Virus record (IMG/VR): IMGVR_UViG_3300015262_000285
Span: 1 to 32,591 of that record
Strand: one strand, 5' to 3'
Source of the DNA: a virus
DNA length: 32,591 nt
Under the pieces are notes generated by a model. The model searched no databases. It was not told where the DNA came from and worked only from the letters and a program-made list of their open reading frames with translations. Of this stretch, positions 1 through 32,591 are shown one piece after another. The translations under genes and the position numbers were made by a program. How positions within the stretch are numbered: position 1 is the first letter of the stretch; every line of letters starts with the position of its first letter.

Positions 1-969
1 ATGGCAGCACCAACAAAAGACGGCAAAGTATGGCGCCACAGGGTAATGGTCGCCGGAACACGTTTCAGCGGGACATTCGACACGAAGGCGGCTGCCTTGG
101 CCTGGGAGGCTGAGCAGCGAATCAATGCTGGCGGCAAAAAAGCAGTGGTCAATACGAAGACCTGCGCCGATGCTTTCCGCAAGTACGAGCTTGAGGTATC
201 GAAGTTGAAGCGAGGCCACAGATGGGAGGCGTTCCGCCTGGCGTTCTTTGCAGAGATGCCGCTCGGCTCCGTCAGGATGTGTGATTTGGATGCTACTCAT
301 ATTGCTGCTTGGCGCGATGAACGGCTGCTATCTGTCCAGGGCGGTTCGGTAACCCGAGAAATGAACCTGCTGTCGCACGTATTTTCCGTCGCTCGTAAGG
401 AGTGGAAATGGATATCGGCCAGTCCTACGGCCGACGTCGCGCGGCCAAAGGCAAAGCCGCCCCGAGATCGCCTTATTAGCTCCGAGGAGATCAAAAAGAT
501 TTGTATCGCTCTTGGTTGGGATCACCAGGCGGCCGGTGTGGTCCCGAAGACCAAGCAGCAGCGCATCGCCATAGCTTTCCTGTTCGCCATTGAAACTGCG
601 ATGCGTGCTGGGGAAATATGCTCGTTGCAGGCGGAAGATGTGAATGGTCGCGTGGCGCGGCTGCGGATGACGAAAAACGGATTGCCTCGCGATGTGGCCT
701 TGTCGCCGCGTGCGGTGGAGTTGTGGGCTATGGTGCCAGAGGGGTTCGACTTGACGCCGGCGTCGCTCGATGCCATGTTCCGCAGGGCGCGCGATACGAC
801 TGGCATTAAGGGTTTGACATTCCATGATACGCGCCATGAAGCAATCACCAGGCTTGCTGGCAAACTTACCGTGCTGGACCTAGCGCGGATGGTGGGGCAT
901 CAGGATATTCGGCAGTTGCAAACCTACTACAATGCAACTGCCGACGATATTGCGGCAAGGTTAACCTAA
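1..969 (+). CDS. int: Phage tyrosine recombinase (integrase)
   Basis: This 322-aa protein catalyses site-specific integration and excision of the phage. The N-terminal 150 residues look like an arm/core-binding region. The catalytic domain follows, with Arg202 (AMRAGE motif), Lys225, the H-D-T-R box at His275-Arg278, Gly299-His300 and the probable nucleophile Tyr309, nine residues after His300. All of the R-K-H-R-H-Y catalytic set is present, so the enzyme looks intact. The gene begins at the first base of the window, so its promoter, ribosome site and any attL lie outside. It is convergent with the AlpA-like gene, only 31 bp away, unlike an int gene carried on the early transcript. The family call is secure; specificity and attachment site cannot be read. 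Confidence 0.95.
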   Translation: MAAPTKDGKVWRHRVMVAGTRFSGTFDTKAAALAWEAEQRINAGGKKAVVNTKTCADAFRKYELEVSKLKRGHRWEAFRLAFFAEMPLGSVRMCDLDATHIAAWRDERLLSVQGGSVTREMNLLSHVFSVARKEWKWISASPTADVARPKAKPPRDRLISSEEIKKICIALGWDHQAAGVVPKTKQQRIAIAFLFAIETAMRAGEICSLQAEDVNGRVARLRMTKNGLPRDVALSPRAVELWAMVPEGFDLTPASLDAMFRRARDTTGIKGLTFHDTRHEAITRLAGKLTVLDLARMVGHQDIRQLQTYYNATADDIAARLT

Positions 970-987
970 CGGAGTGGCATGACAGGT

Positions 988-1001
988 GCGGCATTAGCCG
1001 C
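988..1001. terminator. Short hairpin between convergent int and AlpA-like genes
   Basis: A perfect 5-bp inverted repeat (GCGGC, loop ATTA, GCCGC) lies between the int stop codon and the stop codon of the convergent gene, touching the latter. No T-run follows on either strand, so it would be a weak terminator at best. The position suggests transcript separation, but this is inference. Confidence 0.25.
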
Positions 1002-1258
1002 TACGCCACATGGCTTTCAGTCCACTTGATTACTTCCCGCGCCTTGTACAGTGCTTGCGCGCGCCCTGGTGTTGGGAGTCGAATCGGACGGGGGAACGAC
1101 GGTAGGCACACGATATCGTCGCGCACGGTGTCTACGGATCGCTTTAGATATGCGGCGATGTTCTTGGTGTCCCATAAGTCAACCTCGACAGGTAGCGGTG
1201 GTGGTAGTGGCTTGGACAGGCGCTCAAGCAGCTTCACCAGCATTTCTTCGGTACTCAT
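1001..1258 (-). CDS. AlpA/excisionase-like small DNA-binding protein
   Basis: An 85-aa protein with an N-terminal leader (residues 1-25, proline-rich at 17-23) followed by an AlpA/MerR-type winged helix-turn-helix. The segment around residues 28-47 reads W-D-T-K-N-I-A-A-Y-L-K-R-S-V-D-T-V, the classic 'helix-then-recognition-helix' pattern, and it is followed by the F-P-R-P-I-R-L turn found in AlpA proteins. The start is supported by AAGGA seven bases upstream. It is the last gene of the leftward early operon and adjoins int, so an excisionase (recombination directionality) role is likely. A transcriptional regulator is the alternative. Confidence 0.72.
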   Translation of the reverse strand: MSTEEMLVKLLERLSKPLPPPLPVEVDLWDTKNIAAYLKRSVDTVRDDIVCLPSFPRPIRLPTPGRAQALYKAREVIKWTESHVA

Positions 1259-1373
1259 ACTTTTCCTTTCGTGTTCTCTACAAGTGATGCAGTTCTGATT
1301 TGCGCAACATATTTAATAAGCATGATTCGATACTGCCCGATTGACTCGCAACTATGCATAGGGCGTTCCGCAG

Positions 1374-1607
1374 TCATAGCTGGTACTCCAGGGCGCCGGT
1401 TGTACTCTTGATGGCCTCGATGGCCTCCAGTGGCACGGCGCGGAACATGCCGGCCCACTGGTGGTCCAGCTCCACCCAGGCGTGCAGCTCGCCATTGCCC
1501 ACGTCGCGGCGCAGGTCGCTTACGGTGCCTGCCTGGTAGCCTTCGTCGGTATCGAAGGTCACTCGGTCGCCAATTGAGACCGGCTGAGAAAATTCAGGTG
1601 TTTGCAT
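1374..1607 (-). CDS. Small phage protein of unknown function (77 aa)
   Basis: Not recognised. A 77-aa soluble protein whose middle (S-I-G-D-R-V-T-F, then E-G-Y-Q-A-G-T-V-S-D-L) resembles a small beta-barrel (SH3-like) fold. I chose ATG 1607 because AAGGAG lies eight bases upstream; a GTG at 1616 is too close to that site. The replication gene A stops at 1613, so the two genes are nearly contiguous and probably coupled. It sits between A and the AlpA-like gene in the early operon. An accessory role in replication or regulation is possible, but nothing in the sequence proves it. Confidence 0.6.
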   Translation of the reverse strand: MQTPEFSQPVSIGDRVTFDTDEGYQAGTVSDLRRDVGNGELHAWVELDHQWAGMFRAVPLEAIEAIKSTTGALEYQL

Positions 1608-1612
1608 GGGTA

Positions 1613-3394
1613 TCACTCCTTTTTATATTTGCGTTGCAGATGCGCCAAATGCGCGCTTGGCGCGCCTGGCTGCCGTTTTTTGTGGTGCAGATAGATGGCT
1701 TCGGTATCAATCCGGGCGCATGGCGCGCCCTCCCTATCAAAACTCCGTCCAACATAGAAGGACGGAGCAAAATTTATATTTTTCCCGATCGGATTTTCGA
1801 TCGGATTTTTATTGGCCCATGCCGGGCGCGAACAGTTATTTACACCAGTCCGAGGAACGGCAAGGGCCACCCCGGCCCGGTCTATCGTCCAGCGGTAGCG
1901 GGTGGACTCATAGACCGCATGCGGCTGTGCCGCCAGATACACGCCTACCGGCCTGTGCACCTCCACCTGCTCATAGCGCCCTTCGACGCCCTCTACCCGC
2001 TTGGCAATCTGTATCGCGGCCTTGCGGCCTACGGTAGGCCCGCCCATGGCTCGGATGAAGCGGGCGAAGTCGGCGCGCTGGGCGATGGCCGGATTGTCGG
2101 ACTCTACTTTCTGCGCGGCCTGGTAGGCTTCACGGATAGGCTCAGGCGCATTGCGCACCGACTCCTCCGACAGGCGGCGGAACTCGCGCCACACGCCCAC
2201 CGGCACGCCGCCGATCTGCTGGAACTGGCGAATGCCCCACACCTGCGACCAGTACGTGACGCGCTGGGAGGCGGTGAATTCCATATTGCCGAACATATCG
2301 GGCGCGATGACGTAGGTTCTGCCGTCTTCGAATACCTTGTGATCCCCCACCCCGGAGCCGTCGATGTTCTTGCTGACGTATTTGGCGATATAGCCCGCCG
2401 CCGTGCCTTTTCCGGCCTCGATCCTCACCAGCTTGACGCGGTTTTTGATGGCGCCCGGCTCGTCACGGTCTTCATGCATAGCGTAGGCGCTTATCACGCA
2501 TTCCATCGCGGTCTGGTGCTCAGGCGCGACGAACAGCAGCATGTGCCAGTGCGGGCATCCGTCCGTGTGCGGCTCAGCAATTCGGAAGCCGTAGGGCCGG
2601 ATACCGCGACGGTGCAGCGATGACCGGATACGCTTCCATACGTCCGCCAGATAGGTCTGCGCCGCGCGCGGCGTCGGGCTGCCGAATTCCGTGTACTTTG
2701 CGTTCGTGCCGCCCACCGAGTGGTATTTGCTGGGACAAGTGACCGTCCAGAACATGCCGACGTGGCGCATCTTGTCAGCCACTTCTTCGAAGCCGCGTAT
2801 GCGCAGCATCAATTCGCCTCGGCGCAGGGTTTTATTGCCCATGCCTAGCGCGGCCAGTTCGGCCAGACTGTAGACGTCGCCGTGCTCGTTGGTGGCCGTG
2901 ACGGCTGCCAGTGCCTTCTGGTTTGCCTCGTTTTGCGCCGCTTGTGCCAGGCACGTTTCACGGCTTACATACGGGTCAGCGCGTACGTAGGTCAGGCCCA
3001 GCTGGATCGACGTGTGCTCAAAGCGACGCATCAATTCCTTGCGCAGTGCGCGGCGCCACCATGCGTGGTCTGCTGCGCGCGCGATGTAGCCGCCTATCGT
3101 CTTCTTATCGTCAGGCGGCAGCACGCCGCGCCTGGCGCATATCACATCAATTGCGGCCTTGATGGCGTGCTCATCATGCAGGCGCGCACAGACCTCGTAG
3201 CACTCGCGGGCGGCCTGCAAGGCGGCCACAGATATTGCACCTGGCCCGGTCATGGCGCCATTGCTGTCGGCCAGCGGCAGGCGCTGATCGTCGGCCAGCA
3301 CGGCATCGACTACGCGCTGGCGCGGCACGTTCAAGCCGCCGAACATGCTCTGCACGGCGGCGGCCATGCGTGACGGTATGCCCATGGAAAGCAT
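1613..3394 (-). CDS. A: P2 GpA-type rolling-circle replication initiator
   Basis: A 593-aa HUH-superfamily endonuclease related to P2 GpA, which nicks the phage origin and stays bound through a 5'-phosphotyrosine to start rolling-circle replication. The metal-binding HUH motif is in C-P-H-W-H-M-L-L-F (His282, His284). The paired catalytic tyrosines are Tyr335 and Tyr339 in G-Y-I-A-K-Y-V-S-K-N, matching the two-tyrosine signature of P2 GpA. It is shorter than P2 GpA (about 760 aa), mainly outside the HUH core. ATG 3394 is preferred over TTG 3397 because AAGG lies seven bases upstream. The start overlaps the stop of the preceding gene (TGATG). In P2 the origin lies inside A; no nick site was assigned here. 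Confidence 0.93.
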   Translation of the reverse strand: MLSMGIPSRMAAAVQSMFGGLNVPRQRVVDAVLADDQRLPLADSNGAMTGPGAISVAALQAARECYEVCARLHDEHAIKAAIDVICARRGVLPPDDKKTIGGYIARAADHAWWRRALRKELMRRFEHTSIQLGLTYVRADPYVSRETCLAQAAQNEANQKALAAVTATNEHGDVYSLAELAALGMGNKTLRRGELMLRIRGFEEVADKMRHVGMFWTVTCPSKYHSVGGTNAKYTEFGSPTPRAAQTYLADVWKRIRSSLHRRGIRPYGFRIAEPHTDGCPHWHMLLFVAPEHQTAMECVISAYAMHEDRDEPGAIKNRVKLVRIEAGKGTAAGYIAKYVSKNIDGSGVGDHKVFEDGRTYVIAPDMFGNMEFTASQRVTYWSQVWGIRQFQQIGGVPVGVWREFRRLSEESVRNAPEPIREAYQAAQKVESDNPAIAQRADFARFIRAMGGPTVGRKAAIQIAKRVEGVEGRYEQVEVHRPVGVYLAAQPHAVYESTRYRWTIDRAGVALAVPRTGVNNCSRPAWANKNPIENPIGKNINFAPSFYVGRSFDREGAPCARIDTEAIYLHHKKRQPGAPSAHLAHLQRKYKKE

Positions 3395-3819
3395 CAATGC
3401 ACCTTCCCACTTGTCTCAGGCATGCGCCCGCCATTCATACATTTCTTGACCACACTGAGATTGCCTTGTAGCTTGTCCAGTTCGACCCAGATGCGGCCGC
3501 GCTCCAATGCATTGAATTTATTTAGGGCGTCGCGTGCACGCTCTTTTGGCATGCGCGCCGACATGACGGCTACCATGCGAGCGGCCAGCGGTACACGCGT
3601 CCAGTAGGCGGCGCGGAAAGCCTCGACATCTGCCGGTGTGGAGATCATCGCCAGCACAGCCGCAGAGCGTTCCATGCGCTGTTCGCGTGGTGTTGCATTG
3701 ATCTGCGCGGACACAGCGTCCATTTCGGCCAGAAACGCCCTGGTTTCCAGCTCTTGTTTGGTTAGTGTCGGGCCGGCGACGGCTGCGACGGCTGCCAATT
3801 CATTGGCTATGCTGCGCAT
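3394..3819 (-). CDS. Hypothetical early phage protein (141 aa)
   Basis: Not recognised. A 141-aa, mostly alpha-helical and charged protein without membrane segments or cysteine clusters; the one cysteine is near the C terminus. ATG 3819 is preferred over an upstream in-frame TTG (3837) because GGGAG sits seven bases before it. It lies directly upstream of gene A and its TGA overlaps the A start, so translation of A is probably coupled to it. A role in replication control is a guess from position. Confidence 0.65.
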   Translation of the reverse strand: MRSIANELAAVAAVAGPTLTKQELETRAFLAEMDAVSAQINATPREQRMERSAAVLAMISTPADVEAFRAAYWTRVPLAARMVAVMSARMPKERARDALNKFNALERGRIWVELDKLQGNLSVVKKCMNGGRMPETSGKVH

Positions 3820-3821
3820 TT

Positions 3822-4037
3822 TCAACTCCCGATCCAACCAAATGCTGCCATCAACACAGGCGCGAACATGACAAGCCCGGCCATCAGGCCGCTGCAGAAG
3901 GTTTTCAGATTCTCTTTCATTAACTTCCTCTTTTTGGGTTTGAACGGGTTCAACACACTCAAAACCTTGTCGCGCGCGGCCAGAATCTCGGCGGCAGGCT
4001 GGAAGGACAGGTGATTGTCGATAAGGGACGCCGGCAT
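3822..4037 (-). CDS. Small membrane protein (71 aa)
   Basis: Not recognised by family. The N-terminal half is soluble and ends in a basic stretch (P-F-K-P-K-K-R-K). The last 25 residues form one hydrophobic segment rich in Leu, Ala, Met and Phe, ending G-W-I-G-S, so this looks like a tail-anchored inner-membrane protein with its basic side in the cytoplasm. AAGGA seven bases before ATG 4037 supports this start. A second well-spaced GAGG lies before an internal in-frame ATG at 3920, which would yield only the membrane segment (32 aa). The gene may therefore make two products. Confidence 0.55.
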   Translation of the reverse strand: MPASLIDNHLSFQPAAEILAARDKVLSVLNPFKPKKRKLMKENLKTFCSGLMAGLVMFAPVLMAAFGWIGS

Positions 4038-4040
4038 GGT

Positions 4041-4139
4041 TCAGTCCTTGATGGCGCCGATGGCTCGCAGCACGTCAGGGGTAATGACGATCAGGAGCGA
4101 CAGCAGCCAGACGCCGCAGGTTTTGGTCAGGCGCAGCAT
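4041..4139 (-). CDS. Very small hydrophobic protein (32 aa)
   Basis: An ORF of 32 codons whose product begins M-L-R-L-T-K-T-C-G and continues with a hydrophobic stretch (V-W-L-L-S-L-L-I-V-I), consistent with a single membrane segment. The ATG overlaps the stop codon of the upstream gene (TGATG) and AGGGA lies at a proper distance. It ends two bases before the start region of the next membrane protein. The tight packing on both sides argues that it is translated. Function unknown. Confidence 0.45.
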   Translation of the reverse strand: MLRLTKTCGVWLLSLLIVITPDVLRAIGAIKD

Positions 4140-4540
4140 CAGCGTGTCCCTGCCTTGAGAAAATGTTCTGCCCAGTACGGGAGCGTGTGCGATGCGCCGC
4201 AGCAGTGCCGGGAACCCGCTTCAGTGGCGAAAATGTAGTTCACCTCGATGGGTAGCTTGCCGACCAGGGCGCGTTGCTTGGCTGGCGCGAAAAAGCCGTC
4301 ACGCTCCAGTGCCTGCGCATCGCTGACGATGAAGGTCAGATTGGCGGCGCCGTAGGCGTGATAGGTCTTGGCAATCTCATGGATGTGTGCGGTCAGCGCC
4401 GCGATGCTGATGCCCGCGCTGGCTTGCAGCAGAAAACACGTCGGTGCCACGGGGACAATACAATTTTGCAAGGTCGGGCGGATCGTGCTTGATGCCATGG
4501 ATGCGCCGGCATGGCTGGTGGCGTGCAGCGTGTTTTCCAT
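4139..4540 (-). CDS. Hypothetical early phage protein (133 aa)
   Basis: Not recognised. A 133-aa protein with AAGGA six bases before ATG 4540. It contains a hydrophobic alpha-helical segment (A-G-I-S-I-A-A-L-T-A-H) and several cysteines (two adjacent near residue 113), but no clear metal-binding spacing. It is separated from the upstream ogr-like gene by 121 bp in which I see no gene. It belongs to the same leftward transcript, judging by strand and tight downstream spacing. No function can be assigned. Confidence 0.6.
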   Translation of the reverse strand: MENTLHATSHAGASMASSTIRPTLQNCIVPVAPTCFLLQASAGISIAALTAHIHEIAKTYHAYGAANLTFIVSDAQALERDGFFAPAKQRALVGKLPIEVNYIFATEAGSRHCCGASHTLPYWAEHFLKAGTR

Positions 4541-4661
4541 CGGTTTTCCTTATTTCAGGTTGAACGAATCCCGCACGCTCAAAAGGGAGCGCAGCAGGGC
4601 ACAGCAAAACAGGGGGAGTTACACCGGCCGGGTTACGGCGGCGCGAGGATCGGGATAGTCA

Positions 4662-4925
4662 TCAGCAGCCCGCTGTCAGGTCCAGGGCGAGCTGGCTGGT
4701 GGCCGCCGCACGCGCATGCTGGGACATCGGGATGCGGATATCCGGCTTCGGCATGGCGGACAGCGAGAGGGTGCGCAGAACTTCCAGGCCTGCCACGAAA
4801 GAGTGCCCGCAGTCAGGGTTCTGGCACATGTAGGTGATTTCCTTGAACATGGCGGACATCGTGCGGCTTTTGACAGCGCGGACGGTGTATTCGCAATGCG
4901 GGCAGGGCAGGCCGATGACTCTCAT
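4662..4925 (-). CDS. ogr: Ogr/Delta-type zinc-finger late-gene activator
   Basis: An 87-aa member of the Ogr/Delta family, which activates the late promoters of P2-like phages by binding a dyad near -55 and contacting RNA polymerase. The four zinc ligands are visible: C-P-H-C at residues 8-11 and C-Q-N-P-D-C at 34-39, followed by G-H-S-F-V as in family members. I chose the internal ATG at 4925 because the zinc finger starts six residues later and because it overlaps the upstream stop (ATGA). The longer frame back to 5012 adds a basic, low-complexity N terminus not seen in the family. In P2, ogr lies downstream of D; here it is inside the C-repressed early operon. Confidence 0.88.
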   Translation of the reverse strand: MRVIGLPCPHCEYTVRAVKSRTMSAMFKEITYMCQNPDCGHSFVAGLEVLRTLSLSAMPKPDIRIPMSQHARAAATSQLALDLTAGC

Positions 4926-5110
4926 TTCAGCTTTCTTTCCACTTGGTACAGGGCGCGACCGCGACCTGTCATGTTTTTCGACTGTATGCGTAAGCGCGAC
5001 TTGACGAGCCATTCAGCCGCCTGATCGATACTTGCCAGCCCCTGGCGCTGGCGCACGAGTTCCAGCACCGCGCGCTCTTCGTCATTGAGGTGAATTTGAT
5101 GGTCTGGCAT
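4922..5110 (-). CDS. Small early protein upstream of ogr (62 aa)
   Basis: Not recognised by name. A 62-aa, highly charged helical protein (L-N-D-E-E-R-A-V-L-E-L-V-R-Q-R-Q-G near the start and a basic C-terminal half), compatible with a small DNA-binding or antirepressor-type protein. Its stop overlaps the ogr start by four bases, so Ogr translation is probably coupled to it. No strong ribosome site precedes ATG 5110. Confidence 0.6.
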   Translation of the reverse strand: MPDHQIHLNDEERAVLELVRQRQGLASIDQAAEWLVKSRLRIQSKNMTGRGRALYQVERKLK

Positions 5111-5147
5111 TTTCTGTAACTTTAGAGTTGCTCAAAAGTGACTCGGT

Positions 5148-5351
5148 TTAAACGCTGCGACGCTGTACGCTGTCGATGGTGGCGTCATCCAGGGCGATCA
5201 CGGCCAAGGCTTCACGCATCACGATCTGGCGCACTAGTACCGCAAGCTCTTCGCCCTGGTAGTTGGCGATCGAGGAAACGAGCTGGTGCTCGTAATCGTC
5301 CAGGCGCAGCATGACGCGGTGGCTGCGGATACGTTTTGCATCGGGGTACAT
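5148..5351 (-). CDS. Small early protein, possible DNA-binding (67 aa)
   Basis: A 67-aa protein starting at ATG 5351, with AAGGA seven bases upstream; a longer in-frame start at 5390 has no ribosome site and overlaps the preceding gene. The segment R-V-M-L-R-L-D-D-Y-E-H-Q-L-V followed by two helices resembles a ribbon-helix-helix protein: a short beta strand, then E-E-L-A-V-L-V-R-Q-I-V. This would be a second RHH-like protein in a row in the early operon. The role is unknown; regulation of early genes is a reasonable inference. Confidence 0.6.
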   Translation of the reverse strand: MYPDAKRIRSHRVMLRLDDYEHQLVSSIANYQGEELAVLVRQIVMREALAVIALDDATIDSVQRRSV

Positions 5352-5361
5352 GACGTGGTCC

Positions 5362-5565
5362 TTAGTGGGTGGGTTTGGATGCGAGTTCACGCTTGTAGTC
5401 GGCGAGGCCGCGCAGGATCAGGAAGCGGAGAAACCAGGCACGGGATCGTTGCTGCTCTGATGCGAAGGTTTCAACTTCCTGCACTTCGTCAGGTGCCAGG
5501 CGGACGCCCAAAGGCTGCGACGTAGCGCCCTTGGTAATGCGTCCGGTTTTGGATACGTTTTTCAT
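5362..5565 (-). CDS. Ribbon-helix-helix protein, first gene of early operon
   Basis: A 67-aa protein with a ribbon-helix-helix pattern: a strand at residues 18-24 (Q-P-L-G-V-R-L), a helix at P-D-E-V-Q-E-V-E-T-F-A-S-E-Q and a second helix ending L-R-F-L-I-L-R-G-L-A-D-Y. As the first gene read from the C-controlled early promoter it holds the position of Cox (P2) or Apl (186), although its fold differs from theirs. A Cox-like role (repressing the C promoter, aiding excision) is inference. The 5' untranslated leader predicted from the promoter is short, about 30 nt. Confidence 0.7.
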   Translation of the reverse strand: MKNVSKTGRITKGATSQPLGVRLAPDEVQEVETFASEQQRSRAWFLRFLILRGLADYKRELASKPTH

Positions 5566-5600
5566 AATGTTATGATGTGTAATCGCTACAGGATGGCGTA

Positions 5601-5629
5601 ACTATAGTATGTTAAAACATACTTGTCAA
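5601..5629 (-). promoter_or_regulatory. Early leftward promoter (TTGACA-17-TATAGT)
   Basis: Read leftward, TTGACA (5629-5624) is followed by exactly 17 bases and then TATAGT (5606-5601), so five of six -10 bases and all -35 bases match the sigma70 consensus. It points at the RHH gene and the whole early operon to A and the AlpA-like gene. The spacer is filled by the repressor operator, so bound repressor and RNA polymerase would exclude each other. Confidence 0.85.
5606..5623. promoter_or_regulatory. Perfect 18-bp operator of the C repressor
   Basis: Perfect inverted repeat with 8-bp arms, AGTATGTT and AACATACT, separated by AA. It starts at the first -10 base and ends next to the -35 hexamer of the early promoter, and lies 15 bp before the C repressor start. 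No second copy was found by eye elsewhere in the window. Assignment to C is by position and by the usual P2/HP1-type logic. Confidence 0.75.
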
Positions 5630-5638
5630 TATATATGT

Positions 5639-6091
5639 ATGGATAAAAATATTTTTGGTGATAGATTAAGGCAGGAGCGAACACGCCTGGGCCTTACACA
5701 AGAAGCGTTCGCGGCAATTGGTGGCGTGAAAAAACTCGCTCAGATTAACTATGAGCAAGGAAAGACCTTGCCCGATGCAGGCTACTTGGTTGCATTGGCC
5801 GGGATAGGAGTCGACATCTCATATGTGATGCTCGGAGTGCCAGCCAGCAACTCCTTGACTGATGATGAAAATGAGTTGCTAGTGGGCTATCGGCGCCTGG
5901 ATTTGCGCGGAAAAGCACGAGTGCTGGGTGTTGTAGAGGGAATTGCTGAGCCAGCTGTTACGTCTCCGTCCAGATCAGTCGAACGCAATACTCAAATGGT
6001 TTTTCATGGCAAGGTTGGCCAGCAAATTCATGGGGATATTACGGCTCCCCAAACGATCAATGTTGGGCGCAAAAAAAAATCACCGACGTAA
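5639..6091 (+). CDS. C: XRE-family immunity repressor (C)
   Basis: A 150-aa repressor with an N-terminal helix-turn-helix: residues 6-66 read F-G-D-R-L-R-Q-E-R, then L-G-L-T-Q-E-A-F-A and I-N-Y-E-Q-G-K-T-L-P-D, the XRE/Cro pattern. The C-terminal part is short, with no S24/LexA protease residues, so RecA-stimulated self-cleavage is not expected. Induction would need an antirepressor. The start at ATG 5639 is chosen because the HTH begins right after it; ATG 5609 would lie inside the operator and add ten unusual residues. No Shine-Dalgarno site is visible before either. The gene is divergent from the early operon. Confidence 0.88.
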   Translation: MDKNIFGDRLRQERTRLGLTQEAFAAIGGVKKLAQINYEQGKTLPDAGYLVALAGIGVDISYVMLGVPASNSLTDDENELLVGYRRLDLRGKARVLGVVEGIAEPAVTSPSRSVERNTQMVFHGKVGQQIHGDITAPQTINVGRKKKSPT

Positions 6092-6365
6092 ATCGTGGAG
6101 GAATGGGCGCTTTTCGTTCCTAAAAAGTGCCAGAAAATGGAAGGTTGCCGCTCTCGCCCCATTGCTCTTTGCCTGCTGCTTGCCGCAATACAGATGTGAA
6201 ATGATGGCTACGGTTGCCAGCAGCTTCATTAGAAATTCTTGCTATTACGATGGGAAAGCCTACACGGTCGGTATCGTCATCGAGACGGCGCAAGGTATCA
6301 AGTGCGAGTGTGTCACCGCTGCTGCTGATGGTTTTCCGATATGGGTGAGTGGGAACTGGAGTTAA
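6060..6365 (+). CDS. DUF1496-like small exported protein, start unresolved
   Basis: The last 45 codons encode C-Y-Y-D-G-K-A-Y-T-V-G-I-V-I-E, then C-E-C and a terminal tryptophan-rich end, a pattern I associate with the small periplasmic DUF1496 family. Upstream in the same frame is a basic stretch and a hydrophobic core (A-A-L-A-P-L-L-F-A-C-C), as in a signal peptide. The only in-frame ATGs are inside the C gene (for example 6060) or after the signal-like segment (6201), and none has a good ribosome site. A GGAGG with an ATG at 6103 is out of frame and stops after six codons. The gene may therefore have lost its start or be a decayed moron. Confidence 0.4.
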   Translation: MLGAKKNHRRKSWRNGRFSFLKSARKWKVAALAPLLFACCLPQYRCEMMATVASSFIRNSCYYDGKAYTVGIVIETAQGIKCECVTAAADGFPIWVSGNWS

Positions 6366-6664
6366 CTACATTCGCTACGGCAGATAAAATCGCGAGGCAT
6401 ATATAATCTTCCGAGCGGGAGGCGTGCCGGATAGACTTATTGTCGCCACAACACCCACGCAGCGAAGCGACAGACAACGCGCTGCACAATAGCATGGTTT
6501 TTAGTCGGTGTAATGCCCCCGTCAGCGAGATTTAGAATAAAAATTTGAATTGAGGTAGATGCTTGGAGGCAGTTCCGGCAGCGCGCAAAAATGGAGAATT
6601 TCCGAAGCTGCCGCAAATATTTTGATATATACCATTGGGAACAATGATCCGCATTGGATGAATA
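6366..6664. other. Non-coding AT-rich region before the nuclease gene
   Basis: About 300 bp with no supported ORF. It holds a TATAAT at 6402-6407 without a recognisable -35, a long-loop inverted repeat at 6576-6613 (perfect 7-bp arms CGGCAGC and GCTGCCG), and a small dyad at 6633-6646 (CATTG, GGAA, CAATG) with a third CATTG at 6652. These sit just upstream of the Mrr-like gene and may be control elements or part of an untranslated RNA. None is proven. Confidence 0.4.
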
Positions 6665-7474
6665 ATGAGAAAAACATCTGCCTGGTATGAGTTCCAAGAA
6701 GAGATAAAAGAACACTTCATCTCTATCGGTGCTGATGCTAATACTAATGTGAGAGTTGATGGGGTGAGGACATCCCATGATATTGACGTGTTTGTTAAAA
6801 CCAAGTTCCTAGGTGAAGACATGGTTTGGCTGGTTGAAGCAAAGTACTGGAAGACCAAGGTGAGCAAAGCTTCTGTCCTCGCATTTAGATCTATCGTTGA
6901 GGATGTTGGAGCAGATCGAGGGTTTATGGTATCTAGCTCAGGTTTTCAGCGAGGCGCAGTAGAGGCTGCACAAAATACCTGTGTAAAGTTGAAAAGCCTC
7001 GGAGAGATGAAGATAGAGACAAAAGGAATGGTCGAGGGTGAGATCATAAAAACCTATTTGAAAAGGTTGACGCTTATTGAAGATCGATATTGGTCTCATT
7101 CAAAAAGCCTTCGGAGTAAATATGGCCTGCGCCATGAAGTTGGAGATTGGTCACTCGATTTCATTGGACAACAACTCCTAGCAGTTGCGCGCGCGGCATT
7201 AATCTCCGCCGAGCATAGAGAATACCCTATCGATCTAGAGACTCACCTCAATGAGCAAAAGGGAGAGTCCATCGCATACAGCTTTCAGCAGCTATGCAAT
7301 TGGTTGAACTTGAATCTAAATCATTTCGAGGAGAAGTTGCTTTTAGCGGAATGGGCAATGTATAAGAACGGGGAATATCGTCCAGATACAACCAAAACAC
7401 CGGATGGCGAAACGACAACTACGGCAATACTAGCCAAGGCAATGCGTAGTGGTCGCAAGAGCGAGATGGACTAG
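6665..7474 (+). CDS. Mrr-type restriction endonuclease-like protein (269 aa)
   Basis: A predicted PD-(D/E)XK nuclease. The core is in the first 105 residues: a helix (W-Y-E-F-Q-E-E-I), H-D-I-D-V-F-V with Asp39/Asp41, then W-L-V-E-A-K-Y-W with Glu58 and Lys60, then V-S-K-A-S-V-L-A-F-R-S-I-V-E-D-V-G-A-D-R-G-F-M-V-S, which matches the helix and strand after the E-x-K in Mrr-family proteins. The C-terminal 160 residues are not recognised. GGAT lies seven bases before ATG 6665. The gene is more AT-rich than the phage structural genes and is followed by an AAA ATPase gene on the same strand, 193 bp away. An anti-phage role is inference from location and family; the target is unknown. Confidence 0.72.
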   Translation: MRKTSAWYEFQEEIKEHFISIGADANTNVRVDGVRTSHDIDVFVKTKFLGEDMVWLVEAKYWKTKVSKASVLAFRSIVEDVGADRGFMVSSSGFQRGAVEAAQNTCVKLKSLGEMKIETKGMVEGEIIKTYLKRLTLIEDRYWSHSKSLRSKYGLRHEVGDWSLDFIGQQLLAVARAALISAEHREYPIDLETHLNEQKGESIAYSFQQLCNWLNLNLNHFEEKLLLAEWAMYKNGEYRPDTTKTPDGETTTTAILAKAMRSGRKSEMD

Positions 7475-7667
7475 TTCCCGTGGGATAACAATTCACTCTA
7501 GGCGTGGTAGCTTAAGCGTCAGGATTGTTGGGATTTCGATTTTTTGTTTTGTGAGAATGCCGCTTGGAAAAAGACTTGTCGATCGTTGCTTATTTTTCTA
7601 GGCTTTAATAATCTATTGGGTTGGTTGCACGTAACGCGTTTCTTTTGGTTGATTGGAAAAATTATAT

Positions 7668-9281
7668 ATGTCGTTTAGTTTTATTATTCCGAGTAAAGAT
7701 GGCGAGACCCTTATTTCTGTCGAGCCAGGAGCCTCAGTTGTTTTTGTTGGTGCTAATGGTAGCGGTAAAACCCGATTAGCAGTGAAACTTGAACAGACGA
7801 TTGGACTGAATACTCATCGTATCTCGGCGCACCGTGCATTAGCTTTAAATCCTGCTGTGGTTAAGATTAGTGAGGAACTTTCACTTGCGGGCCTGCGCAC
7901 CGGGCGTGCCAGCATGGACACTGGAGTCGAATATCGTCCATTGACGCGATGGAAACAAAAAGAGGCAGTCAATATATTAGATGACTTTGATTTTTTGATG
8001 CAGGCTCTTTTCGCCAATCAAACGAATATTACACAATTAACGCATTCCAAAGTACAAGCAGGAGAGCCTGGTCCTTTCGCGAAGACAAAATTTGAATATT
8101 TGCAACAAATCTGGGGTAGGTTATTGCCGGACCGTACTTTGCATATAACGGGTGACGACGTCAAAGTATCTATTCCTGGTTCGAATTTAAAGTATACTGC
8201 ATCGGAAATGAGTGACGGTGAGCGCGCAATATTTTATATGATTGGCCAGGTGCTTGTCGCCGCACCGGACTCATTGCTTATATTTGATGAGCCTGAACTA
8301 CATGTCCATCGATCCATTATGTCAAAATTATGGGATGAACTGGAAGCCGCACGTCAGGATTGTGCATTTGTCTTTATTACCCATGACCTAGAGTTTGCCG
8401 CCACGCGAGCTGCGAAAAAATATGTGGTGCGTGATTATGATGGGGCCTCGCGCTGGACCATCGACTTAGTTCCAGAGCAAACGGGCTTTACCGAAGAGCT
8501 GACCACACTCATCCTCGGCAATCGGCGTCCTGTACTTTTCGTTGAAAGTGAAGAAGAGAAATTCGATGTTGCTCTTTACCGTTGTTGCTTTCCAGATTGG
8601 ACAGTCGTTCCGCGTGGTTCGTGTTCAGATGTGATTCATTCTGTGGTTACTCTGCGCCGTAACGAGGTATTTACACGGATCAAGTGTCGTGGAATTGTTG
8701 ACGCAGACGGACACGATATTCTTGAGATTGAAAAAATGGCCGAGATGGGTGTCGATGTCTTAGCGGTATCAGAGATTGAGAATATCATTCTGTTGCCGAC
8801 TGTAAGCCGGGCTGTAGCAGAAATTGAAGGGTATTCAGCCCACGAAATAGAAGCTAAACTTGTGCAGTTAAAAGCGGCTATATTTGCTGACGTTAAGCTG
8901 CCAGGTGCGATAGATGCCGTCGTCATGCGGCACTGCCGCCGACGTATTGATCGGATTTCAAAGAGGATTGATTTAAGCAACGCTTCTACAGTTACGGAAC
9001 TTCGAGATGAGTATGCATGCCAAACAGCTGCAGTTGATATTGATTCGCTCGCATATGATGCGCGCGCGAAAATTGAACGTGCTGTAAGTATTGGTGACCT
9101 GGATACTCTGCTTGCTATTTTCGATAACAAAGGGTTGTTGGCACATGCAGCGAGGATTTTGAAGAATACTCGTAAGGATCAGTTTGAGGGCTGGCTCACA
9201 CGGATGCTTCGAAATGGAACCGCTCCTCTCTTGTCTGCCGCCATCTACGAGGTAATTCCAAGAATCGTTACCCCCGAGTAG
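7668..9281 (+). CDS. AAA/ABC-type ATPase fused to DUF4435/TOPRIM-like domain
   Basis: A 537-aa protein. The N-terminal ABC/SMC-like ATPase has Walker A G-A-N-G-S-G-K-T (28-35), signature-like S-D-G-E-R-A (182-187), Walker B L-L-I-F-D-E-P-E (203-210) and the H-loop T-H-D (around 239). The C-terminal part opens with P-V-L-F-V-E-S-E-E-E-K-F-D (Glu293), continues with G-I-V-D-A-D-G-H (Asp345, Asp347) and S-E-I-E-N-I-I, the layout of DUF4435, which resembles the TOPRIM nuclease fold of OLD/GajA proteins. ATG 7668 (GGA nine bases upstream) is preferred over TTG 7653. AT-rich relative to the phage. A dimeric ATP-regulated nuclease in phage defence is the likely role, by inference. Confidence 0.78.
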   Translation: MSFSFIIPSKDGETLISVEPGASVVFVGANGSGKTRLAVKLEQTIGLNTHRISAHRALALNPAVVKISEELSLAGLRTGRASMDTGVEYRPLTRWKQKEAVNILDDFDFLMQALFANQTNITQLTHSKVQAGEPGPFAKTKFEYLQQIWGRLLPDRTLHITGDDVKVSIPGSNLKYTASEMSDGERAIFYMIGQVLVAAPDSLLIFDEPELHVHRSIMSKLWDELEAARQDCAFVFITHDLEFAATRAAKKYVVRDYDGASRWTIDLVPEQTGFTEELTTLILGNRRPVLFVESEEEKFDVALYRCCFPDWTVVPRGSCSDVIHSVVTLRRNEVFTRIKCRGIVDADGHDILEIEKMAEMGVDVLAVSEIENIILLPTVSRAVAEIEGYSAHEIEAKLVQLKAAIFADVKLPGAIDAVVMRHCRRRIDRISKRIDLSNASTVTELRDEYACQTAAVDIDSLAYDARAKIERAVSIGDLDTLLAIFDNKGLLAHAARILKNTRKDQFEGWLTRMLRNGTAPLLSAAIYEVIPRIVTPE

Positions 9282-9327
9282 TCCTTGTTCTTTATTGCGT
9301 AAATAAGTAGCATGAATTTGTCGCTTG

Positions 9328-9352
9328 TAAGGAAAACCTTAGGCTATTTTTT
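9328..9352 (+). terminator. Probable intrinsic terminator after the ATPase gene
   Basis: Inverted repeat TAAGG-AAAA-CCTTA (9328-9341), a few bases later followed by six T (9347-9352) on the plus strand. It would end transcription from the ATPase gene just before it runs into the convergent gene D (stop at 9356). The stem is short and AT-rich, so efficiency is uncertain. Confidence 0.5.
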
Positions 9353-9355
9353 CGA

Positions 9356-10612
9356 TTATTGGTTGGCCATATCTGGCTTCCGGGACTCATCTTTGTTCTC
9401 TCGAATGATTTCCCGCACTTCCCCAATATGCCTCCATGCATGCAGCGCCGCCCGTTTTGCGGCCTGCTTGCTCTTGTAAGAATGCTCCAGCGTCTTGAGC
9501 GTGCCCGTGGCGCCGGCTTGCTCCTGCCCCGCCTTTTTCTTTTTCGCCGCCACGTCCTTCCACTTGGCCAGCACGCCCGTGATGCCTTCGTCCGGGTCTT
9601 TCTCGTTCTCGCGCTCGGCCTCGACCGCTTCCGTCTTCGTTTCAAACTCCACGCGGGTGGTAAAGCCGCTACCACCCAGGCTGTGCGTGACCTTGACCGA
9701 TAGCCATTCGGTGGCGTCGATCTCGGGCTTGAAGCCTGTCACGGTGACGGGTGATTGCGGGAACACGGCCGGGTTGCCCAGGGCCAGGCTCATTTCAAAG
9801 GTGGCCAGGCCGCGCAAGATGCGCTGCCATTCGGCCACGGCCGCCGCGCGCGCGTCGGTTTCGTTGGCGAAGGTGGTGCGCAGGCGCTTGCTGTTGCCCG
9901 GCACGCCCGCCACCACGCTGCGGCGGCGCGCGTAGCGCTCGTCGTGCCAGAAGGCGCGCACGCCCGTGTAGGCGTCGCTTTCGGCGCTGTGGTAGCGGTG
10001 GCCATCGCCCAGGGCGCGCGTGATGGGGATGACCGGCAGCGCCTTGCCGCTGGCGGTGCGGCTCTGGTTGATGGGGATGAAGAGCAAGGTGTCGTTCTTG
10101 ACGGTGGCCACCGCGTCGTATTTCCTGCCCAGCCGGCGCAGAAAGGCTGCATCGCTTTCGTGGGTCTGGTCGATGTGCTCGACGGCGGTATCGCGCAGGC
10201 GCGCCGACACGCCCGACGCCAGCTCGTTGCGAAAGGCGATGGCCTCGATGATGGCGCCCAGGGTGGTCTTGTGAAAGCTGTGTTCCTGCTGCTGCTTGAA
10301 GGTGTCGATCAGGTTGGCCGACCTGGCGCGCAGGGTGATGGTGTCGGGAGCGCCGCTGTGCTCCACCTCGTCGACCGTGAACTTTCCCATATCCACCAGA
10401 CCGGACGCTTGCCAGCCCAACGCCAGGGCGATCTGCGCGCCGCGCGGCGGCAGGGCCAGTTTGCCGTCGCTGTCGTCCAGGGAAATGTCGAGCTGGTCGC
10501 TCTCGTCGCCGCGACACAGGGTCAAGGTCATATTGATTAGCCGCGGTGAAACGATGGCCGTCAAATCCTTGTCCTCGATGCTGACCTTGAAGGCGGGGAT
10601 ATGCTCGCTCAT
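9356..10612 (-). CDS. D: Baseplate hub / late control protein D
   Basis: A 418-aa homologue of P2 gpD, the hub protein at the baseplate-tube junction that binds the spike. Family features are clear: P-A-F-K-V-S-I-E-D-K-D-L-T near the N terminus, the D-L-D-I-S-L-D-D-type strand, L-P-P-R-G-A-Q-I, and the long F-L-R-R-L-G-R-K-Y-D region. It is about 30 residues longer than P2 gpD. The extra C terminus is very charged (K-K-K-K repeats). The start overlaps the stop of U by four bases. It is the last gene of the FI-to-D late operon and converges on the accessory cluster. Confidence 0.92.
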   Translation of the reverse strand: MSEHIPAFKVSIEDKDLTAIVSPRLINMTLTLCRGDESDQLDISLDDSDGKLALPPRGAQIALALGWQASGLVDMGKFTVDEVEHSGAPDTITLRARSANLIDTFKQQQEHSFHKTTLGAIIEAIAFRNELASGVSARLRDTAVEHIDQTHESDAAFLRRLGRKYDAVATVKNDTLLFIPINQSRTASGKALPVIPITRALGDGHRYHSAESDAYTGVRAFWHDERYARRRSVVAGVPGNSKRLRTTFANETDARAAAVAEWQRILRGLATFEMSLALGNPAVFPQSPVTVTGFKPEIDATEWLSVKVTHSLGGSGFTTRVEFETKTEAVEAERENEKDPDEGITGVLAKWKDVAAKKKKAGQEQAGATGTLKTLEHSYKSKQAAKRAALHAWRHIGEVREIIRENKDESRKPDMANQ

Positions 10613-11217
10613 TTGAATTTGTCCGCCGCGCTGCCGATGGCGCCGCTGATGCTGCCGCCGATCTTGTCTTTCATCTCGCTGACCACGCCGCCGTATTTCG
10701 AGGTGATGCCGCCGACCACATTGCCCACCACGCTGCCCACGGCATTTTTGGCCGCGCCCGCGATGCTGCTGGTCATGCCGTCGATGCTGAGCATGTTTTT
10801 CAGGTCGCCGATGTCGCCCAGGCCGACCATGGCCAGCACGCCGTCGTCGTCGCGTTTAAGCGCAATCGAGAACTCGACGCGCCGCGCGCCGCCGCTGCCG
10901 TCCAGAATGCTACGACCCTCGGTCATGCTGGTGATACGGTACGAGCCGAGAATGCGGCCCGTGCCCTGGATCAGAATCCACGATTTACCTGTGTCGGCCA
11001 TCATGCGCAGCGCATCGAGCGAATACAAGGAGCCGGTCAGTTCCGGCGCCACCCAGCCCGACAGGGTGATGGTGTCGTCGCCGGGCCCCACGTACTGGTG
11101 CGCGTCGCGCAGGCCCACGCGGGCCGTGCTGGCGTGCTTCCATTCCGTTTGCCGCTGCAGCTCGTGATAGGCCAGGGTCGGCAGACTGAACACGAACATT
11201 CCTAAAATCATCATCAT
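10609..11217 (-). CDS. U: Tail terminator-like protein U
   Basis: A 202-aa homologue of P2 gpU, needed for tail completion. The N terminus M-M-M-I-L-G-M-F-V-F-S-L-P-T-L-A-Y-H-E-L-Q-R is diagnostic, as is the middle D-T-I-T-L-S-G-W-V-A-P-E-L. The C-terminal 60 residues are glycine/alanine/valine-rich (I-A-G-A-A-K-N-A-V-G-S-V), extending it beyond P2 gpU (about 159 aa). Three consecutive ATGs at 11217-11209 can start it; a much longer in-frame extension inside T is not credible. It follows T by 14 bp. Confidence 0.9.
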   Translation of the reverse strand: MMMILGMFVFSLPTLAYHELQRQTEWKHASTARVGLRDAHQYVGPGDDTITLSGWVAPELTGSLYSLDALRMMADTGKSWILIQGTGRILGSYRITSMTEGRSILDGSGGARRVEFSIALKRDDDGVLAMVGLGDIGDLKNMLSIDGMTSSIAGAAKNAVGSVVGNVVGGITSKYGGVVSEMKDKIGGSISGAIGSAADKFK

Positions 11218-11231
11218 GGTGTGCTTCTTTC

Positions 11232-14102
11232 TTAATCGTGGTCGCGCAGGGACGAGCGGATGCGCGCCGCCTTTTCGCGGTCGCGTTGTTCCATGGCCGC
11301 ATACACGGCGCGGGCGATGGCCTGCGGATCGGAACCGGCTTGCGCCTGGATGGTGATTTCGATCTTGTCGCCCTGGATGGTCATACCGGCGCCGAACCCG
11401 CCTTGTGCCAGCGGCGCGCGCGTGTCGAATGCGCTGGCCGGCAGGGCGGTTGCCGTACCGATGGCGATGCCGGCGCCCAATTGCGTCAGGCGCTGCGCCA
11501 GGCCGGATACCTTGGCAATGGGCGCGCCCTCGCTGCGGTCCAGGCCCACGGCCAGGCCCTGCATGGTGTAGTCGCCGAGCTGGGCAAACACGCGGCTTGG
11601 GCTGTGGATGCCCAGCTTTTCCTTGAACCAGGCAATGGTGCTGGAACCGGCATTGCTGATGGCGTCCTTGACGGCGCCCATGGACCCGGTGATGCCGTTG
11701 ACTAGGCCGCGCAGAATGTTGGCGCCGAAGTCGGTGAACTTGGCCGGCAGCTCGATGCCGAACCAGCCCATGACGCCCGCGAACGCCTGGTAGAACACGC
11801 CGACGGGTGACCAGTTGATAATCAGGGCAGTGATACCGGCCATGCCGCCGCTGAAGGTGGTTTGCAGTTGCGACCACAGACTGGCAATGAAGCCTGTCAG
11901 CGGCGCCAGTCCCTCGGCCATGCTATGCCGGATGTTGGCGGCAAAGTCGGTAAACTTGGCGGGCAGCGCGATGCCGAACCAGCCTAGCACGCCCGCGAAG
12001 GCGCGATAGAACAGGCCCAGCGGCGACCAGTCGGCGATCAGGCTATTGATGCCGGTAAAGCCGCCGGCAAACGCCGCCTTGACGTCTGACCACAGGCCGC
12101 CAAAGAAAGCCTTGATCGGCTCCCAGTATTTGTAGATCAGGAAGGCGGCGCCGGCAATGACCGTGATGGCGATGCCAATCGGGTTCATCAGAAGGGCGCG
12201 GCCCAGCCACAACACGGCGCGGCCCGCCCAAATGAAGGCGCCGCCCAGGCCGCGCAGGATCGGCGTGAGCACGCCGCCCGTCACGCCCATTTTGGCAAAC
12301 ATGACATGCAGCATGGCATACGGGCCGATCATGGCGGCAATACCCAGCATCAGCGGCCCAAGCACCAGCAGCAGGCCAGCCAGCACGGCAAAGCCGGCGA
12401 TCATGACCTTGGCCACGGTAGGGTTGCGTTCCATGAAGGCATTCAGGCGTGTAATGGCGTTGATCGCCATTTCCAGTCCCTGCGCATACAGCGGCAGGAT
12501 TTTCTCGCCCATGGTGAGTTTCAAGTTGGCCAGCCTGGCTGTCGCTTCCAGTTCGGCGCCGCCGGCCTGCTGCTTGCCCAGGTCATAAATCTGCTCGATG
12601 TCGTACGCGCCTGCGTTCAGCTTGGCATTCTTGTGCATCTGGATGCGCTGCCGGAACATATCGAGAAACTGATTGCCGGCCGTGCGGTTTGAAAACAGGC
12701 TACCGATGGTGTCCTCAATTTCTTTAGGATCCGTGATGCCCTTCTTTTCCAGTTGTGGCAACAGCACCTGCTCCAGCCACTCAAATTGGCTGCGTCGGAA
12801 AATGTCACTGCCCAGCAAGGCACCTGGGCCCAGGGTGGCACTCTGCGCAACTTTGTCGTGCTTGACCTGACGACGATCTTTAATCAGCCCCAGTCTTTCC
12901 ATGTTGCTGACGGCGCGCTTGGTGGTGCGCCCCTGGTACAGGTTCGAATAGCCGGACATCAGGGCAGTGCCGGCGCGGTGGCCGCCGACTTCCTGCACCA
13001 GCGGTTCCATCTGGTAATAGAACTGCTTGTCGTCCATGATCTTGGCGGCAATGCCGCCCGTCTTGATGAAGTTCAGCCATTCCGTCGGCCCCACGCGCCC
13101 GCCGGTCGCGGTGATGACCTTTTGCATCATATTGGCCTGGTCGTGGAATTTCTCCGAACTGGCCGTGCCGCCGCGCTGCTCGATGACTTTCAGCAGGTCC
13201 ATAAAGATGCGCTCGTTCTCTTCGCCCGACTCGGCGCCGAAGAACGCCTTGTTGGCAAATTTCATCTTGGCCAGGGTGGGCGCGACCATTTCCGCATGGT
13301 GCAGATCGCCAAAGATCGACATCGCGTCGCGCACCAGTTCCAGGTTTTCGTTCTGGCTGGTGCCGTAGGTTTTCATGTTCTGGGCGAACTGGATTGCCTG
13401 CTGGCTGGTTTTATGCCCCAGGCCCAAGGCATTCACGCGGGCCTTTTCCAGCTGGTAATGCTTCGCCTCATTCAGCCCCTTGGCGATGGGCATGGCCATG
13501 ACCGCGCCGGCCGCTGTCGCGCCAGCGCCGGCCGTGGCAATGCTGCCCGCCTTGCTGCGCAGCTTGTCGGCGTGCTGGGTGGCGTTGGTGACGCGCTGCT
13601 GCTTGGCGGCTGACGCGGCCAGGCGCTTTTGTTGCGAGGCAAGCTCAACGTTCGTCAACTGGATGCTGTTTTTGAGCCATTCCTGGGCCTTGCCCAACTG
13701 GCGCGTGTCGATGCCGGCGTCTTTCAGGCTGGTGCGCAGGACGCGGAATTGCTGGCTCTGCTCTCGGCTTTTCAGCGTCAAGGCCTGCGTGACTTTGACT
13801 GCCGCGTTAAAGTCGCGCGTCATGGCGCGCGTGGGCGTCTCGGTTTGCTTCATTTTCGCGGCCAGCGCGTTAAGCGCATCTTGCGCTTTTTTGAGGTCGG
13901 CTCGCGTTGTGCCGATACCGCTATGCAGTTCGCGGAATTTTCCCAGGTTTCTTTGCTGGGCGTTCAGCTCGCGCAAGCGGTCGCTGGTCGCCTTCAAGGC
14001 CTTGGCCGTGTCGCTGGAGCCGCCCATGATCTTTTTCAGCGGGCCGGTGATCTTGTCCAGCGCTGCAAATACCACCTGTAACTTCAAATCCCGACCAGCC
14101 AT
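11232..14102 (-). CDS. T: Tail tape-measure protein T
   Basis: A 956-aa tape-measure protein that sets tail length and passes through the tail tube. The N-terminal 200 residues are heptad-rich coiled coil. Hydrophobic segments follow in the middle (V-M-I-A-G-F-A-V-L-A-G-L-L-L-V-L and G-I-A-I-T-V-I-A-G-A-A-F-L), and the C terminus carries the conserved L-G-I-H-S-P-S-R-V-F motif of phage tape measures. A 72-residue internal duplication is present (see repeat). At 956 aa it is longer than P2 T (about 815), so the tail may be longer. The start codon directly follows the E' stop (TAA then ATG), which couples T to the frameshift product. Confidence 0.93.
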   Translation of the reverse strand: MAGRDLKLQVVFAALDKITGPLKKIMGGSSDTAKALKATSDRLRELNAQQRNLGKFRELHSGIGTTRADLKKAQDALNALAAKMKQTETPTRAMTRDFNAAVKVTQALTLKSREQSQQFRVLRTSLKDAGIDTRQLGKAQEWLKNSIQLTNVELASQQKRLAASAAKQQRVTNATQHADKLRSKAGSIATAGAGATAAGAVMAMPIAKGLNEAKHYQLEKARVNALGLGHKTSQQAIQFAQNMKTYGTSQNENLELVRDAMSIFGDLHHAEMVAPTLAKMKFANKAFFGAESGEENERIFMDLLKVIEQRGGTASSEKFHDQANMMQKVITATGGRVGPTEWLNFIKTGGIAAKIMDDKQFYYQMEPLVQEVGGHRAGTALMSGYSNLYQGRTTKRAVSNMERLGLIKDRRQVKHDKVAQSATLGPGALLGSDIFRRSQFEWLEQVLLPQLEKKGITDPKEIEDTIGSLFSNRTAGNQFLDMFRQRIQMHKNAKLNAGAYDIEQIYDLGKQQAGGAELEATARLANLKLTMGEKILPLYAQGLEMAINAITRLNAFMERNPTVAKVMIAGFAVLAGLLLVLGPLMLGIAAMIGPYAMLHVMFAKMGVTGGVLTPILRGLGGAFIWAGRAVLWLGRALLMNPIGIAITVIAGAAFLIYKYWEPIKAFFGGLWSDVKAAFAGGFTGINSLIADWSPLGLFYRAFAGVLGWFGIALPAKFTDFAANIRHSMAEGLAPLTGFIASLWSQLQTTFSGGMAGITALIINWSPVGVFYQAFAGVMGWFGIELPAKFTDFGANILRGLVNGITGSMGAVKDAISNAGSSTIAWFKEKLGIHSPSRVFAQLGDYTMQGLAVGLDRSEGAPIAKVSGLAQRLTQLGAGIAIGTATALPASAFDTRAPLAQGGFGAGMTIQGDKIEITIQAQAGSDPQAIARAVYAAMEQRDREKAARIRSSLRDHD
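11715..12095 (-). repeat. Internal 72-residue duplication in the tape-measure gene
   Basis: Two in-frame copies with a 216-bp period encode L-W-S-(x)n-G-G-(M/F)-(A/T)-G-I-(x)-(A/S)-L-I followed by W-S-P-(L/V)-G-(L/V)-F-Y and a shared F-A-G-V-(L/M)-G-W-F-G-I and L-P-A-K-F-T-D-F. The copies have diverged in sequence, so the duplication is old rather than an assembly artefact. Confidence 0.75.
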
Positions 14103-14533
14103 TTATTCCGCTCCGCTTCGCTGCCGGGCGCGTTCGCGCCAGGCCATCAGTTCATCAATCGTAAAATCGTCCATCGCTGCCGGCGTCCAGTGAAAGACGC
14201 CGGCAATGTCGGCCATGGCGTCTTCTACTTCGTCGGGGATACCGAAAGGCGATCGGCTTTGCTCGCCAAAAAACCGGCAACCTCGGCGCCCACGGCCAGC
14301 AGGTCGGCCGGGTCCATGTTGGCGATGTCGTGCGCGGTCAAGGTCGGCTCGGTGATGCGCGGCAGTACGATCTGCAGGGCCGACACGTTCAGGTTGGCCA
14401 GTTCGATCAGGGAAATGCCGCGCAGGGCGCCCGCCTTGGGTTTACGCACGGTCAGCGAGGTGATGAAGCTGTCGCCGCGTTTGATCGGCTCGTCCAGCTC
14501 GATGACGGCTTGGTTTTGGGTATCGTTGTGCAT
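14103..14533 (-). CDS. E: Tail assembly chaperone E+E' (-1 frameshift product)
   Basis: Two products come from this locus, as in P2 E/E' and lambda G/GT. The zero-frame product is 102 aa (14225-14533). On a -1 slip at T-TTT-TTG (14273-14267, at codons 87-89), reading continues through G-E-Q-S-R-S-P-F-G-I-P-D-E-V-E and 39 further residues to TAA at 14105-14103, giving 143 aa, almost the same as P2 E+E' (142 aa, from memory). The extension has coding character (M-D-D-F-T-I-D-E-L-M-A-W-R-E-R). The stop is immediately followed by the tape-measure ATG. AGGA precedes ATG 14533. Role: chaperone that loads the tape measure during tail assembly. Confidence 0.88.
14225..14533 (-). CDS. E: Tail assembly protein E (zero-frame product)
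   Basis: The 102-aa product made without frameshifting. It has the P2 E-like pattern: V-I-E-L-D-E-P-I-K-R-G near the start, then L-T-V-R-K-P-K-A-G-A-L-R-G-I-S-L and N-M-D-P-A-D-L-L-A-V-G-A-E-V-A-G-F-L. The last dozen residues after the slippery site are probably non-essential tail sequence. It would be the majority product, with E+E' in minor amount. Confidence 0.88.
   Translation of the reverse strand: MHNDTQNQAVIELDEPIKRGDSFITSLTVRKPKAGALRGISLIELANLNVSALQIVLPRITEPTLTAHDIANMDPADLLAVGAEVAGFLASKADRLSVSPTK
14267..14273 (-). promoter_or_regulatory. -1 ribosomal frameshift slippery heptamer T-TTT-TTG
   Basis: In the E reading frame the codons GGT-TTT-TTG contain the heptamer T TTT TTG, the same one used in P2 E/E'. 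It is followed by an open -1 frame for 54 codons that closes right at the T start. The stimulating downstream structure was not modelled. Confidence 0.85.
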
Positions 14534-14571
14534 GGTGTTGTCCTGGTAGGGTGGGGGTGAATTAAATGAAA

Positions 14572-15081
14572 TTACAGGCCGATGGCCTTGCGGATGGCGG
14601 CATTAGTGTCGCCGCCGCCAAAGTTCTCGGTGCCGCTCATGAAGTCCAGTTCGATGACGGTGGCGCCGTCGATCAGCAGCTTGTAATAGCTGCAAGCCAT
14701 CGTGTATTTGTGGGTGGTGTCGTCGCCCATCTTGGCGCCGCCCATATCGATTTCCTTGTAACGGCCGCGCACGACGACCTCGACGGCGGCGACGGTGCCG
14801 TCATCGTCTTCCTGGTAGGCGCCGGCAAAGCGCAGTTGCACGGCGCCGTGCGTGTGCGCGCCGTATTGCTTCAGGGCTTCGGCGATCAGGCCGCCGCCGC
14901 TCCATTCCAGCGACAGCGCCTCGTTGCCGAAGTCGACGGACACGGGGCCGCTCATGCCGCCGGCGCGGTACTCTTCCATCTTGCGGCTGAGTTTCGGCAA
15001 GGTGACTTCGGGCACCATGCCCATGAAGGACACGCCGTTCTGGAACAGGTTGAAGTTTTTCAGTTTGCGGGGCAGGCCCAT
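14572..15081 (-). CDS. FII: Major tail tube protein FII
   Basis: A 169-aa tail tube protein matching P2 FII (about 172 aa). The N terminus G-L-P-R-K-L-K-N-F-N-L-F-Q-N-G, then V-P-E-V-T-L-P-K-L-S-R-K-M-E-E-Y-R-A-G-G, are family hallmarks. It polymerises into the inner tube of the contractile tail. GGAG eight bases upstream supports ATG 15081. It lies between sheath and E, as in P2. Confidence 0.95.
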   Translation of the reverse strand: MGLPRKLKNFNLFQNGVSFMGMVPEVTLPKLSRKMEEYRAGGMSGPVSVDFGNEALSLEWSGGGLIAEALKQYGAHTHGAVQLRFAGAYQEDDDGTVAAVEVVVRGRYKEIDMGGAKMGDDTTHKYTMACSYYKLLIDGATVIELDFMSGTENFGGGDTNAAIRKAIGL

Positions 15082-15148
15082 AATTTCTCCAGTATTTCAA
15101 TGCGCCCGCGCTGGCGCGGGCAGGGTGGGGATGGTGACGCCTGTACGA

Positions 15149-16324
15149 CTACGCGGCGATGCGCGAGGCGAAGTCGGCCAGGTAGCGGTCGGTGATGCGC
15201 TGCTGGAATTTCAGGTTTTCCAGCGGCGGCACGGGCGTGTAGTCGTAGTCGATGGCCAGCTTGCCGTCTTTCAGCGCCGTCTTGTCGTTGTATTGCTCGT
15301 CATACCAGGCGTGGCCGTCGATGATGTAGCCCTGCAATTTCAGGTCGCGGAACTTGGCGTTGATGCTTTCCAGCAGGTCGCGTACCAGGGACGGATGCAA
15401 GGGCAGATCGACAAAGGAAAAATGCGCCTCGGCGATGGTGTCGGCCAGCACCTGGGCCGTGCGCGTGTAGCTTTCGAAATAGAAGAAGCCGCCCGGCGCC
15501 TCGCAGGTGCGCGAACCCCAGAAGCGGTAGCCGCCCATGTTAATCAGGGTGGTCACTTCCTTGGCGTTGAGCACGCCGGCATCGGTGGCCGGGTCTTGCA
15601 GGTCGAAAAACACATCCTTGGTAATGCCGGTCGGGCCATTGACGACGACATTCGACAAAGTCTTGTGCCAGCCTGTTTCCTCGTCAATCTTGGCGCGCAG
15701 GCCCATGGCATAGGCCACGGCGGAAATGCTGGCCTCTTCGTCGGTGGCGGTATTCCAGTTGACGAAGTCGGGCCAGATGACCATCACTTCGCGCTGACCG
15801 AACTGGCCACGATAGGTGGTGGCCGCCGTGACGGTGGCGCAGCCATAGGCGGACGCATACACGAAGGCGCGCAGGCGCTGTGCCACGCTGGCCAGGGCAT
15901 TGGTGACGGCCTGGGTGTCCAGCCCCGGCGCGCCCAGGATGCGCGGTTTCACGCCGAGTTTACTTTGCGCGGCCAGCAGCGCCTGGGCGCCCAGGTACTT
16001 GCCATCGGGCGATACGCCGCCCACGGCGTTGCTGGTGGTTTCCGCCTCCGTTTCACCTTCGGCCACGCGCACCACGACCGTCAGCGGCTTGGTCTGCGCG
16101 GCGATGGCCGCCAGGCTGCGGTACAGGGTGCCGGTCTTGCCGGCCTTGCCCATGGCGGCCAGCACGTTGGTGACGAGCACGGGCGTGTCGAGCGGGAAGG
16201 CGGCCGGGTCGGCATCGTCGGCCGTGGCGATCAGGCCCAGCACGGCGGTCGATACGGTACGGATCGGGCGCGAACCCTCGTTGATTTCAATGACGCGCAC
16301 GCCATGGTGGTAGTCGGTGGCCAT
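15149..16324 (-). CDS. FI: Contractile tail sheath protein FI
   Basis: A 391-aa sheath protein (P2 FI is 396 aa). Recognisable stretches are Y-H-H-G-V-R-V-I-E-I-N-E-G at the N terminus, the I-A-T-A-D-D-A-D segment, and the conserved C-terminal half (W-G-S-R-T-C, Y-T-R-T-A-Q-V-L-A-D-T-I, P-S-L-V-R-D-L-L-E-S-I-N). The longer frame to 16591 is discarded because AGGAGA sits six bases before ATG 16324 and because the extension overlaps G. It surrounds the FII tube and contracts on infection. Confidence 0.95.
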   Translation of the reverse strand: MATDYHHGVRVIEINEGSRPIRTVSTAVLGLIATADDADPAAFPLDTPVLVTNVLAAMGKAGKTGTLYRSLAAIAAQTKPLTVVVRVAEGETEAETTSNAVGGVSPDGKYLGAQALLAAQSKLGVKPRILGAPGLDTQAVTNALASVAQRLRAFVYASAYGCATVTAATTYRGQFGQREVMVIWPDFVNWNTATDEEASISAVAYAMGLRAKIDEETGWHKTLSNVVVNGPTGITKDVFFDLQDPATDAGVLNAKEVTTLINMGGYRFWGSRTCEAPGGFFYFESYTRTAQVLADTIAEAHFSFVDLPLHPSLVRDLLESINAKFRDLKLQGYIIDGHAWYDEQYNDKTALKDGKLAIDYDYTPVPPLENLKFQQRITDRYLADFASRIAA

Positions 16325-16355
16325 AGGGCTCTCCTGGTGAGTGGTGAATGGGGCG

Positions 16356-16862
16356 TTACTGGGTGCTGGCGGCCGGTGCCAGCGCCATGCCGGCGGCATC
16401 ATCGAAGGCGCGCCGCGCCTCGCCGGACAGGGTGGCGGCGATGCGCGCGTATTCGGCATTGACGGCCGCTTGCAGCGCCTCGATGTCCTGCGCGGCGGCA
16501 ACCGTCGGGCAGGTGGTGATGTCGAGCAGCCAGGTGCGTGCGGCCGCGATGGCTTGCACGGTATCGGCGTCGCCATCGGCCATGGCGGCAAAGCCGATGC
16601 CGGCCAGGCGGTTCAGGATGGCGTCGCGCGTCGTCCGGGCCGCATCAAGGTGGGCGCTGGCGATATCGCGGAACGCGATGGCGGGCGCCTTGGTGATTTT
16701 CAGCTTGCCTTTGACAAAATCAAAGGTGGCGCCCACGGGGCGCGCCATCGCGGCGTGGAAATTGCTCAACGGGACTTCCATCACGTCGTCGGGCACGCCG
16801 TTCGGGTAGTCGATATCGAATGGATAAAACGTTTTTGCGGAAGGGGAGTAACGGGTGGTCAT
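16356..16862 (-). CDS. G: Tail fibre assembly protein G
   Basis: A 168-aa protein directly downstream of the tail fibre gene, the place of P2 G. The N-terminal part (F-Y-P-F-D-I-D-Y-P-N-G-V-P-D-D-V-M-E-V-P) has the pattern of phage tail-fibre assembly chaperones, and the C-terminal half is a long helical alanine-rich region (A-A-V-N-A-E-Y-A-R-I-A-A-T-L-S). AAGGA six bases upstream supports ATG 16862. Function by family and position: folding and attachment of H. Confidence 0.75.
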   Translation of the reverse strand: MTTRYSPSAKTFYPFDIDYPNGVPDDVMEVPLSNFHAAMARPVGATFDFVKGKLKITKAPAIAFRDIASAHLDAARTTRDAILNRLAGIGFAAMADGDADTVQAIAAARTWLLDITTCPTVAAAQDIEALQAAVNAEYARIAATLSGEARRAFDDAAGMALAPAASTQ

Positions 16863-16870
16863 AGGTTTCC

Positions 16871-18832
16871 TTAGCGTCCGATGGCGATCCATGGGGTGGC
16901 TGTGCTTGGGCTGCTGGATGCCCCCACAAAGCCGATGGGCGATTGGCTCTTCCACCAGGCCGAGACTGGCGATGTGCCGGGACTGGAAGCACCGACGAGC
17001 ACCATGTGCAGCGTCGTAAAGGCGATGGTGAAGCTGACCGCGACATCCGCGCCAGGCGTGGCCGGGGAAATGAACGTTCCCCATTGCAAAATGAGGCCAC
17101 TCGGCAGTTTCTGATAGCCCGACGCGCCAGTGCTGGCGCCAAATGACGCGGAGGCCGAGAGGGTGCCCGTGCCGATGGCCGCCCATTCATTGGCGCCGAT
17201 GACAACAAATGTCAACGAGTCGCCCCCAGCTACTTTGACGTTTGCGGTGACGCCGCCGTTGATCTGAATGGTATTGGCACCTTGCGCGGCGCATGTCACC
17301 GGCATGGAGGCGATCCCGCCCTGGTTGGAATAGGTGATGCTGGACCCCGTGGGCAGGCCGGCGACGGACGGGAGGTTTAATGTAAAGCCGCCCGTGCCAA
17401 AGGTATAGACGAAGCCGCCCACCTGTTCGGCGGTGAGCGTCGCGGCTGCGGAAAAGCCGAACGATGCCGAATGCGTGATGCCGCTGCGTTTCAGCGCTTC
17501 GGTTGTGGCGATTCTGGTGCTGACGTCAAAGCGCGCAGGTGTCGGCGCAACGTTATTGAAATAATTGGCAAAGTCGGCATTGCGCCACAGCTCGGCGGTC
17601 GAGTCGATGACTTGCCAAACTTTTACCCCGGTCGCCATGAGGGTGAGAAATTGCCCTGGCTTGATCGTGATGCTCTGCACATTGCCGACATCAAATCCAA
17701 TGTTTACGCCTGGCGCGGCAAGAATGGTGCCGCTATTGAAAAGTCCGAAGAACTTGACGCACTTGCCGGAATTGTGGGGAATGCCCAGCGATACCGGGTC
17801 GGGAATGGTGATGGCCTTGTCCGCATAAGGGAAGTACAGGGCGCAACCGATATCCTCGGCGGTGAGCGTGCGACTTTCAATGACGTCGTTATACCGCACC
17901 ATGTTTCCTTGCGCGCGCTGCACATAATCGGTGTTAGCCAGCTTGCTCGACGCGTCAAACTTTGGTGGCGTCGCCACCTCCTTCATGCTGTATTGCGGAT
18001 GCGGATCAGCCGCCGCTGCGTGCTTGGCCAGTTGCTGGTCGCCATAGGTGCGCGCGCTGGTGTCTTGCTGATCGACATAGGCGACCTTGGCCAGCAGCGG
18101 GTGCGGATCGGCCGCAGCCTGGTGCTTGGCAAGTTGCTGGTCGCCATAGGCGCGCGCGCTGGAGTCCTGCTGATCGACGTAGACGACCTTGGCCAGGAGC
18201 GGGTGCGGATCGGCCGCAGCCTGGTGCTTGGCCAGTTGCTGGTCGCCATAGGCGCGTGCGCTGGAGTCCTGCTGATCGACATAGGCGACCTTCGCCAGAA
18301 GCGGATGCGGATCGGCGGCGGCCAGGTGCTTGGCCAGTTGCGCGTCGCTGTAGGCGCGCACGGTAATGTCCTGGTCATCGACATATTTACGGGTGGCCAG
18401 GATGACGGACGGGTCGATTTTCAGCTCGATGGCGGCCGTGCTGGCGACGATCAGGACGATGCGCACCACTTGCGTGCGCCCGCTACCTTCAAGCATCAGG
18501 GGCTTGTAGCTGGGTGGGCAATTGGCCACCGCGCACAGGTCGCCGGCCTCGTCGTAGATGCCGATTTCGCGTATCCACCAGCCGCCCACGTCCTCGGGCA
18601 AGACTTGCTCGACGATGATCTGGCTGGGGTTGGCCGGGTCGATGCTCAGCTGGTTCAAGCCGGCGCGGCGCACCTCGCGCACCAGCGCCTTTTGCGTGCG
18701 TACGGGCGTCGGTAGAGTGCCGTTACCGTCGCCCACGGCCATGTTTTTCAGTTTCAGGGTGTGACCCAGGGCGATGGCGTTGGCCAGCTTGGCCTCGCCC
18801 ACTTCGGTCAGGATGGCAAAGTATGTGCTCAT
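16871..18832 (-). CDS. H: Tail fibre protein H
   Basis: A 653-aa receptor-binding fibre. Residues 1-145 form the conserved P2 H-like baseplate-attachment domain (T-Y-F-A-I-L-T-E-V-G-E-A-K-L-A-N-A, then V-G-D-G-N-G and E-V-L-P-E-D-V-G-G-W-W-I-R-E-I-G-I-Y-D). Residues 147-282 are four tandem 34-residue repeats with the A-D-P-H-P motif. The C-terminal third is glycine/serine/threonine-rich and ends P-W-I-A-I-G-R. ATG 18832 overlaps the I stop (ATGA); the in-frame extension into I is not used. The C terminus is the likely host-range part. Confidence 0.93.
   Translation of the reverse strand: MSTYFAILTEVGEAKLANAIALGHTLKLKNMAVGDGNGTLPTPVRTQKALVREVRRAGLNQLSIDPANPSQIIVEQVLPEDVGGWWIREIGIYDEAGDLCAVANCPPSYKPLMLEGSGRTQVVRIVLIVASTAAIELKIDPSVILATRKYVDDQDITVRAYSDAQLAKHLAAADPHPLLAKVAYVDQQDSSARAYGDQQLAKHQAAADPHPLLAKVVYVDQQDSSARAYGDQQLAKHQAAADPHPLLAKVAYVDQQDTSARTYGDQQLAKHAAAADPHPQYSMKEVATPPKFDASSKLANTDYVQRAQGNMVRYNDVIESRTLTAEDIGCALYFPYADKAITIPDPVSLGIPHNSGKCVKFFGLFNSGTILAAPGVNIGFDVGNVQSITIKPGQFLTLMATGVKVWQVIDSTAELWRNADFANYFNNVAPTPARFDVSTRIATTEALKRSGITHSASFGFSAAATLTAEQVGGFVYTFGTGGFTLNLPSVAGLPTGSSITYSNQGGIASMPVTCAAQGANTIQINGGVTANVKVAGGDSLTFVVIGANEWAAIGTGTLSASASFGASTGASGYQKLPSGLILQWGTFISPATPGADVAVSFTIAFTTLHMVLVGASSPGTSPVSAWWKSQSPIGFVGASSSPSTATPWIAIGR
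17987..18394 (-). repeat. Four tandem 102-bp repeats in tail fibre gene
   Basis: Four consecutive units of 34 codons each encode (K-V-x)-Y-V-D-(D/Q)-Q-D-(x)n-Y-(S/G)-D-(A/Q)-Q-L-A-K-H-x-A-A-A-D-P-H-P. The two central copies are nearly identical in DNA, and the outer two are more diverged. Copy number could vary by recombination or slippage and change fibre length. DPHP(QY) repeats are known in other phage fibres. Confidence 0.9.
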
Positions 18833-19449
18833 GGATAGATGGTCAGGGTGTCGATGGTATGGGATGCGCCGGCCTGCAAGAGCGTGCCGCGCACTTCGAT
18901 GGTTTCCGCGATCCAGGGATACACGGTCATGCTGTCGCCGTGGTAGGCGCAGGCGCCCGCGTAGACGTTGCCGCGACTTTCCAGATAAATGGCCAGGCCC
19001 GTCATGTGGCGGCTGACGGGCTTGGCGTCGGCGATCAGGCGTTCCATTTCCTGGAACATGGCGTCGGTGATACCCGTGTCCAGTACGCCCACGTCGAGAC
19101 GGAACGTGCCCGGCACGCCCGGCGGCGTGGTCTGCCACCATTCGGTAATACGGATCAAATAGCCCAGGGACTCCACCACGCGGCGCACGGCGGCAATCGT
19201 GCCCTTGTGCTTGTGGATGAAATAGGACGCCTTGATCGTGCCGCGCTTGGTCGATTCGGGCCAGGCGTCGTCCCAGCGGTCAACGGAACAGGCCCAGGCC
19301 AGAAACGGCAGCAGATTGACGGGGCAGCGGTCGGCGCTCCACAGGTCGCGCAGTGGCACGGGCACGTTGACCAGCTCGGCGCAGGCCACGGCAATGGCGC
19401 GCTCGAGCGCGGTGGTATTGGGCGGCAGGGTGGGCACGAGCTTACTCAT
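18829..19449 (-). CDS. I: Baseplate protein I
   Basis: A 206-aa baseplate protein (P2 I, about 176 aa). Characteristic text: L-V-P-T-L-P-P-N-T-T-A-L-E-R-A-I-A-V-A near the start and A-W-A-C-S-V-D-R-W-D-D-A-W in the middle, followed by R-R-V-V-E-S-L-G-Y. ATG 19449 is inside the J stop (8-nt overlap, ATGAGTAA); the frame's upstream start (19464) has no ribosome site. It overlaps H by four bases. It sits between wedge and fibre components. Confidence 0.9.
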   Translation of the reverse strand: MSKLVPTLPPNTTALERAIAVACAELVNVPVPLRDLWSADRCPVNLLPFLAWACSVDRWDDAWPESTKRGTIKASYFIHKHKGTIAAVRRVVESLGYLIRITEWWQTTPPGVPGTFRLDVGVLDTGITDAMFQEMERLIADAKPVSRHMTGLAIYLESRGNVYAGACAYHGDSMTVYPWIAETIEVRGTLLQAGASHTIDTLTIYP

Positions 19450-20353
19450 CGCGTACCACGACATTCAGTTTGATGGCCGTGCAGCGCGCGGCCTGGGTGG
19501 CGTTCAGTTCGATATCCGCCGCCGGGCTGGTCAAGACGACCTTGCGCACGCCTTCGACGTGCACGGCGGCGCTGCAGGCGGAACGGTAGATACTGTGGCC
19601 CAGCGGGCGGCGCGGCTGCGACACGCGCACGGCATTGGCGCGCGCGGCGTCCAGCAGAATCGGCACTTCCGGGCCGACGCCAATAAACAAGGTGGCTTCG
19701 ATCTGGTAATCGATGACCTGGGCCGCTTGCACCGTCAGGCGGTCGCCCAGGGGGCGCACGTCCTCGGCGTTGAGCGCGCGCGCCACGGTGGCCAAGAGGT
19801 CCGCGCCGGCAATGCCGGTATCGTTGTTGGCCAGCACCGTGACGGTGACGCTGGCCGGCGCGGGGCTGGTGGCGCTCGCGTCCTTGACGCGGCCGTCGCT
19901 GCTGCGGGCGTGGAATTCATACGACGCTTTCGGGCCGGCCACGGACAGGCCGTCCGGCGCTTCCTGGATGCGCAGGCGATAGGCGTCGTTATCTTCCATG
20001 ACGGCGGCCACGGGCGGCAGGGCGTTCGGATTGGCCGGCGTGATGACCAGGCGCGCCACGTTGACGTTGGCGCCCAGCTGGTCCAGGTCGCCATCGAGGG
20101 CAAACGCCAGCATGACGGCCTTGCCCGCTTCGTTGACGCGGTTGCGCAGGATGGTTTCTTGATAGCTGTTCTCTTCCAGCAGCTTGGTGGCCGGTTCCGA
20201 CTCCAGGGCCAACAGGGCCGTGACGGCCGCGCGCTCGGCTTCCGGCAGCAGGCTGACCAGGTGGGCTTTGCGTGTGGCAAGGATGGCTTCGAAGTCCAGC
20301 ACCTCGACCACGCTGGGCGCCGGCAATTGGGTCAGGTCGATAGGCGTGCTCAT
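19442..20353 (-). CDS. J: Baseplate protein J
   Basis: A 303-aa homologue of P2 J (302 aa) of the baseplate J-like wedge family. The N terminus M-S-T-P-I-D-L-T-Q-L-P-A-P-S-V-V-E-V-L-D-F-E is diagnostic. The middle has the R-I-Q-E-A-P-D-G-L-S-V-A-G-P-K-A-S-Y-E-F region. The start overlaps the W stop by four bases. Confidence 0.95.
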   Translation of the reverse strand: MSTPIDLTQLPAPSVVEVLDFEAILATRKAHLVSLLPEAERAAVTALLALESEPATKLLEENSYQETILRNRVNEAGKAVMLAFALDGDLDQLGANVNVARLVITPANPNALPPVAAVMEDNDAYRLRIQEAPDGLSVAGPKASYEFHARSSDGRVKDASATSPAPASVTVTVLANNDTGIAGADLLATVARALNAEDVRPLGDRLTVQAAQVIDYQIEATLFIGVGPEVPILLDAARANAVRVSQPRRPLGHSIYRSACSAAVHVEGVRKVVLTSPAADIELNATQAARCTAIKLNVVVRDE

Positions 20354-20694
20354 ACGACGCCGCCTTGCTTGACGGGCACGGCCATCGTGATGGCTTGGCC
20401 ATTCGCCGTGCCATCGAGCAGCAGCGCGATGGCGCCGTCCGTGTCGCGCGTGAGTTGCACGCTGGACAGTTGCAAACGCGGCTCCCAGCGGCGCAGGGCA
20501 AAGGCGGTGGCGGCGTAGATGCGCAACTGCGTGGCGCTGTTCAGGGGCTGGTCGATCAGTTCGGGCACCTCGGAGCCATAGCGGCGGCGCCGGATGCGCG
20601 AACCCGTCGGCGTGGTCAAAATGTCGGTCACTGACTGGCGCAGGTGGCCCAGGCCCGTCAGGCTGCGCCCGGTGGCGGCGTGCATGCCCATCAT
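20350..20694 (-). CDS. W: Baseplate protein W (gp25-like)
   Basis: A 114-aa gp25-like baseplate wedge protein matching P2 W (115 aa), with H-L-R-Q-S-V-T-D-I-L-T-T-P-T-G-S-R and R-R-R-Y-G-S-E-V-P-E-L-I-D. Family members have no lysozyme activity despite the old name. ATGA overlap with V on one side and J on the other. Confidence 0.95.
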   Translation of the reverse strand: MMGMHAATGRSLTGLGHLRQSVTDILTTPTGSRIRRRRYGSEVPELIDQPLNSATQLRIYAATAFALRRWEPRLQLSSVQLTRDTDGAIALLLDGTANGQAITMAVPVKQGGVV

Positions 20695-21353
20695 GCTTGT
20701 GGCCCGCCCGACTGGTCGCCGCCGGCTTTGACGCCGCCGTGCGGGTGCTTGGCCAGGCTGATGGCGCCGGCCAGCACGTCCTCGCTGGCCTTGATCGTGC
20801 CTTGCACGGCCATGGCCACGTCGCCAGCGGCGCCGGCCTTGGCGATCACGCCGCCGTTCAGGGCGGTGGCGCCGTTGACGGTGGTGCTTTGCATGACGAT
20901 CAGGTTTTTCATGACGGTCAAATCGCCCGTGCAGATGGTGCTGGGTGCGTCGGACGTCACCTTGTCGGCGGTGATGATGGCGGTGCCGCCGGGGAGTACT
21001 GCCGTCAGGGCATGGGCCGCATGGTCGTACTGCACCACGGCGCCGTCGGGGTAGTGCGTGGTGTGGATGCTGTCGCTCGATTCGGGCGCGTCAAACGCCT
21101 GCGAATACAGCGCTGGCAGGATAATGCCGCGCGTCAGGTCGCCGCCCGGGGAAAAGACGATGACCTGTTCGCCGATGGTGGGCGCCGACCAGGTGCGCGT
21201 GCTGCCGGCGCGTCGGGTGGCCCATTTCAGCCATTCGGTGGTGAGGTTAGGGCCGAGCTGGACGCGCGCCTTGGCCCCGTTGACCTCGGCGATGGTGCCC
21301 AGGCGGATCAGGTTTTGTAGCAAGCGGAGGAGGTCGGACAGGTCGGCGTTCAT
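20691..21353 (-). CDS. V: Baseplate spike protein V
   Basis: A 220-aa spike homologous to P2 V (211 aa), which pierces the host membrane. Residues 1-100 form the OB-fold (I-A-E-V-N-G-A-K-A-R-V-Q-L-G, G-E-Q-V-I-V-F-S-P-G-G-D-L-T-R-G). After that comes a beta-helix-like region (T-V-N-G-A-T-A-L-N-G-G-V), and the tip ends A-K-H-P-H-G-G-V, the H-x-H motif that binds a metal ion at the spike apex in P2. Start codons at 21353 or 21362 are both possible; no good ribosome site is visible. First gene of a separate late operon in P2; here a moron lies upstream. Confidence 0.9.
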   Translation of the reverse strand: MNADLSDLLRLLQNLIRLGTIAEVNGAKARVQLGPNLTTEWLKWATRRAGSTRTWSAPTIGEQVIVFSPGGDLTRGIILPALYSQAFDAPESSDSIHTTHYPDGAVVQYDHAAHALTAVLPGGTAIITADKVTSDAPSTICTGDLTVMKNLIVMQSTTVNGATALNGGVIAKAGAAGDVAMAVQGTIKASEDVLAGAISLAKHPHGGVKAGGDQSGGPQA

Positions 21354-21373
21354 GCAGTGCATGTTGCCGAAGT

Positions 21374-21393
21374 CCGCGTGCGGATGCACGCGG
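21374..21393. promoter_or_regulatory. GC-rich perfect dyad upstream of V
   Basis: Perfect inverted repeat with 8-bp arms (CCGCGTGC and GCACGCGG) around GGAT, about 20-40 bp before the V start and after the GIY-YIG gene. No T-run follows, so it is not a standard terminator. It could be an RNA hairpin in the V leader, a transcription pause site or a protein-binding site. Confidence 0.35.
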
Positions 21394-21435
21394 GGGCGGG
21401 TTGATAAGCGGAATAATGACTATGAAGTGATCCAC

Positions 21436-21855
21436 CTAGGCCGTGACGGCGTTCTGGCCTGGGGATCGAATCTTCCTCGTTATATGAGGAGGCCCATAGT
21501 TGCGCCCATCGTTCAGCAGGGGAACCCCTTGCTGCACTAACTCCTCTATCAATTCTCGTTCTATTAAGTCTGCTTGCGAAGTACAAACCTCAGAAACTAT
21601 AAACATTTTTGGCAGCCTATTTTGTTCCAATAGTTCAGCAATCCAGTCAGTCAGCCCATATCCGCGTTCTCCAGACAATATTTTCCGACCTTTACGTGCG
21701 AGTTTTTTTGACATAGACACATGCCAGACAAAGCGGGCTCCAGGTGAATTGCTTCGCCCAACGTATCGAATCACGTTGTCCTCTGCCATCATTACATAAA
21801 TGACCTCTTTTCCGTTTGCACATGGGGGTGTGACCTCTAGCATTGTATTTTTCAT
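21436..21855 (-). CDS. GIY-YIG nuclease-domain moron protein (139 aa)
   Basis: A 139-aa protein with a GIY-YIG-like core: V-I-Y-V-M-M (18-23), I-R-Y-V-G-R-S (29-35), P-G-A-R-F-V-W-H-V with Arg41 and His45, a later acidic helix (A-D-L-I-E-R-E-L-I) and the terminal L-L-N-D (Asn115). This order fits the family. It lacks a visible DNA-recognition module of homing enzymes. It is AT-rich compared with its neighbours V and S, has its own promoter (21891-21919), and interrupts the usual S-to-V junction. It therefore looks like a moron expressed in the lysogen. Alternatives: homing endonuclease, superinfection exclusion, DNA repair nuclease. Confidence 0.72.
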   Translation of the reverse strand: MKNTMLEVTPPCANGKEVIYVMMAEDNVIRYVGRSNSPGARFVWHVSMSKKLARKGRKILSGERGYGLTDWIAELLEQNRLPKMFIVSEVCTSQADLIERELIEELVQQGVPLLNDGRNYGPPHITRKIRSPGQNAVTA

Positions 21856-21890
21856 TTCTAGATTTGTTGCCTCTGGGTAAGATCGAGGGA

Positions 21891-21919
21891 ATATTACGCA
21901 ACTTTGAAAAATATGACAA
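21891..21919 (-). promoter_or_regulatory. Sigma70-type promoter of the GIY-YIG moron
   Basis: Leftward TTGTCA (21919-21914), 17-bp spacer, TAATAT (21896-21891); each hexamer differs from consensus at one position. The predicted start site is about 30 nt before ATG 21855. It lies in the gap between the S stop and the GIY-YIG gene. Independent promoters are typical of morons, so expression would not need the Ogr activator. Confidence 0.7.
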
Positions 21920-21951
21920 TTTTTGCTTGGCCGTCTTTGTCCCAGCGCAAT

Positions 21952-22419
21952 TTAAATCGAGTCAATATGGCGCAGCAGCGATTCGCGTATTAACGTACGA
22001 TCCGGTTCACTCAAGCCCAGCAGCGGCCGCTCCGGGTACTTGTACAGGGGGCCTTTTTTCGACAAGCGGTCTTGCTGGCCAAACTGATGCACATGCGCCA
22101 CGCGCGCCACCCAGCCAAAGAAGCCGACGTCGATCTGGTCGCCGGTCGCTTTCACTTTCAGGTGTTTGGTGGTGCGCATCTTGGCAAACATCGCCGCCTT
22201 CTGCCGCTTGATCCGTCCATTCTTCCCCTTCAATTCCTTGCGCCGCTTACGCGCCGGATACGCGGTGCCGTCCGGCCCCTGCTGCGCCTTGATGCGCTGC
22301 GCCTGACTGCGGCGCAGGTCGATGGCGACCTTGTGATTGATGGCGCGGCGCTGGGCGGGCTGCAGCTTGGCCAGCAGGGCACCGGCCCAGGCTTCCAGCG
22401 CGTGCAGGTCGTCGCTCAT
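21952..22419 (-). CDS. S: Tail completion protein S
   Basis: A 155-aa homologue of P2 S (150 aa), of the phage virion morphogenesis family. It is very basic in the middle (P-A-R-K-R-R-K-E-L-K-G-K-N-G-R-I-K-R-Q-K) and has the conserved H-V-H-Q-F-G-Q-Q-D segment and P-E-R-P-L-L-G-L-S near the end. ATG 22419 overlaps the R stop (ATGA); an upstream start at 22443 is inside R and unlikely. Confidence 0.9.
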   Translation of the reverse strand: MSDDLHALEAWAGALLAKLQPAQRRAINHKVAIDLRRSQAQRIKAQQGPDGTAYPARKRRKELKGKNGRIKRQKAAMFAKMRTTKHLKVKATGDQIDVGFFGWVARVAHVHQFGQQDRLSKKGPLYKYPERPLLGLSEPDRTLIRESLLRHIDSI

Positions 22420-22904
22420 GGCGTAGTCTCGGGCGTGCGCCATTCTGCCAGCAGCTTCTCGCCGTCATACAGCTTCCAGAACTCGTCCGCGTAGGCCGGC
22501 ATGTGCTGTATTTCGGCCAGGTGCTTGATGTCCAGGCGGCCCGCCTCGCTGGTCTTGACGGCCACGCGCTCGGTCAGTTCCAGCTTGATCGAAATATCGA
22601 CGGTTTCATGGTTGTTGAAGTCCACTTCGAAGGCGATGCCATGCTTTCGGGTTTCCTCGTTGGCCATCAGGTCGAGCTGGTGGACTTTCAGCCAGGCGAT
22701 CAGGGCCACCATGATGGCGTCAGCGTCGCCCGCGTAGTCGGTCACGATCAGGTTGAGCTTGAAGCGGTACTCGAAGGACAGCGAGGCGGTGGCACTGGCC
22801 ACCACATTACCCTCGTCGGCGAAGACCAGCAGGCGGTCGGGATCGCGCTGCAGGTCGGGGATGGCAGCGGCCAGGTGCTGGCGCAGGCTATTCGGTTTGT
22901 ACAT
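22416..22904 (-). CDS. R: Tail completion protein R
   Basis: A 162-aa homologue of P2 R (155 aa). The sequence begins Y-K-P-N-S-L-R-Q-H-L-A-A-A-I-P-D-L and contains the family region F-K-L-N-L-I-V-T-D-Y-A-G-D. ATG 22904 lies inside the 3' end of the Rz gene (17-nt overlap). The frame is open further upstream, but that would run deep into Rz. Confidence 0.9.
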   Translation of the reverse strand: MYKPNSLRQHLAAAIPDLQRDPDRLLVFADEGNVVASATASLSFEYRFKLNLIVTDYAGDADAIMVALIAWLKVHQLDLMANEETRKHGIAFEVDFNNHETVDISIKLELTERVAVKTSEAGRLDIKHLAEIQHMPAYADEFWKLYDGEKLLAEWRTPETTP

Positions 22905-23400
22905 GGTAGGTGTCTCGCACGAGGTTGTAGGCATCGATGCAGGCGTTTAGTTGGCGGGTGGCGTCGTCACCGTCGCCGGCAATGGCGTCAAGAGCTGCCG
23001 CAGTCGCCGGCTCAAGTTCGGCGCGCGTTTGGTGCCGATGGCCTGCGGCAGCGGCGGGATCTGCAGTGGCGGCGCACTGGCTGCCGGCGACGGGGATTGA
23101 CAGGCGCACAGCGCCGCTGCGCACGTCATCGTTAAAACGGTCACGCTCAGTTTTCGCATGGGATTGCTCCTCGTTGAGGTGGTCGGCGCGCTGTGCCAGG
23201 GCGGCGCCGGCCGCGCGCTCCAGGGTCAGCACGCGGGCGGTGGCCTGGGCCAATGCGGTGGCGGCGGTGGATGTTTGGATAGCGGCCGCCCGCCGCAGTT
23301 CGGCGATGCTGGCGTCCTTGCGCCAGCCCTGCGCCGTCCAGCCCGCGATGGCGCCGCACAGGAGAGCGACGGCCAGCGGGCGCCAGGTAGCCGCGGTCAC
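22888..23400 (-). CDS. lysB: Rz-like i-spanin (LysB)
   Basis: A 170-aa Rz-type inner-membrane spanin subunit. A GTG start at 23400 overlaps the endolysin stop (GTGA). An N-terminal membrane segment (P-L-A-V-A-L-L-C-G-A-I-A-G-W-T-A) is followed by a long alanine-rich helical periplasmic region and a C-terminal segment (L-N-A-C-I-D-A-Y-N-L-V) typical of Rz. It acts with Rz1 to fuse inner and outer membranes at the last step of lysis. The Rz1 gene is nested within it. Confidence 0.85.
   Translation of the reverse strand: MTAATWRPLAVALLCGAIAGWTAQGWRKDASIAELRRAAAIQTSTAATALAQATARVLTLERAAGAALAQRADHLNEEQSHAKTERDRFNDDVRSGAVRLSIPVAGSQCAATADPAAAAGHRHQTRAELEPATAAALDAIAGDGDDATRQLNACIDAYNLVRDTYHVQTE
22947..23159 (-). 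CDS. lysC: Rz1-like o-spanin lipoprotein (LysC), nested in Rz
   Basis: A 70-aa lipoprotein in an alternative frame inside Rz. It has a basic start (M-R-K), a hydrophobic core, a lipobox-like L-C-A-C ending at Cys20, and then a proline-rich mature part (P-S-P-A-A-S-A-P-P-L-Q-I-P-P-L-P), the signature of Rz1. It is anchored in the outer membrane and pairs with Rz. Nested organisation is as in lambda Rz/Rz1 and P2 lysB/lysC. Confidence 0.85.
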   Translation of the reverse strand: MRKLSVTVLTMTCAAALCACQSPSPAASAPPLQIPPLPQAIGTKRAPNLSRRLRQLLTPLPATVTTPPAN

Positions 23401-23957
23401 ATGGCCACCCGTTCCTTGATCCAGCCGAACAGAAAACGGCGCTGGATCTTGTTTGCCTCGGTGATTTCCAGATAACGCGCCGCCTGCAGCCCGTTCAAGG
23501 CGCGCAGCAGCACGGCGGCGCCGTTCTGGCCGCGCCATGTCAGGAAGGATGCCAGCGCGCCCAGCGACTGCGTGCCCAGGCGGCCGTCGACAAACAGGGC
23601 GGGATAGCGCGCGCCGGTGTCATTGAAACCGTTCAGCCAGCGCTGCAGGAACTCGGCCGCGCGGTGCGGGCCCATGTTCACGCCCGTGTCGATCAGTTCG
23701 GCCCCGATGCCGGCATGCAGGGCCAGCACCTGGTCGAACTTCGGTTCCGTGATGTAGCGGGCCGTGTAGATGGCGCGCGCCACCGTTACGGGCAGGTCGC
23801 GCATCGGCCCCGTGTAGCCGTTGGCGCGCGCCACCGCTACGGTGATGCCGTAATTGGTTTCGCCGCCCTTGTCTTGCGGGTCGTTCACATAGCCGCCTTC
23901 GGCGTGCAAGATGGCGTCGATGGTGCGCGCGATCAGCGGGTTTTCCATGGTGGCCAT
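23397..23957 (-). CDS. Endolysin, GH108-type lysozyme
   Basis: A 186-aa muramidase. The family motif H-A-E-G-G-Y-V-N-D-P-Q-D-K-G-G-E-T-N-Y-G-I-T spans residues 18-39, with catalytic Glu20. The C-terminal part has R-Y-L-E-I-T-E-A-N and matches the peptidoglycan-binding half of the family. No signal peptide is present, so it depends on the holin. AAGGA seven bases upstream supports ATG 23957, which overlaps the holin stop. In P2 the endolysin K is of another lysozyme type, so this is a non-orthologous replacement. Confidence 0.92.
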   Translation of the reverse strand: MATMENPLIARTIDAILHAEGGYVNDPQDKGGETNYGITVAVARANGYTGPMRDLPVTVARAIYTARYITEPKFDQVLALHAGIGAELIDTGVNMGPHRAAEFLQRWLNGFNDTGARYPALFVDGRLGTQSLGALASFLTWRGQNGAAVLLRALNGLQAARYLEITEANKIQRRFLFGWIKERVAM

Positions 23958-24328
23958 CAATGTTCCTTCGCGTCTTTGACCAGCTCGGCGATGTCCTTGT
24001 CGCTGCGGCGCTGGAACCACAGGGCCACGGCGCGCGATACCCACCAGCCGGGCGCGCCGACGATCAAGTCGATGGCGGACGCATTGACCATGGCGCCGAT
24101 GCTGGGCAACTGGGCGCACAGCAGTTGGTACACGGTGCCGCCCAGGAGGCACGAGAACACGCCCGCGCAGGCCAGGCGGGCGACGAATTCGCCCTTGTTG
24201 AATGTGCCGTCGCTGTTCAGCGGCGGCAGCACGATGTACAGCATGGCCGCGCCGACCATGCCCAGCGCCGCCTTGAAGCCGTACAGTTTGACCAGGGTGG
24301 CGAAACCACCAAACGATTCTGCAGACAT
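23957..24328 (-). CDS. Holin
   Basis: A 123-aa membrane protein with three hydrophobic segments: about residues 18-36 (F-K-A-A-L-G-M-V-G-A-A-M-L-Y-I-V), 52-72 (A-R-L-A-C-A-G-V-F-S-C-L-L-G-G) and 88-106 (I-D-L-I-V-G-A-P-G-W-W-V). The C terminus is charged (R-R-S-D-K-D-I-A-E-L-V-K-D-A-K). This is the class I holin pattern. ATG 24328 with GGAG nine bases upstream is preferred over ATG 24343. It is immediately upstream of the endolysin (TGATG overlap) and would release it at lysis. Confidence 0.85.
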   Translation of the reverse strand: MSAESFGGFATLVKLYGFKAALGMVGAAMLYIVLPPLNSDGTFNKGEFVARLACAGVFSCLLGGTVYQLLCAQLPSIGAMVNASAIDLIVGAPGWWVSRAVALWFQRRSDKDIAELVKDAKEH

Positions 24329-24375
24329 TGCTTGTTTCTCCATGATGAGGATAAGTAGAGGTGTTGTTAAAAAAG

Positions 24376-24585
24376 TTAGTCCCATAGCTGCACAAGATCG
24401 GCAACGGCGGCCACGCTGGCGGCAGGTTCCGGCAGGGTGACGACCAGACCGGCCGGCAGCACGGCGCCGTGGCGCGCCAGCGCGGGATTCATTTCCAGGG
24501 TTTGCTCGACGTATCCCGCGCCGTCGCCCAGGTAACGCCACACCAGGGTGTCGACCGTGTCGTGCTGCTGCGTGCGCACCTGCAT
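24376..24585 (-). CDS. X: Tail protein X
   Basis: A 69-aa protein matching P2 X (67 aa), a LysM-like small tail protein. Recognisable: V-D-T-L-V-W-R-Y-L-G and the L-P-A-G-L-V-V-T-L-P-E motif. It overlaps the L stop (TGATG) and lies before the holin, as in P2. Confidence 0.92.
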   Translation of the reverse strand: MQVRTQQHDTVDTLVWRYLGDGAGYVEQTLEMNPALARHGAVLPAGLVVTLPEPAASVAAVADLVQLWD

Positions 24586-25088
24586 CAGATCAATTCCACG
24601 GTCAGGTGCGTGCGCCCGACCATATCGGCGATGGCCCATTGCGCATTGCGCCGCTGCGCGCCGGGCGCCTCGTCCAGCCATTCCATGCTTTTCTTGTCGC
24701 TGACGGACGTGGCCGTGCTGTCGTAATCGCGGTAACGCTCGATCAGATCGGCTTTGGCCGTGCTGTAGACGGCGCGCCGGTACTGCGCCAGCAGGCGCGA
24801 TTCGCGGTTGATGCGCGTGGCCGGCACGTCCACCAGGGCGGCGATACCGGCAGCGGCCTGCTTGCCTTGCCAGTCGGCCAGCTCGCGGTTGACCTGCAGG
24901 ATGGCATCGACCACGGCTTGCACCAGGCGCGCGTCGGTGACGGTGCCATCCAGGCGCATGGCGTCGCGCATATCTGCCAGGGCAATATCGGGAAACCAGC
25001 CGTCGTTCTCGATGATGCCAGGGGCAACCGCTGGCGGCGCAGGGGCGGTGCCTGGCTGGTTTGACGGGGGCAGGGCCATGAAGGACAT
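24585..25088 (-). CDS. L: Head completion protein L
   Basis: A 167-aa homologue of P2 L (169 aa). The segment M-R-D-A-M-R-L-D-G-T-V-T-D-A-R-L and N-R-E-L-A-D-W are near-identical in pattern to P2 L. The start is uncertain: ATG 25127, 25088 and 25079 are in frame. I prefer 25088 from length and because the residues before it are not family-like. About 105 bp separate it from M, without a visible ORF. Confidence 0.9.
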   Translation of the reverse strand: MSFMALPPSNQPGTAPAPPAVAPGIIENDGWFPDIALADMRDAMRLDGTVTDARLVQAVVDAILQVNRELADWQGKQAAAGIAALVDVPATRINRESRLLAQYRRAVYSTAKADLIERYRDYDSTATSVSDKKSMEWLDEAPGAQRRNAQWAIADMVGRTHLTVELI

Positions 25089-25194
25089 ACGGGGCGCTTT
25101 CAAAAGTGGGCGGTGGACGGGGTTCATCAGGTCAATATCGTTGACGATGCGTGGCCAGAATCCCCCCGTGCCGCCGTGCTGCGGGGGATGCTCT

Positions 25195-25911
25195 TTACGT
25201 GGAACCGGCCGCGCGCTTGAGGCGCCGTTCCAGCCGTTCCATATCTTTCTTGACGCCGCAGGACTCGGACAGGGCGCGGGCGCGCTTCAACTGGCCCATG
25301 GCCGTTTCCGCCTGCGCCAACAGCGCCGGGGCAATGTCCGTGTCGTCGGCCTGATCGAGCACGGCGATCATGGCCAGGCCGATGGCCTTGTGCAGCTTGG
25401 CGCGCGCCTGGTCGGGCGCGTCGCTGGTGGCCGTCAGCTGTTCCACCTGGCCCAGCACCTGGGCGGCGTGCTGCGGATCGCTGGCCAGCTTGCCGTGCAA
25501 GTAGCCTTCGGCAAACTCGTCCAGCATCAGGGTGGCGATGTCGCGGCTGTAAGTCTCGGGCAGGGTGAATTTGTGCGCCAGCGCGTATTCGGCCATGACC
25601 AGGGCGCGCGCGTACTCGCCAGTGTCGATGTGCCACACCAGAAGGGTGGCAAACACGTCATCCTGCGCGCCCTTGCCGCCGGCCAGCACGCCGTCGATCC
25701 ACTGCGCGTAATCCGGCAGCAAGGTGGCCTTGACCTCGATCTTGCGTTCCACCGACTGGATGGATTTCAGGCGCCGCCGGTCGTCGGACAGCTTGTAGAG
25801 CATCAGATCATAGGCCGTGCCGGTGGTGACGCCCTGCGGCGCGGCGGCGCCGGCCGTGCGCTCGGCCAGCATGCGCGCGCGGTGGCGCAGGGCGGGGGAT
25901 TGGTTCGCCAT
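25195..25911 (-). CDS. M: Terminase small/endonuclease subunit M
   Basis: A 238-aa homologue of P2 M (247 aa), which cuts cos as part of the terminase with P. Start P-A-L-R-H-R-A-R-M-L-A-E-R, then A-Y-D-L-M-L-Y-K-L, Q-W-I-D-G-V-L-A-G-G-K-G-A-Q-D-D-V are characteristic. ATG 25911 overlaps the N stop. The other large frame reaching back to 26277 is an extension through N and not real. Confidence 0.92.
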   Translation of the reverse strand: MANQSPALRHRARMLAERTAGAAAPQGVTTGTAYDLMLYKLSDDRRRLKSIQSVERKIEVKATLLPDYAQWIDGVLAGGKGAQDDVFATLLVWHIDTGEYARALVMAEYALAHKFTLPETYSRDIATLMLDEFAEGYLHGKLASDPQHAAQVLGQVEQLTATSDAPDQARAKLHKAIGLAMIAVLDQADDTDIAPALLAQAETAMGQLKRARALSESCGVKKDMERLERRLKRAAGST

Positions 25912-26930
25912 CACTTGTCTTTCAGCTCGATGTTTTCCACCAGCGCGGCCAGGCCCAGGTCTTCGATCACGTAGGCGTCGTTGGACGACTCGTAATTCTC
26001 GATGCGGTCGCGCTTGGGCTCGTCCACCACGCGGCGGCGGCGCGCGCCTTCCTGGAAGTAGATCGACAGATTGTCGAAACGGGTAATCAGGATCGCGTTG
26101 TCTGGGAAGAAGGGCACGCGCGCGGCCGGCAAGCCGCCGATGCGTTTCTGGCTGATGATGATGTCGGCCGCCAGGGTTTCCGTGGGCGCCTGCTTGGTGT
26201 TGACCAATGGAAAATACTTGTCGTTCAACAGCTTGCGCCCGACGATGGCCACCAGGTTGGTGTCTTCCTGATACCACGGGTCCAGCAGGTTGACGGCATC
26301 GGTGACGGCCGCGTCGAGGTTGGCATAGTCGGCGCCGTCCACGTCGCCGATGATGACCTTGCCCGGCATGCCGTTGGCGACCAGGCCCAGCACGCGCTCG
26401 GGCGCCAGCTCGCGCAGGTGCTGCAGCCAGCCCTTGTTCACGTCCTGCAGCAGCGGGTTGGCGTCCAGATCGGTATCAGCCATGGCCTTGACGCCATTGA
26501 AGCCGATGACGATGCGGTCCAATGCCTGGCGCGTCAGGATGGCATTGGCCACGCGCGACTGGAAGTCGGCGAACTTGGCCCAGGCGTCCAGCTTGGCATA
26601 GTTCAAATGCGTGTCGAAGTTGGTTTGCTCGCAGCGGTACTTGGTGCCGTCCAGGGTGGACAGGTCGCGCGTCTTGCGTTCCTTGTCCTTGGTGTTGGTG
26701 CGGCCGGCAATCGGGCCGGACACGCCCAGGCCCAGCTTTTCGCCTTCCTGCTCGGTCACGCCGATGATGTTTACTTTTGAGAGGAACTCGCTCGATTCCT
26801 GCATCTTCGTTTCCAGCTTTTGCTGCACGCTGGGCGTGACGCTGAAGGTCTTGGCCACGTTGTCCGTATCGTTCAGTTGGCCCAGGCGGGTTTCGTATTG
26901 GCCAAAGACCTGGCGCGTTTGCTTTTTCAT
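25911..26930 (-). CDS. N: Major capsid protein precursor N
   Basis: A 339-aa major capsid protein (P2 N is 357 aa). Conserved stretches: F-S-V-T-P-S-V-Q-Q-K-L-E-T-K-M-Q-E-S-S-E-F-L near the N terminus, then G-L-G-V-S-G-P-I-A-G-R-T and I-V-I-G-F-N-G-V. In P2 the first 31 residues are removed by the O protease, which is plausible here as the mature start would fall before the F-S-V-T-P region. GGAG precedes ATG 26930. Confidence 0.95.
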   Translation of the reverse strand: MKKQTRQVFGQYETRLGQLNDTDNVAKTFSVTPSVQQKLETKMQESSEFLSKVNIIGVTEQEGEKLGLGVSGPIAGRTNTKDKERKTRDLSTLDGTKYRCEQTNFDTHLNYAKLDAWAKFADFQSRVANAILTRQALDRIVIGFNGVKAMADTDLDANPLLQDVNKGWLQHLRELAPERVLGLVANGMPGKVIIGDVDGADYANLDAAVTDAVNLLDPWYQEDTNLVAIVGRKLLNDKYFPLVNTKQAPTETLAADIIISQKRIGGLPAARVPFFPDNAILITRFDNLSIYFQEGARRRRVVDEPKRDRIENYESSNDAYVIEDLGLAALVENIELKDK

Positions 26931-26977
26931 AAATCAGTGCTCCGTTGTTGAATGGGGTAGGTGGATAGCGCGGGCGC

Positions 26978-27766
26978 TTAAAACTCGGTCTGTACGGCGC
27001 CGTCGTTGCCAGTGGCGGCCGGGCGGCGCGGGCCGTTGCCGGGCGCTTCGTCCATCTGCGCCTTGAAGGTTGCCAGCTCGTCCTGCGTGGCCTTCAAGGC
27101 CGTTTCGGTTTTCTCCAGGCGGGTCATGGCGTCCGCGTAGTTGTCGTTGGCGGTGACGACATGGCCGGCCAGCGCTTCCACGGCTTCGCTGATGTCGGCG
27201 AACCGCGCGGCGTCGGTGCCGGATTTGTTGGAGAAGCGCGACAGCAGGTTTTTCACGGCATCGGCCAGCTTGGTGCTCTGCGGCTCGTCAAATTCCAGCG
27301 TCACCTCGACGGCGGACGTGAACAGGTTGGCGCTTTGCTGCTTGCGGCCGGCGGAGAATTTCAGCGCCTCGGTGCCCAGGCTGGCGGGGCTGTCGGTGAC
27401 GCCCAGGCCGACCAGATAGGGCTGCGCCGAGTCGGCAAAGTCCGGTTGGATTTCCAGGCTGGTGTACAGCTTTTGTTTCGCCTTGTTGATGGCCACCAGT
27501 TCGGGCGTGGGTTCGATCTGCGCGAACAGGGCCAGTTTCTTGCCGCTGTCGGTGTCCACTTCTTCGGCTTTCACGGCGATCACGTCGCCATAAGCTTTGA
27601 ACTGGCTGTCGGGCAGGATGCCGCGAATGTGTTCGAGCCAGATGCGCGCGCCATAGGTTTTCGGGTTGTAGGTGGCGGCGATCTGCTCGATGGTGGCGCG
27701 GTCGATGTTGCGGCCGTCCGTGGTGGCGCCTTCGGTGGCGACGCGGAAGAATTGGGATTTAGGCAT
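26978..27766 (-). CDS. O: Capsid scaffold and protease O
   Basis: A 262-aa scaffold/protease (P2 O, 284 aa). The P2 catalytic triad (Asp19, His48, Ser107) aligns with Asp17 in T-D-G-R-N, His46 in E-H-I-R-G, and Ser103 in L-Y-T-S-L-E-I-Q-P. The C-terminal half is helical and charged, ending with V-Q-T-E-F, and provides scaffolding. It cleaves N, itself and the portal during head maturation. ATG 27766 begins the leftward head operon; it is divergent from P, with a late-promoter region between. Confidence 0.94.
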   Translation of the reverse strand: MPKSQFFRVATEGATTDGRNIDRATIEQIAATYNPKTYGARIWLEHIRGILPDSQFKAYGDVIAVKAEEVDTDSGKKLALFAQIEPTPELVAINKAKQKLYTSLEIQPDFADSAQPYLVGLGVTDSPASLGTEALKFSAGRKQQSANLFTSAVEVTLEFDEPQSTKLADAVKNLLSRFSNKSGTDAARFADISEAVEALAGHVVTANDNYADAMTRLEKTETALKATQDELATFKAQMDEAPGNGPRRPAATGNDGAVQTEF

Positions 27767-27836
27767 GGTGGCGTGTCTCGGTTGATCGGATAACGCCATG
27801 GTCAACGTCTTGGCGCTGCGATTCAATGCGCTGCGG

Positions 27837-27857
27837 GTTGCTATGGGCCATAGCGAC
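27837..27857. promoter_or_regulatory. Dyad between divergent O and P, possible Ogr site
   Basis: Arms GCTATG and CATAGC around GGC, extended by a second pair of matches outside a mismatch (21 bp overall). The centre lies about 80 bp before the O start and 55 bp before the P start, the right order of distance for the Ogr/Delta site near -55 of P2 late promoters. No matching dyad was found upstream of V or FI, which weakens the Ogr assignment. Confidence 0.35.
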
Positions 27858-27902
27858 TTTTGCCTTTCCCCGCTCCGCGCGCGCGCGGCCTACGCTGGCG
27901 GC

Positions 27903-29714
27903 ATGCTGACAATCGAGAAAACAAGCGAACAAACCGTCGATGGAATCATCGGTGAATTGGCCGTGCCCGAATCCGAGCCGCGCCGTGCCGCGCGCGCCCT
28001 GTACTGGAAGGGCTGGCGTATTTCGTCTATCGCCCGACACCTGGGGATCAAGCGCAGCACCATCAATAGCTGGAAAGAGCGCGACGAGTGGGACAAGGCG
28101 CAGGCCATCGAGCACGTCGAGGCGTCGGCCGAGCTGCGCCTGGTGAAACTGATCGAAAAAGAGGTCAAGAGCGGCAGCGACTACAAGGAAATTGATCTGC
28201 TGGCCCGCACCATCGTGCAGATGGCGCGCGTGCGCCGCTATGAGCAGCCGGGCGGCAACGAGGTCGATCTCAATCCCAAGCTGGCGAACCGCAATGCCGG
28301 CCCGAAGAAGAAGCCGACCCGCAACGACTTCAGCGAAGAACAGAAAATCCAATTGCTCGACGCCTTCCAGGATTCGCTCTTCGACTATCAAAAAGTCTGG
28401 TATCGCAACGGCGACCAGCGCACGCGCGCCATTTTGAAGTCCCGGCAGATCGGCGCCACCTGGTACTTCGCCCGCGAGGCGCTGGCCGACGCCATGGCGA
28501 CGGGCCGCAACCAGATTTTCCTGTCGGCGTCGAAGTCGCAGGCCCATGTCTTCAAACAATACATCGTGCAATTCGCACGCGAGGCGGCCGGCATCGAGCT
28601 GACGGGCGACCCCATCGTGCTGCCGAACGGTGCGCACCTGTATTTCCTTGGCACCAATGCGCGCACGGCGCAGGGCTACCACGGCAATTTCTATTTCGAT
28701 GAATTCTTCTGGACGCAGAACTTCCAGGAACTCAACAAGGTGGCCTCGGGCATGGCCATCCACAAGAAGTGGCGCAAGACCTATTTCTCCACGCCATCCT
28801 CGACCACGCACCAGGCCTATCCATTCTGGACGGGCGAGCTGTTCAACAAGCGCCGCGCCAAGGCGGACCAAGTCAACATCGATGTGAGCCACGGCCGCCT
28901 GTCGTCGGGCTTCACGGGCGAGGACAAAATCTGGCGCCAGATCGTCACGATCCTGGACGCCGAGCGCGGCGGCTGCAACCTGTTCGACATCGACGAGCTG
29001 CGCAACTTCGAATACAGCCCGGACCAGTTCGACAACCTGCTGATGTGCAATTTTATCGACGACTCGGCCTCGGTGTTCCCGCTGGCCGAGCTGCAGCGCT
29101 GCATGGTCGATTCCTGGGTGGAGTGGGACGACTACAAGCCCTTGCTGGGCCTGCGCCCGTTCGGCAACCGTCCCGTGTGGATCGGCTACGACCCTGCCTT
29201 GAACGGCGACAGCGCCGGCTGCGTCGTGCTGGCGCCGCCCATGACGGCCGGCGGCAAATTCCGCATCCTGGAGCGCCACCAGTGGCGCGGGCAGAGCTTC
29301 GAAGACCACGCCGACGCCATCCGCCAGATGACGCAGCGTTACAACGTCGAATACATCGGCATCGATACCACGGGCATGGGCATCGGCGTGCTGCCCATCG
29401 TGCGCGGTTTCTTCCCGGCCGTCACGCCGCTGAACTACTCGCCCGAAGTCAAAACCCGCATGGTGCTAAAAGCCAAAAACATCATCAGCAAGGGCCGGCT
29501 GGAGTTTGATGCCGGCTGGACGGACATCGCGCAGTCCTTCATGGCCATCCTCAAGACCCTGACCCCCAGCGGGCGGCACGTCACCTATATCGCCGGCCGC
29601 AGCGACGAAACCGGCCACGCCGATCTGGCGTGGGCCTGCATGCACGCCCTCGATCACGAGCCATTCGAAGGCACCACCGACAACCACCAATCTTTCATGG
29701 AGATTTATTCTTGA
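27903..29714 (+). CDS. P: Terminase large subunit P (ATPase)
   Basis: A 603-aa packaging ATPase (P2 P is 590 aa). Residues 35-60 look like an HTH (I-S-S-I-A-R-H-L-G-I-K-R-S-T-I-N-S-W). The ATPase has a P2-type divergent Walker A S-R-Q-I-G-A-T-W (180-187) and Walker B N-F-Y-F-D-E (262-267). The C-terminal RNase H-like nuclease carries Asp430 (W-I-G-Y-D-P-A), Asp488 (Y-I-G-I-D-T-T) and Asp574 (G-H-A-D-L-A-W). ATG 27903 is preferred to an earlier in-frame start (27798). The stop overlaps Q. Confidence 0.95.
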   Translation: MLTIEKTSEQTVDGIIGELAVPESEPRRAARALYWKGWRISSIARHLGIKRSTINSWKERDEWDKAQAIEHVEASAELRLVKLIEKEVKSGSDYKEIDLLARTIVQMARVRRYEQPGGNEVDLNPKLANRNAGPKKKPTRNDFSEEQKIQLLDAFQDSLFDYQKVWYRNGDQRTRAILKSRQIGATWYFAREALADAMATGRNQIFLSASKSQAHVFKQYIVQFAREAAGIELTGDPIVLPNGAHLYFLGTNARTAQGYHGNFYFDEFFWTQNFQELNKVASGMAIHKKWRKTYFSTPSSTTHQAYPFWTGELFNKRRAKADQVNIDVSHGRLSSGFTGEDKIWRQIVTILDAERGGCNLFDIDELRNFEYSPDQFDNLLMCNFIDDSASVFPLAELQRCMVDSWVEWDDYKPLLGLRPFGNRPVWIGYDPALNGDSAGCVVLAPPMTAGGKFRILERHQWRGQSFEDHADAIRQMTQRYNVEYIGIDTTGMGIGVLPIVRGFFPAVTPLNYSPEVKTRMVLKAKNIISKGRLEFDAGWTDIAQSFMAILKTLTPSGRHVTYIAGRSDETGHADLAWACMHALDHEPFEGTTDNHQSFMEIYS

Positions 29715-30775
29715 GAAAAGCACGACACTTGCGCGCACGCGGCCAGCAGGCCCAGCCCGCCCCAGCTTCCCCCACCACGGCGCCGGCCGCCGCCGGCATC
29801 GAGGCGTTTTCCTTCGGCGACCCCACGCCCGTGCTCGAGCATGCCGACATTCTCGACTGCTTCGAATGCTGGAAGAACGGCCACTGGTATGAGCCGCCCG
29901 TCAACCTGGCCGGCCTGGCCAAGTCCTTCAATGCCGGCGTGCACCACAGCAGCGCCATCCACTTCAAGGCCAACGTGCTGGCGTCCACCCTGATTCCCAG
30001 CAAGTACCTGTCGCGCGACGCTTTTAAACGCATGGCCCTGGACTTCCTGACGTTCGGCAATGCCTACCTGGAAGACCGGCCCAGCCGCAGCGGCAAGGCG
30101 CTGGCGTACCAGCACGCCTTGGCCAAGTACATGCGGCGCGGCGTCGATCTGGATACCTACTTTTTCGTGAACGGCTACCAGGCCGTGCACCAGTTCGACA
30201 AGGGCCGCGTCTTCCACCTGATGGAACCGGACGTGAATCAGGAGCTGTACGGCGTGCCGCAGTACCTGAGCGCGCTGCAATCGGCCTGGCTCAACGAGGC
30301 GGCGACCCTGTTCCGCCGCAAGTACTACAAGAACGGCTCGCATGCGGGCTTCGTCTTCTACATGACGGACGCGGCGGCCAACACCCAGGACGTGGACAAC
30401 CTGCGCCAGGCCATGCGCGACAGTAAAGGGCCGGGCAACTTCCGCAACCTGTTCATGTACGCGCCGAACGGCAAGAAGGACGGCATCCAGATTCTGCCCG
30501 TGTCCGACGTGGCCGCCAAGGACGAGTTTTTCAACATCAAGAGCGTCACGCGCGACGACCAGCTGGCCGCGCACCGCGTGCCGCCCCAGCTGATGGGCAT
30601 CCTACCGAACAATGCCGGCGGCTTCGGCGCTGTCGAGCCAGCCGCGCGCGTCTTCGCCCGTAATGAGCTGGTTCCGCTGCAGGCGCAGTTCGAAGCGATC
30701 AACGAGTGGGCGGGCGTAGAAGTGGTGCGCTTCGCCCCGTATGACCTGGCCACGGGCGGGGAGGGCGCGCAATGA
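29711..30775 (+). CDS. Q: Portal protein Q
   Basis: A 354-aa portal (P2 Q is 344 aa), the dodecameric DNA entry ring of the head. TTG 29711 overlaps the P stop (TTGA) and is preceded by GGAG, so it is chosen over the out-of-context ATG at 29630 inside P. Family text: E-A-F-S-F-G-D-P-T-P-V-L near the start, Y-E-P-P-V-N-L-A-G-L-A-K, H-H-S-S-A-I, V-P-Q-Y-L-S-A-L-Q-S-A-W-L-N-E-A-A-T-L-F-R-R-K-Y-Y, and R-V-P-P-Q-L-M-G-I. Confidence 0.95.
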   Translation: MRKARHLRARGQQAQPAPASPTTAPAAAGIEAFSFGDPTPVLEHADILDCFECWKNGHWYEPPVNLAGLAKSFNAGVHHSSAIHFKANVLASTLIPSKYLSRDAFKRMALDFLTFGNAYLEDRPSRSGKALAYQHALAKYMRRGVDLDTYFFVNGYQAVHQFDKGRVFHLMEPDVNQELYGVPQYLSALQSAWLNEAATLFRRKYYKNGSHAGFVFYMTDAAANTQDVDNLRQAMRDSKGPGNFRNLFMYAPNGKKDGIQILPVSDVAAKDEFFNIKSVTRDDQLAAHRVPPQLMGILPNNAGGFGAVEPAARVFARNELVPLQAQFEAINEWAGVEVVRFAPYDLATGGEGAQ

Positions 30776-30987
30776 GCGACCATATCGACAACACCGATAA
30801 GATCATCTTCGCCGAGGTGGCGCGCGGCCTGGCCGCCGTGCGGCGGCGCACCGCCCTGATGGCGCATGGCTGCTGCCACTACTGCGACGAGGCACTGGCG
30901 CCCGCGCTGCTGTTCTGCAACGTGGATTGCCGCGATGACTACGAGAAGGAGCAAGCGGCCAAGGCCCGCGCCGGCCGCGCAGGATGA
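30772..30987 (+). CDS. Small C4 zinc-finger protein after Q (71 aa)
   Basis: A 71-aa protein with a likely treble-clef or DksA/TraR-like zinc site: C-C-H-Y-C-D-E-A-L, then F-C-N-V-D-C-R-D-D-Y-E-K. The two C-x2-C/C-x3-C-type pairs are 14 residues apart. It overlaps Q by four bases, so it is translated with the packaging genes. It is followed at about 75 bp by a terminator. Function unknown; DNA- or RNA-polymerase-binding is the family expectation. Confidence 0.7.
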   Translation: MSDHIDNTDKIIFAEVARGLAAVRRRTALMAHGCCHYCDEALAPALLFCNVDCRDDYEKEQAAKARAGRAG

Positions 30988-31060
30988 CCGACACGCCGCG
31001 ATAGCTGGCAGGGCAGGGCCGCGATAGCCCAGCCGCGCCGGAGCGCCCCAGCCACCGCAC

Positions 31061-31084
31061 AAGCCGCCCCCGAGGCGGCTTTTT
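31061..31084 (+). terminator. Intrinsic terminator of the P-Q operon
   Basis: Perfect 8-bp stem AAGCCGCC / GGCGGCTT with a 5-base loop (CCCGA), running into a T stretch at 31080-31084. It follows the zinc-finger gene and would end the rightward P-Q transcript before cos. Confidence 0.88.
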
Positions 31085-31230
31085 CACGTCCCTGTGAATG
31101 ATGTTGCACAAGAGGCAAAAAAAAGGTCCATTTCGGCCCGGCGCGCGCAGTTGTCCCCCCTCCACACCTGCCCGCTATATAGGGGTCTTTTGACTCAAAT
31201 TTGCGCCATGGCCGAAGGCGCATGAGGACT

Positions 31231-31249
31231 GGCGCGGCGGGGCGAAGAG
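31231..31249. other. Candidate cos packaging site
   Basis: GGCGCGGCGGGG at 31231-31242 matches the start of the P2 19-nt cohesive end (GGCGAGGCGGGG, from memory) at 11 of 12 bases. It lies beyond the left-end genes Q and P, exactly as in P2. If correct, the virion genome is cut here and the DNA to its right (31250 onward) is the far end of the virion genome, still inside the prophage. Confidence 0.65.
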
Positions 31250-31260
31250 GGGGCATGCGA

Positions 31261-31290
31261 TTTGACGCATTTTGACGCACTTTGAGCGCT
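31261..31290. repeat. Three 10-bp tandem repeats next to cos
   Basis: TTTGACGCAT, TTTGACGCAC and the diverged TTTGAGCGCT follow each other directly with a 10-bp period, close to one helical turn. The location 12-41 bp right of the cos candidate suggests a terminase-binding (cosB-like) element, which is inference. Confidence 0.5.
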
Positions 31291-31446
31291 TTTTCGTGCG
31301 GGTGGTGTGGCGACGTGGGATCGGTGTTGTTTTCGCGCTGCGCCGCGTCCTGGCGCGGCTATGGGCTATGTAGGGCGTCTCTATGCTGACGATCATTCAT
31401 CTTCACGCCGACGCATCATCGCCGCGTATTGCGACCTCAAGAACTC

Positions 31447-31476
31447 TTGATATACTGTATGTATGTACAGTATTTT
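31447..31476 (+). promoter_or_regulatory. LexA-controlled (SOS) promoter
   Basis: The 20-bp element at 31453-31472 is TACTGTATGTATGTACAGTA. It keeps both CTGT/ACAG half-sites at the canonical 8-bp spacing and differs from the ideal E. coli-type SOS box only at two inner positions. It fills the 18-bp spacer of a promoter with -35 TTGATA (31447-31452) and -10 TATTTT (31471-31476). Repression by LexA and induction after DNA damage follow from established knowledge. It points at the three-gene group beginning at 31491. Confidence 0.88.
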
Positions 31477-31490
31477 ATTCAGGTGTCATA

Positions 31491-31829
31491 ATGATTGTAA
31501 AAATGTTAAAGATGCGCCTTGCTGGCGTGGAGGTGCCCAAGCGACGGCTGCATGATCGCTACAACTCAGCACAGTCCGGCAAGTTGGAAGTCGTTGAAAC
31601 GACGGACCAGGGTCTGCACCGTCTGGTAAAGCTGGCCCGCTTCACTCATGAAGGGAGCGGAAACCACGTTGAGACACTTTTCGATGTGAATTTGCTCTGG
31701 TATCGGGATGGGCGCATGGTGTTGTCAGGGTTTGAGCGCAGCAAAAAAGATATGCAATTTTGCGACTATGCGCAGTCCTGGCTGTGTTTTGTCGGGACGG
31801 AACCGCCGCCAATGCCGGAAGGCAGGTAG
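31491..31829 (+). CDS. SOS-controlled protein of unknown function (112 aa)
   Basis: Not recognised. A 112-aa soluble protein with a basic N-terminal part (K-M-R-L-A-G-V-E-V-P-K-R-R-L) and a beta-rich second half (V-E-T-L-F-D-V-N-L-L-W-Y-R-D-G-R-M-V-L-S-G-F-E-R). ATG 31491 follows the SOS promoter, with AGGT seven bases upstream; the longer frame to 31383 would run through the promoter. The first gene after a LexA box, between cos and the expected att site, is the place of the tum antirepressor in phage 186. It could instead be a partner of SRAP. No sequence similarity to Tum was seen. Confidence 0.65.
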   Translation: MIVKMLKMRLAGVEVPKRRLHDRYNSAQSGKLEVVETTDQGLHRLVKLARFTHEGSGNHVETLFDVNLLWYRDGRMVLSGFERSKKDMQFCDYAQSWLCFVGTEPPPMPEGR

Positions 31830-31839
31830 AATAAATTGC

Positions 31840-32478
31840 ATGTGCGCCGACTATACCCCCAGCCGTAGCGATCAAATCGAACAGCATTTCGCTGTCCGCT
31901 CCCCCCAGTTTGACCTGCCGCCGGAAGCCTGGCCGGGATACATGGCGCCGATCATTCGCGCCTCGCACGAGGTGCCCGGTGAGCTGGAAGTCGCGCCGGC
32001 ATGTTTCGGGATGGTGCCACATTGGGCCGATATGAAGCTGGCGCGCCAGACCTATAACGCCCGCACCGAAACGGTGGCGCAGAAGCCATCCTTCCGCAAT
32101 GCCTGGAAGCGCAAACAGTTCTGCATTATTCCGGCGGATAATTTCTTTGAGCCTTGTTACGAGACTGGAAAGCCGGTGCGCTGGCGCATCGAGCGCGCCG
32201 ATGGGATGCCGGCCGCCATCGCCGGGATCTGGGAATTCCGGCCGCAAGATTTGCTGCTGTCGTTCTCGATGCTGACGATAAATGCCGATGGCCACCCGCT
32301 CATGCAGCGTTTTCACAAGCCGGATGATGAAAAACGGATGGTGATGATCCTCGACCCGGACCAGTATCACGGCTGGCTCGATGGTTCCCTTGTGGCCGAA
32401 GAGGATTTGTTCCAGCAGTATCCTGCAGAACGCCTGCTGGCTGTAGCGGATCCACTTCCGCCGCGTGTGAAAAAATGA
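31840..32478 (+). CDS. SRAP (HMCES/YedK-like) abasic-site protein
   Basis: A 212-aa SOS response-associated peptidase. ATG 31840 gives the invariant M-C start, with Cys2 as the residue that crosslinks to abasic sites in single-stranded DNA. Other family marks: Y-N-A-R-T-E-T-V (catalytic Glu region), C-I-I-P-A-D-N-F-F-E, and a histidine in R-F-H-K-P-D-D-E-K-R-M-V, a variant of the usual H-x-R-M-P. The upstream in-frame ATG (31708) lies in the preceding gene and would bury Cys2. It is second in the LexA-controlled operon and overlaps the next ORF by four bases. It could be phage cargo or host flank. Confidence 0.9.
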   Translation: MCADYTPSRSDQIEQHFAVRSPQFDLPPEAWPGYMAPIIRASHEVPGELEVAPACFGMVPHWADMKLARQTYNARTETVAQKPSFRNAWKRKQFCIIPADNFFEPCYETGKPVRWRIERADGMPAAIAGIWEFRPQDLLLSFSMLTINADGHPLMQRFHKPDDEKRMVMILDPDQYHGWLDGSLVAEEDLFQQYPAERLLAVADPLPPRVKK

Positions 32479-32591
32479 ACACGGGCCTGATCGCGCGCGT
32501 ATGGCCGCTGGATGCGGACCTTAATGTCGGCAGCAGGCCCGAGACAGTTTTCACTAGGCCATCGGGCGAACTGCTAGCCAAGGCATTGTGA
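32475..32591 (+). CDS. Very small ORF after SRAP (38 aa)
   Basis: An ORF of 38 codons that starts inside the SRAP stop (ATGA) and ends at the last base of the window. The product begins M-N-T-G-L-I-A-R-V-W-P-L and is not recognised. The overlap favours translation with SRAP. A short frame at a prophage edge may also be the remnant or hybrid of a longer gene cut by att recombination; the flank is not visible. Confidence 0.4.
   Translation: MNTGLIARVWPLDADLNVGSRPETVFTRPSGELLAKAL

Follow-up and report, generated by a model that had tools for sequence, protein, structure and literature searches.

Does the AT-rich block that lies between the repressor and tail gene D of this P2-like virus encode one two-gene anti-phage system, or two independent cargo genes? 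The window, i.e., the whole stretch of DNA that was analysed, is IMG/VR record IMGVR_UViG_3300015262_000285 (positions 1-32,591; 32,591 nt). It carries a P2-like gene set that includes an integrase, replication protein, repressor, tail gene D, fibres, baseplate and terminase. We identified two co-oriented open reading frames on the plus strand within 6366-9355, one of 269 amino acids (6665-7474) and one of 537 amino acids (7668-9281), separated by 193 bp. Their GC contents are 0.45 and 0.46, respectively, versus 0.62 in the rest of the window. Open reading frames, base composition, and Pfam and PHROG assignments agree with the preliminary description, which had placed two co-oriented genes, 193 bp apart, in an AT-rich block between these borders. 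RNA families and tRNAs were not found, and the best end-to-end att repeat is an unconvincing 11-bp match. A second spot of low GC content (about 0.54) occurs at 21436-21855 (minus strand), where a 139-amino acid ORF without a PHROG match adjoins the tail completion genes. Near the right end of the window, at 31708-32478 (plus strand), a 256-amino acid ORF matches PHROG 1599, a family of unknown function.

The left border of the block is the phage repressor (5636-6091, plus strand; Pfam HTH_3, PHROG transcriptional regulator), a helix-turn-helix protein encoded in the same direction as the cargo. A small conserved ORF of 54 amino acids (6201-6365, plus strand) forms the left edge and resembles DUF1496 (Pfam score 18.7 versus a cut-off of 20.2). 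The right border is tail gene D (baseplate hub; 9356-10612, minus strand; Pfam Phage_GPD, PHROG 52), which is convergent with the cargo. We used tail gene D as bait and fetched 75 viral contigs, of which the 57 with both borders were used (slot relatives are among loci L030-L091, read between gpD and the repressor). The gpD of these relatives is 66-97% identical to that of the window, and at least 90% identical in all but one. Nucleotide similarity between the window and its relatives ends sharply at 6364-6385, right after the DUF1496-like ORF, and at 9372-9396. Both flanks match and nothing matches between them. Thus, we delineate an exchangeable cargo cassette at 6366-9374, from the DUF1496-like ORF to the 3' end of tail gene D, close to the limits proposed earlier (6366-9355).

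The interval from repressor to gene D is short and highly variable in the 57 relatives (0.7-5.4 kb, median 2.8 kb, mean GC content 0.46). It contains 157 cargo ORFs of at least 90 amino acids that fall into 121 clusters, and 135 of the 157 are encoded in the direction of the repressor. Twenty cargo proteins were scanned singly, and 13 reach E <= 1e-8 with a PADLOC model, although one of these matches is weak. The matched families are type IIG restriction, PifA, HEC-04, bSEFIR, a CBASS cyclase and a PD-T4-6-like kinase domain (one protein each), as well as Septu PtuA (three), DzbA (two) and PDC-M01 (two, the second of which is the weak match). With conserved borders, variable content and recognized defence families, the slot between the repressor and gene D is a P2-type defence hotspot, as had been suggested from the window itself. 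It resembles the hotspots that Rousset et al. (2022) described in P2-like phages and P4 satellites, which are likewise short variable slots with diverse defence systems, PARIS included. However, the published P2-related hotspot of Vibrionaceae lies between cI and the integrase rather than between the repressor and tail gene D, and we found no description of this particular slot in open-licence papers. Because the variable slot is filled with defence families, its location supports a defence role for the genes within it.

The second gene of the cassette (ariAB, 7668-9281, plus strand) encodes 537 amino acids if translated from the ATG, or 542 from a TTG at 7653. An AriA-like ABC ATPase (residues about 1-270) is fused to an AriB-like DUF4435/TOPRIM domain (residues about 280-537). 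The PADLOC model for AriAB (PDLC02982) matches nearly the full length of the protein (452 bits, E = 5.5e-136; residues 3-533 of 537, profile positions 27-567 of 570), and the second-best PADLOC model reaches 58 bits. Searched separately, the two halves match AriA (N-terminal half, E = 4e-17) and AriB (C-terminal half, E = 1.4e-4), and each strongly matches its own part of the AriAB fusion model. Pfam identifies AAA_21 (52.4 bits, cut-off 27), and DUF4435 is borderline relative to its cut-off of 27 bits, as the whole protein scores 25.2 and the C-terminal half by itself 27.7.

The ATPase motifs (7749-8291) are a Walker A sequence (GANGSGKT, 7749-7772), a signature motif (SDGE, 8211-8222) and Walker B (LLIFDE, 8274-8291), all on the plus strand. 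In an alignment of 26 homologues, G28, N30, G31, G33, K34, S182, G184, E185, D207 and E208 are invariant, D183 is nearly so, and His239 is also invariant. The acidic residues of the TOPRIM domain (8544-8780, plus strand), which are Glu293 (8544-8546), Asp345 and Asp347 (8700-8708), and Glu371 (8778-8780), are likewise invariant in the 26 sequences. Thus, the complete Walker motifs and the TOPRIM-like residues Glu293, Asp345 and Asp347 noted earlier are kept in these homologues. In the predicted structure (pLDDT 87, pTM 0.54), 227-228 residues of the ATPase fold align with two solved chains of AriA, 8v46_B and 8ux9_B, at Z 14.6. As AriA chains (14.3-14.6) score level with retron and Septu PtuA chains (14.4-15.0), the fold alone cannot settle the family. 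A search of the PDB with a profile of the TOPRIM half returned chance matches only and no AriB chain.

The preliminary description knew of no named system with this pair of genes. The ATPase-DUF4435 gene by itself corresponds to AriAB, the single-gene PARIS (PADLOC; PMC9122126). PARIS is detected by an AAA_15/AAA_21 ATPase with DUF4435. It is present in 5.2% of prokaryotic genomes, either as two genes or fused into one, and P2/P4 hotspots are among its documented locations (PMC9122126). The gene agrees with the fusion form in its profile match over the full length, in the order of its domains, in the ATPase motifs and the acidic residues of TOPRIM, and in being carried by phages and plasmids. 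Judged from its sequence by family, domain order and conserved active residues, the ATPase gene is the single-gene AriAB form of PARIS. Among named phages, the only homologue is in Oenococcus phage phi9805 (24%). AriAB also occurs alone on a 5.8-kb Psychrobacter plasmid, on an Agrobacterium plasmid, and between the packaging genes of another phage.

The first gene (6665-7474, plus strand; 269 amino acids) encodes a PD-(D/E)XK nuclease domain (residues about 6-110) followed by a helical C-terminal domain (Pfam Mrr_cat and an AF2 model). The earlier assignment as an Mrr-like nuclease is borne out by the Mrr_cat match (47 bits, cut-off 21) and by the catalytic residues Asp41 (6785-6787), Glu58 (6836-6838) and Lys60 (6842-6844), which are invariant in alignments of 11 and 13 sequences. 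The AF2 model (pLDDT 86) has a core that matches PD-(D/E)XK enzymes, with AF1548 as the best structural match (Z 15.4 over 113 residues). A structure search with the whole model gave no named match for the C-terminal helical part. Like Mrr-type (type IV-like) restriction endonucleases, the protein combines an Mrr_cat domain and PD-(D/E)XK residues in a solitary gene without a methylase. Matches to the PADLOC mREase_IV models are weak (E = 0.0016 and 0.006). E. coli Mrr has an N-terminal DNA-binding domain and a C-terminal catalytic domain. Here, in contrast, the catalytic domain begins at residue about 6, precedes the helical domain, and has no separate N-terminal recognition domain (no match there by Pfam or in the model). 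From its family, this solitary nuclease is most likely a restriction-type enzyme that cuts incoming DNA.

Close homologues of the nuclease were not found among named phages. Its relatives are lone genes on plasmids, integrative elements, phage-like plasmids and viral contigs, and a few lie beside a QueC-like (7-cyano-7-deazaguanine synthase) gene (L165 2224-4720, L166 2224-4723 and L003 7989-9668). In two Rhizobiaceae plasmids the order is PfkB-QueC-Mrr with 4-bp overlaps, and in Pseudomonas indica it is Mrr, the QueC-like gene and then HNH. The QueC-like/Mrr arrangement is possibly a separate defence operon. Another relative, on a Vibrio plasmid (L009 5968-6750), is surrounded by small genes in a common orientation, several of them with DUF3265 ORFs; the setting resembles an array of integron cassettes next to phage-like genes.

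Are the two genes parts of one system? Adjacency, shared orientation and similarly low GC content speak for such a system, with the Mrr nuclease as effector or partner of the ATPase-TOPRIM protein, and other conflict operons combine an OLD-family ABC ATPase with a PD-(D/E)XK nuclease (PMC12839542). Against this, profile scans of the fetched DNA, in which only matches strong enough for real relatives were counted, found the nuclease in 0 of 39 other AriAB loci and AriAB in 0 of 24 other nuclease loci. Rare pairs may have escaped detection where flanks were short, but a tight module would have been expected to appear. Moreover, genes of tight modules usually overlap or nearly so, whereas here the gap is 193 bp. 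A sample of 348 genomes from one family contained four genomes with each gene and none with both, too few to be informative. The candidate two-gene module was rejected, as the pair was not found together at any other locus in the fetched DNA, and we consider it very unlikely that the genes form one two-component system. Because no other fetched locus holds both, and each occurs as lone cargo without the other, we treat them as independent genes; this is the alternative of two independent morons that had been offered alongside the module. The pair is two separate known kinds of defence gene and not a new two-gene system. Another reading is also improbable, in which the cassette would be a two-layer unit whose Mrr enzyme restricts phage DNA and whose fused PARIS detects restriction blockers and kills the cell by a release-free activation.

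A different question is whether the ATPase-TOPRIM protein might be a class 1 OLD-like DNA nuclease, similar to P2 Old, rather than a PARIS tRNase. Its domains are ordered as in OLD, Foldseek places the structure of OLD from T. scotoductus (6p74) among its top matches, and one review raises the possibility that fused AriAB forms a distinct class of OLD (PMC10568477). However, the AriAB model matches at E = 5.5e-136, compared to 4.6e-5 for the only GajA model listed, there is no Old model among the best 25 PADLOC matches, and the C-terminal half matches DUF4435 and AriB. An OLD-like DNA nuclease is thus an unlikely reading of this gene. Gabija GajA likewise fuses an ABC ATPase to TOPRIM, but is encoded next to the UvrD/Rep-like helicase GajB, and neither of the two ORFs of note in the cassette encodes a helicase. 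Membership in OLD/Gabija was rejected, given the far better AriAB profile match and the lack of a GajB-like helicase. It is also conceivable that the two genes are passenger DNA without a current defence role. The content of the slot turns over completely between relatives. Yet both ORFs are intact, their catalytic residues are kept across distant homologues, and the slot holds many recognized defence families; we regard passenger DNA as very unlikely.

The explanation that we favour, with a probability of about 0.83, is that the block is a P2-like phage hotspot cassette with two putative independent anti-phage genes, a single-gene PARIS and a restriction-type nuclease. These genes probably protect the host from other phages. 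Of the original interpretation, the anti-phage families and the P2-type hotspot are retained, and the two-gene module and the unnamed status of the ATPase gene are not. Both genes are read in the direction of the repressor, as would be expected for expression in the lysogen. The Mrr-like nuclease would cut incoming DNA as a restriction-type enzyme.

The fused PARIS is probably an abortive tRNase. In PARIS of E. coli, a hexamer of AriA keeps AriB inactive until Ocr or similar triggers release it; the released AriB, a TOPRIM nuclease of the two-metal type, dimerizes and cleaves tRNA-Lys along with a few other tRNAs (PMC11455837; PMC12409363). By analogy with the two-gene form, the ATPase half would sense an anti-restriction protein or DNA mimic of the infecting phage and unleash the TOPRIM half, which would cut host tRNA, stop translation and abort the infection. 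Characterized PARIS has two genes and releases AriB, whereas the effector of the fused protein is joined covalently to the ATPase and has a divergent sequence. With sensor and effector in one chain, AriB-style release cannot occur as it does in E. coli PARIS. We propose that activation would instead involve rearrangement or pairing of the tethered TOPRIM domains. The AriAB of the window is remote from characterized E. coli PARIS, with low similarity to E. coli AriB, so its trigger and RNA target could differ. What was an unnamed "ATPase-DUF4435" becomes a phage-borne PARIS that is open to direct test, and it raises the mechanistic question of how PARIS works when the nuclease is tethered and release is impossible.

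Scans for transcription signals gave counts close to those expected by chance. A terminator had been described after the second gene. The scan yields three terminator-like sites versus 4.6 in shuffled sequence, and the fold after the ariAB stop codon has z = -0.4, which does not support that terminator. A candidate terminator between the nuclease and ariAB genes was rejected, being no better than shuffles. Six promoter-like sites were found versus 5.9 expected, and the best (11/12), on the minus strand at 5629, points away from the cargo.

The wider contents of the slot may be of more interest than the nuclease and ariAB pair. The slot mixes named defence systems with unnamed neighbours, and is therefore a compact source of candidate new systems. 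Several large cargo ORFs lack a PADLOC match at E <= 1e-8, for example those of 826 amino acids (L035), 819 (L080), 597 (L075) and 519 (L068). In two relatives, the slot itself contains incomplete duplicates of the gene D 3' end (L051 12345-12574 and 14260-14352; L040 4818-5037), and some cargo ORFs of 181 amino acids overlap or adjoin such copies. The partial copies are possibly scars of cassettes stacked by recombination at the 3' end of gene D.
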